From the NCBI GenBank assembly GCA_014377705.1, contig JACMPC010000131.1, forward strand, positions 1 to 64,000: a DNA stretch of 64,000 nucleotides. The letters are read 5' to 3'. Shown one piece after another: positions 1-64,000 of the stretch. The stretch comes from Dermatophilaceae bacterium (GTDB lineage Bacteria; Actinomycetota; Actinomycetes; Actinomycetales; Dermatophilaceae). Numbering within the stretch: position 1 is the first letter of the stretch; each line of letters begins with the position of its first letter. The notes beneath the pieces are model-generated. The model was not told the DNA's origin and searched no databases. It worked only from the letters and a program-made list of their open reading frames with translations. A program made the position numbers and the translations under genes.

Positions 1-1
1 C

Positions 2-259
2 GGGTTCGTGGCGGACGATGAGCGCCGGGACTTCTTCGACAGCCACCTGAGGGCGGTGCACGAGGCGATCTCCCGCGGCGCCGACGTGCGTGGCTACTTC
101 GCCTGGTCGCTGCTGGACAACTACGAGTGGGCCTGGGGCTACCACCAGCGTTTCGGTATCGTACGGGTGGACTTCGACACCCAGGTGCGGACGGCCAAAG
201 CCAGTGCCCTCTGGTACGCCGGGGTGGCCGGCAGCAACACGGTGCCCGCCCGCGGCTGA
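2..259 (+). CDS. GH1 beta-glucosidase, C-terminal part
   Basis: The 5' end lies outside the window. The visible 85 codons carry the conserved C-terminal block of glycoside hydrolase family 1: RGYFAWSLLDNYEWAWGY, followed by RFGIV, VDFDTQVRTAK and SALWY. In this family the Trp and Glu of the DNYEW segment line the substrate pocket, and the barrel closes with the RFGxxxVD strand. The enzyme would hydrolyse beta-glucosides such as cellobiose, probably in the cytoplasm. The N-terminal acid/base (NEP) and nucleophile (ENG) motifs are not visible. A LacI-type regulator remnant follows on the same strand, a usual partner for such genes. Family assignment is firm; substrate is unknown. Confidence 0.9.
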   Translation, partial: GFVADDERRDFFDSHLRAVHEAISRGADVRGYFAWSLLDNYEWAWGYHQRFGIVRVDFDTQVRTAKASALWYAGVAGSNTVPARG

Positions 260-290
260 CGGGACCACATGGGACGATCACTCAGGATGA

Positions 291-965
291 TCGCTCACGA
301 CGACTACTCAGGGATGGGGCGGGCACCTGGACGGCGCCGTCGTCTCACACCACCGCGACGACGTCCTCGCCGACGAGCTGCACCGATCGGGCCTGCCCGC
401 CGTGTACGTCGGACGGCCGTTCAGCGACGGCCACCAGGTCTGGTACGTCGACCTCGACAACACCGGCGGCGGGCGGATGGCCGCCGAGCACCTGCTGCGC
501 CTCGGTCGTCGCCGGATCGGCACGATCGCCGGACCGCAGGACATGTCGGCGGGCCTGGACCGGCTGGCCGGGTGGGCCGCCGCGCTGGACGAGGCCGGGT
601 TGGCAACCGACGCGGTCGCGTACGCGGACTTCACCAGGGCCGGCGGCGAGGACGCGGCGACACGACTGCTCGCCGAGCACCCCGACATCGACGCCCTCTT
701 CGTCGCGTCCGACCTGATGGCGGTCGGGGCCCTGTCGGTGCTGGCCGGGGCCGGGCGCCTCGTGCCGGACGACGTCGCGGTGGTCGGCTACGACAACCTG
801 GGCGCCGCGGCCACCACGTCACCCGCGCTGACCACCATCGTCAACCCCGTGGTCGCGATGGCTCGCGCGGCCGGTGAGATCCTCATCGACCTTCTCGCGG
901 GTAAGAAGATCGGCCCCGCGCCCGTCATCTTCGCCCCCGAGCTGGTGATCCGCCTCTCGGCCTAG
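291..965 (+). pseudogene. LacI-family regulator remnant lacking its HTH domain
   Basis: From about position 327 the reading frame encodes a typical LacI/GalR periplasmic-binding-like effector domain: LDGAVVSHHRDD, GLPAVYVGRPF, VDLDNTGGGRMAAEHLLRLGRRRIG, FVASDLMAVGAL, DDVAVVGYDNLG and a normal C-terminus. The DNA-binding helix-turn-helix and roughly the first 100 residues are absent. The frame is closed upstream by a stop at 288-290, only 30 bases after the beta-glucosidase stop. An internal deletion that fused the intergenic region to mid-gene is the simplest explanation. A GTG at 402 could start a 187-residue fragment, but it could not bind DNA in the LacI manner. The retained frame suggests recent decay. 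Confidence 0.75.
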
Positions 966-1068
966 GCGTACTGATCACCAAGGTCAGGTCCACGGCGGGC
1001 TGCTGCCGGGCGCCCGGCGCATAGGGCGTGAGGGGGACGGCTCGGCGGGACGGGCCGATCCGTGCCCG

Positions 1069-1824
1069 TCAGGTCACCGGCAGGAGCTCCGGGCGCTTGC
1101 AGGTCAGGCCGTCCCCGGAGGAGTGTCCGCGCAGGTGCTCCCAGGCCCAGGGGAGCAGGTGCGAGCCCGCCCAGGCGGCCTCGCCCAGGGCTGCGCGCAG
1201 ATGGCTGAGCGCCGGTGCCGGAGGCGGCTCGGCCCTCCAGTCCTCCACGTCATACCCGATCGCCTCGGCCAGCGCCGCGGCGATACGGCGGTGACCCTCG
1301 CTGTTGGCGTGCAGCCGGTCGCTGTGCCAGAGCGCCGGATGGCCGGCCGCGGGGGTCGCTGCCAGGTCGACCACGAGGGAGCCGTAGCGCTCGCCACACT
1401 CGAGGGTGACCGAGTTCAGGAACTGCAGCCGCCCGCGCAGCACGACCGTGAGCGGCGCGACGCGCGACATGTCCGGCATGGTGAACGTGAGGACCTGGGC
1501 GCCGGTCGCGGCCAGCCCGGCGTGCATGGCGAACAGGTCCCCCCGCAGCGCCGCACGGTCGAACCTAGGCTGCAGCAGGTCGTTGACCCCGGCCACCACC
1601 ACGGCGAGGTCCGGCACCAGGGCCAGCGCCGGCTGAAGCTGTGTCCTGCACACCTCGCGCGCCGTTCGCCCACGCACCGCGAGGTTCGCATAGAGCAGGC
1701 CCGGATGGACGGCGTCCAGGTGGCCCGCGAGACGATCGGCCCACCCGATATAGACCCCGCCAGGGCCGGGGTCCTCGATGCCTTCGACGGTGCTGTCGCC
1801 GATCGCGACCAGGCGAAGGGGCAT
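1069..1824 (-). CDS. SGNH/GDSL-family hydrolase
   Basis: A 251-residue protein starting MPLRLVAIGDSTVEG; the GDS motif carries the catalytic Ser. Further SGNH blocks are visible: block II around NLAVRGRTARE, block III as VVVAGVNDLL (GxND) and the C-terminal DRLHANSEGH segment supplying Asp and His. Such enzymes hydrolyse esters of lipids, acetylated sugars or thioesters. No signal peptide is seen, so it is probably cytoplasmic. The start at 1824 was chosen because GAGGAGG lies just upstream and the GDS motif normally sits within the first 15 residues; the longer open frame has no family similarity. The substrate cannot be inferred. Confidence 0.85.
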   Translation of the reverse strand: MPLRLVAIGDSTVEGIEDPGPGGVYIGWADRLAGHLDAVHPGLLYANLAVRGRTAREVCRTQLQPALALVPDLAVVVAGVNDLLQPRFDRAALRGDLFAMHAGLAATGAQVLTFTMPDMSRVAPLTVVLRGRLQFLNSVTLECGERYGSLVVDLAATPAAGHPALWHSDRLHANSEGHRRIAAALAEAIGYDVEDWRAEPPPAPALSHLRAALGEAAWAGSHLLPWAWEHLRGHSSGDGLTCKRPELLPVT

Positions 1825-1992
1825 ACCTGTCCTCCTCACGAGTCTGTTGTTTCCCTCACGAGTGTGTTGCCGGAAACGTAGCAGCCGACCGGGCTGCAGG
1901 GCAGTGACAGGGGTGCGACGCAGGCCGCGCTGTGTCACCTGGCCCGCCGGGAGTCACTGCGGGACCTCTTCTCCGGCGGACGGTGAGGGGTC

Positions 1993-2637
1993 TCACGCAG
2001 GGGCGAGCACGCCATACAGCAGGACGTCGACGTGGGAGCGCAGGGTCGCCGTCAGTGTCGCGGGGTCTTCGCGCCCGAAGGTGACCCGGAGCAGCTCCAT
2101 GTGCAGCGTGGCGAAGGTGGTTCGCCCCGCGCCGCGGAGGTCGACCCCGGCCCTGACCCGGTGCGTGCGGGTGAACCGGCTCAGGATGTCGCCGATCGCG
2201 TCCTCGAGCTCGGAGATCCGGGCGAGCGCCTCGGTGCGGTACTGCCCCTGCTCGGTGCCGAAGAGGATCTCCCGCTGGTACACGGCGGTGTTCTCCGGGA
2301 ACTCCAGGGGCAGGTGGATCTGGGGGGCCAGCAGCGCCATGATCGCCTCGGTCGGCGAGGCGCCGGATGAGGCGGCGGCGATGCCCTCGCGGGTGTCGAG
2401 CCGCATCTGCTCGTTCATCACCATCATCAGCAGCTCTGCCTTGGAGCTGGCATAGCGGAACAGCGTGCCCGTTCCGACGTCCGCGCGGTCCGCGACCATC
2501 TGCGTGGTCACCGCCGAGTAGCCCAGCCCGGTGAACAGCTCGGAGGCCGCTTCGAAGATCCTTTGCTGCTTGTCGGCCTTGTTGCGGGCCCGCCGGCCAA
2601 CCGTGGCCAGCACTCGCGGGGCCTGCGTGGGTGTCAC
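1993..2637 (-). CDS. TetR-family regulator of the oleate hydratase pair
   Basis: A 214-residue TetR protein. The N-terminal HTH is clear (RIFEAASELFTGLGYSAVTTQMVADRADVGTGTLFRYASSKAELL), followed by an all-helical ligand-binding domain of normal length. It starts with GTG behind AAGGAG. The gene is divergent from the oleate hydratase genes, with about 140 bp between the starts, and that gap holds a 26-bp inverted repeat. TetR proteins usually repress divergent neighbours and release DNA on binding a small ligand. Here a long-chain fatty acid or acyl-CoA is the natural guess, but that is inference from context. Confidence 0.88.
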   Translation of the reverse strand: MTPTQAPRVLATVGRRARNKADKQQRIFEAASELFTGLGYSAVTTQMVADRADVGTGTLFRYASSKAELLMMVMNEQMRLDTREGIAAASSGASPTEAIMALLAPQIHLPLEFPENTAVYQREILFGTEQGQYRTEALARISELEDAIGDILSRFTRTHRVRAGVDLRGAGRTTFATLHMELLRVTFGREDPATLTATLRSHVDVLLYGVLAPA

Positions 2638-2713
2638 GGGTGCTCCTTTCGAACGGGTGGCCGGGCTCGTGTTCGAGCGATTCCTGCCTGACTTGCATGA
2701 AATCTAACATACG

Positions 2714-2739
2714 GACTACGCTCCGAAATGAGCATAGTC
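2714..2739. promoter_or_regulatory. Probable TetR operator between tetR and ohyA
   Basis: Two 10-base arms, GACTACGCTC and GAGCATAGTC, are inverted around a 6-base centre and match at 9 of 10 positions. The size and the position between the divergent tetR and oleate hydratase genes fit a TetR dimer site. The right arm contains CATAGT, which could overlap a -10 element of the ohyA promoter. A second perfect 12-bp palindrome (GTACCGCGGTAC, 2745-2756) lies closer to the ohyA start. Confidence 0.6.
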
Positions 2740-2775
2740 TGATTGTACCGCGGTACCAGAACGAGAGGAACAGCC

Positions 2776-4368
2776 ATGACCATCGACCCGAGACAGGCGC
2801 ACCTGTGGATCGTGGGTGGAGGGATCGCCGGTATGGCGACCGCAGCCTTCGCCATCCGGGACGCCGGGGTGCCCGGTGAGAACATCCACATCCTCGAGGA
2901 GCTGGGGCACGTCGGCGGCGCCATGGATGCGGTGGCCTCACCCGCAGTTCGTGGCGCTATGGTGACGCGCGGCGCCCGGATGTTCTGCGACGAGGTGTAC
3001 CAGACCACCTGGGACCTGTTCTCCACGATCCCCTCGCTGCAGGACCCGGAGGTCACCGTCCGGCAGGAGATGCTGGACTGGAACGACAAGTACCAGACCC
3101 ATGGCAACACCCGGCTGGCCGATGGCCGGCACCGCATCCTGGACGCCACCGACTACGGCCTGAACGCGCGCGACCGGCTAGAGATCACGCGCATGCTCGC
3201 GCTCAGCGAGAAGTCCCTCGGGGCACGCCGCATCGAAGACCTCTTCAGCGCGCACTTCCTGCAGACCAGCTTCTGGCACATGTGGCGCACCACGTTCGCG
3301 TTCCAGAAGTGGAACTCCGCAGCCGAGCTTCGCCGCTACTTCCTGCGCTTCATCCAGGAGTTCGACAACCTCGACACGCTGTCCGGGGTCCGGCGGACCA
3401 GGTACAACCAGTACGACTCGATGATCGTGCCGCTGCAGCGATGGCTGGTGGCTGCGGGCGTCGACGTCCGCTTCGGCACGCGCGTCACCGATGTCGACTT
3501 CACGAGCTCCCCCCGGCGGCGGCGCGCCACCTGCCTGCACGTGCAGGACGCGGCCGGCAGCTCGACGATCGACCTCGGCCGCAGCGACCTCGCCTTTCTC
3601 ACCATCGGGTCCATCGTGGCCGACACCACCTACGGCGGCAACGACACCGTGCCGCCGCTGGTCCGGGACCGGGTGGACGGCGGCTGGTCGCTGTGGGAGG
3701 AGCTGGCCAAGAAGGCTCCCGACTTCGGGCGCCCCAACACCTTCTGCGGCAACGTCGACGAGAGCAAGTGGGAGTCGTTCACGCTCACGATGCACAGCGA
3801 CACGCTGCTCAAGCGCTGGGTCGAGTACACCGGCAACGAGCTGGGCACCGGTGCCATGACGACGCTGGTCGACTCGCCCTGGTACCTGTCGGCGGTCGTG
3901 GTGGGCCAGCCGCACTTCGCCGGTCAGCCCGAGGGCACCTACACGATGTGGGGCTGGGGGCTGGAGATCGACAACGAGGGCGACTACGTGCAGAAGAAGA
4001 TGTCGCAGGCGACCGGCACCGAGATCCTCACCGAGCTCATCCACCAGCTCGGCTTCGAGGACATCCTGCAGGAGGTGATCGCCACGACCGACGTCACGAC
4101 CTCGATGATGCCGTACGCGTCCGCGCTGTTCGCCCGGCGCGTTCCGGGGGACCGCCCTGCGGTAATTCCCGACCGCGCGCAGAACTTCGCGTTCCTCGGG
4201 CAGTTCACCGAGCTTCCCGGCGACGTCGTGTTCACAGTGGAGTACTCGATCCACGGGGCCATGCACGCGGTGTACGAGCTCTTCGGCGTCGAACGGGAGA
4301 TCCCGCCGATCTTCCAGGGCCTGCATGACCCGAAGGTCCTGGTAAGGGCACTCCAGGCCGCCTTCTGA
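2776..4368 (+). CDS. ohyA: Oleate hydratase, first copy
   Basis: A 530-residue protein of the FAD-dependent fatty-acid hydratase family (formerly myosin-cross-reactive antigen). It adds water to the cis-9 double bond of oleate to give 10-hydroxystearate. The dinucleotide fold is visible as WIVGGGIAGMATAAFAIRD, with the family blocks GARMFCDEVYQTTWDLFSTIPSL, FWHMWRTTFAFQKWNSAAELRRY, YNQYDSMIVPLQRWL and the C-terminal QFTELPGDVVFTVEYSIHGAMHAVYELFGV. Length is normal for the family. ATG 2776 follows GAGAGGAA and aligns with the start of the second copy. The probable TetR operator is just upstream. Likely roles are unsaturated fatty acid detoxification or supply of hydroxy fatty acids. Confidence 0.95.
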   Translation: MTIDPRQAHLWIVGGGIAGMATAAFAIRDAGVPGENIHILEELGHVGGAMDAVASPAVRGAMVTRGARMFCDEVYQTTWDLFSTIPSLQDPEVTVRQEMLDWNDKYQTHGNTRLADGRHRILDATDYGLNARDRLEITRMLALSEKSLGARRIEDLFSAHFLQTSFWHMWRTTFAFQKWNSAAELRRYFLRFIQEFDNLDTLSGVRRTRYNQYDSMIVPLQRWLVAAGVDVRFGTRVTDVDFTSSPRRRRATCLHVQDAAGSSTIDLGRSDLAFLTIGSIVADTTYGGNDTVPPLVRDRVDGGWSLWEELAKKAPDFGRPNTFCGNVDESKWESFTLTMHSDTLLKRWVEYTGNELGTGAMTTLVDSPWYLSAVVVGQPHFAGQPEGTYTMWGWGLEIDNEGDYVQKKMSQATGTEILTELIHQLGFEDILQEVIATTDVTTSMMPYASALFARRVPGDRPAVIPDRAQNFAFLGQFTELPGDVVFTVEYSIHGAMHAVYELFGVEREIPPIFQGLHDPKVLVRALQAAF

Positions 4369-4423
4369 GCGGCCGCCCGGCTGCCCGGCATACAGCACGC
4401 ACCACCGATGGAGAGGAACGACC

Positions 4424-6034
4424 ATGACCATTGACCCGAAGCAGGCACACCTGTGGATCGTGGGTGGAGGCATCGCCGGTATGGCGACCGCCGCCTTCGC
4501 CATCCGCGATGCCGGGGTGCCCGGCGAGAACATCCACATCCTCGAAGAGCTCCAGATCACCGGAGGGTCGATGGACGGGTCAAACTCGCCCCTTGTCCAT
4601 GACACTGGCCACGACGTCCTGGTGACCCGCGGTGGCCGGATGTTTGAGGACGAGGCCTACCAGAGCACCTGGGACCTCTTCTCGACGATCCCGTCGCTGG
4701 AGGACCCGGAGGTGACCGTCCGCCAGGAGATCCTCGACTTCAACTCCGTCATCAAGACCCACGCACACGCGCGCCTGGTCGACGGGCAGCACCAGATCCT
4801 CGACCCCACGCAGTACGGGCTGAACACCCGTGACCGGTTCGAGATGACCCGCGTGCTGGCCCTGAGTGAGGAGATGCTGGGGGCGCGCCGTATTGACGAG
4901 ATGTTCAGCGAGCACTTCCTGACGACCAGCTTCTGGCAGATGTGGCGGACCACCTTCGCGTTCCAGAAGTGGCACTCGGCCGCCGAGCTGCGGCGCTACT
5001 TCCTGCGGTTCGTCCAGGAGTTCGACCGCATCTACTCGCTCTCCGGGATTTGCCGGACGAAGTACAACCAGTACGACTCGATGATCGTGCCGCTGCAGCG
5101 ATGGCTGGTGGACCAGGGCGTCGACGTCCGTTTCGGCACCCGGGTCACCGATGTCGACTTCGCCGGGCCGGGGGAGCCGCGGCGCGCCACCCGCCTGTAT
5201 GTCGAGGACGCCACCGCCGGCGCCTCGACGATCAAGCTCGGCAGGAACGACTTCACCTTCATCACCATCGGGTCCATCACCGCCGACACCACCTACGGGG
5301 GCAACGACACCGTGCCGCTACTGGTCCGGGACCGGGTGGACCACGGCTGGTCGCTGTGGGAGGAGCTGGCGAAGAAGGCTCCGGACTTCGGGCGCCCCAA
5401 CACCTTCTACGGCAACATCGACGAGAACAAGTGGGAGTCGTTCACCCTCACGATGCATGGTGACACGCTGCTCAACCGCATCATCGAGTACACCGGCAAC
5501 GAGCCGGGCACCGGCGCACTGACCACCTGGATCGAGTCGGGCTGGCACCTCTCGATGGTCGTGCCGGCCCAGCCGCACTTCCCCCAGCAGCAGGAGAACA
5601 CCAACACGCTGTGGGGCTACGGCTTCGAGATCGACAACGAGGGCGACTACGTCCAGAAGAAGATGTCGCAGGCGACCGGCCGGGAGATCCTGACCGAGCT
5701 GGTCCACCAGCTCGGCTTCGAGGACATCCTGGACGAGGTGCTCGCCACCACCGATGTCACCACCGTGATGATGCCGTACGCATCGGCTCTGTTCAGCCGT
5801 CGCGTCCCGCAGGACCGTCCGAAGGTCATCCCGGACGGCGCCCAGAACTTCGCCTTCCTCGGCCAGTTCACCGAGCTCCCTGGGGACGTCGTGTTCACCG
5901 TGGAGTACTCGATCCACGGGGCCATGCACGCGGTGTACGAGTTCTTCGGGGTCGAGCGGCTCATCCCGCCGATCTACCAGGGCCTGCGCGATCCGAAGGT
6001 CGCGGTGAAGGCGCTCCTTGCCGCCTACAAGTGA
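4424..6034 (+). CDS. ohyA: Oleate hydratase, second copy
   Basis: A 536-residue close paralogue of the preceding gene, 55 bp downstream and presumably on the same transcript. It has the same FAD fold (WIVGGGIAGMATAAFAIRD) and family blocks, but differs at the glycine-rich loop after the fold (ELQITGGSMDGSNSPLVHD versus ELGHVGGAMDAVASPAV) and carries a few extra residues there. It also differs in scattered core positions. Its own GAGAGGAA ribosome site precedes ATG 4424. The divergence suggests an older duplication and possibly different chain-length or double-bond preference, which is inference. The gene ends 18 bp from a convergent oxidoreductase gene. Confidence 0.95.
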   Translation: MTIDPKQAHLWIVGGGIAGMATAAFAIRDAGVPGENIHILEELQITGGSMDGSNSPLVHDTGHDVLVTRGGRMFEDEAYQSTWDLFSTIPSLEDPEVTVRQEILDFNSVIKTHAHARLVDGQHQILDPTQYGLNTRDRFEMTRVLALSEEMLGARRIDEMFSEHFLTTSFWQMWRTTFAFQKWHSAAELRRYFLRFVQEFDRIYSLSGICRTKYNQYDSMIVPLQRWLVDQGVDVRFGTRVTDVDFAGPGEPRRATRLYVEDATAGASTIKLGRNDFTFITIGSITADTTYGGNDTVPLLVRDRVDHGWSLWEELAKKAPDFGRPNTFYGNIDENKWESFTLTMHGDTLLNRIIEYTGNEPGTGALTTWIESGWHLSMVVPAQPHFPQQQENTNTLWGYGFEIDNEGDYVQKKMSQATGREILTELVHQLGFEDILDEVLATTDVTTVMMPYASALFSRRVPQDRPKVIPDGAQNFAFLGQFTELPGDVVFTVEYSIHGAMHAVYEFFGVERLIPPIYQGLRDPKVAVKALLAAYK

Positions 6035-6052
6035 CCTCGGCCGCCGCGCCCG

Positions 6053-7036
6053 TCAGGGGACGAAGACGACCCTGCCCACGGTGGTCCCGTCGGCGAGCCG
6101 CTGCAACCCGTCCGCGGCCGCCTCAAGGGCGATCCGCTCGCTGACCAGGGGCTTGACCACCCCGTCGGCTGCCAGCTTGGACAGCTCGTCGTGGCAGACC
6201 CGCACCAGCTCAGGGTTCTGGGTGTTGTAGAGGCCCCAGTGCAGGCCCACGATCGAGTAGTTCTTGACCAGGGCGTGGTTCAGCGCGGCCGACTGGATCT
6301 CGCCGCCCGCGAAGCCCACCACCAGGATCCGGCCCTCGAAGGCGACGCACTTTGTCGAGCGCTGGTAGGAGTCCCCGCCGACCGGGTCGTACACCACGTC
6401 GGCACCACGGCCGCCGGTGACCTCCTTGACCACCTCGACGAAGTCCTCGGTATGCCGGTCCACCACGACGTCGGCGCCCAGCCTGCTTGCCACCTCGACC
6501 TTTGCGGGCCCGCCGACCACCCCGATGACACGAGCGCCGGCGGACTTGCCGAGCTGGACCGCGGCGCTGCCGACCCCGCCGGCGGCCGCGTGCACGAGCA
6601 GCGTCTCCCCTGGCTGCAGACGGGCCCGGCGGTGCAGGCCGAACCAGCCGGTCTGGTAGCCGATGTAGAACGCCGCGGCCTGCGCGTCGTCGAGCGCTCC
6701 CGGGGCAGGGAAGGTGGTGGCCGTGTCCATCAGGGCCAGCTCGGCGAAGCCGCCGGCGGGCAGCGCCGAGGCACCGATGACCCGGTCGCCCACAGCGAAC
6801 CCAACGGTTCCCGGCCCGAGGGTGGCGACCTCGCCGCACAGCTCGACGCCGGGGGTGAACGGCAGCGGCGGTCTCACCTGGTAGAGCCCACGACACATCA
6901 GCGCGTCGGGGAAGTTGGCCGCCGCGCCGAGGACGCGGACCTGGAGCTGACCAGCGGCGGGCTGCGGCTCGGCGATCTCCTCCAGGGTCATGACGTCCCG
7001 CGGCTCGCCGAGCCGGGACACCCGCCAGGCTTTCAC
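6053..7036 (-). CDS. NADPH:quinone oxidoreductase-like MDR protein
   Basis: A 327-residue zinc-free medium-chain dehydrogenase/reductase of the quinone oxidoreductase (QOR, NADPH:quinone reductase) type. The N-terminal GroES-like domain contains PPLPFTPGVELCGEVATLG. The Rossmann domain carries LVHAAAGGVGSAAVQLGKSAGARVIGVVGG and the family signature DVVYDPVGGD. The Cys ligands of zinc-dependent alcohol dehydrogenases are missing. It would use NADPH to reduce a quinone or an enoyl/enone substrate. It lies downstream of the acyl-CoA dehydrogenase gene on the same strand with a 150-bp gap, so co-transcription is possible but not evident. A lipid-related substrate is suggested only by context. Confidence 0.88.
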   Translation of the reverse strand: MKAWRVSRLGEPRDVMTLEEIAEPQPAAGQLQVRVLGAAANFPDALMCRGLYQVRPPLPFTPGVELCGEVATLGPGTVGFAVGDRVIGASALPAGGFAELALMDTATTFPAPGALDDAQAAAFYIGYQTGWFGLHRRARLQPGETLLVHAAAGGVGSAAVQLGKSAGARVIGVVGGPAKVEVASRLGADVVVDRHTEDFVEVVKEVTGGRGADVVYDPVGGDSYQRSTKCVAFEGRILVVGFAGGEIQSAALNHALVKNYSIVGLHWGLYNTQNPELVRVCHDELSKLAADGVVKPLVSERIALEAAADGLQRLADGTTVGRVVFVP

Positions 7037-7186
7037 AGGATCACCCCGGTCCGGTGGGAGCGACGGACCGGGGTGAGGCTGACTGCTTCGGACACGGGTG
7101 GTTCCTCTCGGGCCAGGACCTGCACGTCGGTTTCGCGGTGCACGTCAGCTTCGTCAGGCCCGGCAGCTCGCCAGGCCATGCATGCG

Positions 7187-8392
7187 TCAGCCTACAAACG
7201 GACGCTCGCGCCTGAGCTCTTCGCGGGCGATGGATCTGCGATGGACGGCGTCGGGACCGTCGGCGATGCGCAGGCTTCTGGCCCAGACATAGAAGTAGGC
7301 CAGTGGGGTGTCATCGCTGATCCCCATGCCGCCGAAGACCTCGATCGCCCGGTCGATCACCGCGATGGCCATCGCCGGGGCAGCGACCTTGATCGCCGCG
7401 ATCTCGGTGCGAGCTCCCCTAGAGCCGTAGGTGTCGATCAGCCAGGCCGTCTTGTACACCAGCAGCCGGGCCTGGTCGATGTCGATCCGGGACTGGGCGA
7501 TCATCTCCTGCACCGTGCCCTGGTCGGACAGGTGCTTGCCGAAGGCCACCCGCGACTTAGCCCGGTCCACCATCAGGCCCAGGGCGCGTTCGGCCATCCC
7601 GATGGCACGCATCGCATGGTGGATCCGCCCCGGGCCCAGACGAGCCTGGGCGATCATGAACCCGTCCCCCTCGCCGGCCAGCATGTTCGACGCTGGGACC
7701 CGGACGTCGCGGAACACGATCTCGGAGTGTCCGTGCTGGTCCTGGTACCCGAAGACCGGCAGCTGTCGCTCGATGCTCACCCCCGGGGCATCCCGAGGGA
7801 CCAGGATCATCGACTGCTGCCGATGTGTCTGCGCGCCCGGGTCGGTCTTGCCCATGACGATGAACACCTGGCAACGCTGGTCGGCGGCCCCGCTGATCCA
7901 CCACTTGCGGCCGTTGATCACATAGCTGTCGCCATCGGGGACTATCTGGGTGGTGATGTTCGTCGCGTCAGAGGACGCGACGTCCGGCTCGGTCATCGCG
8001 AACGCCGACCGGATCTCCCCCGAGAGCAGGGGATCGAGCCACCGGGCCTTCTGTTGCGGGGTCCCGAACAGGTGCAGCGTCTCCATGTTGCCGGTGTCCG
8101 GCGCCTGGCAGTTGATGGCCTCGGGGGCGATCACCGGCGACCATCCGGAGATCTCCGCGACCGCCGCATACTCAAGGTTCGACAACCCTGAGATCTCGGG
8201 CAGGAACAGGTTCCACAGGTCGCGCTTCCTGGCCGAGGACTTCAGCCGCTCCAGCACCGGAGGATGCGCGTGAGGGTCGTTGTCCGCCCGCCATCGCGCG
8301 TATTCCTGCTCGGCCGGGAACACCTCCTCCAGCATGAATGCCCACATGCGGGCGCACACCTCATCCATCTTCGCGGACGGTGCGAATTCCAT
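7187..8392 (-). CDS. Acyl-CoA dehydrogenase
   Basis: A 401-residue FAD-dependent acyl-CoA dehydrogenase. Family marks are the FAMTEPDVASSDATNI loop, YVINGRKWWISGA, the FAD-contacting LGPGRIHHAMRAIGMAERAL region and the C-terminal EVFGGMGISDDTPLAYFYVWARSLRIADGPDAVHR block. The length and N-terminal part (EVFPAEQEYARWRAD) match the ACAD10/11-like long acyl-CoA dehydrogenases of actinobacteria and phylum-wide fatty acid degraders. ATG 8392 sits 2 bp after the stop of the upstream fusion gene, with AAGG overlapping that gene's end, so the two are probably translationally coupled. It would catalyse the first step of beta-oxidation of an acyl-CoA of unknown chain. Confidence 0.92.
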   Translation of the reverse strand: MEFAPSAKMDEVCARMWAFMLEEVFPAEQEYARWRADNDPHAHPPVLERLKSSARKRDLWNLFLPEISGLSNLEYAAVAEISGWSPVIAPEAINCQAPDTGNMETLHLFGTPQQKARWLDPLLSGEIRSAFAMTEPDVASSDATNITTQIVPDGDSYVINGRKWWISGAADQRCQVFIVMGKTDPGAQTHRQQSMILVPRDAPGVSIERQLPVFGYQDQHGHSEIVFRDVRVPASNMLAGEGDGFMIAQARLGPGRIHHAMRAIGMAERALGLMVDRAKSRVAFGKHLSDQGTVQEMIAQSRIDIDQARLLVYKTAWLIDTYGSRGARTEIAAIKVAAPAMAIAVIDRAIEVFGGMGISDDTPLAYFYVWARSLRIADGPDAVHRRSIAREELRRERPFVG

Positions 8393-8394
8393 TG

Positions 8395-10143
8395 TCAAGC
8401 CTTCCTGTTCGAGTGTCCGGGCCTGCTTCGCCGAACCTTCACCGTGGCCCGGGACGGCGACGGGCGACCGGGGGACAGTGACCCCGCCGCCACGACCGGC
8501 AACGGTGCTCGCATGGTCAGCACCGCCTCCTCGATCTCGCGGGTCCAGACCAGCGGGGTCGCCTCGAGCACTCGCAACATGTCGTCGTTCTGGGCCAGCA
8601 CGAAGGCGACCACCTCTTTGAAGCCGATTCGCTCGGCCAGCTCGAGCATGTGCCGGAGCAGCCGTGTTCCGATGCCGCGGTTCTGGTAGCCGTCCTCGAC
8701 GATGACAGCCAGCTCGGCCACGTGGCTGTCCTCGGGCACATCCGGGAACACGTTGCCCAGCCCGACGATGGCGCCCTCCTCGTTCATGACCACCAGCGTC
8801 GCGCCCCGGTGCCCGCCGGCGAGATGGCGAAGGCTGATGTCGCGCCATTCGCCGACGCCGGTGAGGTATCGCTGGTAGCGGGTCTGTTCGGAGCAACGCT
8901 CGTGCATGGCCGCGACCGCATCGGCGTCCTCCGGGCGGGCCAGCCGGATCCAGACGGTGGCGTCGTTCTTGATCGGTTCGACCCAGCCGAGGGCGTCTGC
9001 GTCGCCAGCCATCCGGGAGAGGGCAGCCGCGAGGCGCAACAGTGCTGAGGCGCGGGTCTTCTCAGCCGGGGCGAACGGCGCCCAGGCTCGATGCAGCACC
9101 ACGTGCCGGTCGGCCGTCCACTGCAGCCTGAGGACATCGGTGGCATCGTCCTCGCCCTCTGTCGCGTTGGTGACCTCGAAACTGTCAGCCTCCACCAGGG
9201 TGGCAGCCGACAGGGGTGCCGACCCGGGATTGGTGACGAGCTCCGTGGCGCCGTCCAGGACCCGGGTCGGCAGGTCGAGACCGTCGTCGGGTGAGCCCTG
9301 CGTCACATGGCCGTTGCTGCCCGCCGCCATGGCCGCGGAGAGGAGGGTGTCGGCACTGACCCTCTTCGGCACCGTCACCGCCAGGTCGATCGTGCGGGTG
9401 CCGTCGCCGGAGGCCAGCACCGAGGTGGCCACGACGTGCGCGTGCAACGTGCTCAACGCCCGGACCAGCAGGGCCAGCCCGCCCGGATGGTCTGGTATGT
9501 CGATGCGCAGCCGCCATGGGGTGCGGGCCCCGTGCTGGTCGGCCAGGAGCAGCTCGGGCGGCGCGAAGGCGGAGCCGATCCGGGCCATCAGCGCGTTCCA
9601 GTGCTCCTGGCTCGGCTGTTGATCCACCACCGGATCGACCATTGCTAGGCCGACGGAGAGGGCGAGGGCGAAGTGGACGAAGGCCGCGTCGTCGATGTCG
9701 GCGTCGAGACCGCCGGCTCGCCGGGTCTGCTCGGTGACTGCCTTGACGTTCGCCCAGCGCTTGTCCAGCCGGGCAGACTCCAGAGCCCGGATCTCGTCGT
9801 CCCGATGGGCCCGGGTGAGGGCCTCGAGCTCAAGGACGTTCCAGCTGCGCCGGGGCGCGGCGAAGATCTCTGCTGCAGCCTCGAGCAGCACCGCGAGCGG
9901 TGGCTCTGCCATCGGGTCGGCCGCCGCGGCGGCAATCCGGTCGGAGGACCGGGAGGTCAGCTTGGCGGCGAGCACCTCTCCGAAGAGCTGTGCGCGGCCC
10001 CCGGACAGCCGGGTTACCGTGTGCGCGGTCACCCCGGCACGCGAGGCCACCATCTGCAGCTTGGTGCCGCTGTAGCCGTTCTCCTCGAACAGGTCCGCCG
10101 CCGCGTCGAGTATTCGTTGCCGGCGGTCGGCGTCGCTGCTCAT
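8395..10143 (-). CDS. TetR-ACT-GNAT three-domain regulator/acetyltransferase
   Basis: A 582-residue protein with an unusual domain order. Residues 1-50 form a TetR HTH (RILDAAADLFEENGYSGTKLQMVASRAGVT) and 51-197 a TetR-like helical domain. Residues about 208-285 resemble an ACT domain (RLRIDIPDHPGGLALLVRALSTLHAHVVATSVL). Residues about 300-390 are a linker region of uncertain fold. Residues 396-545 are a GNAT acetyltransferase with the acetyl-CoA loop QNRGIGTRLLRHMLELAERIG. ACT domains usually bind amino acids, and ACT-GNAT lysine acetyltransferases regulated by amino acids are known in actinobacteria. A fused TetR DNA-binding domain is not something I can match to a described family. The stop-start overlap with the upstream TetR gene and the coupling to the acyl-CoA dehydrogenase gene suggest that protein, or acyl-CoA synthetases, as possible targets. 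Confidence 0.85.
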   Translation of the reverse strand: MSSDADRRQRILDAAADLFEENGYSGTKLQMVASRAGVTAHTVTRLSGGRAQLFGEVLAAKLTSRSSDRIAAAAADPMAEPPLAVLLEAAAEIFAAPRRSWNVLELEALTRAHRDDEIRALESARLDKRWANVKAVTEQTRRAGGLDADIDDAAFVHFALALSVGLAMVDPVVDQQPSQEHWNALMARIGSAFAPPELLLADQHGARTPWRLRIDIPDHPGGLALLVRALSTLHAHVVATSVLASGDGTRTIDLAVTVPKRVSADTLLSAAMAAGSNGHVTQGSPDDGLDLPTRVLDGATELVTNPGSAPLSAATLVEADSFEVTNATEGEDDATDVLRLQWTADRHVVLHRAWAPFAPAEKTRASALLRLAAALSRMAGDADALGWVEPIKNDATVWIRLARPEDADAVAAMHERCSEQTRYQRYLTGVGEWRDISLRHLAGGHRGATLVVMNEEGAIVGLGNVFPDVPEDSHVAELAVIVEDGYQNRGIGTRLLRHMLELAERIGFKEVVAFVLAQNDDMLRVLEATPLVWTREIEEAVLTMRAPLPVVAAGSLSPGRPSPSRATVKVRRSRPGHSNRKA

Positions 10144-10802
10144 CGGGCCTTCCCTGACCGTGGTCGCTCCGTGTGAGCCACGGATGTGGCCTCGGGGTCA
10201 AGCAGTCTGCCGGCAAGCCAGGTGATCTCCGCGGCCGCGGTTGCAGGAGTCGCGGACGGCGCCATGACGTGGCTAAGGACGACGCGGACGATGATGTCGA
10301 TCGCCGTGCTGAGCTGGCGCGGGTCCAGGGGCAGGGCGAACGCCGTGAGGCGGTCGGCCATGACGGCTCTGGCAGCGGTCAGCAGGGACCGTGACCGGGT
10401 GGTGAGCGAGGGAAGCAGCTCGGTGTCCGCGCCGTGTGTGGCGGCCACGATCGCGCGCAGCAGTGCGCTGTCGTTCGTGAGCACGAGCACTCCCCGGACC
10501 GCGACGTGGACCGACTCCAGGAGGTCACCGGGATGCCGGTCGAACGCTCGCTCCACGATGCTGAGGAACCGTCCCAGCTCGTCCAGGACCATGGCTTCGG
10601 CCAGCACGGGCTTGGACCCGATCTCGTTGTACACCGTCTGTCGGCTGACACCGACGATCTGCGCGAGACGCGACATCGTCACTGACGACCATCCCGAATG
10701 CGTTGTCAGGTCAACCGCGGCGCTGACGATCCTGCGCTGAAGCGCGCTGACCCGGTCCGGCTCGATCGCCGCCCTCGCCCTTGCCGCCGTCATGAGCGTC
10801 AT
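10140..10802 (-). CDS. TetR-family regulator
   Basis: A 220-residue TetR protein with an HTH near the N-terminus (RIVSAAVDLTTHSGWSSVTMSRLAQIVGVSRQTVYNEIGSKPVLAEAMV). The remaining helical domain contains DRHPGDLLESVHVAVRGVL and a hydrophobic ligand-binding core. The start at 10802 (or 10793, both ATG) puts the HTH at the usual distance; there is no strong ribosome site. The stop overlaps the start of the TetR-ACT-GNAT gene by 4 bases (ATGA). Its position 107 bp downstream of alkB on the same strand makes it a candidate repressor for the alkB operator, but the adjacent fusion protein is an alternative. Confidence 0.87.
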   Translation of the reverse strand: MTLMTAARARAAIEPDRVSALQRRIVSAAVDLTTHSGWSSVTMSRLAQIVGVSRQTVYNEIGSKPVLAEAMVLDELGRFLSIVERAFDRHPGDLLESVHVAVRGVLVLTNDSALLRAIVAATHGADTELLPSLTTRSRSLLTAARAVMADRLTAFALPLDPRQLSTAIDIIVRVVLSHVMAPSATPATAAAEITWLAGRLLDPEATSVAHTERPRSGKAR

Positions 10803-10909
10803 CGTAGACAGTCCCGGGGAGGCTGCCACGGGGCGCCGTGTCCGGGCCTGTCGGCTGGGGCGAACGGGCCCGTCATCATGACCTGCCGCCGGGCCGCCTC
10901 CGGGGCGGC

Positions 10910-12388
10910 TCACCGCCGTCCCGGCCACCGACCTGCGGTCCCGGGGACGATGAAGTCGGCCTTCTCGCGCACACCGCAGTCCGGGCAGCACCAGGTGTCG
11001 GGCACCGCCGACCACGATGTGCCTGCCGGGAACCCCTCGCGGGGATCACCGGCTTTCTCGTCGTACACGTAGTCGCAGCCAGGGCACCGGGCACCGGTGA
11101 CGTGGGCGCCCCAAACTCCGGCCGGGTGTGGGCCGTTCTCGCCGCCCGCGCGGGCAAGGACGGAGATCAGGCCGGGGGCTTGAGCGCTTGGTGGGACTGC
11201 GGGCGCGGGGTACCTCGTCAGCACATGGGCCCTGCGGGCTGGCTGGATGTTCGCGAGGCTGATGTCCCCGCGGAAGTGGGTGAGCACGCGCTGGTCCATG
11301 ACCCGGCGCCACGCGCGGGGAACGAGCGCCAGCAGGATCATCCCGGCGTACCCGGTGGGCAGGACGGGGGACTCCTCGTAGTCGCGCAGCGCCTGGTAGC
11401 GGCGGGTGGGGTTCGCGTGGTGGTCGCTGTGCCGCTGGAGGTGGTAGAGCAGCACGTTGGTGGCGATGTTGTTGGAGTTCCAGCTGTGGCCGGGGGCGAC
11501 CCGTTCGTAGCGCTCGTGGCCGGGAGCGCCGGTGCGCTGGCGCAGCATCCCGTAGTGCTCCAGGTAGTTGACCGCCTCCAGGAGGGTGAAGGCGATGACC
11601 GCCTGCAGCACGAGATACGGAAGGACCCCGATACCAAGCCACGCGAGCACCACGCCCCACAGGACCACTGACATCAACCAGGCGTTCAGGACGTCGTTGC
11701 CGATGCGGAAGGGGTGCTGGCCGCGGCGGGCGAGGCGGCGCTTCTCCAGGCGCCAGGCACTCCGGCACGAGCCGAGCACGGTGCGCGGCCAGAAGCGGTA
11801 GAAGCTCTCACCGACCCGGCTGCTCGCAGGGTCCTGCGGCGTGGCCACCCGCGAGTGATGGCCGCGGTTGTGCTCGATGTAGAAGTGGCCGTAGAAGCTC
11901 TGGGCCAGGGCGATCTTGGACAGCCATCGTTCATGGCTCTCCTTCTTGTGCCCGAGCTCGTGGGCCGTGTTGATCCCGATGCCACCGATGAAGCCGATGG
12001 TGAGCGTCAATCCCACCTTGTCAACGACGCTCAGGTCGCCGTGGCGCAGGAACCAGAAGGCGGCGGCGAACCCGGCATACTGCACCGGCAGGAAGAGGTA
12101 GGTGATCCAGCGGTAGTACCTGTCGCCCTCCAGGGCCGCGATCAGGTCATCTGGCGGGTTGGAGCGGTCCAGGCCGGTGACCAGGTCGATCGCCGGGACG
12201 AGCCCGAGGATCACGATCGGACCTATCCAGAGCCACACGCCCCAGCCGGTCAGCGCGTGCAGGCCCAGCGCGACGAAGGCAAGAGACGGCATCACCAGGG
12301 CGATCAGCCACAGGTAGCGCTTCCTGTCCTTCCACCGACGCGTCAATCCTGCCAGAGTCGTTCCGGGTGCGTCCATGCGGCTGGGCAT
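10910..12388 (-). CDS. alkB: Alkane 1-monooxygenase fused to rubredoxin
   Basis: A 492-residue integral-membrane non-heme di-iron hydroxylase with its electron donor fused at the C-terminus. Several hydrophobic segments precede the histidine boxes HELGHKKESH (from 143), EHNRGHHSRVATPQDPASSR (from 172) and LQRHSDHHANPTRRYQ (from 317). The alkane hydroxylase signature NYLEHYGMLRQ is at 274. Residues 435-471 are a rubredoxin with Cys pairs CPGC and CPDC. It would oxidise medium or long n-alkanes to 1-alkanols. The fusion form is known from several actinobacteria. ATG 12388 follows AGGAG. A perfect palindrome lies upstream. No separate rubredoxin reductase is seen nearby. Confidence 0.96.
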   Translation of the reverse strand: MPSRMDAPGTTLAGLTRRWKDRKRYLWLIALVMPSLAFVALGLHALTGWGVWLWIGPIVILGLVPAIDLVTGLDRSNPPDDLIAALEGDRYYRWITYLFLPVQYAGFAAAFWFLRHGDLSVVDKVGLTLTIGFIGGIGINTAHELGHKKESHERWLSKIALAQSFYGHFYIEHNRGHHSRVATPQDPASSRVGESFYRFWPRTVLGSCRSAWRLEKRRLARRGQHPFRIGNDVLNAWLMSVVLWGVVLAWLGIGVLPYLVLQAVIAFTLLEAVNYLEHYGMLRQRTGAPGHERYERVAPGHSWNSNNIATNVLLYHLQRHSDHHANPTRRYQALRDYEESPVLPTGYAGMILLALVPRAWRRVMDQRVLTHFRGDISLANIQPARRAHVLTRYPAPAVPPSAQAPGLISVLARAGGENGPHPAGVWGAHVTGARCPGCDYVYDEKAGDPREGFPAGTSWSAVPDTWCCPDCGVREKADFIVPGTAGRWPGRR

Positions 12389-12409
12389 CTGCCGGGCTCC
12401 TGACGTCGG

Positions 12410-12438
12410 GGTTTACAGACCATATAGTCCTGTAAACC
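12410..12438. promoter_or_regulatory. Palindromic operator/promoter of alkB
   Basis: Perfect 9-base arms GGTTTACAG and CTGTAAACC flank the 11-base centre ACCATATAGTC, 22 bp upstream of the alkB start. Read toward alkB, TTTACA resembles a -35 and TATATG in the centre could belong to a -10, so a bound dimer would block RNA polymerase. The size suits a TetR-type regulator; two TetR proteins are encoded just downstream of alkB. Binding is inferred. Confidence 0.65.
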
Positions 12439-12470
12439 TCGACGGCAAGGGGAAAGGCTGTCAGAACCGG

Positions 12471-12956
12471 TCAGCGGACCCGGCCATAGCGGACGGCGGG
12501 GAAGGACGCCCAGATAGTCGACAGCTTGACGTAGCTTCCAGTCCTGGGTGAGTGCCACATCTTGTTGGCGCCGGCATAGATGCCCACGTGACCCACCGTG
12601 CCGCCGCTGATGAAGAAGACCAGGTCGCCCGGCCGGCGAGAGGCTGGCGATATGGGCTGCGTGGCGTTGTACTGCTGAGCCGCCGTTCGCGGAAGGTACT
12701 TGCGAGCGCGCGCGTACGACCATTTGGTGAGTCCGGAGCAGTCAAAGCGGTACGGGCCCATCGCCCCGTACTGGTAGGGGGAGCCCCGCTTGGAGACTGC
12801 CTGCGAAAGGGCGCTTGTGGCGGTGGCCGCTGATACCACGGCTCCTGCCGGGGGGGCACTCGTGGCGGCGATGCCGCCGCTGAGGCCAAGGGCCAGCATC
12901 AGCGTCATGAGCAGGCGGGTGGCCGGGCGGGTTGTCATCGATGGTGAAGCGGTCAT
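12471..12956 (-). CDS. Secreted NlpC/P60 cell-wall peptidase
   Basis: A 161-residue protein with an N-terminal signal peptide (a hydrophobic stretch LLMTLMLALGLSGGIAATSAPPAGA) and an NlpC/P60 domain. The catalytic Cys is in RFDCSGLTKWSYA, the His in TVGHVGIYAG and the third polar residue is the His of MWHSPRTG. Such enzymes cleave gamma-D-Glu-meso-DAP bonds in peptidoglycan and act outside the membrane. There are no SH3 or LysM domains, so the protein is minimal. A ribosome site GGAG precedes ATG 12956; an internal ATG (MTTRP) is an alternative. A riboswitch-like leader lies directly upstream. Confidence 0.92.
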   Translation of the reverse strand: MTASPSMTTRPATRLLMTLMLALGLSGGIAATSAPPAGAVVSAATATSALSQAVSKRGSPYQYGAMGPYRFDCSGLTKWSYARARKYLPRTAAQQYNATQPISPASRRPGDLVFFISGGTVGHVGIYAGANKMWHSPRTGSYVKLSTIWASFPAVRYGRVR

Positions 12957-12971
12957 AGGTGAGCTCCAGAC

Positions 12972-13150
12972 GGACGCCTGTGAACATGACCTGTCGGGTT
13001 CGGGACCGTTCTCCCGGCCGTATGGTCAAGACTTGACCACGGCTTCACCCCAAGGGAGCACCTGGATCTGTGCACCCGCAGCACTTGGGTGATCCACTCC
13101 CGCCGCACGTTCCACAGAGTCGATACCCGGGTGCGGCGGCGAGACTTGGC
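12972..13150 (-). promoter_or_regulatory. Cyclic di-AMP (ydaO/yuaA) riboswitch
   Basis: Read on the minus strand, the leader holds the conserved sequence blocks of the ydaO/yuaA class: CGCCG near the 5' end, GGAGTGGATCACCCAAG, CTTGGGGTGAAGCC, then CCGAACCCGACAGGTCA and a closing AGGCGTC. ACCCAAG can pair with CTTGGGGT. The class senses c-di-AMP and commonly controls wall hydrolases of the NlpC/P60 or Rpf type in actinobacteria, as here. The start of the peptidase gene is only about 16 bp further on, so control is likely at transcription or at ribosome access. Assigned from motif memory; no covariance search was run. Confidence 0.8.
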
Positions 13151-13514
13151 GGCGCAGCGGGTGCCCCGCCACTGACGGTGGGGGCTTTTCTCAGTATTTG
13201 TCCCAGCCGAGAGCGGTTTCAGCGCGTTGCAGCCTTGTCAGCCCTTTTCCGGTACCGTCTGACCGAAGGGGGATCGGACGTCTGACCGAACGGGGAACAT
13301 GGCGCTGACCGAACAGGGGACCGGGTGAGTACCGAACGGGGGATCCGGCACTCGCGGTGGCGTTCGGCCGCCATCGTCTTGTCAAGCTCATCTGCGTTGG
13401 CGACCATGGCGGGTAGGGCGATCAGCGGAGCACGGCCGGACACGTGCAGGGGTGTTGACCTGAGCGGTATGCGGCAGTGGGGCCGCCGACCCCGGGAGGG
13501 CGAGGAGGAACGTG
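13151..13514. other. Intergenic region upstream of riboswitch and hydrolase
   Basis: This divergent intergenic region separates the riboswitch leader from the alpha/beta hydrolase gene. No convincing gene was found. It contains the 23-bp repeat block listed separately and the hydrolase ribosome site GAGGAGG at 13502-13508. Promoters for both directions should lie here. Confidence 0.5.
13262..13353. repeat. Four direct repeats with exact 23-bp period
   Basis: The core ACCGAAcgGGGgA starts at 13262, 13285, 13308 and 13331, exactly 23 bp apart, while the rest of each unit is diverged (first unit reads ACCGAAGGGGGATCGG). Conserved core plus fixed spacing of about two helical turns points to a protein-binding array rather than a slippage repeat. 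It lies between divergent genes. Confidence 0.75.
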
Positions 13515-14468
13515 ATGACCGTTGAGCTGCCGGGCCCGGAGCCCGGGATGCCGCCGTCTTTGTGGGTTGATCTTGATGGTCCTGTTCACTATGTCGACTA
13601 TGGCGGCCCGGCGGACGGCCCCCTGCTGGTCTGCGTGCACGGGCTCGGCGGGTCGCTGGTCAACTGGGCCGCGGTGGCCCCGACGCTGTCGCAGACCTGC
13701 CGCGTGCTCGCGCTCGACCTGGCGGGGTTCGGCCGGACCCGTAGCAACGGGCGGTCCCCCTCCGTGCACGCGAACCAGGAGCTCCTCCGCCGGTTCCTGG
13801 CCGAGATGTTCTCCGAGCCTGCCATCCTGGTCGGGAACTCGATGGGCGGGCTGATCTCGGTCCTGCAGGCCTCGGCCCACCCCGAGACGGTCGCCGGCCT
13901 GGTGCTGATCGACCCAGCCCTGCCGGTCGGGCTCGGCTCGCGACCCGATCCGCTGGTGGCCGTGATGTTCGGGCTGTATGCCGTGCCCGCAGTGGGGCGC
14001 ACCGTGGTGGCCCGGAGGCGCTCGTCCCGCTCGGCTGAGCAGCAGGCGCTGTCGGTGCTGCGGCTGTGCTGCGCCGACTCCTCCAGGGTGCCGGCCAACG
14101 TGGTCGAGCACCATCTCGCGCTGGCCCGGGAACGCTGGGACTACCCGGACGTCGATGGCGAGCTTCTGCTGGCTGCACGCTCGCTGATGTGGGTCCTGGC
14201 CCGGCGCAGGCAGCACGCCGAGAAGCTCAGGGGTATCGCGGTTCCGGTGCTGTTGCTGCACGGTGACCAGGACCGGCTGATTCCCATCGGCTCGGCGCGT
14301 GCCACTGCGGCGGCCAATCCGACGTGGCGTTTCGCGGTCGCCGAGGGGGTCGGCCATGTGCCCCAGCTGGAGGTGCCGGAGTGGACGCTGGACCAGATCC
14401 TGGACTGGCTGGAGACCGACGGCCTGGCCGCCGCCTATGCGGCGAGTCCTGACAGCCGGCGCATCTGA
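13515..14468 (+). CDS. Alpha/beta hydrolase
   Basis: A 317-residue alpha/beta-hydrolase fold protein. The oxyanion segment is LVCVHGLGGSLVNW, the nucleophile elbow is GNSMGG (catalytic Ser), the acid is in LLLHGDQDRLIPIG and the His in VAEGVGHVPQLEVPEW. A lid is inserted between strands 6 and 7. No signal peptide is seen. Such proteins include esterases, lipases and haloperoxidase-like hydrolases; the substrate is unknown. ATG 13515 is preferred over the adjacent GTG 13512 because it lies 6 bases from AGGAGG. Confidence 0.88.
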   Translation: MTVELPGPEPGMPPSLWVDLDGPVHYVDYGGPADGPLLVCVHGLGGSLVNWAAVAPTLSQTCRVLALDLAGFGRTRSNGRSPSVHANQELLRRFLAEMFSEPAILVGNSMGGLISVLQASAHPETVAGLVLIDPALPVGLGSRPDPLVAVMFGLYAVPAVGRTVVARRRSSRSAEQQALSVLRLCCADSSRVPANVVEHHLALARERWDYPDVDGELLLAARSLMWVLARRRQHAEKLRGIAVPVLLLHGDQDRLIPIGSARATAAANPTWRFAVAEGVGHVPQLEVPEWTLDQILDWLETDGLAAAYAASPDSRRI

Positions 14469-14625
14469 CTCCCGCCCGCGAGCCCCGGATCCCCTCACCA
14501 GCGCGACGAGCTCTCCGTGGGCGCCTCGATGCCATCTCACACCGGCGGAGGAACAGCAGTTCGAGCGCCGGAAGGGCATCGACATCGCAGCGAAGCGATA
14601 TTGCTCACACTCCTTTTGAGGAAGC

Positions 14626-14657
14626 CTGTCCCCGGCAGGTCGTTGTACTGGGGACAG
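14626..14657. promoter_or_regulatory. Inverted repeat upstream of old yellow enzyme gene
   Basis: CTGTCCCC (14626-14633) and GGGGACAG (14650-14657) form perfect 8-base arms around 16 bases, 20 bp before the start of the downstream gene. It could be an operator or a 5'UTR hairpin. The 208-bp gap between the two genes holds nothing else recognisable. Confidence 0.4.
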
Positions 14658-14677
14658 CCCACCTCAGAGGAGCCACA

Positions 14678-15757
14678 GTGACAGACCTTTTTTCGCCGTA
14701 CCAGCTTGGAAGCCTCACGCTTGCCAACCGCTTCGTGATGGCGCCACTGACCCGCAACCGTGCGGGCGCTGGTGAGGCTCCGACGGAGCTCGCCGCCGAG
14801 TACTACGCCCAGCGGGCCGCCGCAGGGCTCATCATCAGCGAGGGCACCCAGCCCAGCGCGGTGGGCCAGGGCTACCCGCACACCCCGGGTCTGCACACCG
14901 ACGAGCAGGTCGCCGGCTGGACCCTCGTCGCCGACGAGGTGCACGCTCGCGGAGGCCGGATCATCGCCCAGCTCATGCATGCCGGCCGGATCAGCCACCA
15001 GTCGATCACCGGCCTGCGTCCGGTCGCGCCCTCAGCGGTCACGCCCGCCGGCGAGGTCTACACCGAGCAGGGCATGAAGCCCTTCGAGGAGCCACGTGCC
15101 CTCGAGACTGCTGAGCTGCCGGGTGTCGTCGCCGAGTTCGTCGACGCCGCGCGCCGTGCCGTCCTGGCCGGCCTTGACGGGGTCGAGCTGCACGCCGCCA
15201 ACGGCTACCTGCTGCAGCAGTTCCTTGCCGACGGCAGCAACAAGCGCACCGACGAGTATGGCGGGTCCCCGCAGAACCGCGCCCGCTTCGTGGTTGAGGT
15301 GGCGACGGCCGTGGCCAGCGCCATCGGCGCCGACAAGGTCGGGATCCGGATCTCGCCGGCCGGCACCTTCAACGACGCCAGCGAGACCGAGACGGAGCAG
15401 ACGTACGCCGCGCTGCTCGACGGGCTGAAGCCGCTGGACCTGCTCTACCTGCACATCCTGGAGACCCCGGACACCGACTTCCATGAGCAGCTCCGCAAGC
15501 AGTGGGACGGGACGATCATCTTCAACACCGGTTTCACCGGGCCTTCTGACCTTGCCACCGCGCAGGAGACAGTCGACTCCGGGGACACCGACCTGTTCTG
15601 CATCGGCCGCGGCTTCCTGGCCAACCCTGACCTGGTCGAGCGGCTGCGGACCGGCGCACCGCTCAACGAGCCCGACATGGACACGTTCTACAGCGGCGGC
15701 GCGAAGGGCTACACGGACTACCCCGTGCTGATGTCCTACCCTGTGCTGTCGGCCTGA
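14678..15757 (+). CDS. Old yellow enzyme family alkene reductase
   Basis: A 359-residue FMN-dependent NADH:flavin oxidoreductase of the NemA/PETN reductase type. Visible are FSPYQLGSLTLANRFVMAPLTRNRA, the FMN and substrate-binding HAGRISH, DGVELHAANGYLLQQFLADGSNKRTDEYGGS and FCIGRGFLANPDLVERLR. Length is typical. It would reduce activated alkenes, quinones, nitroesters or N-ethylmaleimide using NADPH in the cytoplasm. It starts with GTG after AGAGGAG. A strong hairpin follows the stop codon. There is no adjacent regulator; the inverted repeat upstream may serve one encoded elsewhere. Confidence 0.94.
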   Translation: MTDLFSPYQLGSLTLANRFVMAPLTRNRAGAGEAPTELAAEYYAQRAAAGLIISEGTQPSAVGQGYPHTPGLHTDEQVAGWTLVADEVHARGGRIIAQLMHAGRISHQSITGLRPVAPSAVTPAGEVYTEQGMKPFEEPRALETAELPGVVAEFVDAARRAVLAGLDGVELHAANGYLLQQFLADGSNKRTDEYGGSPQNRARFVVEVATAVASAIGADKVGIRISPAGTFNDASETETEQTYAALLDGLKPLDLLYLHILETPDTDFHEQLRKQWDGTIIFNTGFTGPSDLATAQETVDSGDTDLFCIGRGFLANPDLVERLRTGAPLNEPDMDTFYSGGAKGYTDYPVLMSYPVLSA

Positions 15758-15762
15758 CGGTC

Positions 15763-15790
15763 GACGGGCCGCCTGCGAAGGCGGCCCGTC
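15763..15790 (+). terminator. Hairpin terminator after old yellow enzyme gene
   Basis: Perfect 11-bp stem GACGGGCCGCC/GGCGGCCCGTC with the 6-base loop TGCGAA, starting 6 bp after the stop codon. No U-tract follows, as is common for actinobacterial hairpin terminators. Confidence 0.7.
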
Positions 15791-15869
15791 AGCGTCAGTC
15801 CGCGATGATCCTGAGGCATCCCCTTGCCAGGGTTTCTGAAAGCGGCGGCAACCAGAGGAGCTGGGCACA

Positions 15870-16790
15870 ATGCGGGTGGGCATCATCGGGCTCGGTTCCA
15901 TCGCGACCAAGGCATATCTGCCGGTCGTCACCTCCCTGGCGGGGGTGACGCCGGTGCTGGTGTCCAGGAGCCCTGGCAAGTTGTCCGGCGTCGGGGATGC
16001 CCGGCGAATCCCGGACCGGTTCGCGTCCGTGCAGGAGGCGATCGGCTCCGGGCTGGACGCAGCGATGGTGCACACCTCGTCGCAGACGCATCCCGAGATC
16101 GTCGCCGCCCTGCTCCGGAGTGGCGTGCCGGTGCTGGTCGACAAGCCGCTGGCCACCGACTACGCGACGGCGCGCGGTCTGGTGTCGCTGGCTGACGAGC
16201 TGGGCGTCTCCCTGATGGTCGGCTTCAACCGCCGGTATGCACCCGCCTACCGGGAGTTCGCGGACTGGCCGGACCGCGACGTGATCTCGCTGCACAAGCA
16301 CCGGTCCCAGCAGCCGGGATCGGCACGGGACATGGTCTTCGACGACTTCATCCACGTGATCGATACGCTGCGGTTCCTGGTCCCGTCCGGCATGGCTGAC
16401 CTGGTCATCGACACGAACGTCGACGAGCACGGCCGGTGCCGCCGGCTCTCGGTGCAGTTCACCGGCCAGGGTCGCCTGGCTGTCGGGGTGATGAGCTGGA
16501 CGGCGGGGATGTCCCACGAGGTTCTCGACGTGATCGGAGGCGGCCGCCGCCGTCAGGTCACCGACCTGGCCGACATCGTGGACTTCGCCGGGCAGGAGCG
16601 AGTCGTCCGCCGCGACGGCTGGGAGTCTGCGTCCGCTCTCCGCGGCTTCACTGCGATGTGTGAGGACTTCCTCGACGCCGTGGCGCAGGGCCGCCGGCTG
16701 GACGCGACAGACGCCCTGTTGACGCACGAGGCCTGCGAACGCGTGGTGCAACGGGCCGCCGCCGATGCAGAACGGCCCCACTCGATCTGA
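15870..16790 (+). CDS. Gfo/Idh/MocA-family oxidoreductase
   Basis: A 306-residue NAD(P)-dependent dehydrogenase. The Rossmann start MRVGIIGLGSIATKAYLPVV, the substrate/cofactor motif VLVDKPLATDYATA (EKP-like, here DKP) and GFNRRYAPAYREF mark the family. The C-terminal alpha/beta domain follows. The enzymes act on sugars, cyclitols and their derivatives. The gene stands alone between two hairpins next to the amino-sugar PTS cluster, so a role in amino-sugar or anhydrosugar metabolism is possible but unproven. The ATG lies about 10 bp after a GAGGAGC-like ribosome site. Confidence 0.88.
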   Translation: MRVGIIGLGSIATKAYLPVVTSLAGVTPVLVSRSPGKLSGVGDARRIPDRFASVQEAIGSGLDAAMVHTSSQTHPEIVAALLRSGVPVLVDKPLATDYATARGLVSLADELGVSLMVGFNRRYAPAYREFADWPDRDVISLHKHRSQQPGSARDMVFDDFIHVIDTLRFLVPSGMADLVIDTNVDEHGRCRRLSVQFTGQGRLAVGVMSWTAGMSHEVLDVIGGGRRRQVTDLADIVDFAGQERVVRRDGWESASALRGFTAMCEDFLDAVAQGRRLDATDALLTHEACERVVQRAAADAERPHSI

Positions 16791-16801
16791 GCGGGGCCGT
16801 T
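16771..16801 (+). terminator. Hairpin terminator overlapping a stop codon
   Basis: AACGGCCCC (16771-16779) and GGGGCCGTT (16793-16801) form a perfect 9-bp stem that spans the stop codon of the Gfo/Idh/MocA gene. No U-tract. Confidence 0.6.
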
Positions 16802-16842
16802 CCAATGGTCTTGCTTCCAAGGGTCTTGCGGAGAAGACGATG

Positions 16843-16875
16843 GACCCCGGCCGGGAGCGAGTCTCGGCCGGGGTC
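16843..16875 (-). terminator. Hairpin terminator after the GlcNAc PTS IIC gene
   Basis: Perfect 11-bp arms GACCCCGGCCG (16843-16853) and CGGCCGGGGTC (16865-16875) lie just beyond the stop of the convergent IIC gene. The site probably terminates that transcript. Confidence 0.65.
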
Positions 16876-16880
16876 GTCCG

Positions 16881-18245
16881 TCATCCGACGGAGGTGGGCG
16901 TCGGATGCTCCCCGGGTGTCTTGGTCTTGGTGTCGTTGGTCGTGCTGGTCGCCACCGCGACGTCGTCGTCAGGCTGGTCGACCAGGACGTTGTTGAGGTC
17001 GGCCGTCTCTCCGTCGGCCTCACGGCCGGGGGTGTGCAGGTTCCACTTGACGATCACGAAGCGGAACAGGAAGTAGTACAGCACGCCGTAACCAACGCCG
17101 ACGACGAGCAGCAGGAGGGGCTGCTGGGCGATCCGGAAGTTCAGCAGGAAGTCGATCGCGCCGGCCGAGAAGCCGAAGCCGTCGTGGATGCCCAGCGCAT
17201 TCACCAGGGCCAGGGAGGTGCCGGTCAGCAGTGCGTGGATCACGTAGAGGGGGTAGGCGACGAACATGAAGGAGAACTCGAGGGGCTCGGTCACGCCGGT
17301 GACGAAGGCGACCAGGGCCGCTGAGCCCATGATGCCGCCGATGACCTTGCGCTTGGACGGCTTGGCGGTGTGCACCATGGCCAGCGCCGCGCCAGGCAGG
17401 GCAAACATCATGATCGGGAAGAACCCGGTGGTGAACGTGCCGGCGGTCTTGTCGCCGTGCAGGAACCGCGGGATGTCGCCCTGCTGGACCACTCCGGCGG
17501 AGTCCGTGAAGTTCCCGATCTGGAACCACAGGGGGGAGTTGAGCAGGTGGTGCAGGCCAAGCGGCACGAGAAGGCGGTTGGCGGTGCCGTAGACGAAGCC
17601 ACCGAGCACCGCGGAGCCGGAGACGAAGGTGGCGACCGAGTTCAGGCCGGCGTCGAAGAAGTGGTAGAGGAGGGCGGCGATGACGGCGATGATGATCGCT
17701 GCGCCCGCCGTGACGATCGGGACGAACCGGCGCCCGCCGAAGAACGCCAGGTAGGCGGGCAGCTTGATCCGGTAGTACTTCTGGTACAGCAGTGCGGCCG
17801 TCAGGCCGATCACGATGCCGCCGAGCACGCCGTAGTTGATCAGCTCCTGGTCAGCGCCCTTGGCCGGCAGGTCGAGCACGTACGGGGACAGTGCGTCGGT
17901 GACTCCCTTGAAGACCAGGTAGCCGATCATGGCGGCCAGCGCGGTGGAGCCGTCGGACTTGCGGGCGTAGCCGACCGCCACGCCGAGCGCGAAGATCATC
18001 GGCAGGTTGTGGAACAGGGCGTCACCTGCGGCCCCGAGCGTGGCGGCGACGGGCAGCAGCCAGTCTCCCCAGGCGCCCGCGAGCCCATCCTTGCCGAGCA
18101 TGTCGTCCTGGCCGAGCCGCAGCAGCAGTGCGGCGGCGGGCAGGGACGCGATGGGGAGCATCAGCGAGCGCCCTACACGCTGGAGCTGAGCCATACCCGG
18201 GATCCCCCGCTTCTCGCGGGTCTCCGGGACGGTGGTGGCGGTCAT
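16881..18245 (-). CDS. nagE2: PTS EIIC, N-acetylglucosamine type
   Basis: A 454-residue integral-membrane PTS permease of the glucose/GlcNAc superfamily. It has about ten hydrophobic segments, including LMLPIASLPAAALLLRLG, LPMIFALGVAVGYARKSDGSTALAAMIGYLVF, LLVPLGLHHLLNSPLWFQ (substrate-pocket His) and FVTGVTEPLEFSFMFVAYPLYVIHALLTG (the GITEP-like motif). No IIB or IIA domain is fused; these are encoded by separate genes across the divergent promoter. The C-terminus is a polar tail rich in Asp and Thr. It would import GlcNAc as GlcNAc-6-P. ATG 18245 is preferred; a GTG at 18257 is in frame. A dre-like DasR site lies upstream. Confidence 0.9.
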   Translation of the reverse strand: MTATTVPETREKRGIPGMAQLQRVGRSLMLPIASLPAAALLLRLGQDDMLGKDGLAGAWGDWLLPVAATLGAAGDALFHNLPMIFALGVAVGYARKSDGSTALAAMIGYLVFKGVTDALSPYVLDLPAKGADQELINYGVLGGIVIGLTAALLYQKYYRIKLPAYLAFFGGRRFVPIVTAGAAIIIAVIAALLYHFFDAGLNSVATFVSGSAVLGGFVYGTANRLLVPLGLHHLLNSPLWFQIGNFTDSAGVVQQGDIPRFLHGDKTAGTFTTGFFPIMMFALPGAALAMVHTAKPSKRKVIGGIMGSAALVAFVTGVTEPLEFSFMFVAYPLYVIHALLTGTSLALVNALGIHDGFGFSAGAIDFLLNFRIAQQPLLLLVVGVGYGVLYYFLFRFVIVKWNLHTPGREADGETADLNNVLVDQPDDDVAVATSTTNDTKTKTPGEHPTPTSVG

Positions 18246-18337
18246 GGCTGGGTGCACTCCTCATTGTGTGCGGACAAACGACCCGGGATTCCGGCGCGCA
18301 CCGGTTCAGAGACGCGGACTTTTAGACTAAGTGCGCT

Positions 18338-18353
18338 AGTTGTCTGGACCAGT
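18338..18353. promoter_or_regulatory. dre-like DasR binding site
   Basis: AGTTGTCTGGACCAGT matches the published dre consensus ACTGGTCTAGACCAGT at 13 of 16 positions, including the whole right half. It lies between the divergent IIC and dasR-like genes, about 93 bp from each start, so one DasR dimer could control both directions and respond to glucosamine-6-phosphate. Confidence 0.7.
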
Positions 18354-18383
18354 TGTCCCAACCATGATGTAATGACCCCTCCG

Positions 18384-18405
18384 GTGTCAAGACAAGTTTT
18401 GACAC
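18384..18405. promoter_or_regulatory. Second palindrome in the dasR-nagE intergenic region
   Basis: A 22-bp element with perfect 7-base arms GTGTCAA and TTGACAC. Its arms supply TTGACA-like -35 hexamers on both strands, so it may mark overlapping divergent promoters, an operator for another regulator, or both. It does not match the dre consensus. Confidence 0.45.
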
Positions 18406-18447
18406 ACAGCATCTGACACGCAGTGCGGGATCGGGGGCGGGACAGGG

Positions 18448-19269
18448 ATGCGTCATCCGGTGCTGAAGCACATGCGGGTCCGTGACTACCTGCGATCGCT
18501 GGTCACCCACGAACTCGCGGCGGGCGACGCCATACCCTCCGAACGACTGCTGTGCGAGCGGTTCGGGGTGTCCCGGATGACCGTGCGCCAGGCCGTGGAC
18601 GCCCTCGTGGTCGACGGCCTCCTCGAGCGGGAACAGGGTCGCGGCACTTTCGTGGCCCCGACCAAGATGGACCTCGAGGTCCGCCTCTCCTCGTTCGGCG
18701 AGGAGATGCGCCGACGCGGGATGGAGCCGTCGTCCAAGGTGCTGGTGGCAGAAGAGGTCCCGGCCTCCTCCGACATCGCGGACGCCCTGGAGCTCCTGCC
18801 CGGCGAGCTGGTCTTCTACCTGCACCGCGTGCGCTACGCCGATGGCGAGCCGATGGCGATCGAGCAGACCTGGCTGCCGTGCCGCTTAGCGCCAGGTCTG
18901 TTCGAGGGAGGCGCCCCCGACAGCATCTACGGCGAGCTGAGACGGCGCGGGCTCGCGCCCGACTGGGGTGAGGACACCGTGGCTGCCACCGAGGTCGACG
19001 CCCAGGACGGCGAGCTGCTCGGGCTTCGGACCGGGCGGGCGGTCCTGCGCCTGACCCGGCGCACCTTCGCGGGCGAGATCGCCTGCACCTACTCGCGGTC
19101 GTCCTACCGGGCTGACCGGTACGTTCTGTGGGTCCCGCTGCGCGCCCCGAGGCGCGCGATGACACCGCGCGACGAGGTCGCCGAGCAGAAGCCGGGCGCG
19201 GGCGAGCAGACTGAGGCCGGGCCGCCGGGCACCGAGGGCCGGGCGATGAACGGGAGCGGGCACCCATGA
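18448..19269 (+). CDS. dasR: DasR-like GntR/HutC-family regulator
   Basis: A 273-residue GntR-family repressor. The winged HTH is at residues 10-75 (YLRSLVTHELAAGDAIPSERLLCERFGVSRMTVRQAVDALV, REQGRGTFVA). The UTRA/HutC effector domain follows (FYLHRVRYADGEPMAIEQTWLP, YGELRRRGL, RRTFAGEIACTYSRSSYRADRY). DasR and NagR orthologues bind GlcN-6-P and control GlcNAc uptake and breakdown. The last about 40 residues are a polar low-complexity tail not usual in DasR. The stop overlaps the start of the first IIB gene (ATGA), so regulator and transporter parts are co-expressed. The ATG has a weak GGGACAGGG site upstream. Confidence 0.88.
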   Translation: MRHPVLKHMRVRDYLRSLVTHELAAGDAIPSERLLCERFGVSRMTVRQAVDALVVDGLLEREQGRGTFVAPTKMDLEVRLSSFGEEMRRRGMEPSSKVLVAEEVPASSDIADALELLPGELVFYLHRVRYADGEPMAIEQTWLPCRLAPGLFEGGAPDSIYGELRRRGLAPDWGEDTVAATEVDAQDGELLGLRTGRAVLRLTRRTFAGEIACTYSRSSYRADRYVLWVPLRAPRRAMTPRDEVAEQKPGAGEQTEAGPPGTEGRAMNGSGHP

Positions 19270-19499
19270 TGGATCAGGCGGCTAACCTCCTTGCGGCCCT
19301 CGGCGGGGTCGCAAACATCATCGAGATCGAGCCGTGCACCACGCGGCTGCGCTCCGAGGTGCACGACCCGTCCCTGGTGGATGTGCCCGCGCTTCGGGCG
19401 GCTGGCGCTCACGGCGTGATGATCTCGGGGCATGTCGTGCAGGTCGTGGTCGGCCCCAGCGTGGACACCCTCGCGACCGATCTGGAAGAGCTGATGTGA
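19266..19499 (+). CDS. PTS EIIB, GlcNAc type, first copy
   Basis: A 77-residue free-standing IIB protein. The phosphocysteine is Cys24 in IIEIEPCTTRLRSEV, the hallmark of glucose-superfamily IIB domains. It would carry phosphate from IIA to GlcNAc on the membrane IIC. The protein is shorter at the N-terminus than fused IIB domains but complete over the fold (HGVMISGHVVQVVVGPSVDTLATDLEEL). The start overlaps the dasR stop. The stop lies inside the first unit of a 17-bp tandem array. A paralogue follows. Confidence 0.9.
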   Translation: MMDQAANLLAALGGVANIIEIEPCTTRLRSEVHDPSLVDVPALRAAGAHGVMISGHVVQVVVGPSVDTLATDLEELM

Positions 19500-19611
19500 G
19501 CATAAGAGCGATGTGAGCATAAGAGCGATGTGAGCATAAGAGCGATGTGAACAGACGAGCGTTGTGAACAGACGAGCGTTGTGAACAGACGAGCGTTGTG
19601 AACAGTCTTGG
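19493..19611. repeat. 17-bp tandem repeat array between two EIIB genes
   Basis: Six full 17-bp units run from 19493 to 19594, followed by a degenerate partial unit. The first three read GATGTGAGCATAAGAGC, the fourth is a hybrid, and units five and six read GTTGTGAACAGACGAGC. The array begins inside the stop region of the first EIIB gene and ends before the ribosome site of the second. The unit is not a multiple of 3 and carries a stop codon, so it is not coding. Confidence 0.9.
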
Positions 19612-19653
19612 CGCCCGGCAAACCGGCCGGCGTCGGTCAACAAGGAGAATGTC

Positions 19654-19884
19654 ATGAGCAAGGCAGAGCAGATCCTGGCAGCGCTGGGCGGGGACGCCAA
19701 CATCATCGAGCTCGAGCCCTGCATCACCCGACTGCGGGTCGAGGTCATCGACCCCACGCTGGTCAACGAGGCGGCTCTGAAGGCCACCGGCGCGTTCGGT
19801 GTGGTCCGGTCAGGCAAGGTTGTCCAGGTCGTCGTCGGCGTTGAGGCCGACACTCTCGCCTCGGACATCGAAGACCTTCGCTGA
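19654..19884 (+). CDS. PTS EIIB, GlcNAc type, second copy
   Basis: A 76-residue paralogue of the upstream IIB protein. The phosphocysteine is Cys23 in IIELEPCITRLRVEV, and the rest of the fold is conserved (GAFGVVRSGKVVQVVVGVEADTLASDIEDL). Its sequence is closer to the usual actinobacterial GlcNAc IIB than the first copy. A good AAGGAG site precedes the ATG. The stop shares its A with the IIA start, so the two are coupled. Either the IIB proteins are redundant, or they serve two IIC proteins, only one of which is in this window. Confidence 0.92.
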   Translation: MSKAEQILAALGGDANIIELEPCITRLRVEVIDPTLVNEAALKATGAFGVVRSGKVVQVVVGVEADTLASDIEDLR

Positions 19885-20348
19885 TGTCGTTGCCGCTCAC
19901 CGTGCTGGCCCCCGTGGCCGGCACCGTCCTGGCAATGTCAGGGGTCCCCGATCCTGTGTTCGCCGGCGAGATCGTCGGGCCAGGTCTGGCGATCGACCCG
20001 AGCCGGGACGGCGTGGTCACCGCGATCGCACCCGTCGCCGGCAAGATTGTCAAGCTGCACCCTCATGCCTATGTGATCGTCGCCGACGGCGTCCGCGGCG
20101 CGCTGGTGCATCTCGGCCTCGACACCGTCCAGCTTGGGGGCGTGGGGTTTACGCTGCACGTGGCCGAGGGCGACAGTGTCGAGATCGGCGACGTCGTGGT
20201 GAGCTGGACCCCGGCCGAGGTCGAGGCCGGCGGTCGCTCACCGATCTGTCCGGTGGTCGCGCTCGGCGCCACGAAGGAGTCGATCACCGCGCTGGTCGCC
20301 CCGGGCACGATCGTGCGAGCGGGCGAGCCCGTGTTCGTGTGGGCCTGA
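19884..20348 (+). CDS. crr: PTS EIIA, glucose type (Crr-like)
   Basis: A 154-residue IIA-Glc protein. It takes phosphate from HPr and passes it to IIB. The two active-site His of the family, spaced 15 apart, are visible as His61 (KLHPHAYV) and His76 (ALVHLGLDTVQLGG), the latter being the phosphorylated one. Other family blocks are VLAPVAGTVLAMSGVPDPVFAGEIVGPGLAIDPS and GVGFTLHVAEGD. The start overlaps the second IIB stop by one base and the stop overlaps the start of the HAD gene by 10 bases. Confidence 0.94.
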   Translation: MSLPLTVLAPVAGTVLAMSGVPDPVFAGEIVGPGLAIDPSRDGVVTAIAPVAGKIVKLHPHAYVIVADGVRGALVHLGLDTVQLGGVGFTLHVAEGDSVEIGDVVVSWTPAEVEAGGRSPICPVVALGATKESITALVAPGTIVRAGEPVFVWA

Positions 20349-21052
20349 TCGGGAGCGGCCGGGAGTCTCGCGAGCCGCCGCCCCCGCTGCTTGCCCGCCC
20401 CGGCGCCGGACTGCTGCTCGATCTGGACGGGACCCTGCTGGACAGCGAGGCAGTGCACCGCTGCGCCTACCATCAGTACTTCGCGGGGCGTGGCTGGCAC
20501 GTCGAAGACCAGGTGCTCGAGGCGTTCTCCGGGCGCCGCGCAGCCGAGGTCTTCGCGACCCTGCCCGGCCCCTGGGATGGTGAGGATCCGCTGGTGCTCA
20601 CCGAGGGCGTCCTTGCCGCGCTGCGTTCCAGCGCCGTGCGTCCCGTCCCGGTGGCGGGTGCGGCACGGCTCCTCGCCGCCTGCCGGCTGACCGGCCTGCC
20701 GGTCGCCGTCGTGACCTCGGCGCGTCGCGCGTGGGTGTGCGCCACCCTCGATCTGCTCGGCGTGGGACAGGAGGCGACGATGATGGTGACGGCCGAAGAC
20801 TGCCTGACGGGCAAGCCAGATCCTGAGCCGTTCTGCCGCGGCGCGGCCCTGCTCGGCCTGCACCCCGGCGACCTGGTCGCGGCCGAGGACGCCCCGGCCG
20901 GCATCGCCTCGGCGCGCGGGGCCGGCATCGGCCAGGTGATCGGTATGACCACGAGCCAGCCGGCTGCCGTGCTTCTCGCTGCTGGTGCGCACACCACAGC
21001 ACCCGACCTGGTCGCGCTCGCGGGCGCGGTCGAAAGCATGGGAACCCGATGA
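20339..21052 (+). CDS. HAD-superfamily sugar phosphatase/phosphomutase
   Basis: A 237-residue HAD hydrolase. Motif I is LLLDLDGTLLDSEAVHR with two catalytic Asp, motif II is VAVVTSARRAWV, motif III is the Lys of LTGKPDPEPF and motif IV is LVAAEDAPAGIASARGAG. The cap domain is of the alpha-helical C1 type, as in beta-phosphoglucomutase and 2-deoxyglucose-6-phosphatase. It probably dephosphorylates a sugar phosphate taken up by the PTS and prevents its toxic build-up, which is inference from context. GTG 20339, overlapping the IIA gene, is the only plausible start; no ATG precedes the DLDG motif. The stop overlaps the mutarotase start (ATGA). Confidence 0.85.
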   Translation: MGLIGSGRESREPPPPLLARPGAGLLLDLDGTLLDSEAVHRCAYHQYFAGRGWHVEDQVLEAFSGRRAAEVFATLPGPWDGEDPLVLTEGVLAALRSSAVRPVPVAGAARLLAACRLTGLPVAVVTSARRAWVCATLDLLGVGQEATMMVTAEDCLTGKPDPEPFCRGAALLGLHPGDLVAAEDAPAGIASARGAGIGQVIGMTTSQPAAVLLAAGAHTTAPDLVALAGAVESMGTR

Positions 21053-21954
21053 TCGCCATTCCCTCCAGCGTCAGCCTCACCACCGGCCGGGGAGGACTCC
21101 CGGTGCTGCAGGTCAATGGACCCGCAGCCAGGGGCGAGATCTACCTGCACGGGGCCACCGTCACCGACTGGACCCCTGCCGGAGGCAGCCCGGTGCTCTG
21201 GCTGGGGTCGGCCAGCCGGTTCGCTGACGACACGGCGATTCGTGGCGGGGTGCCGATCTGCTTCCCCTGGTTCGGCGCGCGGGCCGGGCACCCGGGGGCA
21301 CCGTCGCACGGCTTTGCCCGGCTGTCCGAGTGGTCTCTGGTCGCGGCCGAGGATGACGGCCAGGACGTCACCCTGCGCCTGCGCCTGACCGATGACGATC
21401 AGACCAGGGTCTCGGCCTGGCCGCATCGCTTCGAGGCCGTGTACACGGTGGTGTTCGGGTCTCGCCTCTCGCTCGCGCTTCAGGTCACCAACCTCAGCGA
21501 CGAGACGGTGAACTTCGAGGAGGCGCTGCACACCTACCTCGAGGTTCGCGACATCCGCGCCGTGGAGGTCTCCGGGCTGGAGGGGGCCGCGTTCCATGAT
21601 CGCCTCGCCGGGCCTGGACCCGTCCGTGGCGAGCCCGGACCGGTGCGTTTCAGATCCGAGACGGACCGTACCTATCTCGACACCCGGGCCCGGACTGCGG
21701 TCCATGACGCCCAGGCGGGCAGATCCGTCGTGATCAGCAAGGACGGCTCAGCGGCCACGGTGGTGTGGAACCCCTGGATCGACAAGGCGCTGGCCCTGTC
21801 CGACTTCGGCGATGACGACTGGACGACCATGGTCTGCGTGGAGGTGTGCAACGTCGGCGATGCCGCCATCCAGCTTGCGCCAGGAGGCAGCCACACCATG
21901 GCGGCCACCTTCGAGGTCGACCCGGACCCGATCACAAGGAGCACGCCACGATGA
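21049..21954 (+). CDS. D-hexose-6-phosphate mutarotase (YeaD type)
   Basis: A 301-residue aldose-1-epimerase-like protein of the glucose-6-phosphate 1-epimerase subgroup. Family blocks are GEIYLHGATVTDWTP, AIRGGVPICFPWFG (substrate Arg and catalytic region), SHGFARLSEW (His), NFEEALHTYLEV and VVWNPWIDKALALSDFGDDDW. It would interconvert alpha and beta anomers of hexose-6-phosphates. Its place in an amino-sugar operon, coupled on both sides by ATGA overlaps, suggests action on GlcNAc-6-P or GlcN-6-P, but the family usually prefers Glc-6-P. Confidence 0.9.
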   Translation: MIAIPSSVSLTTGRGGLPVLQVNGPAARGEIYLHGATVTDWTPAGGSPVLWLGSASRFADDTAIRGGVPICFPWFGARAGHPGAPSHGFARLSEWSLVAAEDDGQDVTLRLRLTDDDQTRVSAWPHRFEAVYTVVFGSRLSLALQVTNLSDETVNFEEALHTYLEVRDIRAVEVSGLEGAAFHDRLAGPGPVRGEPGPVRFRSETDRTYLDTRARTAVHDAQAGRSVVISKDGSAATVVWNPWIDKALALSDFGDDDWTTMVCVEVCNVGDAAIQLAPGGSHTMAATFEVDPDPITRSTPR

Positions 21955-23180
21955 CCGAGCACCAGCCCACGGCATACCTGCGCGGCCAGGTGGTGACCCC
22001 GACGGCCGTCATCGAGGACGGCGTCGTCGTCCTGCAGGGTGACACGATCGCCTGGGTCGGCCCCGCGGCCCATGCCGCACGGCAGGGCTGGCCCGACGTG
22101 CCAGACGTGCCCGACAGGGAACAGACCCCGGTGACCCTGCTCCCGGGGCTGGTCGACCTGCACAACCACGGCGGCGGCGGCGCGGGTTTCCCGGACGCGA
22201 GCACCCCGGACGAGGCACGGGTCGCGGTCCGCGAGCACCTGGCCCACGGCACCACGAGCCTGGTCGCCTCCCTGGTGACGGCAGCCCCGGCCACGCTCCG
22301 CCAGCGGGTCGAGGTGCTGGCCGAGCTGGCCGAGGCCGGCGAGCTGGCCGGCATCCACCTCGAGGGGCCGTTCCTGTCGGCCACCCGGTGCGGCGCACAG
22401 GACCCCGACCTCATCCAGGCAGCCGACCCCGACCTGGTCCGCGAGCTCGCCGAGGCGGCCCGCGGCCACCTGGTCACGATGACGGTCGCCCCCGAGGTCG
22501 CCGGCATCGCCGGCGACGGCGGCGTGGTCGACGCCCTGGTCGCTGCCGGCGCGCTGCCGTCGTTCGGCCACACGGACGCGAGCTGGACCCAGACCAGTGT
22601 CGTGGTCGCGGCTGCCCGTACCCGGCTCGCCGACTCCCCGGGCCGGCGTTCGGCCCGCCCGACGGTCACCCACCTGTTCAACGGCATGCGTCCCTTCACC
22701 CACCGTGACCCGGGCCCGATCCCCGAGCTTCTCGCGGCTGCCGGGCGCGGGGACCTCGTCGTGGAGCTCATCGGCGACGGCACCCACCTGGCACCCGAGC
22801 TCGTCCTCAGCGTCTTCGAGCTGGTGGGCCCCGCGAACATCGTTCTGGTGACCGATGCCATGGCCGCGGCCGGCATGGCCGACGGCGCCTACCGGCTCGG
22901 GTCCCAGGACGTCACCGTGACCGGGGGGGTGGCCCGGCTCACCCACGGTGGTGCGATCGCGGGCGGCACCGCTCACCTGCTCGACGTCCTGCGCACCACG
23001 GTGGCAGGCGGCGTACCGCTGGTGGACGCGGTCCGGTCCGCAGCCACCACGCCGGCCACGGTGCTCGGTGACCCCCGGGTCGGAGCCCTGGAGACCGGCC
23101 GCCGGGCCGATGTCCTGGTCACCGACCAGGACCTGCGCATCATCGAGGTGCGCCGTGCCGGCAGGCTCGTGCACCTCTGA
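21951..23180 (+). CDS. nagA: N-acetylglucosamine-6-phosphate deacetylase
   Basis: A 409-residue amidohydrolase that removes acetate from GlcNAc-6-P to give GlcN-6-P. Metal and active-site motifs are LPGLVDLHNHGGGGAGFPDAS, GIHLEGPFLS (Glu ligand), LPSFGHTDAS, VTHLFNGMRP and VTDAMAAAGMADGAYRLG (catalytic Asp). It starts at ATG 21951 behind AAGGAG and overlaps the mutarotase stop. The product feeds the nagB enzyme encoded 84 bp downstream and is also the inducer of DasR, which links the operon to its regulator. Confidence 0.95.
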   Translation: MTEHQPTAYLRGQVVTPTAVIEDGVVVLQGDTIAWVGPAAHAARQGWPDVPDVPDREQTPVTLLPGLVDLHNHGGGGAGFPDASTPDEARVAVREHLAHGTTSLVASLVTAAPATLRQRVEVLAELAEAGELAGIHLEGPFLSATRCGAQDPDLIQAADPDLVRELAEAARGHLVTMTVAPEVAGIAGDGGVVDALVAAGALPSFGHTDASWTQTSVVVAAARTRLADSPGRRSARPTVTHLFNGMRPFTHRDPGPIPELLAAAGRGDLVVELIGDGTHLAPELVLSVFELVGPANIVLVTDAMAAAGMADGAYRLGSQDVTVTGGVARLTHGGAIAGGTAHLLDVLRTTVAGGVPLVDAVRSAATTPATVLGDPRVGALETGRRADVLVTDQDLRIIEVRRAGRLVHL

Positions 23181-23264
23181 GCTGTATGGCGCCGAGCCAG
23201 TCGACCTCGGCATCCTTCGCGCCCGAGAGGGTGCATTCGCAGCAACAGCAAAGGATGGTGGCTC

Positions 23265-24047
23265 ATGGAGGTGGTGATCGCAACGCCCGACGAGCTCGCA
23301 AGGCTCGCCGCAGGCGCGATCGAGGCATTGTTGCGCTCCCGGCCCGAGGCGGTGCTCGGTCTGGCGACCGGGTCCAGTCCGCTTCCGGTCTACGAGGAGC
23401 TGATCCGGCTCCATCACGAGCAGGGGCTCTCCTTCGCCCGGGCTAGGGCGTTCACCCTCGACGAGTATGTCGGCCTCCCGCCGGAGCATCCTCAGCGCTA
23501 CCGCAACGTGATCGACCATGAGATCGCCGAGCGGGTGGACTTCTCGCCGGGCGCGGTCCAGGGGCCTGACGGCCTTGCGGGGGACCTCCCCGCGGCGTGT
23601 GCGGCCTACGAGGACGCGATCGTCGCGGCCGGCGGGGTCGACCTGCAGATCCTGGGGATCGGCACCGACGGGCACGTGGGGTTCAACGAGCCGGGCTCGT
23701 CCCTCGCCTCGCGCACCCGGATCAAGACCCTCACCGAGCAGACCCGGGCAGACAACGCGCGCTTCTTCGGCGGACAGCTCGACCAGGTGCCACAGCACTG
23801 CCTGACCCAGGGGCTCGCCACGATCATGGCGGCGCGCCACATCGTGCTGATCGCGACCGGTCGGGGCAAAGCCGATGCGGTCCACCAGTTCGTCGAGGGT
23901 CCGGTGAGCGCCATGTGGCCCGCCACGATCCTGCAGCATCATCCCCACGTGACCGCGCTGGTCGACGGCGCGGCGGCGGGACGGCTCCAGCTGGCTGACT
24001 ACTTCCGCAGCACCTACGCCGCAAAGCCCGTGTGGCAGGGACTGTAG
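23265..24047 (+). CDS. nagB: Glucosamine-6-phosphate deaminase
   Basis: A 260-residue isomerase/deaminase converting GlcN-6-P to fructose-6-phosphate and ammonia. The phosphate loop is GLATGSSPLPVYEEL, the catalytic segments are FTLDEYVGLPPEHPQRYRNVI and ILGIGTDGHVGFNEPGS, and the C-terminal DAVHQFVEGPVSAMWPATILQHHP block is typical. Length matches the short bacterial NagB form. AAAGGA precedes the ATG. It is the last gene of the cluster; a 13-bp repeat array follows. Confidence 0.96.
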   Translation: MEVVIATPDELARLAAGAIEALLRSRPEAVLGLATGSSPLPVYEELIRLHHEQGLSFARARAFTLDEYVGLPPEHPQRYRNVIDHEIAERVDFSPGAVQGPDGLAGDLPAACAAYEDAIVAAGGVDLQILGIGTDGHVGFNEPGSSLASRTRIKTLTEQTRADNARFFGGQLDQVPQHCLTQGLATIMAARHIVLIATGRGKADAVHQFVEGPVSAMWPATILQHHPHVTALVDGAAAGRLQLADYFRSTYAAKPVWQGL

Positions 24048-24085
24048 CCAGCTGGAGGTTGGCCTGATCTCAGCGGCCGCGGCCT

Positions 24086-24146
24086 AGACGACAGCCTGAG
24101 ACGACAGACCGAGACGACAGACCGAGACGACAGACCGAGACGACAG
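24086..24146. repeat. 13-bp tandem repeat array
   Basis: Five tandem units of about 13 bp, consensus AGACGACAGACCG, start at 24086, 24099, 24112, 24125 and 24138; the first and last are slightly diverged. The array fills the gap between the convergent nagB and flavoprotein genes. No coding role is seen. Confidence 0.85.
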
Positions 24147-24178
24147 AGTCGAGACCTCGACCCAGGACTGGTGCTCGG

Positions 24179-25429
24179 TCAGCCCAGGGCCGAGTGTACG
24201 GCCTGCGCCGTTCGGTTGCCGGAGACCAGGGCGCCCTGGATCGAGGAGGTGTCGCGGTGGTCCCCGCAGACGAACAGCCCGTCACCCAGGGACACATCCT
24301 TGCGGGTTCGCAGCGGGGGCAGGAGCTCAGGCAGGGCATGAGGTACCCGGTGCCGGATGATCGTTCGCCACCCCGCGGTGCTGCAGCCGTAGATCGCCGC
24401 GACGTGTGACAGCACCTCGGCCTCGGGCGCGTCGCCGTCGGGTCGGTCGAGCAGGCAGGTGGCTTCGACGAGGTGGCGCCCGGGTGGGGCGTAGGAGGGG
24501 GCGGCGGCGGTGATGACGGCGGTGTTCCACACAGGACCGGGCGCACGGGGACCGGAGCGTCGGCCGTCAACCGCGATGAGCGGGAGCGCAGAAGGAGCCT
24601 CCGGCGCTTCGAACCACCAGGTCACGAGCCCCTTCGTCGCAGGCTCGGGCAGGGTCGTGAGCTGAGCCGCGGTCAACGGGTCCGTCGCCACCACAACGGC
24701 GCGGGCCCGCAGGGTCGACCCGCCGGCGGCCACCGTGGCACGGTGCCCGCCATGAGCGGTCACTGCTTCGACCGGCATACCCAGCCGGACCTCTGGCAGC
24801 CGTGCCGCGAGCTGCGCGGGGAGGGCACCCATGCCGCCGGCGGGCAGGCCCGGGCGCCCCAGAGCGAACATCCGCACGAGCAGCCTGGCAAAGTTCGCCG
24901 ATGAAGCGCCGTGGCTGTCAATGAGCACCCCGGCCAGGAAAGGCTCAAGGATCTCATCGCGCATCCGCCCGCGCAGACCGACCGCGTCGAAGGACGCGGC
25001 AAGGGTCGTATCCGGCTGGCGCATCACACCTCGCGGGTCCACCAGCACCCGCCCGGCCCAACGGCGCAGGGCCGCGAGCTCACGGGGTCGCAGGTAGCCG
25101 CTTCGTAGTGTCTGCAGGAGCAGGCGCGGCTCGCGCACCGGGTCGGCGACAATCCTCAGGCCGTCATCCCTGCGCACCATGACCCCCGCGCCGAAGGACT
25201 GCATCGCCAGCGCATCGAGATCGACCCAGCGTCGGACCGCGGGATAGGCAGGGTTGAGCAGCTGGAAGCCGCGGTCGCAGAGGAAGCCGTCGATGACGTC
25301 GGTGCGCACGCGACCACCAACGCGATCGGAGACCTCGAGGACGATGACCTCGCGGCCGAGCTCGGTCAACCGGACCGCACAGCGCAGCCCGGCAAGGCCT
25401 GCTCCGACGACGACGACGTCAGCGACCAT
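24179..25429 (-). CDS. FAD-dependent amine-oxidase-fold oxidoreductase
   Basis: A 416-residue flavoprotein. The N-terminal dinucleotide fold is VVVVGAGLAGLRCAVRLTELGREVIVLEVSDRVGGRVRTD with the RxGGRxxT extension of the amine oxidase/phytoene desaturase/protoporphyrinogen oxidase superfamily. A second FAD block near the C-terminus (SLGDGLFVCGDHRDTSSIQGALVSGNRTAQAV) is intact. Such proteins are often annotated as phytoene dehydrogenase-like or protoporphyrinogen-oxidase-like, but the substrate is unknown. No carotenoid or haem genes are adjacent. The start at 25429 puts the fold at residue 4. Confidence 0.87.
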   Translation of the reverse strand: MVADVVVVGAGLAGLRCAVRLTELGREVIVLEVSDRVGGRVRTDVIDGFLCDRGFQLLNPAYPAVRRWVDLDALAMQSFGAGVMVRRDDGLRIVADPVREPRLLLQTLRSGYLRPRELAALRRWAGRVLVDPRGVMRQPDTTLAASFDAVGLRGRMRDEILEPFLAGVLIDSHGASSANFARLLVRMFALGRPGLPAGGMGALPAQLAARLPEVRLGMPVEAVTAHGGHRATVAAGGSTLRARAVVVATDPLTAAQLTTLPEPATKGLVTWWFEAPEAPSALPLIAVDGRRSGPRAPGPVWNTAVITAAAPSYAPPGRHLVEATCLLDRPDGDAPEAEVLSHVAAIYGCSTAGWRTIIRHRVPHALPELLPPLRTRKDVSLGDGLFVCGDHRDTSSIQGALVSGNRTAQAVHSALG

Positions 25430-25586
25430 GGCGGACGGGGGGTTTCGTGCGGCTGGGCCCGCTCATATGAGCCGCGGGGCGTCCGGCGCGAGCAGTGCGG
25501 CGACCTCGTCCTGGCGCCACCTCGGGGTCGGTAACGTCGGTAACGTACACGGGCACAGCCTAGCCTTTCCAAGGGTCAGCGGCCGG

Positions 25587-25748
25587 CTAGCGGCGTACTC
25601 CGTGCAGCCGTTCCCACGGCACCTGGAAGATCCGCGCGGAGCCGGTGACCTCGAGGTGGTCGTGGGTCAGGCGCACCTGCTGCAGCGCCCGGGAGATGCT
25701 CCCCAGGAGCAGGTTGCCCCCCACCAGGATGACCACAGAGCTTTCGTA
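25587..25748 (-). pseudogene. PH-domain-like protein fragment
   Basis: The last 53 codons of a minus-strand frame read SSVVILVGGNLLLGSISRALQQV, then RLTHDHLEVTGSARIFQVPWERLHGVRR and a stop. A hydrophobic helix followed by a strand ending in VPWERLHGV resembles bacterial PH-domain membrane proteins, which normally continue about 40 residues further. The upstream part of the frame is Arg/Pro-rich and unlike any family. It is best read as a remnant truncated at both ends. A short functional protein cannot be excluded. Confidence 0.35.
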
Positions 25749-26122
25749 CCCGTCGGCTCGACCAACAGGGCAACCCCTGACAGGGCCTGGGCGCCGGCAG
25801 CTCCGAGCCTGCCAGATCTCTGGGCGGGTCTGTGCCGAGGTGACCGGACGGGATCGCCACGGTGAGTCCGCCTGTGGCAAGCCGAGCCGTGTCTTCCCGG
25901 GCTGCCGAGGCACGCCACAACCGCGCCGCGACGACGGAGCAATCAGGGATCCTTCGGCCTGGCCCGTCGCCGACGGCAGTACCCCATCCTGCACGGCGGC
26001 AGCTGCGCGTCAGGCGGGTCCTCTCCCGCCTGATACCCCCTGCCCTGATACCCCCCTGCGTACCCACGGCTCCTCGTCTGCCGTTTACCCGGAGGGGGGT
26101 CCAAATCGTCTTAGCCCGTGAG

Positions 26123-26128
26123 ACATAC
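26123..26128 (+). promoter_or_regulatory. Possible -10 element of a leaderless transcript
   Basis: CATACT lies 8 bases upstream of GTG 26136, with no ribosome site between. That spacing puts transcription start at or next to the start codon, as in leaderless actinobacterial mRNAs. The -35 region is not clear. Confidence 0.4.
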
Positions 26129-26135
26129 TTGCCTT

Positions 26136-27638
26136 GTGGATACGCAGAGAACGATCGGTGTCACAGAGCTTGCGCTCAGGGATGCGCACCAGAGCCTGAT
26201 GGCAACCCGAATGGCGATGGAGGACATGGTCGGTGCCTGCGCGGACATCGACAATGCCGGGTATTGGAGCGTGGAGTGCTGGGGTGGTGCCACCTTCGAC
26301 TCCTGCATCCGGTTCCTCAACGAAGACCCCTGGGAACGTCTGCGGATGTTCCGCAAGCTTCTTCCGAACAGTCGTCTGCAGATGCTTCTGCGCGGCCAGA
26401 ACCTGTTGGGGTACCGCCACTATGGAGACGACGTCGTGGACCACTTCGTCGAGAAGGCCGCCGAGAACGGGATGGACGTCTTCCGGGTGTTCGACGCCCT
26501 GAACGACACCCGCAACGTCGAGCGAGCCATTGCCGCGGTCAAGAAGGTGGGCCGGCACGCCCAGGGCACGATCTGCTACACGACCAGCCCTCTGCACACG
26601 ATCGACGGCTACGTGCGCCAGGCCCGAGAGCTTGCTGATGTCGGTGTCGACTCCCTGGCCATCAAGGACATGGCAGCACTGCTCAAGCCGCAGCCGGCCT
26701 ACGACATCGTCTCGGCCATCAAGGCCGAGCTGCCCGACATGCAGGTCAACATGCACTGCCACGCGACGACCGGGGTCACCCTGGTCTCACTGATGAAAGC
26801 CATCGAGGCTGGTGCGGACGTCGTGGACACCGCCATCAGCTCGCTGTCGCTCGGCCCGGGTCACAACCCCACCGAGTCCCTGCAGGAGATGCTGGAGGGC
26901 ACCGGCTACATCGCCGACCTCGACAAGCCGAGCCTGGGCAGGATCAAGGATCATTTCGCCGAGATCAAGCCCCGTTATGCCCAGTTCATGTCGTCGTTCA
27001 ATGTCGAGACCGACATCTTCGACAGCCAGATCCCCGGCGGCATGATCTCCAACATGGAGTCGCAGCTCAAGGCTCAGGGCGCTGGTGACAAGCTGAAAGA
27101 GGTGCTCGAGGAAGTGCCGAGGGTGCGCAAGGCCGCCGGCTATCCGCCGTTGGTCACGCCCTCCAGCCAGATCGTGGGCACCCAGGCTGTGTTCAACGTG
27201 ATGATGGGCCCGTACAAGGTGATGACCGGCGAGTTCGCGGACCTGATGCTCGGGTACTACGGACTCACCCTCGGCGAGAAGGATCCCGAGATCGTCGACC
27301 AGGCCAAGACCCAGACCGGCAAGGAGACCATCACCGGGCGTCCGGCCGACCTCATCGCCGACGAGTGGGATGAGCTGCGCACCCAGGCCGAGGGGATCGA
27401 GGGCTTCGACGGCTCCGACGAGGACGTGCTGACCCTGGCCATGTTCCCGAAGGTGGCGCCGGGCTTCTTCACCACCCGCCCTGATGGCCCCAAGAACCTC
27501 GGCAAGGACCCGGCCGAGCTCGAGGCAGAGCGTTGCGCCGTGATCACCGACCCCAAGACGGGCCCCATCCGCGTCCCGGTCAAGTACGAGATCACGGTCA
27601 ACGGCAAGAAGAACTCCGTCGCAGTGAAGCCCGTCTAG
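26136..27638 (+). CDS. Methylmalonyl-CoA carboxyltransferase 5S subunit
   Basis: A 500-residue carboxyltransferase of the pyruvate/oxaloacetate half reaction. The TIM barrel begins TELALRDAHQSLMATRM (metal Asp16), the carboxylated Lys is Lys177 in LAIKDMAALLKP, and the metal His pair is in MHCHATTG (207, 209). The C-terminal PYC_OADA-type domain follows. It moves CO2 between biotin and pyruvate, giving oxaloacetate. In transcarboxylase it works with the 12S and 1.3S subunits encoded just downstream. OadA-type decarboxylase subunits are related, but those carry a fused biotin domain, absent here. GTG 26136 matches homologue starts; an in-frame GTG at 26118 is possible. Confidence 0.93.
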   Translation: MDTQRTIGVTELALRDAHQSLMATRMAMEDMVGACADIDNAGYWSVECWGGATFDSCIRFLNEDPWERLRMFRKLLPNSRLQMLLRGQNLLGYRHYGDDVVDHFVEKAAENGMDVFRVFDALNDTRNVERAIAAVKKVGRHAQGTICYTTSPLHTIDGYVRQARELADVGVDSLAIKDMAALLKPQPAYDIVSAIKAELPDMQVNMHCHATTGVTLVSLMKAIEAGADVVDTAISSLSLGPGHNPTESLQEMLEGTGYIADLDKPSLGRIKDHFAEIKPRYAQFMSSFNVETDIFDSQIPGGMISNMESQLKAQGAGDKLKEVLEEVPRVRKAAGYPPLVTPSSQIVGTQAVFNVMMGPYKVMTGEFADLMLGYYGLTLGEKDPEIVDQAKTQTGKETITGRPADLIADEWDELRTQAEGIEGFDGSDEDVLTLAMFPKVAPGFFTTRPDGPKNLGKDPAELEAERCAVITDPKTGPIRVPVKYEITVNGKKNSVAVKPV

Positions 27639-27656
27639 GAAAGTTGACTTTCGGAC

Positions 27657-29231
27657 ATGTCCAAGAAGCCCATTCGAATCATGCCGCCGACCATGCAGGA
27701 GCGGATCACTGAACTGCGCACACGCCGCGAGGAAGTCATCGCGGGAGGTGGCGAGAAGCGCCACGCCAAGCAGCACGCCGCCGGGAAGCTGACCGCCCGC
27801 GAGCGTATTGCCGAGCTGGTCGACCCGATGAGCTTCGAAGAGAGCGGGATGCTCGCCCAGCACCGCACCACGCTGTTCGGGATGGACAAGGCGGTCATGC
27901 CGGCTGATGGGGTGGTCACCGGCGCGGCAGCCGTGCTCGGCCGGCCGATACACGTTGGGAGCCAGGACTTCAGCGTCGCCGGTGGTTCTGCCGGTGAGAT
28001 GCACTCGGTCAAGGTGGCCAGCGCGATGCGCGCCGCCCTGGAGAACGGCACCCCGTTCGTCTGCTTCAACGACTCCGGCGGCGCCCGCGTCCAGGAGGGA
28101 ATCGACTCCCTGTCCGGCTACGGCAAGGTGTTCTTCCAGAATGTCGCCCTCTCGGGTGCGGTGCCACAGATCTCGATCATCGCCGGCCCCTGTGCCGGTG
28201 GTGCGGCCTACTCCCCGGCGTTGACTGACTTCATCATCCAGACCGAGGCGTCGCGGATGTTCATCACCGGCCCCGACGTGATCAAGCAGATCACCGGAGA
28301 GACAGTGACTGCGGAGGAGCTGGGCGGTCCCCAGTCCCACATGGCGCACTCGGGGGTGACGCACTTCGTGGCGGCTGACGATCACCAGGCCATCCTGATC
28401 GCCAAGAAGCTGCTCAGCTTCCTGCCGAGCAACAACACCGAAGAGCCTCCGTTCGTCCCGGGCCATGATGATGTGGAACGCGACGACAGCCTCGACACCA
28501 TCATCCCCGATGACCCCAAGAAGGGGTATGACGTCCGCGAGGTCATCATCAAGCTCGCCGACATGGGTGACTTCCTGGAGGTCCAGGCAGGGTTCGCCCC
28601 CAACATCGTCGTGGGCTTCGGCCGGATCACCGGCCGGACAGTCGGATTTGTGGCCAACCAGCCGATCGCCATGTCCGGGGTGCTCGACATCGACTCCTCC
28701 GACAAGGGCGCACGGTTCGTGCGGTTCTGCAACGCCTTCAACATCCCGCTGGTCACCCTGGTGGACGTTCCCGGCTTCCTGCCCGGGGTCACCCAGGAGT
28801 ATGGCGGGATCATCCGGCACGGAGCGAAGATGTTGTTCGCCTACTCTGCGGCAACCGTCCCGAAGATCACGGTGGTGTTGCGCAAGGCCTACGGCGGCGC
28901 GTACCTGGCCATGTGCGGCAAGGACCTGGGCGCTGACCGCGTGTTCGCCTGGCCAACTGCCGAGATCGCCGTGATGGGCGCCCAGGGTGCGGCCAACGTG
29001 GTCTTCAAAAGGGAGATCGCTGCCGCCGACGACCCGGAAGCCAAGCGTGAAGAGCTCGTGGCGCTATATCGCGACACCTTCGCGACGCCGTATGTCTCGG
29101 CCGCACGTGGACTGGTCGACGACATCATCGAGCCGTCCGACACCCGTCGCAAGGTGGCCCGTGCCCTGGAGAACCTCACCGCCAAGCGTGACCTGCGTCC
29201 GCCGAAGAAGTACGGACTGATCCCGCTCTGA
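27657..29231 (+). CDS. Methylmalonyl-CoA carboxyltransferase 12S subunit
   Basis: A 524-residue acyl-CoA carboxyltransferase of the crotonase-fold AccD/PccB family. The N-half has GGGEKRHAKQHAAGKLTARERI, GGSAGEMHSVKVASAM and CFNDSGGARVQEGIDSLSGYG. The C-half has GAKMLFAYSAATVPKITVVLRKAYGGAYLAM (oxyanion region) and a conserved C-terminal PPKKYGLIPL. It transfers carboxyl from methylmalonyl-CoA to biotin. Related proteins are propionyl-CoA carboxylase beta chains; the operon partners decide the assignment. The gene starts 18 bp after the 5S stop. Confidence 0.93.
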   Translation: MSKKPIRIMPPTMQERITELRTRREEVIAGGGEKRHAKQHAAGKLTARERIAELVDPMSFEESGMLAQHRTTLFGMDKAVMPADGVVTGAAAVLGRPIHVGSQDFSVAGGSAGEMHSVKVASAMRAALENGTPFVCFNDSGGARVQEGIDSLSGYGKVFFQNVALSGAVPQISIIAGPCAGGAAYSPALTDFIIQTEASRMFITGPDVIKQITGETVTAEELGGPQSHMAHSGVTHFVAADDHQAILIAKKLLSFLPSNNTEEPPFVPGHDDVERDDSLDTIIPDDPKKGYDVREVIIKLADMGDFLEVQAGFAPNIVVGFGRITGRTVGFVANQPIAMSGVLDIDSSDKGARFVRFCNAFNIPLVTLVDVPGFLPGVTQEYGGIIRHGAKMLFAYSAATVPKITVVLRKAYGGAYLAMCGKDLGADRVFAWPTAEIAVMGAQGAANVVFKREIAAADDPEAKREELVALYRDTFATPYVSAARGLVDDIIEPSDTRRKVARALENLTAKRDLRPPKKYGLIPL

Positions 29232-29260
29232 TCGACTTCGCCCCGACAGAAGGAAGCACC

Positions 29261-29545
29261 ATGAGCGAGACCAAAGGGACCCCTGAGCCCTCCGTGACCA
29301 TTGCTGATCTGTCGGCCCTCGTGGCCGAGCTTGCAGACCGCGTCCATACGCTGGAGGAAGAGGCGACGCAGCGGCATCCCTCGGTCAGCGAGGACATGCT
29401 GCTGGCCATCTCAGCCGCGGTTGCGGCGTACCTCGGCAAGCGCGCAACCGTCAAGCAGGTTCACCTGCGCCGTGGTGGCGCGTGGGCTACTCAGGGGCTC
29501 GCAACCGTCCAGCAGTCGCATGCCGACTGGCACGGCGTCCGGTGA
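29261..29545 (+). CDS. Small subunit of the carboxyltransferase operon
   Basis: A 94-residue protein. Residues 15-38 are a charged amphipathic helix (LSALVAELADRVHTLEEEA), likely a short coiled coil. The C-half VSEDMLLAISAAVAAYLGKRATVKQVHLRRGGAWATQGLATVQQSH resembles the small OadG-like/epsilon-type proteins found between 12S and 1.3S genes in propionic-acid bacteria and in acyl-CoA carboxylases. No membrane segment is seen, so it is not a sodium-pump OadG proper. Its likely role is assembly or stabilisation of the complex. AAGGAAG precedes the ATG. Confidence 0.75.
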   Translation: MSETKGTPEPSVTIADLSALVAELADRVHTLEEEATQRHPSVSEDMLLAISAAVAAYLGKRATVKQVHLRRGGAWATQGLATVQQSHADWHGVR

Positions 29546-29587
29546 CCGAATATTCGTACCGACATTTCACGCTCGACGAGGGATGAC

Positions 29588-29953
29588 ATGAAACTGCAAG
29601 TAACAGTGAACGGGTCGGTCTTCGACGTCGACGTCGAGGTGGAGGAGGAGCCCCTGCCGACGCTGGGGTCGGTCCTGGTGGGCGGCGGGTCTTCGTATGC
29701 CCCCACACCGACCCAGGCCAAGACCCCGGCGACCTCGGCCAATGCCTTGACCACCCCGATGGCCGGCACCGTTGTCAAGGTGCTGGTCGAGGCCGGTGCC
29801 GAGGTCAAGGCCGGCGACACTCTGCTGGTCCTGGAGGCAATGAAGATGGAGACCGAGGTCACCGCCCCCCAGGACGGCAAGATCAAGTCCGTCGACGTCG
29901 GCGTCGGCGATGCCGTCCAGGGTGGCCAGGTCCTGATCGAGTGGGACGAATAG
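29588..29953 (+). CDS. Biotin carboxyl carrier (1.3S) subunit
   Basis: A 121-residue biotinyl protein. The biotin Lys is Lys86 in [15 protein letters not shown]. The N-terminal segment [21 protein letters not shown] and a Pro/Ala/Thr linker precede the lipoyl-like domain, as in the 123-residue 1.3S subunit of Propionibacterium transcarboxylase, which it matches in length. It shuttles the carboxyl group between the 5S and 12S sites. GAGGGATGAC overlaps the start. A strong hairpin follows the gene. Confidence 0.94.
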
Positions 29954-29996
29954 CCGCACTGATCGACTGACTCAACTGATCCCGGTTGTCCGGGAG

Positions 29997-30051
29997 GTCA
30001 CCAGTTGCAGACCACTCAGCATGCTGAGCCGGATTGCGGCTGGTGACTTTT
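29997..30051 (+). terminator. Large hairpin terminator of the carboxyltransferase operon
   Basis: Outer arms GTCACCAG (29997-30004) and CTGGTGAC (30040-30047) enclose an inner perfect palindrome CTCAGCATGCTGAG (30015-30028), and TTTT follows directly. It lies 43 bp after the last stop codon. Confidence 0.75.
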
Positions 30052-30116
30052 GGCTGTCCCGGGAGCATCGTTTAACAAGCCAGTGAAGACGACCGAGCTC
30101 AGCGAGCCCAGCTGGC

Positions 30117-31436
30117 TCACCCGTTCAGGTAGCCGGCCAGCTCTTCGGCGAGATAGTCCCGCAGACCGTCGAGGTCGGGGCAGGCGTCCGGGTCAGCGAT
30201 GAGGGTGATCGTGAGGCTGTTGGCATAGGACAGGACTGCGAAGGAGATCGTCACGTTGCCGGTGGCCACGGTGAGCGGGATGAGGCTGGTGATCGGGTTG
30301 CCGAGGAAGGTCAGCCGGGTCTGTGGCCCGCGCAGGTTGGTCACGAAGGTGTGGATGAGCCGCTGGTGGCTGATGAACCACCGGTAGAGCCCGGCCCAGG
30401 CCAGGAGGCGGAAGAAGGGGCCCAGCAGGGCAGTCGATGCACCGGGCTGGGTCTGTTTGGCTGCCCGGGTGTCCTCGGCGACCAGCTCAAGCCGATGCGC
30501 TGGATCGCCGACGCCGCAGACCCGCAGGGGGATGACTCCGCTCTGGTTTCCCAGCTCGCCGGCTCCGGCCTCGTGGCGGGCAGAGAAGGGCACCGAGATG
30601 ACGAACTCGTCGACCTGCTCGCCGCGGGTGGCAAGCACGCGGTGCAGGGCTTCGGCGACGGCTGACAGGACGACGTCGTTCACAGTTGCCTGATGGGCGT
30701 GGGCCGCACGGAGAGTCCGTTCCAGGTCGACCCGGACGGTGGTGAACTTCCTCCGCTGTCCTGTCGGCCTGTTGAGGGAACAACGGGCTGGGCCCATGCC
30801 TGCGACTGGTCGAAGCTGCGACAGGGCCGCACGGAGGCGCCGGAGTGCTGTCGGGAGCTGGCCGAAGCCGCTCGTGACCTCCTTCGCCGTGGCCATGGCG
30901 AGCCGGCGGCGGGAAGGCATCGGGCGCGGATACGGTGACTGCGGGACCGCGGCGGCGCCATCGACCAGACTGGCCAGGACGGCGAGGCCGCCCATGCCGT
31001 CGGCAAGCACATGGTGAAACACCAGGATCAGCGCGGTTTCACCTTCCCCGCAGTCCGTCACCAGCCGGGCCGTCCACAGGGGGCGGTCGCGTGGCAGACG
31101 GGCGACGAGCATCTCGGCGGCAACCTCGAGAACAGCTTCCTCCCCACCCGGTGAGGGACACCGGACCGTGGAGAAGTGACCGGCTGCGGTGAACCCGGGA
31201 TCATCGACCCATAACGGCCGGCCGCATACAGGGGGAACCCTGACAAGACGCTGTCGAAGGCGCGGGACCGCGCGGACCCGATGGGCGAGAGCCTCGATCA
31301 CGGACACGGGGTCGAGTCCGGCCCGCGTGTCCAGCATCAGGACCGCGCCGACCTGCATCGGCGTGGTGCCGCGCTCGGACGCAAGGGACATCAGATCGTC
31401 TGTGCTCACTCGCTCAACCGGATGAAACGTGGTCAT
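30117..31436 (-). CDS. Wax ester synthase/diacylglycerol acyltransferase
   Basis: A 439-residue WS/DGAT protein. The catalytic HHxxxDG motif is FHHVLADGMGG. Other family blocks are VERVSTDDLMSLASERGTTPMQVGAVLML, NDVVLSAVAEALHRVL, VPFSARHEAGAGELGNQSG and VTNLRGPQTRLTFLGNPI. It would esterify acyl-CoA with diacylglycerol or fatty alcohols and build storage triacylglycerol or wax esters at the membrane. This fits the alkane and fatty acid genes elsewhere in the window. ATG 31436 follows GGTGAGG and puts the N-terminal motif where it belongs; the longer frame adds an unrelated leader. Confidence 0.9.
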   Translation of the reverse strand: MTTFHPVERVSTDDLMSLASERGTTPMQVGAVLMLDTRAGLDPVSVIEALAHRVRAVPRLRQRLVRVPPVCGRPLWVDDPGFTAAGHFSTVRCPSPGGEEAVLEVAAEMLVARLPRDRPLWTARLVTDCGEGETALILVFHHVLADGMGGLAVLASLVDGAAAVPQSPYPRPMPSRRRLAMATAKEVTSGFGQLPTALRRLRAALSQLRPVAGMGPARCSLNRPTGQRRKFTTVRVDLERTLRAAHAHQATVNDVVLSAVAEALHRVLATRGEQVDEFVISVPFSARHEAGAGELGNQSGVIPLRVCGVGDPAHRLELVAEDTRAAKQTQPGASTALLGPFFRLLAWAGLYRWFISHQRLIHTFVTNLRGPQTRLTFLGNPITSLIPLTVATGNVTISFAVLSYANSLTITLIADPDACPDLDGLRDYLAEELAGYLNG

Positions 31437-31586
31437 TGCCTCACCAGCTGAAGCGTCGTCCTGTGGCCTGGTTGGCCGAACCACCGATGAGCCGCGACAG
31501 CGAGAACGACTCAGGCAGGTGGCAAAGCGGAGTCTAGCGATGATTGCCAGCGAAGTTCGTCCCAGGCTGCCACTCCAGCCGTTCGG

Positions 31587-32420
31587 TCACAGGCCGGTGC
31601 CGGCCAGTGCGAACAGGACCAGGTCCAGAACGGCGATCAGGATGGTCGCCAGGAAGAAGCGGCGTGACGAGGGGTCACGATAGGCGCCGGTCGCGGCAGT
31701 GCCGGCAATCACCACCGCCACGGCGAACCCGGCCCAGCGCAGTGGGCCGGGGTGGTTGCCGGGGCCGAAGAGAATCACCGCCGAGACGGCCAGCAGGATG
31801 CCCGCACCGGCCAGGGCGGTGGGCTTGGGGCCCAGCCGGTGCGGCAGGCCCCGGATTCCGGTGGCTGCATCCTCACCCAGGTCCGGCAGCGCGTTCGCCA
31901 GATGGGCGACCACGCCGAGCAGCGCGCCGGCGGTCACCGCCCAGACGGCCGGCCATCGCGGGGGTGAGGCCGACTGGGTCGCGATTGCCGGGAGCATTCC
32001 GAAGGCAATCGCGTAGGGCAGCCAGGACAAGGCGGTTGCCTTCAGGCCCAGGTTGTAGAGCCAGCCGCAGAGCACCGTCACCAGGGCGACCGCGCCGCCG
32101 GGCCAGCCGAGGGCAACGGACAAGGTGATGGTCAGGACCAGGGCCACCAGGGCCGCGATACCTGCGAGGCGGGGCGTCACAGCCCCCGCCGCGACAGGTT
32201 TGTCCGGACGGTGCACCGTTCGGTCCCGCTCCGCGTCGAGGTAGTCGTTGGACCAGCCGATCGACAGCTGACCGGTGAAGACCGCCGTGGTCAGCAGGAT
32301 CCCGCGACCGGGCGGGAGGCCGACCAGCGCGGCCATCCCGGCAGCCAGCATGGTGACCGCCAGCGAGGGGAGCGGATGACAGGACAGGGCCAGCGCCTGC
32401 ACCCTCCGGGAAATGAACAT
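31587..32420 (-). CDS. UbiA-family prenyltransferase
   Basis: A 277-residue integral-membrane protein with about eight to nine transmembrane helices. The first Asp-rich motif is NDYLDAERD (prenyl diphosphate and magnesium binding) and the second is the NALPDLGEDAATGIRGL region. It would transfer a prenyl chain to an aromatic or quinone acceptor. It diverges from the type III PKS gene with only 57 bp between starts, which suggests joint control. The acceptor could be the PKS product; a MenA-, UbiA- or digeranylgeranylglyceryl-like role is the alternative. Confidence 0.9.
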   Translation of the reverse strand: MFISRRVQALALSCHPLPSLAVTMLAAGMAALVGLPPGRGILLTTAVFTGQLSIGWSNDYLDAERDRTVHRPDKPVAAGAVTPRLAGIAALVALVLTITLSVALGWPGGAVALVTVLCGWLYNLGLKATALSWLPYAIAFGMLPAIATQSASPPRWPAVWAVTAGALLGVVAHLANALPDLGEDAATGIRGLPHRLGPKPTALAGAGILLAVSAVILFGPGNHPGPLRWAGFAVAVVIAGTAATGAYRDPSSRRFFLATILIAVLDLVLFALAGTGL

Positions 32421-32464
32421 GACGCGATGCTAGAGCGGCAGTGGTCGGATCGGGCGCGTCACCT

Positions 32465-32470
32465 TAGGAT
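32465..32470 (+). promoter_or_regulatory. -10 element of a leaderless type III PKS transcript
   Basis: TAGGAT (consensus TANNNT) ends 7 bases before ATG 32478, and no ribosome site lies between. A leaderless mRNA is therefore likely. The divergent UbiA promoter must share the same 57 bp. Confidence 0.5.
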
Positions 32471-32477
32471 TTGTGCA

Positions 32478-33530
32478 ATGACAACCTTGGCTGGCGTCCA
32501 CGCCGTCCTGCCGCCGCACCGCTACTCACAGGCGGAGCTGACGGCGGCCTTCACACAGTTCTGTCTCGGACCGGATGGCAACGAGGCTCTGCTCGCGCGG
32601 CTGCACTCGCATGCCCGGGTCAGCAGCCGGCACCTCGTCCTGCCGCTGGAGCAGTATGGCGCCCTGGGCGGCTTCGGGGAGTCCAACGACCTGTTCATCG
32701 CCCACGCAGTCCAGCTGGGGGCCGCGGCGCTCACCGGCGCACTGCAGCGGGCCGAGATAAACCCAGAAGAGGTCGACGTGGTCGTCTCCACCACCATCAC
32801 CGGGATCGCCGTGCCCTCGATCGAGGCCCGGGTCGCCGAGGTCGTCGGCCTGCGCCCTGACGTGAAGCGGGTTCCGCTGTTCGGGCTGGGCTGCGTTGCC
32901 GGCGCGGCCGGGGTCGCGCGCCTGCACGACTACCTGATCGGCCACCCGGACGAGGTCGGGGCACTGCTGTCCGTCGAGCTGTGCTCGTTGACGGTGCAGC
33001 GGGACGACCACTCGGTCGCCAACCTGGTGGCCAGCGGGCTGTTCGGTGACGGTGCGTCCGCAGTGGTTGCGGTGGGCGCCAACCGGACCGAGCAGGGTCC
33101 GCGGGTGGTGGACTCCCGCAGCCATCTCTACCCGGACAGCCACCGCACGATGGGATGGGATGTCGGCAGCGGTGGGCTGAAGATCGTGCTCGACGCGCAG
33201 GTGCCGGCCATCGTCCGGCAGTACCTCGGCCACGACATCCGGTCGTTCCTGGACAAGCACTCGCTGACGGTGGAGGAGGTCGGCGCCTGGGTGTCGCATC
33301 CGGGCGGCCCGAAGGTGATCGAGGCGATCGAGGCCGAGCTGGGACTGCCCGATGACCCGCTGGAGCTCACCTGGCGCTCACTCGACCTGATCGGCAACCT
33401 CTCGTCGTCCTCGGTCCTGCACGTGCTGCGCGACACCCTCGACAAACGATCCCTGACCCCGGGCACTCCCTGCATCCTGATGGCGATGGGCCCCGGCTTC
33501 TGCTCCGAGCTCGTTCTGCTCGAATGGTGA
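32478..33530 (+). CDS. Type III polyketide synthase
   Basis: A 350-residue chalcone/stilbene-synthase-fold enzyme. The catalytic Cys is Cys139 in VPLFGLGCVAGAAGVARL. The His and Asn of the triad are expected in WVSHPGGPKVIEAIE and IGNLSSSSVLHVLRDTL, and the conserved GDGASAVVAVG loop is present. It condenses an acyl-CoA starter with malonyl-CoA units to a pyrone or resorcinol. Together with the two downstream genes it matches the srsA-srsB-srsC arrangement of Streptomyces griseus, which makes alkylresorcinols and their quinones. Product identity is inferred from that parallel. Confidence 0.92.
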   Translation: MTTLAGVHAVLPPHRYSQAELTAAFTQFCLGPDGNEALLARLHSHARVSSRHLVLPLEQYGALGGFGESNDLFIAHAVQLGAAALTGALQRAEINPEEVDVVVSTTITGIAVPSIEARVAEVVGLRPDVKRVPLFGLGCVAGAAGVARLHDYLIGHPDEVGALLSVELCSLTVQRDDHSVANLVASGLFGDGASAVVAVGANRTEQGPRVVDSRSHLYPDSHRTMGWDVGSGGLKIVLDAQVPAIVRQYLGHDIRSFLDKHSLTVEEVGAWVSHPGGPKVIEAIEAELGLPDDPLELTWRSLDLIGNLSSSSVLHVLRDTLDKRSLTPGTPCILMAMGPGFCSELVLLEW

Positions 33531-33534
33531 CCTG

Positions 33535-34074
33535 ATGACGTTCTACGTCGTGCTCATCCTGGTTGTGGCGCTGGAACGGCTGGCCGAGCTGGTCGTCTCC
33601 CGGCGCAACCTGGCCTGGGCGCTGGGGCGGGGTGGGCGCGAGGCCGGGTTCGGGCACTACCCGTTCATGGTGTTCCTGCACACCGCGCTGCTGGTCGCCT
33701 GCCTGGTCGAGGCCACCCGCCGTCCGTTCATCCCCGCCCTCGGCTGGTCGATGCTGGCGGTGGTGGTGCTCGCCCAGGGCCTGCGGTGGTGGTGCATCAC
33801 CACGCTCGGCCCACGGTGGAACACCCGGATCATCGTGGTTCCCGGTCTGCCCCTGGTCGACCGCGGGCCCTACCGTTGGCTGCCTCACCCGAACTATGTC
33901 GCGGTGGTGCTGGAGGGCATCGCCCTGCCGCTGGTGCACACCGGGTGGATCACCGCGGCGGCCTTCACCGTGCTCAACGCCGGGCTGCTGCGGGTCCGGA
34001 TCTCGGCGGAGAACGTGGCGATGGCGCAGTCCGTGTCAGAGGCGCCTTCGCCGCCAGCGGCGATGGCGCAGTGA
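33535..34074 (+). CDS. Isoprenylcysteine methyltransferase-like membrane protein
   Basis: A 179-residue protein with four to five hydrophobic helices and the ICMT-family C-terminal signature GPYRWLPHPNYVAVVLEGIALPLV. It would use SAM to methylate a lipophilic substrate at the membrane. SrsB, the corresponding enzyme in S. griseus, methylates alkylresorcinols, and its place right after the type III PKS (4 bp gap) supports that role here. The C-terminus ends in a small MAQ-containing duplication. The ATG overlaps the PKS end region closely, implying coupling. Confidence 0.88.
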   Translation: MTFYVVLILVVALERLAELVVSRRNLAWALGRGGREAGFGHYPFMVFLHTALLVACLVEATRRPFIPALGWSMLAVVVLAQGLRWWCITTLGPRWNTRIIVVPGLPLVDRGPYRWLPHPNYVAVVLEGIALPLVHTGWITAAAFTVLNAGLLRVRISAENVAMAQSVSEAPSPPAAMAQ

Positions 34075-34123
34075 TCAGGGTGCCACAGGGGTCGGCGAGC
34101 GGGCCGAGATCGGCCAGGGCGCA

Positions 34124-35152
34124 GTGATCGACGCCGACCTCATCGTCGCCGGGGCAGGACCGGCCGGACTGGCCACCGCGCTCTATGCCGCGCGCGCCGG
34201 GCTGCGCACCGTGGTGCTCGAGCCCCGGCCGAGCCCGATCGACAAGGCCTGCGGTGAGGGTCTCATGCCTCAGGCTGTTCGCGGTCTGGGTGAGCTCGGG
34301 GTTAGCCTGCAGGGACACGCGATTCGGGGCATCAGGTACACCGACGGCGATCGCGTCGCCGAGGCCGCCTTCCGTCACGGTCCCGGCATGGGAGTACGCC
34401 GGACGACCCTGCAGGGGGCGTTGCTGGACGCGGCCCGGGCCGCCGGGGTGAAGGTGGTGGACTCCCGCGCCGTGGAAGTCCGCCAGGACGCAACCGGGGT
34501 GAGCGTTGATGGCCGGCGGGCCCGGTACCTGGCCGCGGCCGATGGCCTGCACTCCCCGATCCGCCGCCGGCTCGGCCTGCAGCGAGCCGTGCCGCCGACG
34601 ACGACGCCACGGTGGGGCACCCGTCAGCATTTCGCGGTGGCTCCGTGGACGGACCTGGTGGAGGTGCACTGGGCACCCGGGTCCGAGGCCTACGTGACAC
34701 CGGTTGGCCCCGGGCTGGTCGGCGTCGCCGTCCTGTCGGGAGTTCAGGCGCCGTATGCCGAGCAGCTGGCAGCCTTCCCCGGGCTGCGCGACCGGCTGCC
34801 GGACGCGGGGGCCACAGCCGTACGCGGGGCCGGCCCGCTGCTGCAGCGAACATCAGCCAGGGTGTCCGGACGGGTGCTGCTGGTGGGGGACGCCGCCGGA
34901 TACGTGGATGCCCTGACCGGCGAGGGTATTGCGGTCGCGCTGGCCTGCGCCCGCGGGCTCGTGGACTGCGTGGTCGCCGACGATCCCGGCGCCTACGAGC
35001 GGCGCTGGCTTGTCGCGTCCAGGCGCTACCGCGCCATCACCTCGGCACTGCTCTGGGCAAGGCGTCAGCCCGTGCTCGCACAGCGGATCGTCCCGATGGC
35101 CGCCCGGCTGCCGCCGGTGTTCGGCGCGGCCGTGCAGCAGCTGGCGCACTGA
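34124..35152 (+). CDS. FAD-dependent monooxygenase/geranylgeranyl-reductase-like
   Basis: A 342-residue flavoprotein of the PHBH/geranylgeranyl reductase superfamily. Its motifs are LIVAGAGPAGLATALYAARAGLRTVVLEP (GxGxxG), AADGLHSPIRRRLGL (DG motif) and VLLVGDAAGYVDALTGEGIAVALACARGL (GD motif). It would hydroxylate a phenolic ring, like SrsC, or reduce an isoprenoid chain. GTG 34124 starts the fold at residue 4. The gene is the third in the PKS cassette, 49 bp after the methyltransferase. The words GGCGCAGTGATC at the previous stop and at this start are duplicated. Confidence 0.88.
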   Translation: MIDADLIVAGAGPAGLATALYAARAGLRTVVLEPRPSPIDKACGEGLMPQAVRGLGELGVSLQGHAIRGIRYTDGDRVAEAAFRHGPGMGVRRTTLQGALLDAARAAGVKVVDSRAVEVRQDATGVSVDGRRARYLAAADGLHSPIRRRLGLQRAVPPTTTPRWGTRQHFAVAPWTDLVEVHWAPGSEAYVTPVGPGLVGVAVLSGVQAPYAEQLAAFPGLRDRLPDAGATAVRGAGPLLQRTSARVSGRVLLVGDAAGYVDALTGEGIAVALACARGLVDCVVADDPGAYERRWLVASRRYRAITSALLWARRQPVLAQRIVPMAARLPPVFGAAVQQLAH

Positions 35153-35440
35153 GTTGATCAACGCGTGAGCGGAAAGGACGCCATGATCGACCGACAGAGC
35201 AGCGAGATGCGTGAACAGGACAGCGAGCTGACATCCTCCCGGCCATGAATGACCGAGATTCCCACTGCTATGCGACCTTGGGAGGCCGTGCATGTTGAGG
35301 TTCACGCTTCACAGACCGAGCCAGGACACTGCGAGGACTGAATCACAGTTCAGAAGGGACCAGACCAGGCAAGGCTTCCTGCCTGCCCTAAGGGGCAGGG
35401 TTTGCACCCCAGATCACCGATGAGTGAAGCGGGTAATGAG
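35153..35440. other. Gap upstream of IPP isomerase
   Basis: The 288-bp gap shows no conserved coding frame. No clear promoter was recognised; a GC-poor stretch around 35250-35350 is a reasonable location. Confidence 0.4.
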
Positions 35441-36019
35441 ATGACGGAGTCAGTGGTGCTCTGCGCGCCTGATGGTTCCGCCGCGGGCACGGCGCCGAAG
35501 GCTACCGTGCACCATCGGGACACCCCGCTGCATCTTGCCTTCTCCTGCTACGTTTTCGACCCTGCGGGCCGGGTTCTGGTGACCCGACGGGCCTACGACA
35601 AACGCACGTTCCCGGGGTTGCGCACCAACAGCTGCTGCGGGCATCCTGCGCCCGGCGAGGGTATGCGGGACGCTGTGCTGCGCCGCCTGTGGCACGAGCT
35701 GGGGATCGTCCCGGCGGAGCTGGACCTCATCCTGCCCGCGTTCCGATACCGGGCCATCGCGACTGACGGGACCGTCGAGAATGAGCTGTGCCCTGTGTAT
35801 CGGGCCCTGGCCGCCACCGACGAGGTGACCGTGCATCCACCCGAGGTCCATGAAGCCTGGTGGGTGCCGTGGGCCGGGTTCGCGGCCCAGCCCGACGGAA
35901 CGGACCCGTTATCGTGGTGGGGGGTCCAGCAGGTGGAGCAGCTGAGTGCCCTCGGTCCCGACCCGTTCGCCTGGCCCCTCGGCGAGCACGCCCTGCTTCC
36001 GGCGGCGGCAACACCCTGA
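35441..36019 (+). CDS. idi: Isopentenyl-diphosphate isomerase, type I
   Basis: A 192-residue Nudix-fold isomerase interconverting IPP and DMAPP. Conserved parts are DTPLHLAFSCYVFDPAGRVLVTRRAYDKRTFPGLRTNSCCGHPAPGE (catalytic Cys in NSCCGHP), AVLRRLWHELGI (Nudix-like helix) and ENELCPVY (catalytic Glu). It supplies both C5 units for prenyl chains, and its position after the PKS/UbiA cassette suggests it feeds the prenyl donor. ATG 35441 (MTESVVLC) matches family starts although no good ribosome site is visible; in-frame ATG 35420 is an alternative. Confidence 0.93.
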   Translation: MTESVVLCAPDGSAAGTAPKATVHHRDTPLHLAFSCYVFDPAGRVLVTRRAYDKRTFPGLRTNSCCGHPAPGEGMRDAVLRRLWHELGIVPAELDLILPAFRYRAIATDGTVENELCPVYRALAATDEVTVHPPEVHEAWWVPWAGFAAQPDGTDPLSWWGVQQVEQLSALGPDPFAWPLGEHALLPAAATP

Positions 36020-36047
36020 CCGTCCTCCGGCCAGGGTGTCGCGGTGC

Positions 36048-36161
36048 CTACTTCTGCGCGGCTCCGCCGGCGAGACCGCGGGCGGTGTCGGGCAATGCCT
36101 GCGACGCTGAGTCAAGGGCGATGGTCACGCTGCTGAGGGCATTCTTGACTGTTTCCCACAT
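36048..36161 (-). CDS. Small hypothetical protein, 37 residues
   Basis: A short frame, MWETVKNALSSVTIALDSAS and on to AGGAAQK, with the ribosome site GGGAG 6 bases before ATG. The middle is an amphipathic helix rich in Ala, Ser and Leu. I do not recognise a family. It is next to another micro-protein of similar style on the same strand, which supports both being real. A membrane-surface or DNA-associated helix is possible; no function can be given. Confidence 0.45.
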   Translation of the reverse strand: MWETVKNALSSVTIALDSASQALPDTARGLAGGAAQK

Positions 36162-36261
36162 GGGAGTCTCCCTCGGTCTGGACTGCGCGGATCGATCCTC
36201 AGAGCGCGCCGGCAGGAGACGCACGGGCGCCCCGCTCGGCACCTCAGGTGGGCGCCATCAA

Positions 36262-36408
36262 TCAGCGCTTCTTGGTGACCCGGTTCTTCAGCTGTTCGAG
36301 GCGTTCGCGGTTCTCCGGTTTCGCGGCCTGCTCCTTGGCCTTCGCGATCGCGTTGCTGGCTTGCGGGCTGCGGGCGAGTTCTGTCAGTTTCTTCATCAGG
36401 CTTGGCAC
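36262..36408 (-). CDS. Small basic hypothetical protein, 48 residues
   Basis: GTG 36408 follows GGAG at good spacing and encodes MPSLMKKLTELARSPQASNA, then IAKAKEQAAKPENRERLEQLKNRVTKKR. It is highly charged, basic and predicted all-helical. The longer frame upstream is low-complexity and contains a diverged repeat (GGACGGAACGGGTGG, twice between 36450 and 36500). Similar small Lys/Glu-rich proteins occur in actinobacteria without known function. It might be a nucleoid-associated or stress protein, but that is a guess. Confidence 0.55.
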   Translation of the reverse strand: MPSLMKKLTELARSPQASNAIAKAKEQAAKPENRERLEQLKNRVTKKR

Positions 36409-36531
36409 GGTGAGATCTCCTTGCTCGGGGGATGGACGGGGTCGGGTGGTGGACGGAACGGGTGGTTGACGGGGGACGATGGACGGAACGGGTGGCGAAC
36501 CTCTTTGAGGTGGCACCTGAGGTGGCAGCTC

Positions 36532-37023
36532 TCACAACGGAGGGATCAGGTGGACGGGGAGGATCTCCTCGCTCAGGACCACAGCCGTGGCGATGAGCAC
36601 CTGCGCACGCGCGACGAGGTTGGTCAGGACACCACGGGTCTGGTGGTCGGCAACTGCCGGCAGATCGCGAAGGGCCCGCACCTGGGCGTCCAGGTTGACC
36701 AGGTACGCGCTGAGCGCGACCGGATCAGCCGGGCAGGGACCTTCGGAACGGTCAGCGCAGCGGGTGTGATCCTCGGCGGCGCGGTCGGTCAGCAGGTGGG
36801 TGATCTCGTCCAGCCGGATCCCCTGGCCCTCCAACTGGCGTATCGCCTTGATGCGACGGACGTCCGATGGCTGGTAGAGGCGGAAGTTGCCCGTGCTTCG
36901 CCGGACCGGAGTGAGTAGTCCCAGGCCGGTGTAGAAGTCCACCGTCCGCCTGCTGACACCGCACCGCGAGGCCAGCTGCCCAATGAGCAGGAGGTCCTCA
37001 CCGAGCAGGAGGTCTTTGCCCAT
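36532..37023 (-). CDS. MerR-family regulator
   Basis: A 163-residue MerR protein. The HTH is IGQLASRCGVSRRTVDFYTGLGLLTPVRRSTGNFRLYQPSDVRRIKAIRQLEGQGIRLDEI, followed by a dimerisation coiled coil and a C-terminal domain with ARAQVLIATAVVLSEEILP. There is no Cys cluster typical of metal sensors apart from two Cys in HTRCADRSEGPCP, just after the HTH. Their spacing (C-x7-C) could allow metal or redox sensing, which is speculative. ATG 37023 gives the standard HTH position; an upstream ATG 37071 is in frame. It lies 101 bp downstream of the histidine kinase gene. Confidence 0.87.
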   Translation of the reverse strand: MGKDLLLGEDLLLIGQLASRCGVSRRTVDFYTGLGLLTPVRRSTGNFRLYQPSDVRRIKAIRQLEGQGIRLDEITHLLTDRAAEDHTRCADRSEGPCPADPVALSAYLVNLDAQVRALRDLPAVADHQTRGVLTNLVARAQVLIATAVVLSEEILPVHLIPPL

Positions 37024-37124
37024 CTGGCTCACCACCCCCTCCACGTACGCCGGAACCCTTGCGTACACCATACAGTGGCACGTGCTGGTGTCGAGCCCAG
37101 CCGCATCTGCCTCCGCCGAGGGCG

Positions 37125-38627
37125 CTAAACGCCGTTGCCTGCGGGCAGGGAGATCCGGAACTCGGTGCCGGCCCCCCGGCTGATCAGCGTCAGCGAGCCA
37201 CCGTGGGCCTTCACCACAGCCTGGGCGATAGCCAGGCCGAGACCGGTGCTGCCCTTGACCCTTGAGCGTGAGTCATCGGCGCGCACGAAGCGCTCGAAGA
37301 CGTGGGCCTGCAGCTCCGCCGGGATCCCAGGGCCGTCGTCGCGCACGGACAGGATCACCCGCCGCCCCGCCTGGCGCCCGGTCTGACCGGCAGGGTCTGC
37401 ACTCAGCCGGACGACGACGGAGGTCCCGGCCGGGGTGTGGATGCGGGCGTTGGAGAGGAGGTTGGCCACCACCTGGTGGAGCCGGTGCTCGTCACCACGC
37501 ACCACGAGCGGCTCATCAGGAAGGTCCAGAGACCACCGGTGGTCGGGTCCGGCCACCCGCGCGTCGCTGGTGACCTCGATGACGAGCCGGGAGAGGTCGA
37601 CCTCCTCCTGCTCCAGCGGCCGGCCGGTATCGAGCCGGGCCAGCAGCAGGAGGTCGTCCACGAGCCGGCCCATCCGCACGGCCTCGGACTCGACCCGCCC
37701 GAGCGCATGGCTCACCTCGTCAGGGACATCTTCGGTGCTGCGCCGGGCGAGCTCCGCATAGCTGCGGATGCCGGCCAGCGGCGTCCGCAGCTCGTGGCTG
37801 GCGTCCGCGACGAACCGGCGCAGCCGGACCTCGCTGGTCTCGCGCTCCTCGAGCGCAGTCTCCACGTGCCCCAGCATCTGGTTGAAGGCCACCCCTAGCT
37901 GACCCACCTCGGTGCGCGGGTCGGTCTCCGGCACACGGTGGCGGAGGTCGACCTCGCCGCTGCCCAGAGGCAGCGAGGTGACCTGCTTGGCGGTCATCGT
38001 GACCCGCCGCAGCGGCCGCAGCGACAGGGTGACCCAGCCGGCCCCCGCCAGCCCGGTCAGCAGCAGGGCCACGGCGAAGACGATGAGCTCGGTGACCTCC
38101 AGGCGGTGCACCGTGGACTCGATCTCTTGCAACGACAGGCCGGTGACCTGGGTGTCGCCGCCCGGGCCACCCGTTGCCCGAAGTCGATACTCCCCGAGTG
38201 AGGACAGCCGGACGGTTGTTGGCTGCCCGGGCGTCAGGTTCAGCAGCGTTGAGCGGTCCGCAGGGGTCAGCGCCACCTTGCTCAGGCTGATCTGCCCCGC
38301 GGTGTCCCGGACCACGACGGCCTGTTCGATCGACCTGTCGGAGACCCGGACTGCCAGGGTGCCCACCGTCTGCCCCTGGACATCGGGGTCCCGGCCGGGC
38401 GCGGAGGGTCTGTCGGAGTCGCCAGGTCTGTCCGGGCGCTCGCGGCTCACGTCCAGGCGGCTGCCGGCCTGGACGAGCTGCTCGTCAAGCCGGCCGAAGA
38501 GAAAGCCCTGCAACGTGATGCTGGTGGCAAACCCGATGATGGTGCAGGACACGGCAAGGAGGACGAACACGCCGGCGATGAGCCGGGTCCGCAGGGTCCG
38601 TCCGGCGAGCCAGTCGCGCATGCTCAC
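37125..38627 (-). CDS. Two-component sensor histidine kinase
   Basis: A 500-residue membrane kinase. TM1 spans about residues 14-40, an extracytoplasmic sensor about 41-170, and TM2 about 178-203. A HAMP segment follows (SLRPLRRVTMTAKQVTSLPLG). The HisKA box is DASHELRTPLAGIRSYAEL (phospho-His278), and the ATPase shows the N box NLLSNARIHTPAGT, G1 DDGPGIP and G2 STGLGLAIAQAV. The sensor domain has no recognised fold and no Cys. The start overlaps the response-regulator stop by 4 bases. The downstream half ends with AGTEFRISLPAGNGV. Confidence 0.95.
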   Translation of the reverse strand: MSMRDWLAGRTLRTRLIAGVFVLLAVSCTIIGFATSITLQGFLFGRLDEQLVQAGSRLDVSRERPDRPGDSDRPSAPGRDPDVQGQTVGTLAVRVSDRSIEQAVVVRDTAGQISLSKVALTPADRSTLLNLTPGQPTTVRLSSLGEYRLRATGGPGGDTQVTGLSLQEIESTVHRLEVTELIVFAVALLLTGLAGAGWVTLSLRPLRRVTMTAKQVTSLPLGSGEVDLRHRVPETDPRTEVGQLGVAFNQMLGHVETALEERETSEVRLRRFVADASHELRTPLAGIRSYAELARRSTEDVPDEVSHALGRVESEAVRMGRLVDDLLLLARLDTGRPLEQEEVDLSRLVIEVTSDARVAGPDHRWSLDLPDEPLVVRGDEHRLHQVVANLLSNARIHTPAGTSVVVRLSADPAGQTGRQAGRRVILSVRDDGPGIPAELQAHVFERFVRADDSRSRVKGSTGLGLAIAQAVVKAHGGSLTLISRGAGTEFRISLPAGNGV

Positions 38628-39400
38628 GTCGCGGACTTGAGGACGTACCCGACGCCGCGCACCGTGTGGATGAGTGGCTCCTGCCCCGCGTCGACCTTCT
38701 TGCGCAGGTAGCTGATGTACAGCTCGACCACGTGGGCCTGGCCGCCGAAGTCGTAGTTCCAGACGCGGTCCAGGATCTGCGCCTTGCTCAGCACCCGGCG
38801 CGGGTTGCGCATCAGGAACCGCAGCAGCTCGAACTCGGTGGCCGTCAGCTCGACCTGCCGGCCGGCACGACGCACCTCGCGCGCATCCTCGTCCATGGTC
38901 AGGTCCGCGAAGGAAAGCTGGGTGTCCGTGTCGTTGTGGCTCATCCCGGCGCGACGCAGCATGCCACGCAGACGGGCCAGCACCTCCTCGAGGCTGAACG
39001 GCTTGGTCACGTAGTCGTCACCTCCGGCGGTGATCCCGGCGATCCGGTCCTCCACGGAGTCACGGGCGGTGAGGAAGAGCACCCCGACCAGCGGGTTGTC
39101 CTCGCGTAGCCGGCGCATCACCTCGAGTCCGTCAAAGTCCGGAAGCATCATGTCGAGCACGACGGCATCCGGCCGGAACTCACGACCTGTGCGGACGGCG
39201 CTGATCCCGGTGCCTGCGCTTCGGACCTCCCATCCCTCGTGCCGCAGCACGCTGGAGAGAACCTCAGCGAGGTTCGGCTCGTCGTCGACCACGAGAACCC
39301 GGATGGCAGTGCCGTCCGGGCGGGTGAGGGCACCTGCCCGGACGGACGTGCCGGTGCCCCCGGGTGAGGTCGTGCTCTCGGGTTCGCTCATCACACTCAT
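38624..39400 (-). CDS. OmpR/PhoB-family response regulator
   Basis: A 258-residue regulator. The receiver carries VVDDEPNLAEVL, the phospho-acceptor Asp83 in VVLDMMLPDFDGLEV, the Thr in LTARD and the Lys in DDYVTKPFS. The winged-helix DNA-binding domain has LTATEFELLRFLMRNPRRVLSKAQILDRVWNYDFGGQAHVVELYISYLRKKVD. It resembles the MprA/TcrX/TrcR subgroup. ATG 39400 lies behind GGAG; ATG 39391 is an alternative. Direct CTGAG-type repeats lie just upstream and suggest autoregulation. An N-terminal Thr/Gly-rich extension of about 30 residues precedes the receiver. Confidence 0.95.
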   Translation of the reverse strand: MSVMSEPESTTSPGGTGTSVRAGALTRPDGTAIRVLVVDDEPNLAEVLSSVLRHEGWEVRSAGTGISAVRTGREFRPDAVVLDMMLPDFDGLEVMRRLREDNPLVGVLFLTARDSVEDRIAGITAGGDDYVTKPFSLEEVLARLRGMLRRAGMSHNDTDTQLSFADLTMDEDAREVRRAGRQVELTATEFELLRFLMRNPRRVLSKAQILDRVWNYDFGGQAHVVELYISYLRKKVDAGQEPLIHTVRGVGYVLKSAT

Positions 39401-39422
39401 GTCTCCATGATCGCCGCGTCGG

Positions 39423-39462
39423 CTCAGGTCTGCCTGAGAAGTTGCTCTGAGGTTCCTCTGAG
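39423..39462. promoter_or_regulatory. Repeated CTGAG boxes upstream of the response regulator
   Basis: CTCAGG and CCTGAG (39423-39438) form a palindrome, and CTCTGAG occurs at 39445 and 39456, exactly 11 bp apart. OmpR-family dimers usually bind direct repeats with 10-11 bp spacing, so this is a good candidate autoregulatory site 22-62 bp upstream of the start. Confidence 0.55.
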
Positions 39463-39489
39463 AGACGGCGAGCGGCAACTCAGCGATCG

Positions 39490-39693
39490 TCAGCGGTCGC
39501 CGACGAGCATGAGGGCGAGCGCGGGGCAGTCGTTCACGGCGCGGCGGGCAAGCTTCCGAAGCCCCTTCGGGACAGGCGTGCCGGACAGGATCGGGTAACC
39601 CCACTCGTCCGTCGCGATCTGCTCCGGGAGCAGCTCGGCACACAGTCCGTGGCCCGTGCACAGGATCGGGTTGACGCGCAGCTTCTCGGCCAT
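39490..39693 (-). CDS. Ferredoxin, single-cluster type
   Basis: A 67-residue ferredoxin of the actinobacterial 3Fe-4S/4Fe-4S type that usually serves P450s or reductases. The cluster ligands are Cys in PILCTGHGLCAELLP and NDCPALALMLV; the position usually occupied by the middle Cys is His or Gly here (CTGHGLC), consistent with a [3Fe-4S] cluster. It starts 3 bp after the NuoF-like stop, so it is likely an electron acceptor or donor for that protein. Confidence 0.9.
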   Translation of the reverse strand: MAEKLRVNPILCTGHGLCAELLPEQIATDEWGYPILSGTPVPKGLRKLARRAVNDCPALALMLVGDR

Positions 39694-39696
39694 CGT

Positions 39697-41058
39697 TCAG
39701 CTCCAGTCCTCTTCGCGGGCGGGTGATCCGGCCGGGATGGGCAGGAACGGCTCGGGAGAGCGTGCACTGCACCTGCCGGCCTCGTGCAGCGTGACCTCGT
39801 CGGTGAAGACCGCCAACGCGCTGCGCAGGAAGCGTACGGTGCCGTCGGGGTGGTGGCAGGCACCGCGGCGCTCGACCAGCGCGGACCAGCGCTGCACGTC
39901 GTCCCGGTCTGCCGGTGTGGACCTGCGCTGGGCGAGCTGATTCAGGCTGGCCGCGATACGAGGAAGGCCGTTGAGGCAGGGTCCGCACTGCCCGGCCGAC
40001 TCCAGGGCCAGGTACCTGACGACCCGGGCAGACTCGACCAGGCCGCAACGGTCGACCGGAAGTGCGGCCAGCACGCCGGCGCCGGCCGCCGCGCCGAGCG
40101 GGCGCAGGTCGGCGTTGCTGAGGGTGAGGCGCCCGGCCTGCTCGGGAGAGAGCCAGGCGCCGTGGTATCCGCCCACGAGCACCGCTCGCGCCGGGTACCT
40201 GTCGAGCTTGAGCAGCTGGGAGATCGGGGTGCCGATCGCCGCTTCGGCCACGCCGCCGCTGCCGTCCGCCAGCCGGATGGTGGTGAGCATGCTTCCGGGC
40301 TCAGCCTCAGTGCCGACAGCCCGGAACCAGGCAGGGCCATACCGCGAGATCAGACCCAGCTGGGCCAGGGTCTCCACGTTCTGCACCAGGGTGGGTGCCC
40401 CGTCGACGCCATGCTCGAAGACCCGCGGCGGGGTGAACCGGGGCAGGGCCGCACCACCCCCGACGCGACTGGCCAGGGCCGACTCTTCACCAGCCAGGAA
40501 GCGGGCCGGGGCGGTCACCAGGCCGACCTGCAGGCGATCGAGGCCGGCTGCTGCCCGCCCGGCCAGCGCTGACTCCAGATGCCGCACCAGTGCGGGCTCG
40601 CGGTGCAGGTAGAGGTGGACCCGCCGGGCACCGACGGCCTCGGCCGCGAGCTGGAGCCCGTCGAGGACCAGATGTGGGCTGGACCAGAGCAGGGTCTTGT
40701 CCTTGTCGCTGGCCGGCTCCCCTTCGGCGCCGTTGCCGACGACGACCGGGACGCCCAGCTGGTCGGCCACGGCGGTGAGCTTGCGGTGGGTGGGGAACGC
40801 CGCTCCGCCGCGCCCGGTCAGGCCTGCCGACTCGATGCTGTGGATGAGCATCCGCGCCCCGCCACGGTAGAGCAGCCGGCCATGCACCCGCAGGTGCTCC
40901 GCGAGGTCGGCCGGCCGGCCGCTGGCGGAGAGCAACCGTGGCAGGACCGTCGCCCCTGGTTGCACTGTCGCCTCTGGTTGCACTGTCGCCCCTGGTTGCA
41001 CTGTGCCCTCCAACGAGGCTTGGCGGCCGGTGGCGCTGGCTTGTGCGCCGGAGGTCAT
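39697..41058 (-). CDS. NuoF-like NADH dehydrogenase flavoprotein/Fe-S protein
   Basis: A 453-residue protein of the 51-kDa (NuoF/HoxF) family. The FMN/NADH fold shows GLTGRGGAAFPTHRKLTAVAD, VVGNGAEGEPASDKDKTLL and FLAGEESALASRVGGG, and the SLBB domain is in the middle. The iron-sulfur domain keeps QCGPCLNGLPR and RGACHHPDG. The canonical ESCGxC first Cys is Ala here (ESAGQCGPC), so the [4Fe-4S] site has one fewer Cys ligand. The N-terminal 45 residues are low-complexity with a GATVQP repeat. It probably passes electrons between NAD(P)H and the ferredoxin/ferric-reductase partners. No NuoE-like gene is present. Confidence 0.88.
   Translation of the reverse strand: MTSGAQASATGRQASLEGTVQPGATVQPEATVQPGATVLPRLLSASGRPADLAEHLRVHGRLLYRGGARMLIHSIESAGLTGRGGAAFPTHRKLTAVADQLGVPVVVGNGAEGEPASDKDKTLLWSSPHLVLDGLQLAAEAVGARRVHLYLHREPALVRHLESALAGRAAAGLDRLQVGLVTAPARFLAGEESALASRVGGGAALPRFTPPRVFEHGVDGAPTLVQNVETLAQLGLISRYGPAWFRAVGTEAEPGSMLTTIRLADGSGGVAEAAIGTPISQLLKLDRYPARAVLVGGYHGAWLSPEQAGRLTLSNADLRPLGAAAGAGVLAALPVDRCGLVESARVVRYLALESAGQCGPCLNGLPRIAASLNQLAQRRSTPADRDDVQRWSALVERRGACHHPDGTVRFLRSALAVFTDEVTLHEAGRCSARSPEPFLPIPAGSPAREEDWS
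40951..41004. repeat. 18-bp in-frame repeat in the NuoF-like gene
   Basis: Three tandem 18-bp units, consensus CGCCCCTGGTTGCACTGT, lie inside the coding region and encode a six-residue unit (TVQPGA/TVQPEA) in the N-terminal linker of the NuoF-like protein. Copy number could vary without a frameshift. Confidence 0.85.
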
Positions 41059-41651
41059 CGCAGACTCCCCGTCCGGTCGGCTCGAACGAGCTGCCGGGGG
41101 ACCCGGGCGGGGCGTGGCACCGTCGCTGCGGCCGCCAGGATCCGGTACCCGATGGCGGTGAGCACGCTGAACACCGTAGCCATGGTCAGGGCGAGCAGCC
41201 AGCCGGATCGCAGGTCCTTGTTGGCGCCCAGGCTGTGTACGACGACCACCGGGTAGCAGACGTAGGCGAGCCAGTGCACCGCGCGCCAGAGAGCCGGGCT
41301 GAGCCGGGTGCGCAGCAGGCTCGTGACGATGACCGCGGCCATCAGGTCGATGGCCACGGTGCCCAGCCCGATCCAGAAGCGTTCGTATCCGGACGTGAAC
41401 GGCACGATCGTCGAGAGCCAGGGGATGTGGGCGTACCCGTCCGCTATCGCGGTGACGATGTGCGTGCCGAGGAAGGCCAGGGTCAGCAGGGACAGGCTGC
41501 GGTGCAGACCCGTCACCGCGAACCGCGGGAGTCCCGGCAGCCGGCCCTGCCGGTTGACCATGATTCCCAGGATCGCGACGACCGAGAACAGGACGAGGCT
41601 GACCACGCCGGTGGCGCGGCTGGCGTACCAGAAGACGGTTCCCGTGGTCAT
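41055..41651 (-). CDS. Ferric-reductase-like transmembrane protein
   Basis: A 198-residue membrane protein with about six helices of the ferric reductase/YedZ (MsrQ)-like cytochrome b fold. Haem-ligand candidates are His in FAVTGLHRSLSLLTLAFLGTHIVTAIADG and in RAVHWLAYVCYPVVVVHSLG. It would carry electrons across the membrane. The start MTTGTVFWYASRATGVVSLVLFSVV is coupled to the ApbE stop and its own stop overlaps the NuoF-like start (ATGA). The ApbE partner suggests flavinylation of a nearby protein; the exact acceptor is not clear. Confidence 0.87.
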   Translation of the reverse strand: MTTGTVFWYASRATGVVSLVLFSVVAILGIMVNRQGRLPGLPRFAVTGLHRSLSLLTLAFLGTHIVTAIADGYAHIPWLSTIVPFTSGYERFWIGLGTVAIDLMAAVIVTSLLRTRLSPALWRAVHWLAYVCYPVVVVHSLGANKDLRSGWLLALTMATVFSVLTAIGYRILAAAATVPRPARVPRQLVRADRTGSLR

Positions 41652-42628
41652 GACCAGACCTCTGGCCAGCCGTTGAGGGTGGTGACGGTCCCGTCCAGGG
41701 CGACGAGGCGCGCGGACAGCCCCAGCCCGGCCAGCCAGCCGGGCGCGCCGGGACCGCGGATGATCGCAGCGGTGCTGGCGATATTCGCGTCCAGTGCCGT
41801 GCCGGCCGCAACAGAGACCGTGCGCCAGCTGCTGTCGGCCGGCCAGCCGGTGCGCGGGTCGAGGATGTGATGCATCAGGTCGCCGCCACGCTGCCACCTG
41901 CGGGCTCTGGTGCTGGAGGTCGCCAGGCCGCCTTCGCGGATGGCGATCACCCCGGCCGGCCCCTGCGCGGGGGCGACAGGGTCGCCGGTGACGTCCTGGA
42001 CCCGAATCGACCAGCCTCCGGGCGGCCCGTCACCGGCAACGGCGATGTCGCCGCCGAGGCTGACCAGCACGCCGCAGCCGAGCTCGGCTGCGATCCGCCG
42101 GGCCGCCCGGTCGGCGGCCCAGGCTTTCGCAGTGGCGCCGAGGTCGAGCCGCACCCCGACCGGCACGGTGACCAGACCCGCCGCGTTATCGAGCCTGATC
42201 TGGTGCCAGCATGCGGTATGCCGGACGGTGATCCGGATCTCGCCGCCGCGGGCAGGCACCGAGGAGAAGTCGCGGTCGTACCCGATCGCCTCCATGGCGC
42301 GGCCAACGGTGGGGTCGACGTCGCCGTTGGTGAGCCGGGCCCCGCGCAGGGCGGCCCGGATCGCGTCGGCGAGCAGGGGGCTGATCGCGGTCGGCGTGCC
42401 GGCCGTTGACTCGATCCGGACCAGCTCCGAGTCGGGCCGGAACCGACTGCAGGCCAGGTCGAGGGCAGCAAGGTCATCGGCCAGCATCGTCCGGGCGGAG
42501 CTGAGCCGTGCCTGGTCGGTGACGACGACCCGGATGGTGGTCCCGATGGCCTTCCAGGCGCTCGAGCACAGGCCCTCAGGGTGAGTCTGGTCCAACGCCG
42601 TGGGCACAACGGTCGACACGGTGCTCAT
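41648..42628 (-). CDS. apbE: FAD:protein FMN transferase (ApbE)
   Basis: A 326-residue ApbE-family enzyme that covalently attaches FMN to Thr/Ser of target proteins. Blocks seen are LDLACSRFRPDSELVRI, NGDVDPTVGRAMEAIGYDRDF, LDLGATAKAWAADRAARRI, VSLGGDIAVAGDGPPGGW, SSTRARRW and MHHILDPRTGWPADSSWRTVSVAAGTALDANIASTAAII (metal-binding DxxxA region). ATG 42628 overlaps the upstream stop (TGATG). No signal peptide is present in this start; FMN transfer may be cytoplasmic or the protein may be exported with a partner. Confidence 0.93.
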   Translation of the reverse strand: MSTVSTVVPTALDQTHPEGLCSSAWKAIGTTIRVVVTDQARLSSARTMLADDLAALDLACSRFRPDSELVRIESTAGTPTAISPLLADAIRAALRGARLTNGDVDPTVGRAMEAIGYDRDFSSVPARGGEIRITVRHTACWHQIRLDNAAGLVTVPVGVRLDLGATAKAWAADRAARRIAAELGCGVLVSLGGDIAVAGDGPPGGWSIRVQDVTGDPVAPAQGPAGVIAIREGGLATSSTRARRWQRGGDLMHHILDPRTGWPADSSWRTVSVAAGTALDANIASTAAIIRGPGAPGWLAGLGLSARLVALDGTVTTLNGWPEVWS

Positions 42629-43065
42629 CACGACCCGCCTGAGGTTGCCGCGGGGGGGTTGTTCGTGTTCGACGGGGGAGCGGCGGGCTGGAGCTGCTGC
42701 CGCGGGGCTGCGGGCTTTTGCCGTTGTGGTGGAGCGGCGGGCTGCTGCTGCGCGGAGCTCGAGCTCTGCCCCCCGGTGTCGTCGTACCTCCCTTGCGCCG
42801 CACTGCCACCGTCGCCGGAGGTGCCGCCGGTCGTGCTCGCCGCCGCGGCGCTCTGGACACTGGCAGTGTCCGTCGAGCCGGGCAGGGTGAGCGCGATGGC
42901 GGCCGCGCCGAGAGCGCCTGCTGCGCCGGCGCCCAGGGTCAGGGCCTGCACCCAGGCCAGTCCCCTGTTGCGGGCAAGCTGTCGGGTCGATGCCGGCGTA
43001 GGGGAGTCGGCCGCGATCCGACCCCCGGTTGGCCTGACCTGCCCGTCTCTTTGCGCGTTGTCCAT
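42628..43065 (-). CDS. Small membrane-anchored Pro/Gln-rich protein
   Basis: A 145-residue protein. A cytoplasmic N-terminus is followed by one hydrophobic helix at about residues 37-62 (WVQALTLGAGAAGALGAAAIALTL). The rest is low-complexity: Ala/Thr/Ser/Gly, then Gln/Pro/Ser stretches (QPAAPPQRQKPAAPRQQLQP). It has no FMN-binding domain of the NqrC/RnfG type and no obvious [S/T]GAT flavinylation site. As first gene of the ApbE-FRD operon it may be a scaffold or a short anchor. I do not recognise a family. The ribosome site is weak. Confidence 0.6.
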   Translation of the reverse strand: MDNAQRDGQVRPTGGRIAADSPTPASTRQLARNRGLAWVQALTLGAGAAGALGAAAIALTLPGSTDTASVQSAAAASTTGGTSGDGGSAAQGRYDDTGGQSSSSAQQQPAAPPQRQKPAAPRQQLQPAAPPSNTNNPPAATSGGS

Positions 43066-43315
43066 GCCGCCAACAGTGCTGCAGTCGCCTATGCGGCGTT
43101 TGGGTGATCCCTCTCAATTGCCTATGAGACCGGGCCGCCAGCGGAGTCCGCACCGTCCTCGGAGGCATTCTCCGCTGGTCTGGCAGTTGCGCCCGGGGCT
43201 CGGGGGCGCGGCCACGGGCCCCGGCAGGCCGAAACTCACCCCGGGCAGGTGACGACCGGCGGCCCGGTTGACATCATCATCGGAACAGCCCGTTCCGACC
43301 AAGGAGAAGCTGACC

Positions 43316-44716
43316 ATGCCACTGCACGAGCGTGACAATGTTCGCCTGCTGCTGAGGGACTCGGTGTTCGCCGGGCACGCCCTGACCAGCGCCATTCCCA
43401 AGTATCGGTTCCCCAGGGACGAGACGCTGCCCAGGGAGGCGTTTCAGCTGGTGGCCGACGAGCTGATGCTCGATGGCAATGCCCGCCAGAACCTGGCCAC
43501 GTTCTGCCAGACGTGGGAGGAGCCAGAGGTCGTCGAGCTCATGGCGTTGTCGATGAACAAGAACCTGATCGACGCCGACGAGTACCCGCAGACGGCCGAG
43601 ATGGAGCGGCGCTGCGTGCACATGCTGGCCGACCTGTGGCATGCCCCCGAGGCGGGTAACACCGCTGGTTGTTCGGCCATCGGGTCATCAGAGGCCTGCA
43701 TGCTGGCGGGCATGGCGGCCAAGTGGCGATGGCGGGCCAGACGGAAGGCGGCAGGCAAGCCGGCGGACAGGCCGAACATGGTGTGCGGGCCGGTGCAGGT
43801 GGTCTGGCACAAGTTCGCCCGCTACTGGGACATCGAGATGCGCGAGGTCCCGATGTCTCACGGCACCTACGCCATGGACCCGGTCTCGATGCTGGAGCTG
43901 GTGGACGAGAACACGATCATGGTCGTCCCCACCCTCGGCGTCACCTACACCGGCGCCTACGAGGCGGTGGAGGCCATGGCGAAGGCCCTCGACCAGCTAC
44001 AGGCCGACACCGGCCTGGACGTCGACATCCACGTGGACGGGGCCAGTGGTGCCTTCCTCGCGCCCTTCTGCGCGCCGGACGTGATGTTCGACTTCCGCCT
44101 CCCGCGGGTCAAGTCGATCAGCGCCTCGGGGCACAAGTTCGGGCTGGCGCCGCTGGGCGTCGGCTGGGTGATCTGGCGGGACCGCGCAGAGCTCCCAGAG
44201 GAGCTCATCTTCCACGTGAACTACCTGGGCGGCGACATGCCGGTTTTCCAGATCAACTTCTCGCGCCCGGCCGGGCAGGTGGTCGCCCAGTACTACAACT
44301 TCTTGCGGCTCGGCTTCCAGGGGTACAAGGGGATCCACGACGCCTGCTATGAGGTCGGTCAGTACCTCGCCTCCGAGATCGTCAAGGTGGGCCCGTTCGA
44401 CCTCTTGTGTGACAGCACCCCGGCCACCGGCATCCCCACGGTCACCTGGCGTATCCGCGAGGGCGAGGATCCTGGCTACACCCTGTTCGACATGGCCGAC
44501 CGGCTGCGCGCCCGGGGCTGGCAGGTGCCTGCCTACACCCTGACCGGGACTGCCTCGGACATCGCAGTACAGCGGATTCTGGTCCGGCTGGGGGTGAGCC
44601 GCGACCTGGCGTCCCTGCTCCTGGATGACTTCCGGGACGCGGTGGCCCACTTCGACAAGCACCCCGTCACGGTGCCCATGTCCAAAGAGGAGTCGACCGG
44701 GTTCAACCACGTGTAG
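43316..44716 (+). CDS. gadB: Glutamate decarboxylase
   Basis: A 466-residue PLP-dependent group II decarboxylase producing GABA from glutamate and consuming a proton. The PLP Lys is in [19 protein letters not shown]; other blocks are [41 protein letters not shown] and [15 protein letters not shown]. The C-terminus FNHV is the usual end of GadB. ATG 43316 follows AAGGAG. No glutamate/GABA antiporter or regulator lies next to it, so the acid-resistance partner must be elsewhere or GABA serves metabolism. Confidence 0.95.
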
Positions 44717-44937
44717 CCGGAAGCGTGTCTCAGGTGCGGGCACCATCGCGTGCGGGCACTGCCCCGCCCTCAGCACGCACGCTGCGAACTGGCATGGCTC
44801 TGGACCAGATTCCGTGGGCTCGTCCTGCTTCCTGGTCGCCGGTGCACTCGCCTGACACAGCGCAGGCATGTCACATATCGCGCAGGGTCGTGCGTGCTCA
44901 ATCAATGACGCCCCTGCGCGAGGTGGCCGGATTCGGG

Positions 44938-46623
44938 TCAGGCGTCGATGATGACCGGGATGATCAACGGGCTGCGCCGGTAGGTCCGGTGGGCCCACGT
45001 TGCCACGGCCTGGCTGATCAGCTCCTCGGTCTGCTCGATGTCGATGCCCTCCTTTGAAGCCTTGGTCAGGGCTCTCTGAATGACCGGCACGGCGGTGTCG
45101 AAAGTCGCGTCGTCATGCTCGAAGCCGTGCGCGAGGAAGTCGGGCTTCTCGACCATCTTGCCGGTGTCCGGGTTCACGATGGCGACGATCGTGACGACGC
45201 CTTCCTCGGCCAGGTTCCGGCGGACGGTCAGCGAGTGTTCGGTGGCTCCGCCGACCTTCATCGCGTCCACGAAGACCAGGCGCGCGGGGACGTTCCCGGC
45301 GACCGAAGCGTGGCCCTTGACGAGGTCGATGACCATTCCGTCCTCGCCGATGATCACGCTCTTGGGGTCGACCCCCGTGCGGATCGCGATGTCGGCGTTG
45401 GCCCGCAGGTGCCGCCACTCGCCGTGCACGGGCAGCACGTTGGCCGGCTTGACGATGTTGTAGCAGTAGGCGAGCTCCCCGGCGCTGGCGTGCCCGGAGA
45501 CGTGGACTTTCGCGTTGCCCTTGTGGATCACGTTGGCGCCCCAACGGGTCAGCTCGTTGATCACCCCGTAGATGGCGTTCTCGTTGCCGGGGATCAGCGA
45601 GCTGGCGAGCAGCACGGTGTCGCCGTCGGTGATCCGGATGGGGTGGTCGCGGCGAGCCATCCGGGACAGCGCCGCCATCGGCTCGCCCTGGGATCCCGTG
45701 CAGATGAGTGTGACCTTGTTGGCGGGCAGGTTGTCCAGCGCCTTGAGGTCGACCACCAGGCCCTTGGGGATGGTGAGGTAGCCCAGGTCGCGGGCGATGC
45801 CCATGTTGCGGACCATCGAGCGGCCGACGAAGGCGACCTTGCGGTGGTGCTCGTGGGCGACGTCCAGGATCTGCTGGATGCGGTGCACGTGGCTGGCGAA
45901 GCTGGAGACGATGACGCGCCCGGGACAGGTCCGGAATACGGTCTCGATGGCCGGGGAGAGCTCGCGCTCGGAGGCGAGGAAACCGGGTACCTCCGCGTTG
46001 GTGGAATCGACCATGAACAGGGCGACACCCTCTTGTGCGAGCCGGGCGAACGAGCCCAGGTCGGTCAGGCGCCCGTCGAGGGGGAACTGGTCCATCTTGA
46101 AGTCGCCGGTGTGCAGCACGATCCCGGCGGGGGTGCGGATCGCGACCGCCAGGCCGTCAGGGATGGAATGGTTGACCGCGATGAACTCGCAGTCGAAGGG
46201 GCCCAGCTTCTGGCGGTCTCCCTCACGGACCTCGATGGTCTTGGGGACGATGTGGTGTTCCTTGAGCTTGGCCTTGATGAACGCCAGGGTGAGCTTGGAA
46301 CCGACCAGGGGGATGTCCGGCCGCTCGTTCAGCAGGTACGGGACGCCACCGATGTGGTCCTCGTGCCCATGGGTAAGCACGATGGCGTCGATCCTGTCCA
46401 GGCGGTCCCGGATCCAGGTGAAGTCGGGCAGGATCACGTCGACCCCCGGCTGGTGCTCCTCGGGGAACAGGACCCCGCAGTCCACGACCAGGAGGCGGCC
46501 GGCGTGCTCGAAGACGGTCATGTTGCGACCGATCTCGCCCAGCCCGCCCAGCGGCACGATGCGCAGCGCGCCTTCCGGCAGCTTCGGCAGGGTGTCCTTC
46601 TGCTTCGCTCCGCGCCGGCTCAT
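44938..46623 (-). CDS. rnj: Ribonuclease J
   Basis: A 561-residue metallo-beta-lactamase/beta-CASP nuclease with 5'-3' exo- and endoribonuclease activity. The zinc motif is LTHGHEDHIGGVPYLL; other parts are VVDCGVLFPEEHQPGVDVILPDF, HSIPDGLAVAIRTPAGIVLHTGDFKMDQ, VSSFASHVHRIQQI, SGHASAGE and LPVHGEWRHL. The C-terminal domain is present. It matures rRNA and degrades mRNA together with RNase E in actinobacteria. The start MSRRGAKQKDTLPKLPEGALRIVPLGG matches family starts. In many actinobacteria dapA lies directly upstream; here it does not. Confidence 0.96.
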   Translation of the reverse strand: MSRRGAKQKDTLPKLPEGALRIVPLGGLGEIGRNMTVFEHAGRLLVVDCGVLFPEEHQPGVDVILPDFTWIRDRLDRIDAIVLTHGHEDHIGGVPYLLNERPDIPLVGSKLTLAFIKAKLKEHHIVPKTIEVREGDRQKLGPFDCEFIAVNHSIPDGLAVAIRTPAGIVLHTGDFKMDQFPLDGRLTDLGSFARLAQEGVALFMVDSTNAEVPGFLASERELSPAIETVFRTCPGRVIVSSFASHVHRIQQILDVAHEHHRKVAFVGRSMVRNMGIARDLGYLTIPKGLVVDLKALDNLPANKVTLICTGSQGEPMAALSRMARRDHPIRITDGDTVLLASSLIPGNENAIYGVINELTRWGANVIHKGNAKVHVSGHASAGELAYCYNIVKPANVLPVHGEWRHLRANADIAIRTGVDPKSVIIGEDGMVIDLVKGHASVAGNVPARLVFVDAMKVGGATEHSLTVRRNLAEEGVVTIVAIVNPDTGKMVEKPDFLAHGFEHDDATFDTAVPVIQRALTKASKEGIDIEQTEELISQAVATWAHRTYRRSPLIIPVIIDA

Positions 46624-47204
46624 CGGATCACCGTCGATGCGGTGGCCGAGGTGGTCGGGGCGGTCGTTGAGGTCTTGATGCTGCGGGGAGCCTTGCGAGT
46701 GCTTGTGTTCACGGTCAGCTTTCGTCGGAGTCGGGGTTGGTCTGGACGGCGCTGGTCCAACCGATGCCAAGGACCATCGTCCCGCACTTTTGCCGTTGGC
46801 GTGAACGAACGGTGTTGGCGTCTGGCCGGGGGACCGTGACCGCGCACGATCTGGGCTGTGCGAAGGCACCTGGATCGAGGCTCTTTCGCGTTCAAAGGGG
46901 GTCTATCCGGAATACGGGGCATCGATCGGCGATGGCCTCATACTCGGACAGCAGGGCGCCCGGCTGCACCGGGAAGTGGCGGCGACCGCTGCTGGCGAAC
47001 CTGACGTACTCCCTGATGACCGGCGCACGCTCCGCCGGGGGAAGCTCCACGAGGCGGACGCTCCGCGGACGGGGCTGGCCCGGGACTGCACCGTGCGGGT
47101 GATGCCAAGAGGTCACGCCCCGCCAGCCCGGGCGGTACCCGCCGCGCACCTGAGCTTCGTGGCCAAGACCCCGACACTGTCACCAACCTCCTGGCCGGGC
47201 ACGC
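46624..47204. other. Gap between RNase J and the GGDEF-EAL gene
   Basis: About 580 bp with one gene remnant, listed separately. No intact gene is supported. RNase J promoters probably lie within the first 150 bp left of the remnant. Confidence 0.5.
46892..47149 (-). pseudogene. C-terminal fragment of a deazaflavin-type nitroreductase
   Basis: The last about 55 codons, VRLVELPPAERAPVIREYVRF, then RRHFPVQPGALLSEYEAIADRCPVFRI, resemble the C-terminus of F420/quinone-dependent nitroreductase-family proteins of actinobacteria. The N-terminal four-fifths are missing and the upstream codons (RGGYRPGWRGVTSWHHPHG) do not fit the family. It is probably a remnant of a decayed gene. The family match is from pattern memory and needs a search. 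Confidence 0.4.
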
Positions 47205-48716
47205 CTAGCCGGCCGACAGCTCGGGCTCGGCGAGACCGAACGCCCGGTCGATCGCCTCCGCCGGGAGCGGCCGTCCGAAGAGCCACCCCTGGACCTGGTC
47301 GCAACCCACCTCGCGCAGCAGGACGGCCTGGGTGGGCCTCTCGACCCCCTCGGCCACGATGGACAGGCCGAGGGCGTGGCCCAGCGTGATGATGGCGTTC
47401 ACGATGGCAGCCGAGGACGTGTCCGCGTCCATTCGCGCCACGAAGGACTGGTCGATCTTCAGGACATCGACATCGGTCTGCTGGAGCTGGGAGAGGGACG
47501 ACTGGCCTGTGCCGAAGTCGTCGATGGACAGCTTCACGCCGAGCTTCCGAAGACGCAGCAGGTTGTCCTGGGTGGCGCCCGTGCCACTGAGCAGCGTGGT
47601 TTCGGTGATCTCCATGATGAGCTGGCCCGGCTTGATGCCGCTCTGATCCAAAGACTGGCTGAGCGTGCGCACCACGTCGTCCTGCTGGAGCGTGCGGGCG
47701 GACAGGTTGATCGCGATCACGGCGCCCGCCGCGCACCACTGCGCCCCCCTGCGGCAGACCTCCTGCAGCACCCAGCAGTCCACAGCGGAGATCAGCGAGC
47801 TCTCCTCTGCGATCGGGATGAAGTCGTCGGGCTGGACCAGCCCGAACCCGGGTCGTTCCCAGCGCACCAGGGCCTCGGCTCCGACGACCCGCTCGTCAGC
47901 CAGCGACACGATCGGCTGGTACAGGACCCGGAGCTCGTGGCCGGTGACGGCCCGGCCCAGCGCGTTGCGCACCGAGAACCGGTTGTCCACGGCCATCTGC
48001 ATCGAGCTGTCGAAGGCGGTGGCCCGGGCCCTGCCGCCCACCTTCGCCTCGTACATGGCGAGGTCCGCCTGCCCCAGCAGGTCCTCGGCGCTCGCGCCGG
48101 TATCGGCGGTCGTGACCAGGCCGATGCTGGCGCTGACGATGGCCTGGTGGTCGCCGATCGGGAAGGGGGCCGCGAGCTGGCTGCCGATGCGCGCGGCGAT
48201 ATCCGGGACGATGGTGCTGCCTGACACGTTGGGACAGACCACGACGAACTCGTCACTGCCCAGCCGGGCCACCACGTCCTGGGGGCGCATGCAGGCGCGG
48301 ATCCGCTGGCCGGCCAGCACCAGCAGCTCATCGCCGACGGCGTGCCCCAGGCTGTCGTTGACCTGCTTGAAGCCGTCCAGGTCGATGAAGAGCACGGCCA
48401 GGCCCTGTCCGAGCCGGGCGCAGGCCTTGAGCGACTGGTCCAGATGCCGGATCAGCGCGGCCCGGTTGGGCAGCCCGGTCAGCGTGTCCTGCAGCGCCTG
48501 CCGGCTCAGGTCCTCGTGCATGCTTCGCATCTCGCGGGACGACAGGTCGATGGACCGTCTGAGGGTGAGGCGCTCGTCGTCTGCCTTGGTGTACGTGGTG
48601 CTGAGCAGGTCCAGCAGCGCGAGCCAGGCGGCCGGCGACGGGCTCGAGGCGCTCGTGAGGTGCAGGCCCCGGAGCTGTCGGGCCAGCGCGCGATTCAGCA
48701 CGGTGTCGTCGTTCAT
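47205..48716 (-). CDS. GGDEF-EAL cyclic di-GMP protein
   Basis: A 503-residue protein with an N-terminal helical region, a GGDEF domain (DTLTGLPNRAALIRHL, FIDLDGFKQVNDSLGHAVGDELL, VARLGSDEFVVV) and an EAL domain (VLYQPIVSLADERVVGAEALVRW, FIPIAEE, INLSA, EITETTLL, IDDFGTGQSSLSQLQQTDVDVLKIDQSFV, ALGLSIVAEGVE). The signature is GSDEF instead of GGDEF, so diguanylate cyclase activity may be reduced, while the EAL catalytic residues are kept. It has no membrane segment or PAS domain. It would set c-di-GMP levels, most likely as a phosphodiesterase. Confidence 0.93.
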   Translation of the reverse strand: MNDDTVLNRALARQLRGLHLTSASSPSPAAWLALLDLLSTTYTKADDERLTLRRSIDLSSREMRSMHEDLSRQALQDTLTGLPNRAALIRHLDQSLKACARLGQGLAVLFIDLDGFKQVNDSLGHAVGDELLVLAGQRIRACMRPQDVVARLGSDEFVVVCPNVSGSTIVPDIAARIGSQLAAPFPIGDHQAIVSASIGLVTTADTGASAEDLLGQADLAMYEAKVGGRARATAFDSSMQMAVDNRFSVRNALGRAVTGHELRVLYQPIVSLADERVVGAEALVRWERPGFGLVQPDDFIPIAEESSLISAVDCWVLQEVCRRGAQWCAAGAVIAINLSARTLQQDDVVRTLSQSLDQSGIKPGQLIMEITETTLLSGTGATQDNLLRLRKLGVKLSIDDFGTGQSSLSQLQQTDVDVLKIDQSFVARMDADTSSAAIVNAIITLGHALGLSIVAEGVERPTQAVLLREVGCDQVQGWLFGRPLPAEAIDRAFGLAEPELSAG

Positions 48717-48934
48717 CCAGATCGTTTCGTGTGCAGGGCGCCGGGCGGGCAGTGGTCTTGCGGAGGGCAGCGACCACAGAGGGGGCAGGCTGAACCCGTT
48801 CCCGACATGACGACCTCCGGCGATGAAAACGTGACAGCCCTGATGGCGGTTCGGATGCTCGTCCGCGGAATCGCCACCAACACGCTCCGCTGGTGGGAGT
48901 ACCGTGCCTCAACTGTATGACTCGTATCCCGCGA

Positions 48935-51900
48935 ATGTCCGATATTCCGCAGATCTCGTCGCGGTTCCGTACAGTTCATCAGGTGGCGCAGTACGACGTT
49001 CCAGGGCTGCTCGCCCAGCTCGGCAGGACCCTGCGCGGGATGGCGACCAGCGATGCGGGGGTGCGTGCCCTCTACAGCACGGACGCCTCGAACTACCGGG
49101 TGGTCCCTGACCTGGTGGTGCTGCCGACCGACGTCGAGGACCTCGAGGCCGCGGTGCTGCTCAGCTCGCGGGTGGGGGCGCCGATCGTCCTGCGCGGGGC
49201 CGGGACCTCGATGGCGGGCAACGCCATCGGCGGAGTCGTCATCGACGTCTCCCGTCATCTGAACACCATCCTGGACCTCGACCCGATGACCCGGACCGCC
49301 GTGGTCGAGCCGGGGGTCGTGCTGACGGACCTGACCGGTGCAGCGGCGGCATACGGCCTGACCTTCGGCGCCGACCCGTCCTCGGCCAGCCGGGCGACTC
49401 TTGGTGGGATGATCGCCAACAACGCGTGCGGTTCGCACTCGGTGGCCTGGGGCACCACTGCCGACAATGTCGCGGGTTTGCAGGTGCTGCTCTCGGACGG
49501 CACCAGGATGGACCTGACGACTCCCGGACCCGGTCTCCCTGGTGATTCGGGCGCCTCTGGCGACCCGGGCCGCCCTCAGGAGCGGGCCCGCGCACTGGCC
49601 GCCCGGCCTGGCCGCGAGGGTGAGATCCACCGGGCCCTGCAGGCCATCGCCGCCCGCGACGCGCTGCTGATCTCGCGGCGCTTCTCGGGGATGCGGCGCC
49701 GGATCTCGGGGTATGCCGTGGACCGCCTGCTGCCCGGCCAGGGCTACGACGTGGCACGGTTCCTCTCGGGCACCGAGGGCAGCCTGGCCGTCACCACACG
49801 GGCAACGGTGAACCTGGTCGAGCTTCCGGCGGCCACGGTGCTGCTTGTCCTGGGGTTCGGAGACTTGGTGGCCGCGGCGGACTGCGTGCCGGTGGTGCTG
49901 CCGCACGGCCCGTTGACGCTGGAGTCGATCAACGCCGCGCTGGTCGACCGCCTGCCCGGTCAGGTACGCCGGGAAGCGGCTGCCGCGGGACTGCCGACAG
50001 GCAGCGCCTGGCTGCTGGTCGAGGTGGCCGGCGCTGACCCGCAGGAGGCGGGGCGGGCCGCCCGGGCCATCATCACCGACCTCGATGGCTCTGACCTGGC
50101 CGTCACGTCGTCTGTCGTCACCGACCCGCGGGCCCAGGCGGTGCTCTGGCGGTGCCGGCGGGACAGCACTGGGCTGGCGACCCGGCGCAGCGACGGCGCG
50201 GAGGCAGGGGGTGGCTGGGAGGACGCCGCCGTGCCGCCCGAGCGGCTGGGCTCCTACCTGCGGGAGCTGGACGACATCCTGGCGGCGCACGACCTGACCG
50301 GCGCGTCATACGGCCACTTCGGCGAGGGCTGCATGCACATGCGGATGGACTTCGACCTGCTCAGCGAAGAAGGCGTGGCGCGCTACCGCTCGTTCGTGGA
50401 GCAGGCAGCCGATCTCGTCGTCCGCCTCGGTGGTTCGGTCTCCGGCGAGCATGGCGACGGCCGGGCGCGCTCGGAGCTCCTGACCCGGATGTACGGCGCG
50501 GACGTGGTGGCCCTCTTCGAGGAGGTGAAGGCCGTGTGGGACCCGGCCGGGGTGCTGAACCCGCACATCATCGCCGACCCGGCGCCGCTCGACCAGGATA
50601 TCCGGCACCACGGGAAGGCCAAGGACCGCGACCCGGCGACGGTGTTCGCCTACCCGCAGGACGCCGGCAGCTTCGCGCAGGCGCAGCGACGCTGCGTCGG
50701 GGTGGGCAAGTGCCGCCAGTCCGCGGGTGGTGTCATGTGCCCCAGCTACCAGGTCACCAGGGATGAGAAGAGCTCCACCCGCGGCCGGGCCCACCTCCTG
50801 TGGGAGATGCTCGAGGGCGACGTCATCACCGACGGCTGGCGCTCGCAGGAGGTGAGGGACGCGCTGGACCTGTGCCTGTCCTGCAAGGGGTGCCTGAGCG
50901 ACTGCCCGGTGAATGTCGACATGGCGACGTACAAGTCCGAGTTCCTGCATCACCACTATGCCCGGCGGCTGAGGCCCGCGTCGCACTACTCGATGGGCTG
51001 GCTGCCGGTGTGGTCCCGGCTGGCCACGGTGTCGCCGGCCGTGGTCGACGCAGTCAACGCACTGACCCGGTCCGTGCTGCAGGCCCCGCTGAAACGGGTG
51101 TCCGGGATCACCCATGAGCGGGACCTCCCGCGTTTCGCGCCGCGCTCGCTTCGGTCCTTGCTGCGCCGGCGCCCCGTATCGCAGAACCGCCGAAGTGGCG
51201 TCGGTGGAGCGAGTGCCGGTCCGGTGCCCACCAGTCCCGGAGGCAAGGTGGTGCTGTGGCCGGACTCTTTCACCAGCTATCTGGACCCCGAGGTGGGCCT
51301 GGCCGCTGTCGCGTTGCTGGAGGATGCCGGCTTTGAGGTGGTGCTTCCGCGCGGGCCGGTCTGCTGCGGCCTGACCTGGATCTCCACCGGCCAGCTGGGC
51401 GTGGCTCAGCGGGTGCTGCGCCGGTCGCTGCGGTCGCTGGACGGCCACCTGCGCGTGGGGGTTCCGGTTGTCGTCCTGGAGCCGAGCTGCCTTGCGGTCT
51501 TCCGCCACGACGGTGTCTCGCTGCTGGCCGGGGACGAGAGTGCCCGGCTGGCCAGTGGGCTCACCTTCACCCTCGCCGAGCTGATGGCCAGGTACGCCCC
51601 GGCCTGGACCCCGCCGAGGGTGGGCGGCGAAGCGCTGGTGCAGACCCATTGCCACCAGCACGCTGTCATCGGCTTCGAAGCCGACCGCGCCCTGATGAAG
51701 GCGGCCGGGATCAGCGCCACTATGCCGGACTCGGGGTGTTGCGGGCTGGCCGGGAACTTCGGCTTCGAGCGCGGCCATTTCGAGGTGTCGAAGGCGGCGG
51801 GGGAGCGGGTGCTGCTGCCCGCGGTCCGGGCCGCCACCGGCGACACGCTGATCGTCGCCGACGGCTTCAGCTGTCGCACCCAGATCGGGCAGGGGACCGG

Positions 51901-51967
51901 TCGCACGCCCCGGCACCTGGCCCAGGTCCTCGCCGCGGCGCTGCCGCCCACGGGCCGGCAAAAGTAA
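48935..51967 (+). CDS. FAD-linked D-lactate/2-hydroxyacid dehydrogenase fused to Fe-S domain
   Basis: A roughly 1010-residue fusion. The N-half is a GlcD/D-LDH FAD-binding type-4 domain (VLRGAGTSMAGNAIGGVVID, NACGSHSVAWGTTADNV, GTEGSLAVTTRATVNL) and its cap domain (GHFGEGCMHMRM, SGEHGDGRARSELL). The C-half has two 4Fe-4S motifs (CVGVGKCR, CLSCKGCLSDCP) and CCG domains (GPVCCGLTW, HCHQHAVIGFEADRALM, SGCCGLAGNFGFE). Homologues oxidise D-lactate or glycolate and donate electrons to the quinone pool. The start is uncertain: ATG 48935 lacks a ribosome site and a GTG near 48984 (MAQYDV) is plausible. A bidirectional hairpin ends the transcript. Confidence 0.92.
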   Translation: MSDIPQISSRFRTVHQVAQYDVPGLLAQLGRTLRGMATSDAGVRALYSTDASNYRVVPDLVVLPTDVEDLEAAVLLSSRVGAPIVLRGAGTSMAGNAIGGVVIDVSRHLNTILDLDPMTRTAVVEPGVVLTDLTGAAAAYGLTFGADPSSASRATLGGMIANNACGSHSVAWGTTADNVAGLQVLLSDGTRMDLTTPGPGLPGDSGASGDPGRPQERARALAARPGREGEIHRALQAIAARDALLISRRFSGMRRRISGYAVDRLLPGQGYDVARFLSGTEGSLAVTTRATVNLVELPAATVLLVLGFGDLVAAADCVPVVLPHGPLTLESINAALVDRLPGQVRREAAAAGLPTGSAWLLVEVAGADPQEAGRAARAIITDLDGSDLAVTSSVVTDPRAQAVLWRCRRDSTGLATRRSDGAEAGGGWEDAAVPPERLGSYLRELDDILAAHDLTGASYGHFGEGCMHMRMDFDLLSEEGVARYRSFVEQAADLVVRLGGSVSGEHGDGRARSELLTRMYGADVVALFEEVKAVWDPAGVLNPHIIADPAPLDQDIRHHGKAKDRDPATVFAYPQDAGSFAQAQRRCVGVGKCRQSAGGVMCPSYQVTRDEKSSTRGRAHLLWEMLEGDVITDGWRSQEVRDALDLCLSCKGCLSDCPVNVDMATYKSEFLHHHYARRLRPASHYSMGWLPVWSRLATVSPAVVDAVNALTRSVLQAPLKRVSGITHERDLPRFAPRSLRSLLRRRPVSQNRRSGVGGASAGPVPTSPGGKVVLWPDSFTSYLDPEVGLAAVALLEDAGFEVVLPRGPVCCGLTWISTGQLGVAQRVLRRSLRSLDGHLRVGVPVVVLEPSCLAVFRHDGVSLLAGDESARLASGLTFTLAELMARYAPAWTPPRVGGEALVQTHCHQHAVIGFEADRALMKAAGISATMPDSGCCGLAGNFGFERGHFEVSKAAGERVLLPAVRAATGDTLIVADGFSCRTQIGQGTGRTPRHLAQVLAAALPPTGRQK

Positions 51968-51972
51968 CGAAA

Positions 51973-52009
51973 GGAGAGGCCGGTCACCACCATGGCGACC
52001 GGCCCCTCC
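51973..52009. terminator. Bidirectional hairpin terminator
   Basis: GGAGAGGCCGGTC and GACCGGCCCCTCC form a 13-bp stem with one mismatch around 11 bases, between the convergent dehydrogenase and sugar-binding protein genes. It can serve both. Confidence 0.7.
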
Positions 52010-52026
52010 ATCCAGCGGGGTGTGAC

Positions 52027-53121
52027 CTACTTGGTCAGAGGCGCGAGAACCGGGTCGTTCGCGTAGGCCTTGGCGGCGTTCAGCTTGGTCACGATGACCG
52101 GGGGGAGCAGGAACGCGGGCACGATCTTGACGCCGTTGTTGTACGACTTGGTGTCATTGGACGGGGCCTTCTTGCCTGCCTGGAGGTCCTTGACCATCGA
52201 GATGGCCTGGGTGACGAGCAGGCGGGTGTCCTTGTTGATCGTGGAGTACTGCTCGCCGGCCATGATCGACTTGACCGACTCGGCCTCGGAGTCCTGACCG
52301 GTGACGACCGGGATCGGCTTGCCGGCGCCCTTGGCCGACGTGATGATCGCCCGTGCCAGGGTGTCGTTCGGCGACAGCACGCCGTCGATCGGCTTGGTGC
52401 TGTACGTGCTGGTGAGCAGCGCGTCCATCCGGTTCTGGGCGTTCTCCGACTTCCAGCCTGCCGTGGCGGTCTGCTTGATGTCGACCTGCTTGGAGCCGAC
52501 GACCAGCGTGCCGTCGTCGATCTTGGGCTGCAGGACCTTCATCGCGCCACCGAAGAAGACCTTGGAGTTGGCGTCGTCGGACGAGCCCGAGAAGAGCTCG
52601 ATGTTGTACGGTCCGGCGGCCTTCTTGGCCTTCAGCCCGTCGAGCAGGGCCTGACCCTGGAGCTCGCCGACCTTGAAGTTGTCGTAGGCGACGTAGTTGT
52701 CGACGTTCGGGCTGTTCAGGATGAGACGGTCGTAGGCGATCACGACGGCGCCGGCGTCATGGGCCGCCTTGACCTGGGTGCTGAGCTGGCCACCGTCAGC
52801 CGCCCCGATGATGATGACCTTGGCACCCTTGGTGACCATGGCCGAGATCTGGTCCTGCTGGTCCTTGACAGTGGTCGACGCTCCGGCGTACTGCACGTCA
52901 CCCTTGAAACCGGCCGCCTTGAGGCCGTCCTTGAAAAGACCGCCGGCGAGGACCCAGTTCTCGGACGTCTTCGAGGGCAGGGCGACACCGATGGTCGCGT
53001 CCTTGGCGAACCCTGTTGCGGTGCTGCCTGTGCCCGCGGTGGTGCTTCGGCTCGAGCATCCCGAGACGGCCAGCAGCGCGATGGCCGCGATCGCTGCCGT
53101 CGTGACGACGTTTCTGCGCAT
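52027..53121 (-). CDS. xylF: Sugar-binding lipoprotein of a CUT2 ABC transporter (XylF type)
   Basis: A 364-residue solute-binding protein. The signal peptide ends in the lipobox LLAVSGC, so the protein is anchored to the outer face of the membrane. The periplasmic-binding type 1 fold resembles XylF/ChvE (IGVALPSKTSENWVLAGGLFKDGLKAAG, NDTLARAIITSAKGAGKPIPVVTGQDSEAESVKSIMAGEQYSTINKDTR). It would deliver a pentose or hexose such as xylose or glucose to the permease encoded upstream. It lies 155 bp after the permease stop, with a 7-bp repeat in the gap. Substrate is inferred from family. Confidence 0.9.
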   Translation of the reverse strand: MRRNVVTTAAIAAIALLAVSGCSSRSTTAGTGSTATGFAKDATIGVALPSKTSENWVLAGGLFKDGLKAAGFKGDVQYAGASTTVKDQQDQISAMVTKGAKVIIIGAADGGQLSTQVKAAHDAGAVVIAYDRLILNSPNVDNYVAYDNFKVGELQGQALLDGLKAKKAAGPYNIELFSGSSDDANSKVFFGGAMKVLQPKIDDGTLVVGSKQVDIKQTATAGWKSENAQNRMDALLTSTYSTKPIDGVLSPNDTLARAIITSAKGAGKPIPVVTGQDSEAESVKSIMAGEQYSTINKDTRLLVTQAISMVKDLQAGKKAPSNDTKSYNNGVKIVPAFLLPPVIVTKLNAAKAYANDPVLAPLTK

Positions 53122-53221
53122 GTTCAGATCACTTTCTGTTCGGTTGAGCGTGGAGCGGGTGGATGTGAGGGAGGTGTGGTTCGGTCTGGAGCTCCGGTGA
53201 CGGTGCGGGCCGCAGGCTGCG

Positions 53222-53277
53222 GCCGGGTGCCGGGTGCCGGGTGCCGGGTGCCGGGTGCCGGGTGCCGGGTGCCGGGC
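53222..53277. repeat. 7-bp tandem repeat (GCCGGGT) in a transporter operon
   Basis: Seven perfect GCCGGGT units (53222-53270) and one GCCGGGC end exactly at the stop codon of the permease gene. The tract lies in the 155-bp gap between permease and binding-protein genes. Slippage could vary its length and the translation or stability of the downstream message. Confidence 0.9.
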
Positions 53278-54620
53278 TAGGGCGCGGGGACGAGCGGACG
53301 GCTGGGGTGCGGGGGGTCGTTCCTGGGAACCTTCCGGGTCGGCTCCGCGGGTGCCGGCGCCGCGGCGTTGCGGTTGCGGGTGAGGAACCCGATGATCGAC
53401 GGGCGTCCCTGGCTCTTGTTCCAGACATCGACGCCGACCGCGATCAGCAGAACCATGCCCTTGATGATCTGGACCTTGTCGGCCCCGACGCCCTCGAGCT
53501 GGAGGCCGTTGTTCAGCACGGCCATCACCAGGCCGCCGATGATCGAGCCGGTCACCGTGCCGATGCCACCGGACACGGCGGCACCACCGATGAAGACCGC
53601 CGCGATCGCGTCGAGCTCCCAGCCGATCCCGTCCTGCGGACCGGAGGCGACCGACCTGGCCACGAAGATCATGCCGGCGAGCGCGGAGAGGACTGACATG
53701 TTCAGCATGACCATGAAGTTGACCCGCCTGGACTTGACCCCGGAGAGCTCTGCGGCGAGCCGGTTCCCGCCGACCGCGTAGACGTGCCGACCGAAGATGG
53801 TGTTCCGGGTGATGAAGGAGTAGGCGAGCACGAGAACCCCGAGGATGATCCCCGAGATGGGGAAGCTCGTCCCCTCCCGACCGCCGGCGAACAGCATCGT
53901 CGCGAACAGGACCACGGTGTCGAGCAGGACGACCTTCACGATGCTGACCCAGAGCGGGGCGTGCGCGGAACCCATCGACACCTGAACCCGGATGGCCCGC
54001 CATTCCTTGAGCACGACAGTCACGGCAATGGCCAGGCCGAGCAGCAGGGTGAGGTTGTTGTAGCCGGTGTTCGGGCCGATCTCGGGCAGGTATCCCGCAC
54101 CGATCGTGGTGAAGCCGGGGGGGACCGGCACCGTGTTCGCGTTGCCGATGACCTGGTTGCCACCGCGGAAGATCAGCATCCCGGCGAGGGTGACGATGAA
54201 CGCGGGCACCCCGATGTAGGCGACCCAGAAGCCCTGCCAGGCTCCGATCACGACGCCGACGAAGACCCCGAAGAGGATGGCCAGCGGCCAGGGGAAGTGC
54301 CAGGAGTTCATCGAGATCGCGACCACGATGCCGACGAAGGCCGCGATCGACCCGACCGACAGGTCGATGTGCCCGCAGATGATGACCATCACCATGCCGA
54401 TGGCGAGGATCAGGATGTAGGAGTACTGGCTGACCAGGTTGATCAGGTTTCCTGAGGAGAGCGTCAGCCCGTTGGTCGACCATTGGAACAGCGCGATGAT
54501 GGCGATCAGGCTGAACAGGATCCCGAACTGGCGAACATCGGACTGCCCGCCCCCGAAGATGTGTTTGAGGTCTGTGAACCCGGCTCTGACTCGACCGGCA
54601 CGACCTGTGGATTCGCTCAT
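53277..54620 (-). CDS. xylH: CUT2 sugar ABC transporter permease (XylH type)
   Basis: A 447-residue permease of the ribose/xylose class with about ten helices. The family signature [22 protein letters not shown] follows IICG, and [37 protein letters not shown] and [34 protein letters not shown] are present. The N-terminal 30 residues are cytoplasmic. The C-terminal tail is long, Pro/Asn-rich and polar. Its start overlaps the ATPase stop (ATGA). It forms the channel for the sugar delivered by the lipoprotein. Confidence 0.92.
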
Positions 54621-56167
54621 GTGCTCTGAACCTTCTTCTTCGCAGAGGTCATGCTCTTCATCAGGGCTTCCGGGTCGGCTTGGTCGGTCGGGATGCAGTC
54701 GGTGATCGCGCCCTCGAAGATCGTGTAGATCCGGTCGGTCAGGCCGAGCAGCTCAGGCAGCTCGGACGAGATCATGACCACTCCCTTGCCCTGGGCTGCG
54801 AGCGCCTGGATGATCCCGTAGATCTCGTACTTGGCTCCGACGTCGATCCCGCGGGTCGGCTCGTCGAGGATGAGCAGGTCGGGGTCGGAGAACATCCACT
54901 TCGCCAGGACGACCTTCTGCTGGTTGCCGCCCGACAGCTTGCGGACCCCGTAGTCGACGCTCGGGGTCTTGATCCGCAGGCTCTTGCGGTACGCCTCGCT
55001 GAGCTCGTACTCCATGGGGGCGCTGACCACCTGGCCGTTCGAGATCTTGCTGAGCTTGGCCGAGACGATGGATCGCTTGATGTCGTCGATCAGGTTCAGG
55101 CCGAGGGCCTTGCGGTCCTCGCTGACGTAGGCGAGGCCGTGCTCGATGGCCTCCGAGACGTTCCTGAGGTGGATCTCCTCGCCGTCCTTGAAGATCTGTC
55201 CGGAGATGAAGTTCCCGTAGGAACGCCCGAAGACGCTCATGGCGAGCTCGGTGCGGCCGGCTCCCATCAGCCCGGCCAGTCCGACGATCTCGCCCCGGCG
55301 CACGGTGATGGTGGAGTTCTTGACCACCATCCGCTCGGCGGCCTGCGGGTGCTGGACGTTCCAGTTGCGCACCTCGAAGAAGACCTCTCCGATGTGCGGG
55401 GTGCGATCGGGGAACCGGCTCTCCAGGCTTCGTCCGACCATCCCGCGGATGATCCGGTCCTCGTTGACGCCGTCTGCCTTGACGTTCAGGGTCTCGATCG
55501 TCCGGCCGTCCCGCAGGATCGTGATCGAGTCGGCGACCTGCTCGATCTCGTTGAGCTTGTGCGAGATCATGATGGAGCTGATCCCCTTGCCCTTCAGACC
55601 CCGGATGAGGTCGAGCAGGTGCTGGGAATCCGCCTCGTTCAGAGCGGCGGTCGGCTCGTCGAGGATGAGCAGCTTCACCGACTTGCTGAGCGCCTTGGCG
55701 ATCTCGACCAGCTGTTGCTTGCCCACGCCGATGTGCTTGATCTGGGTGTCCGGGTTGTCCTCGAGCCCAACCCTGGCCAGAAGCTCCAGCGCGCGCCGCT
55801 TCGCGGTGACCCAGTCGATGGCGCCGTGCTTGGTCGGCTCGTTGCCCAGGAAGATGTTCTCGGTGATGGACAGCTCGGGGATGAGTGCGAGCTCCTGATG
55901 AATGATGACGATGCCAGCCGCCTCACTCGAGCCGATGTCCTTGAACTGCACGTGCTCGCCCTGGAATATGATGTCACCGGTGTAGCTCCCGGCGGGATGC
56001 ACACCTGACAGCACGTTCATCAGCGTTGACTTGCCGGCCCCGTTCTCCCCGCAGATGGCGTGGATGTGTCCGGCCTGCACTGCCATGGAGACGTCGGAGA
56101 GGGCCTTGACCCCCGGGAACTCCTTGGTGATGGAGCGCATCTCCAGGATGGTGTGGTTAGCCGGCAT
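54617..56167 (-). CDS. xylG: CUT2 sugar ABC transporter ATP-binding protein (XylG type)
   Basis: A 516-residue double-ATPase protein. The first half has Walker [17 protein letters not shown] and signature [15 protein letters not shown] with [11 protein letters not shown]. The second half has a degenerate Walker A ([19 protein letters not shown]), signature [15 protein letters not shown] and [14 protein letters not shown], the normal pattern of XylG/MglA/RbsA. It powers uptake with the permease. ATG 56167 is preceded by 177 bp that hold a LacI operator. Confidence 0.95.
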
Positions 56168-56281
56168 CTGCGCACCCGCTGTCAGCCGAGGTAACAGCCG
56201 CGATCTTGCCCATCGTGGCCCACGGTGTACTCACAAGCTTGACCTCTTGTCATGCCGCTGGGGATGGTGGCGATCACACGT

Positions 56282-56297
56282 ATGTGACCGTTCACAT
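56282..56297. promoter_or_regulatory. LacI-type operator upstream of the sugar transporter
   Basis: ATGTGACCGTTCACAT has perfect 6-base arms ATGTGA/TCACAT, about 115 bp from the transporter start and directly after a TTTAAT -10-like element on the minus strand. Its centre and arms match the reverse complement of the element upstream of the lacI-type gene (TTGTGAACGGTCACAA), so both are probably sites for the same regulator. Confidence 0.7.
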
Positions 56298-56344
56298 TAA
56301 ATGGAGTGTCCCTCTGGAAAGATCGTCATGTCAAGTTAATCAGG

Positions 56345-57388
56345 TCACGCTTGGGTCACGCTCCCGGCAAGGCTCCGAGCGCGCCCGGTAGAGCCCCTGA
56401 CGACCAGCTCCGGCAGGAGCTGCAGGCGCGCGGCGACCGGGTTGCCGCTGACCTCGCCCAGGAGCACCTCGACCGCACGGCGACCGATTTCTCTGAAGTC
56501 CTGGCGGACCGTGGTCAGCGGCGGCCACCAGTGCTGCGCGTCCGGGATGTCGTCGAAGCCCACCACGCTGACGTCCCGCGGTATGTCGAGGCCGGCATCC
56601 CGGAAGGCGTGCAGAAGACCCAGCGCCATCTCGTCATTTGCCGCGAAGACGGCCGAGAACTCCCTGGTCCTCAGTAGCTCGCGTCCCGCGCGAAAGCCGA
56701 AGTTCGCGGTCCAGTCGCCCAGAACCGGGGGGTTCGTGGGGAGCTCGGCGCTGTCGATCTCCCCGAGGAAACCGCGCATCCTGGCCTCGGCCTCGATCCA
56801 GTCCTGCGGCCCCGCCAGGTGGATGATCTCCCGGTGACCAAGCTCGATCAGGTGGCGCGTCGCCATCCGGGCACCCGCAATCTGGTCGACCGAGAGGGCG
56901 CGCTGCCCGGCATGCCCGGTGGACTGGAGGCTGACGTACGGCACGTCGATCGACATCCTGGCCAGCACGTCGAAGACACGGACCTGGGGGGCGATGACGA
57001 CCAGGCCCTCGATCGCCTGGTCCATGAGATGCCCGAGCGCGCCGGAGATGGACTCCTGGTCGACCGTGGAGAGGTTTGCGGTGTTCACGTAGTAGCCCGC
57101 CTCCCTGGCGGCATCCTCGATCGCCGCGATGGCGCTCGCCGGACCGTACTGCGCGCTCGTCGACGAGAGCACCCCGATCGTCCTGGAGTGGCGGGTCACC
57201 AGCATCCGCGCGGCGCGGTTGGGGCGGTACTGCAGCTCTTCCATCACCGCGGTCACGCGTGCTCTGGTCGTCTCACGGATGCTCGGGTGATTGTTGAGCA
57301 CCCGAGAGACCGTCTGGTGTGAAACCCCCGCAAGGCGCGCGACATCACGGATGCTAGGTGCGCGATCTTTGGGCAGCTGAGTCTTCAC
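56345..57388 (-). CDS. LacI-family regulator of the sugar transporter
   Basis: A 347-residue LacI/GalR protein. The HTH is at residues 12-60 (IRDVARLAGVSHQTVSRVLNNHPSIRETTRARVTAVMEELQYRPNRAARMLVTRHS). The effector domain contains YVSLQSTGHAGQRALSVDQIAGARMATRHLIELGHREIIHLAG and FAANDEMALGLLHAFRDAGLDIPRDVSVVGFDDIPDAQHWWPPLTTVRQD. It lies directly upstream of the transporter on the same strand but with its own promoter. Two matching palindromes suggest it represses both the transporter and itself, with the sugar as inducer. Confidence 0.93.
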   Translation of the reverse strand: MKTQLPKDRAPSIRDVARLAGVSHQTVSRVLNNHPSIRETTRARVTAVMEELQYRPNRAARMLVTRHSRTIGVLSSTSAQYGPASAIAAIEDAAREAGYYVNTANLSTVDQESISGALGHLMDQAIEGLVVIAPQVRVFDVLARMSIDVPYVSLQSTGHAGQRALSVDQIAGARMATRHLIELGHREIIHLAGPQDWIEAEARMRGFLGEIDSAELPTNPPVLGDWTANFGFRAGRELLRTREFSAVFAANDEMALGLLHAFRDAGLDIPRDVSVVGFDDIPDAQHWWPPLTTVRQDFREIGRRAVEVLLGEVSGNPVAARLQLLPELVVRGSTGRARSLAGSVTQA

Positions 57389-57405
57389 GTGAACCTTGCA
57401 GCGCG

Positions 57406-57427
57406 TTGTGAACGGTCACAATTGTGA
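57406..57427. promoter_or_regulatory. LacI operator and overlapping palindrome upstream of lacI gene
   Basis: TTGTGAACGGTCACAA (57406-57421) is a perfect 6-base-arm palindrome with centre ACGG, identical in layout to the transporter operator. It overlaps TCACAATTGTGA (57416-57427), a second perfect palindrome. It sits 18 bp upstream of the regulator start, fitting autorepression. Confidence 0.7.
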
Positions 57428-57607
57428 TACAACCCATTATGCACGCAGTTCGGGGGCCAGGAACCGCAGCGCGAGCCGGGCACCGGGGCAGGACCATCCG
57501 TGGTCAGGCAGAGCCGCGGTCAGCCACAACTGCGCCAAGACTGCCCAGCAGTGGCGTGGAGCTCGGCACGAGCTCGGGACAGGTAGCGACACGCCGTCAG
57601 TCCATTC

Positions 57608-59185
57608 CTATCCCTTGTGCCTCAGGACAAGCGGGGTGCCTTCGGCCGCGTGGGCGATGTTGCGCTGCATGCCGCCGAAGACCAGTCCGTGGAAGGGCGA
57701 GATCACCTTCCAGTAGAGGTGCCCGGCCAGGCCCCGGGGATGGAAGATCGCCCGCTGCCGAAACACGGTCCGGCCGGTCGGCAGCCTGTCGTTGTTGTCG
57801 TTGTTGTCGTTGTTGTCGTTGTTGATAATGTTGCCGTTGCTGACGATGTTGCGACTGGCTTCGTTGCTGTCGGCCGTGTCGACGATCAGCTCGAGCCAGG
57901 CCAGCCCGGGCAGCCGCATCTCGGCCCGCAGACGCAGTCGGTGGTTCTGCTCGATGTCCTCCACCCGCCACCAGTCCAGGGCGTCCCCCACGGAGAGCTC
58001 GAAGGGGTCCCGGCGACCACGGCGAAGGCCCGGTCCGCCGAAGACGCGGTCGAGCAGCCCCCGGGCCCACCAGCCGAGACGCCAGGAGTACCAGCCGTGC
58101 CCGCCGCCGATACCTTCGATGACGGACCAGAGCTGCTCCGGCGTGGCGTCGACGAAGCTCTCCCGCTCGTCGACATAGAGCGACCCTCCGGCCCAGTCCG
58201 GGTCGGTGGGCAGCGGATCGCTCGGCGCTCCGGTGGTCGCGGCGGAGGACCAGGAGGTGGTCACCTGGCGGTCATGAATGCGCTTCAGAGCCAGCTCGAC
58301 GGCCGGTTCGAAGGCAGTGAGGCCGACTTCGGGGTCCGGGACCCAGGTCGCGATGTCGTGATCCTTGCAGATGACCTCGTTGATCAGGCTCTCCACCAGG
58401 GGTCGGGCGATGCTGTTCGGAACGGGGGTCACCAGACCGACCCAGTGGCTCGACAGCGAGGGGGTGAACAGCGGAAGGGCGGCCACGCGCCGGGGTGTCA
58501 GGCCGGCGATCCTGGCATAGGCGGCCATCATCTGCCGGTACGTCAGGACGTCCGGCCCGCCGATGTCGAAGCCCCGGTTCACTTCCGCCGGCATGCCGGC
58601 CGATCCCACCAGGTAGCGCAGGACGTCCCTGACCGCGATGGGTTGGATCCTGGTGTCCACCCAGCGTGGGGTGATCATGACCGGCAGGCGTTCGGTGAGG
58701 TAGCGCAGCATCTCGAAGGAGGCGGACCCCGAGCCGATGATGACCGCCGCCCGCAGCGCCGTGGTGGGCACACCGCTGGCCAGCAGGATCTCGCCGACCT
58801 CCTTGCGCGACTCCAGATGGGGGCTCAGCCTCTCCGCCTTCGGGTACAGGCCGCCGAGGTAGACGATCCGGCCGACCCCCTTGGCGCGGGCCGCAGAGGC
58901 AAAGCCCCGGGCGTGCCTGCGGTCGGTGGCCTCAAAGTCCTCGCCGGATCCCAGCGAGTGGATGAGGTAGTAGGCGACGTCCACCCCGCTCAGCGCCTTG
59001 ATCAGGCTGTCGGTGTCGGCGGCATCCCCCTGGACGACCTGCACCTGGTCGTGCCACGGGCGATCCGCGAGGTTGCGTGGTCGCCGGGCCATGACCCGGA
59101 CGCAGAACCCCGCGCCGAGCAGCTCCGGGATCAGGCGACCGCCGATGTACCCGGTGGCGCCGGTCACCAGCGCGAGCTGGCTCAC
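57608..59185 (-). CDS. NAD(P)-binding protein with C-terminal DUF2867 domain
   Basis: A 525-residue protein. Residues 1-300 are an atypical SDR/NmrA-like fold (LALVTGATGYIGGRLIPELLGAGFCVRVMARRP, VVQGDAADTDSLIKALSGVDVAYYLIHSLGSG, FDIGGPDVLTYRQMMAAYARIAG). The C-terminal part is SRPBCC-like DUF2867 (FVDATPEQLWSVIEGIGGGHGWYSWRLGWWARGLLDR, DALDWWRVEDIE, FHPRGLAGHLYWKVISPFHGLVF). The C-terminal half contains an Asn/Asp repeat insertion. Homologues are widespread in actinobacteria next to cyclopropane synthase genes; function is unknown, perhaps lipid modification. Its start overlaps the SRPBCC stop. Confidence 0.87.
   Translation of the reverse strand: MSQLALVTGATGYIGGRLIPELLGAGFCVRVMARRPRNLADRPWHDQVQVVQGDAADTDSLIKALSGVDVAYYLIHSLGSGEDFEATDRRHARGFASAARAKGVGRIVYLGGLYPKAERLSPHLESRKEVGEILLASGVPTTALRAAVIIGSGSASFEMLRYLTERLPVMITPRWVDTRIQPIAVRDVLRYLVGSAGMPAEVNRGFDIGGPDVLTYRQMMAAYARIAGLTPRRVAALPLFTPSLSSHWVGLVTPVPNSIARPLVESLINEVICKDHDIATWVPDPEVGLTAFEPAVELALKRIHDRQVTTSWSSAATTGAPSDPLPTDPDWAGGSLYVDERESFVDATPEQLWSVIEGIGGGHGWYSWRLGWWARGLLDRVFGGPGLRRGRRDPFELSVGDALDWWRVEDIEQNHRLRLRAEMRLPGLAWLELIVDTADSNEASRNIVSNGNIINNDNNDNNDNNDRLPTGRTVFRQRAIFHPRGLAGHLYWKVISPFHGLVFGGMQRNIAHAAEGTPLVLRHKG
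57788..57823. repeat. 9-bp in-frame repeat encoding Asn-Asn-Asp
   Basis: Four tandem GTCGTTGTT units (plus strand) inside the SDR-DUF2867 gene encode repeated NND on the minus strand. The tract is flanked by a further Asn-rich stretch and is strikingly AT-rich for this genome. It sits in a loop of the DUF2867 domain. Confidence 0.9.
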
Positions 59186-59610
59186 AGGCGGGCCAAAGCT
59201 GAGGCCATGCCGGTCTCGGCCTCATCGCCCAGCCGGGTGAAGGCGGGCTTCAGGAACGGGGCGATGAACCGGGTGATGCCCTTGAAGGTGAAGTCCGCCG
59301 TGTACGTCACCTCGGTCTTGCCGCCGGCCTCCCGGAAGGTCATAGTGTCGTTGGCGATGACCGTCTTGTTCTCGCCTCGAAGGGAGATGTGCCTGTTCGG
59401 GACCAGGTCCACCACGACGTACGTCAGCTCGGTCTGCCGGCCCGCGAAGGTGGACGTGTTCTGGTACTCGGTCCCGAACCCCCCGTCCCCGGAGGTGCGC
59501 ACCGTCCTGACCGTGCCCGGGTCCCACTCGGTGGTCGTGGTGAAGTCCGACAGGTAGGCGAACACCTTTTCCAGGGGCTTCTCGACGGTGACGATCCGTT
59601 GGAGTCTCAC
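59182..59610 (-). CDS. SRPBCC-family protein
   Basis: A 142-residue START-like/SRPBCC protein with the usual beta-strand, long C-terminal helix pattern: LQRIVTVEKPLEKVFAYLSDFTTTTEWDPGTVRTVRTSGDG, TELTYVVVDLVPNRHISLRGEN and PFLKPAFTRLGDEAETGMASAL. It would bind a lipid or aromatic ligand in a hydrophobic cavity. GTG 59610 overlaps the TspO stop (GTGA) and follows GAGGG. It is third from the end of the lipid operon; a carrier for its substrate is the plausible role. Confidence 0.86.
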   Translation of the reverse strand: MRLQRIVTVEKPLEKVFAYLSDFTTTTEWDPGTVRTVRTSGDGGFGTEYQNTSTFAGRQTELTYVVVDLVPNRHISLRGENKTVIANDTMTFREAGGKTEVTYTADFTFKGITRFIAPFLKPAFTRLGDEAETGMASALARL

Positions 59611-60146
59611 GGCTTTCCCTCTTTCCATGGTTGGCCGCCCGGGTTGCTGCGGGCGATAGCGGCGTTCAGGGCGGTGGCGAAGGCGACCCATCCGGCATAC
59701 GGCACCAGCATCGCGGCGGCGCGGGAGTCGGTCTGGGCGGCGCGCCGGGTCAGGTCCAGGGTTGACGCCTCGAGCAAGAGGATCTCGGCCAGGGCCCAGC
59801 GCGGGCGGCGGGCCCTGAAGAACAGCCAGTTCCAGCCGGCGTTCAGGGCCAGGTTGACTCCGAAGGCGGTGGCGAACTCCCGCCGCTGCCCGGGCTCCTC
59901 CAGCCGGTCCAGGGTGCGGGCCGAGGCGAGTGCCATCAGCCCGTACAGCGTGGTCCAGGCCGGGCCGAACGCGGTGCCGGGGGGCTGCCAGGATGGCTTG
60001 TCCAGGTTCTGGTACCAGCGGGAAGAGACGTCGGTGCCGAGCCCGCCGACCACGGCGGTGGCCACCACCGCGGCTGAGGTGCACGCGAGCCGGGGCTTCC
60101 GCTTCCGGCGGAGGTGAGCGGGATGCCTAGCGTTCGATCGCGGCAT
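59607..60146 (-). CDS. tspO: TspO/MBR-family membrane protein
   Basis: A 179-residue five-helix membrane protein of the TspO/peripheral benzodiazepine receptor family. The conserved segment is WYQNLDKPSWQPPGTAFGPAWTTLYGLMALA, with NLALNAGWNWLFF and the TM4-5 LVPYAGWVAFATALNAAIARSN pattern. TspO binds porphyrins, haem and cholesterol and protects against oxidative and light stress in bacteria. Its start overlaps the SDR end by 20 bases. It sits in a lipid operon where the mycobacterial locus instead has a DUF1295 membrane protein. Confidence 0.9.
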   Translation of the reverse strand: MPRSNARHPAHLRRKRKPRLACTSAAVVATAVVGGLGTDVSSRWYQNLDKPSWQPPGTAFGPAWTTLYGLMALASARTLDRLEEPGQRREFATAFGVNLALNAGWNWLFFRARRPRWALAEILLLEASTLDLTRRAAQTDSRAAAMLVPYAGWVAFATALNAAIARSNPGGQPWKEGKP

Positions 60147-60903
60147 GGTCGTCTGCTTCCTTCGGTGAGACCCGGCTCCAGAGCGCGGACCAGAGGGCCA
60201 CCGGCACCAGGCGTGCGGCCTTCATCAGGACGGCCATCCTGATCGGGAAGACGATCTCGGTGCGTTCTCGCTCGAGGCCGTCGCAGATCGCCCGGCCGGC
60301 AGTGTCGGCCTCGATGATGAACGGCATCGGGAAGTCGTTGGTGGCGGTCAGGTCGGTGCGGACGAAGCCCGGGCAGACCGTGATGACGCGCACGCCGGCG
60401 CGGGCGACCTGGATGCGCAGGGACTCCAGCAGGTTGATCTGCCCGGCCTTGGTCGCGCCGTAGGCCTGTGACCCGGTCAGCCCCCGGTAGCCGGCCACCG
60501 AGGAGATGCCGGCGATCACCCCGCGGCGGCGGGCCAGCATCTCGGGAAGCACCGCCGCGATGGAGTTGCTCATGCCTATCAGGTTGACCTGCACATGCCG
60601 GTTGAAGGAGTCGGGGTCCCACTCGTTGCCGGTCATCTGCTTCCAGTAGCCGGCCGACAGGACCGCGACGTCGATGGGTCCCAGCTCTTCGCGGATCCGC
60701 TCGGCGGCAGCCCTCAGCGAGACGGCGTCGGTGACGTCGGCAGCCACGGAGAGCATGGTCCCGCCGGACACCACGTCGAGCCGGTCCTGGCGCCGCGCCG
60801 AGATGGCCACCAAGGCTCCGCGGGACTGCATCTCGCGGGCCACGGCTGCGCCGATCCCGCTGGACCCGCCGACCACCCAGGCGACCTTGCCGCTCAGCTC
60901 CAT
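60127..60903 (-). CDS. Short-chain dehydrogenase/reductase
   Basis: A 258-residue classical SDR. The cofactor motif is VAWVVGGSSGIGAAVAREM, the active site is SSVAGYRGLTGSQAYGATKAGQIN (Ser, YxxxK), and the PG motif is VCPGFVRTDL. The C-terminus has a short hydrophobic patch (VFPIRMAVLMKAARLVPVALWSALWSRV) suggesting membrane association. It would oxidise a hydroxy group or reduce a keto group on a lipid. The start overlaps the cyclopropane-synthase stop by 10 bases. Substrate unknown. Confidence 0.9.
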   Translation of the reverse strand: MELSGKVAWVVGGSSGIGAAVAREMQSRGALVAISARRQDRLDVVSGGTMLSVAADVTDAVSLRAAAERIREELGPIDVAVLSAGYWKQMTGNEWDPDSFNRHVQVNLIGMSNSIAAVLPEMLARRRGVIAGISSVAGYRGLTGSQAYGATKAGQINLLESLRIQVARAGVRVITVCPGFVRTDLTATNDFPMPFIIEADTAGRAICDGLERERTEIVFPIRMAVLMKAARLVPVALWSALWSRVSPKEADDHAAIER

Positions 60904-62156
60904 GCCGACGCCCTGGTCATCTGCAGCTGGCTCAGGCCGAGGTAGCCCGTACGGAAGCCGGACTCGCAGTAGCCCAGGTAGAACTCCCACATCCTGCGGA
61001 ACGTCTCGTCGAACCCGAGCTCGTTGAGCCTGGGCCATGCCTCGCTGAACTGCTGGCGCCACAGGTGCAGGGTGCGCGCGTAGTGCTCGCCCAGCTCCCG
61101 GCGCTGGGTGACCCGCAGCGTCGTGTGGGCTGCCAGCGTGTGGTCGATGGACTCCAGCGAGGGGATGATGCCGCCGGGGAAGATGTACTTCTGGATCCAG
61201 CTGAACGAGCGCTTCGTCGCCAGCACCCGCTCGTGCGCCATCGTAATGGCCTGAATGCTGACCTTCCCGCCGGGAGCGAGCAGCCGGTCGATGGTGGTGA
61301 AGTAGACCGGCCAGTACGCCTCCCCGACGGCCTCGATCATCTCCACGCTGACGATCGCGTCGAACTCGCCTTCGACCTCGCGGTAGTCCTGCAGGCGCAG
61401 GTCCACCAGGTCGGACAGGCCCGCCTGCGCGACCCGCTCGGTCGCCAGGGCCAGCTGCTCGGCCGAGATGGTCACGGTCGTCACCAGGGCGCCCCGTTGC
61501 GCGGCCCGTATGGCGAGTGCCCCCCATCCGGTGCCGATCTCGAGCAGGCGCGTCCCGGCGGTGACTCCGGCAAAGTCCAGCACCCCGTCGATCTTGCGGA
61601 GCTGCGCCGCTTCGAGTCCGCCTGCGTCGGCTGTCCTGGTGGTGGAGCCGGTCTCGTCGAACCAGGCCGCCGAGTAGCTCATGGTGGGATCAAGGAAGGC
61701 CTCGAACAGGTCGTTGCTGAGATCGTAGTGGGCACTGATGTTGTCCCGTGACCCGTCCAGGGTGTTCTCGTGGTGGGCCGGGATCCGCTTGTCCACGATC
61801 GTCCGAAGCCGTTGCAGCGGCCGGGGGACCAGGCTGGCGAGCCGGGCGGCGAACGGGGTGAGCAGGTCGGCCAGGTCGGTGCCGGGACCGGCTCGCCAGT
61901 CGCCGGCCATGTACGCCTCGCCGAAGCCGATCTTGGTGTCGCGGCCGAGTCGGGCGAAGAAGGCGCGCGGCCGCACCACGTCGATCTCGGGGCAGCCTGG
62001 TGATCCGGCGCCCAGAACCGTCCCGTCGGGATAGGTGACCCGGACCGGGATCTGGCGGACTGCCCGCTCGAAGAGCAGCCGGGCGATGCTGGCGGCCAGC
62101 GGAGCCCTCGGCGGATGGCTGATGGAAGTCCACCTGACGGCTGTGGAGACGGTCAT
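60894..62156 (-). CDS. cfa: Cyclopropane-fatty-acyl-phospholipid synthase (UfaA-like)
   Basis: A 420-residue SAM-dependent methyltransferase of the CFA synthase family. Blocks are ISAHYDLSNDLFEAFLDPTMSYSAAWFDETG, LEIGTGWGALAIRAAQRGA (SAM site), YREVEGEFDAIVSVEMIEAVGEAYW and YIFPGGIIPSLESI. The N-terminal about 120 residues are the UfaA-type extension (FARLGRDTKIGFGEAYMAGDW). It adds a methylene or methyl group to unsaturated acyl chains of phospholipids. With the flanking DUF1365 and amine-oxidase-like genes it parallels the Rv0449c-Rv0447c order in mycobacteria. Confidence 0.93.
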   Translation of the reverse strand: MTVSTAVRWTSISHPPRAPLAASIARLLFERAVRQIPVRVTYPDGTVLGAGSPGCPEIDVVRPRAFFARLGRDTKIGFGEAYMAGDWRAGPGTDLADLLTPFAARLASLVPRPLQRLRTIVDKRIPAHHENTLDGSRDNISAHYDLSNDLFEAFLDPTMSYSAAWFDETGSTTRTADAGGLEAAQLRKIDGVLDFAGVTAGTRLLEIGTGWGALAIRAAQRGALVTTVTISAEQLALATERVAQAGLSDLVDLRLQDYREVEGEFDAIVSVEMIEAVGEAYWPVYFTTIDRLLAPGGKVSIQAITMAHERVLATKRSFSWIQKYIFPGGIIPSLESIDHTLAAHTTLRVTQRRELGEHYARTLHLWRQQFSEAWPRLNELGFDETFRRMWEFYLGYCESGFRTGYLGLSQLQMTRASAWS

Positions 62157-62157
62157 C

Positions 62158-63045
62158 TCAGACCCCTTCTTGTCGTTGGTGCTGCGGAGGGCGAAGAACG
62201 GGCAGGCGGCGCAGCCACAGCCAGATCCCGTGAACCCGGATCAGGGCTGAGACCTGTTGCGGCATCAACGGTTTGCGCAGGAGCTGGCCGGTCACCGCGG
62301 CCGGGGTGGCCGGGACCGGGTGGCCGCGGAAGGTTGCGGTGAAGGCCACCGCTCCGTCCCGGTGCAGGATCACGGTGCTGGACACGACCTGGGGCGACAG
62401 CTCAAACCGCAGCTCGTAGCGTCCGCTCACGTCGAAGAACGGTGAGACGTGGAACGCCTTGTCCGTGGTGGCGGTCCCGAGCGGGTCGGGCCGCACGAGG
62501 TACACGTGCCGGTCGCCATACGTGTTGTGCACCTCGGCGACCACGCAGACCAGCGCGTTCTGCGCATCGAGGCACCAGAAGACCGACAGCGGGTCGAAGA
62601 CGTGTCCCAGGACCCGGGCGTTGGCCAGCATCACGATCCGGCCCGACTCGCCGAGGCGGATGCCGTTGCGGGACAGGTAGCCCTGGACGTTCGCCTTGAT
62701 CGAGGAGGCGGGGTCGCCGAGATGATCGGCAGCGCTGAAACCCGCGAAAGGCCGCAGGTACCAGGGCTGCTCGGGTATCGCGTCCAGGTCGACCAGCCAC
62801 TGGTAGACGCTGTGCCTGAAGGCGTGCCGCACCTTGCCGGTGCGGTGGTGGGTGACGCGCCCGCTCACCAGCGCCGGCAGGGTGGGCAGCTCGGGCAGTG
62901 TGGGCACTGCGGGTGTGGGCACTGCGGGTGTGGGCACTGCGGGCGTGGGAGCCGAGCGCCCTCGGGGTGGTTCGTGGGGTGGGGACTGCGGCGGACGGAT
63001 CGGGCGGGGGCGGGTCGCCGTGATTGGCAGCGGGGACGTTGTCAC
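62158..63045 (-). CDS. DUF1365-family protein
   Basis: A 295-residue protein of DUF1365 (the Rv0448c family). Conserved parts are YLVDLDAI-like (YQWLVDLDAIPEQPWYLRPFAGFSAADHLGD), ANARVLGHVFDPLSVFWCLD, VVAEVHNTYGDRHVYLV and FHVSPFFDVSGRYELRF. Function is unknown but always near cyclopropane synthases and FAD oxidoreductases. The N-terminal 45 residues are Pro-rich with a PTPAV repeat. GTG 63045 overlaps the upstream stop (GTGA); the longer frame adds an Arg-rich leader. Confidence 0.9.
   Translation of the reverse strand: MTTSPLPITATRPRPIRPPQSPPHEPPRGRSAPTPAVPTPAVPTPAVPTLPELPTLPALVSGRVTHHRTGKVRHAFRHSVYQWLVDLDAIPEQPWYLRPFAGFSAADHLGDPASSIKANVQGYLSRNGIRLGESGRIVMLANARVLGHVFDPLSVFWCLDAQNALVCVVAEVHNTYGDRHVYLVRPDPLGTATTDKAFHVSPFFDVSGRYELRFELSPQVVSSTVILHRDGAVAFTATFRGHPVPATPAAVTGQLLRKPLMPQQVSALIRVHGIWLWLRRLPVLRPPQHQRQEGV
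62898..62942. repeat. 15-bp in-frame repeat in the DUF1365 gene
   Basis: Three tandem 15-bp units, consensus GTGTGGGCACTGCGG, encode a five-residue PTPAV unit in the N-terminal linker of the DUF1365 protein. Confidence 0.85.
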
Positions 63046-64000
63046 CAGACCACCCCGAAGTGCCGGGCCGCGTCGACGCCGGAGCGGCACCCGTCCTCAT
63101 GGAAGCCCCAGCCGTGGTAGGCGCCGGCGTAGACGGTCCGGTCCGTGGCCAGGCTCCCGAGGCGGGACTGGGCGGCGACCGACTCCTGGGTGTAGATCGG
63201 GTGCTCGTATTCCATCACCGCGAGCACCCGGTCAGGGTCGATCCGCTCGCGCGCGTTCAGGGTGACCAGGTAGTCCTGCGGGGAAGTGTGTCCCTGAAGG
63301 CGATTCATCCAGTAGGTGACGACGGTGGGCTCGTTCTGCGAGTCGCACGTGGACATCCGGTAGTTCCACGAGGCACCTGCCGCTCGCGCTTGCGGCAGCA
63401 CGCGGGAGTCGGTGTGCAGGATGGTCTCGTTGGCCGAGTAGCCGAAGGCCTTGAGGGTCTGCACCTCCTGGTCGCTGGGATCGGTCAGCATGTCCAGCGC
63501 CTGGTCTGCATGGGTGGCGATGACGACCCGGTCGAAGTGGGAGGCGGTGCCGAACACATCGCGGATCTCGACCCCGTCCGGCCCGCGGGTGACGCCGGTG
63601 ACCGCGGCCGACCTGAGCACGTGGGGCAGCCTGGCTGCCAGCCGTTCGACATACGTGCGCGAGCCGCCGGCAACGGTGTACCACTGCGGCGAGCCGGTGA
63701 TCTGCAGCATTCCGTGGTGGTCCAGAAATCGGAACAGGTATCGCGCCGGGTAGAGCAACGCGACCTCCCGGCCCGAGGACCAGACGCAGGACACCACCGG
63801 CACCGCGTAGTGCGCCACAAAGTCTCCGCTGAACCCCTCGCGCTCCAGGAACTGCCCGTAGGTCGTGAGGTCACTGTCGTCGCTGGTCGCCAGGAAGGCG
63901 CTGGCCCGTCGATGGAACCGCCTCACCTGCAACATCATCCGCAGGAACTGCGGGTCGAGCAAGCGTCGCGGCTGGGCCAGCATGCCGCGAAGACCCCGCC
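63042..64000 (-). CDS. FAD-dependent amine-oxidase-like protein, C-terminal part
   Basis: The 5' part, with the GxGxxG fold, lies beyond the right edge. The visible 319 codons match the Rv0449c-type flavoprotein family: LRMMLQVRRFHRRA, YGQFLEREGFSGDFVAHYAVPVVSCVWSSG, GSPQWYTVAGGSRTYVERLAARLP, VIATHADQALDMLTDPSDQEVQTLKAFGYSANETILHTDS and GAYHGWGFHEDGCRSGVDAARHFG. These proteins accompany DUF1365 and cyclopropane synthase and may desaturate or oxidise lipids. Its stop overlaps the DUF1365 start (GTGA). Confidence 0.9.
   Translation of the reverse strand, partial: RGLRGMLAQPRRLLDPQFLRMMLQVRRFHRRASAFLATSDDSDLTTYGQFLEREGFSGDFVAHYAVPVVSCVWSSGREVALLYPARYLFRFLDHHGMLQITGSPQWYTVAGGSRTYVERLAARLPHVLRSAAVTGVTRGPDGVEIRDVFGTASHFDRVVIATHADQALDMLTDPSDQEVQTLKAFGYSANETILHTDSRVLPQARAAGASWNYRMSTCDSQNEPTVVTYWMNRLQGHTSPQDYLVTLNARERIDPDRVLAVMEYEHPIYTQESVAAQSRLGSLATDRTVYAGAYHGWGFHEDGCRSGVDAARHFGVVW

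Follow-up and report, generated by a model that had tools for sequence, protein, structure and literature searches.

A TetR-headed ACT-GNAT fusion protein of actinobacteria, apparently an undescribed variant of a known acetyltransferase class

The fusion gene and the alkB locus

The window, which is the whole 64,000-nucleotide stretch of the Dermatophilaceae contig analysed here, carries on its minus strand a gene run encoding, in order, an AlkB-rubredoxin protein, an AlkX-like TetR regulator, the fusion protein, an acyl-CoA dehydrogenase and a quinone oxidoreductase (Table 1); the fusion gene lies within an alkB-alkX-type operon. Its reading frame is uninterrupted from 10143 to 8395 and encodes an intact product of 582 residues. 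Coupling to both neighbours had been proposed from the sequence alone and is borne out by a 4-nt ATGA overlap with the second TetR gene (10140-10143) and by the ATG of the dehydrogenase gene at 8392, directly after the fusion gene.

Table 1. Coordinates of the fusion gene, its domains and motifs, and the surrounding features of the window.
Feature	Position	Strand	Basis or remark
TetR-ACT-linker-GNAT fusion protein, 582 aa (P0001)	8395..10143	-	single ORF, full-length homologues
TetR HTH region, aa 4-61; YxHF position = VTRLSGGR	9961..10134	-	Pfam, alignment, predicted structure
TetR ligand/dimer-type all-helical region, aa 65-193	9565..9951	-	predicted helices; PDB TetR fold matches
ACT domain, aa 207-282	9298..9525	-	predicted structure, profile and fold searches, PF01842
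DHPGGL, aa 218-223, a DXPGXL motif as in AAPatA ACT domains	9475..9492	-	
Conserved unnamed linker domain, aa 285-378	9010..9291	-	alignment, predicted structure; no credible Pfam match
Pat-type GNAT domain, aa 395-547	8503..8961	-	sequence and fold matches, S. lividans Pat GNAT TM 0.87
Glu477	8713..8715	-	aligned with catalytic Glu235 of Rv0998 (M. tuberculosis Pat)
Acetyl-CoA loop QNRGIG, aa 487-492	8668..8685	-	sequence and family alignment
AlkX-like TetR regulator (TetR_C_35)	10140..10802	-	PDB 5ydp E 1.2e-16; Rv3249c 5d1w E 2.9e-15
AlkB-rubredoxin fusion, alkane hydroxylase type	10910..12388	-	Pfam-type domain search
Inverted repeat, 18-nt arms, 11-nt spacer, operator-like	12401..12447	.	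13-59 nt upstream of alkB
Acyl-CoA dehydrogenase, downstream in same gene run	7187..8392	-	domain search
Zinc-type alcohol dehydrogenase / quinone oxidoreductase family protein	6053..7036	-	domain search

The palindrome at 12410-12438, which the sequence-only reading had put forward for DNA-binding assays, is real, and the sole perfect copy of its core (GGTTTACAG-N11-CTGTAAACC) in the genome stands before alkB. Its natural owner, however, is the adjacent AlkX-like TetR rather than the fusion, because alkB-rubredoxin operons are under direct repression by AlkX proteins (PMC9430723, PMC8784404); the full repeat (12401-12447) is probably an AlkX operator. No obvious palindrome was shared among the upstream regions of fusion genes examined, and the one before alkB alone stands out.

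The adjacency to the acyl-CoA dehydrogenase gene had been suggested to reflect a meaningful link. Such a link is not supported, and a conserved one is rejected, given the neighbourhoods of the other members, none of which resembles the window, and a congener (G003) in which the dehydrogenase and quinone reductase genes are kept with other genes upstream of them. Since G003 lacks alkB, the TetR gene and the fusion gene at that place, the block of three represents either a gain in the organism of the window or a loss in G003. Among the other copies of the window clade, the one in G465 has a long-chain-type acyl-CoA synthetase gene ∼100 bp upstream on the same strand, the copies in G458 neighbour a convergent cyclopropane fatty acid synthase gene and a glycoside hydrolase gene, and the copy in G091 adjoins an SNF2 helicase gene. 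A motif scan of the window found no AMP-forming synthetase, and a local target of this type was rejected on that ground.

Convergent with the alkB-region genes are two tandem, closely similar plus-strand genes (2743-4368 and 4424-6034), the second of which belongs to the MCRA family (oleate hydratase type). A 666-codon open frame on the plus strand (6191-8191), antisense to the quinone reductase and dehydrogenase genes, most likely results from high GC content.

Domain architecture and distribution

From head to tail, the fusion has TetR, ACT and Pat-type GNAT domains, with a conserved unnamed linker domain between the last two. Pfam profiles were matched at both ends (TetR_N, PF00440, aa 11-56, E 1.1e-8, 35.1 bits against a cut-off of 24; GNAT, PF00583, aa 436-526, E 6.1e-12), and an ACT fold is present in the predicted structure. 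The three domains named in the sequence-only reading were thus all recovered, but a separate and highly conserved domain between ACT and GNAT (aa ∼285-378) had been missed.

The ACT assignment is supported by the structure model, profile search and fold search alike. The region matches aspartokinase ACT domains by profile and aspartokinase and SerB by fold, PF01842 is matched at E<=1 by 26 of 33 family members, and a separate model of the ACT and linker regions has a pLDDT of 89.4. The DXPGXL motif, at the first strand/helix of the ACT domain, reads DHPGGL in the window protein and DRPGGL in three relatives; it is eroded in family f51, and for this reason the ACT ligand there may be a different one or may have been lost.

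In most pairs compared, dN is lower for the linker than for any other domain. Naming its fold by Pfam gave no credible match, and the PDB matches cover mainly the ACT domain; its strand-helix pattern looks GAF-like, which is only an impression. The ACT-linker region occurs also in AAPatA-like proteins and in proteins of ∼290 residues with two transmembrane segments. The latter (L045, L056, L057, L059, L061, L064 and L068) contain two hydrophobic stretches, a CxxCG motif, an ACT domain and the same linker, without a GNAT domain, and judged by these sequence features are possibly membrane amino-acid sensors.

The GNAT domain has a Pat-like catalytic core. The acetyl-CoA loop, described earlier as intact, retains Q487-x-x-G490-x-G492, and Glu477 aligns with Glu235 of Rv0998. 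Glu477, Gly490 and Gly492 are invariant in all 34 family members having the site, and residue 487 is Gln in 19 members and His in 15. Among PDB entries, the domain is closest in both sequence and fold to Rv0998 and S. lividans Pat, with a TM of 0.87 to the GNAT domain of the latter (4u5y). The match to the mycobacterial Pat family (NCBIfam NF058543; E 2.7e-15) scores 56.1 bits, far below the curated cut-off of 460 bits, and therefore indicates kinship to Pat only.

Searches with the ACT-linker region recovered ∼35 fusion copies in six actinobacterial families (f1, f16, f39, f46, f51 and f54). In f51 the matches, some few of them truncated, come from 32 of 85 genomes and 9 of 14 genera. It is present in two f54 genomes, in 1 of 13 f16 genomes and in the single f46 genome, and one of three f39 genomes has two copies. 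Among 188 f1 genomes that of the window alone carries it; four further f1 matches were weak and represent the non-fused type. A scan of genome contigs gave matches to the TetR head only. The genome of the window contains a further GNAT domain in a 923-aa frame (L002, G000:C197:9738-10142), which, judged by length, probably belongs to a Pat fused to a CoA-ligase domain.

Independent genomes carry the same architecture at 65-75% identity across the full length, with no frameshift or join. An assembly join of two genes is thereby ruled out, and the fusion is real, given the ∼35 homologues in other genomes. A misbinned contig is also unlikely; several neighbouring segments of the window match congeners at 82-87%. 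In a tree of 20 fused proteins and six AAPatA-like sequences, the fused proteins form a single clade (support 100/100); the AAPatA-like sequences were assigned by architecture and not taken from the accession list of PMC6434083; identity between the two groups is ∼30%. The TetR-fused form could not be named from the sequence alone, and no description of it was found in the open-access literature searched. Given the recurrence of the three-part protein in ∼35 other actinobacterial copies, which in two families lie nearly always beside genes for menaquinone (vitamin K2) synthesis, the protein is real and apparently a form not yet described within an established class of enzymes that place acetyl marks.

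Menaquinone linkage, the TetR head and the predicted function

In families f51 and f54 the fusion gene is flanked by menD and/or menF at 31 of 32 loci (the remaining one is cut off by the contig end), and the wider cluster includes genes of the menA, E, B, C, D, F, G and nuo types. The orientation relative to menF varies (divergent, convergent or same-strand); in the clusters L103, L104 and L105 the gene lies between menD and menF and differs in its orientation to menF. All six MenE proteins examined from fusion-carrying men clusters end in PX4GK, a motif common in this enzyme family. In B. subtilis, the GNAT protein AcuA acetylates MenE at the PX4GK lysine (PMC11619455).

We regard it as reasonably probable that the fusion is a TetR-headed relative of AAPatA, the amino-acid-sensing protein lysine acetyltransferases of actinobacteria, and thus a ligand-controlled protein acetyltransferase with a sensor and dimer head derived from TetR. 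This reading is favoured by the GNAT domain being nearest to Pat, the invariant Glu477, Gly490 and Gly492, the ACT fold with its DXPGXL motif and the single fused clade. We infer that the activity of the GNAT domain would be set by a ligand of the ACT domain (an amino acid or another small metabolite) and possibly by one of the TetR pocket, and that the GNAT domain would acetylate lysines of metabolic enzymes with acetyl-CoA as donor. Acyl-CoA synthetases of the AMP-forming type would be the most likely targets, namely MenE for copies in the menaquinone cluster, and acyl-CoA synthetases of fatty-acid or alkane metabolism in the organism of the window. The men linkage, the PX4GK ends and the AcuA precedent argue for MenE; counted against synthetase targets are the commonness of the motif, the negative motif scan of the window for an AMP-forming synthetase and the absence of a clear PX4GK from the G465 synthetase. 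The TetR part would most likely provide a dimer and a second ligand pocket.

The state of the HTH bears on this last point. The YxHF motif at the end of the recognition helix is a hallmark of TetR proteins. It is replaced by VTRLSGGR in the window protein, and HF is found only in f54 members. TetR_N scores fall from 53 bits in f54, where the HTH has a canonical-looking RHF, to 34-38 bits in the clade of the window and 16-21 bits in f51, in most members of which the HTH is degenerate. Three f51 members (L106, 6330-7913; L139; L136) have lost it by deletion and keep the TetR core, ACT, linker and GNAT domains, which supports the TetR head as a module of the enzyme. In the f51 pairs L104/L107 and L128/L129 the dN of the HTH exceeds that of every other domain, which is not so in other f51 pairs. 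In the window clade, with some dS values saturated, dN/dS is 0.13-0.29 for the HTH and 0.25-0.37 for the GNAT domain; being no higher than that of the GNAT domain, it shows an HTH still under constraint, which counts against the module reading in that the HTH still does something there.

The sequence-only reading, of a sensor, repressor and acetyltransferase in one protein, corresponds to a true trigger enzyme, whose TetR head would repress its own operon or metabolic genes and whose ligand or acetyl-CoA status would switch it between repression and acetylation. The purifying selection on the window-clade HTH, its score above the TetR_N cut-off, the RHF of f54 and the divergent position of the f54 gene, ∼100 bp from menF, are in its favour. 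Yet the HTH is degraded or deleted across f51 with catalysis always kept, the orientation to menF is not conserved, and the AlkX-like TetR with its single matching palindrome already accounts for local control in the window. We consider this model rather unlikely, and repression is the weakest part of the earlier reading; judged from the sequences, members of the window clade and of f54 may still bind DNA, though this is not the conserved function.

It is less probable still that the head is a decayed regulator that only dimerises the enzyme, with neither ligand nor DNA. Repeated loss of the HTH with the helical core kept, including near-invariant P97, W101, E105, R125 and R129, would suit such a structural role, but the HTH remains conserved in the window clade. 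A detoxification-type small-molecule acetyltransferase with its own sensor, suggested by weak NCBIfam matches of the GNAT domain to ArsN1 and phosphinothricin acetyltransferases, is very improbable, as Pat matches better by sequence and fold, the gene is housed in a menaquinone cluster and the ACT-linker-GNAT core is common to AAPatA-like proteins.

Returning to the ligand-controlled protein acetyltransferase, a more specific and tentative proposal is that in f51 and f54 the fusion, whose gene lies between menD and menF, is a dedicated acetylation switch for menaquinone synthesis that answers a metabolite of the chorismate/amino-acid branch by acetylating MenE, that a copy was recruited to alkane oxidation in the organism of the window, and that the TetR head turned from a DNA binder into an allosteric module. 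If true, the allosteric protein acetyltransferases of bacteria would gain a further kind of N-terminal head, a TetR regulator would have become part of an enzyme with its HTH lost in some lines, and in actinobacteria protein acetylation would be connected with both the synthesis of menaquinone and the oxidation of alkanes. Acetylation control of MenE has been reported for Bacillus subtilis, and the conserved place of the fusion gene in men clusters makes this idea directly testable in actinobacteria.

Comparison with known systems

The AlkX TetR repressors of Dietzia and M. tuberculosis (Rv3249c; PMC9430723) are resembled by the neighbour at 10140-10802, downstream of alkB-rubredoxin; the fusion itself is not an AlkX but lies downstream of the AlkX-like gene. 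AcuA (PMC11619455) shares with the f51 and f54 fusions a GNAT domain and a connection to a PX4GK MenE, on which AcuA acts and in whose cluster the fusion gene sits. It differs in that PMC11619455 describes neither a TetR nor an ACT head for it, and the activity of the fusion is a predicted one. The mycobacterial Pat proteins (Rv0998 and MSMEG_5458; cNMP-GNAT) and S. lividans PatA likewise combine a GNAT fold and catalytic Glu with a regulatory domain in the same chain, which is a cAMP domain or an NDP-forming CoA-ligase domain where the fusion has TetR-ACT.

The closest resemblance is to AAPatA/MaKat (PMC6434083), the stand-alone ACT-GNAT acetyltransferases to which a relation had already been proposed. 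Each of the 24 purified AAPatA members acetylates Acs and is responsive to Asn or Cys (PMC6434083). Common to both are an ACT domain with DXPGXL placed N-terminal to a Pat-type GNAT domain with QXXGXG and the catalytic Glu, and the AAPatA-like proteins compared here contain the same unnamed linker, so that the whole ACT-linker-GNAT core is shared. In contrast, TetR is absent from the description in PMC6434083, the AAPatA-like genes compared here encode at the N-terminus either a pair of hydrophobic stretches or nothing extra, and the fused proteins group in a clade of their own. Because it lies outside the AAPatA-like clade and its activity is only predicted, the fusion is not filed as an AAPatA member; it is best supported as a sister variant that would work like AAPatA, with protein acetylation as its predicted activity.
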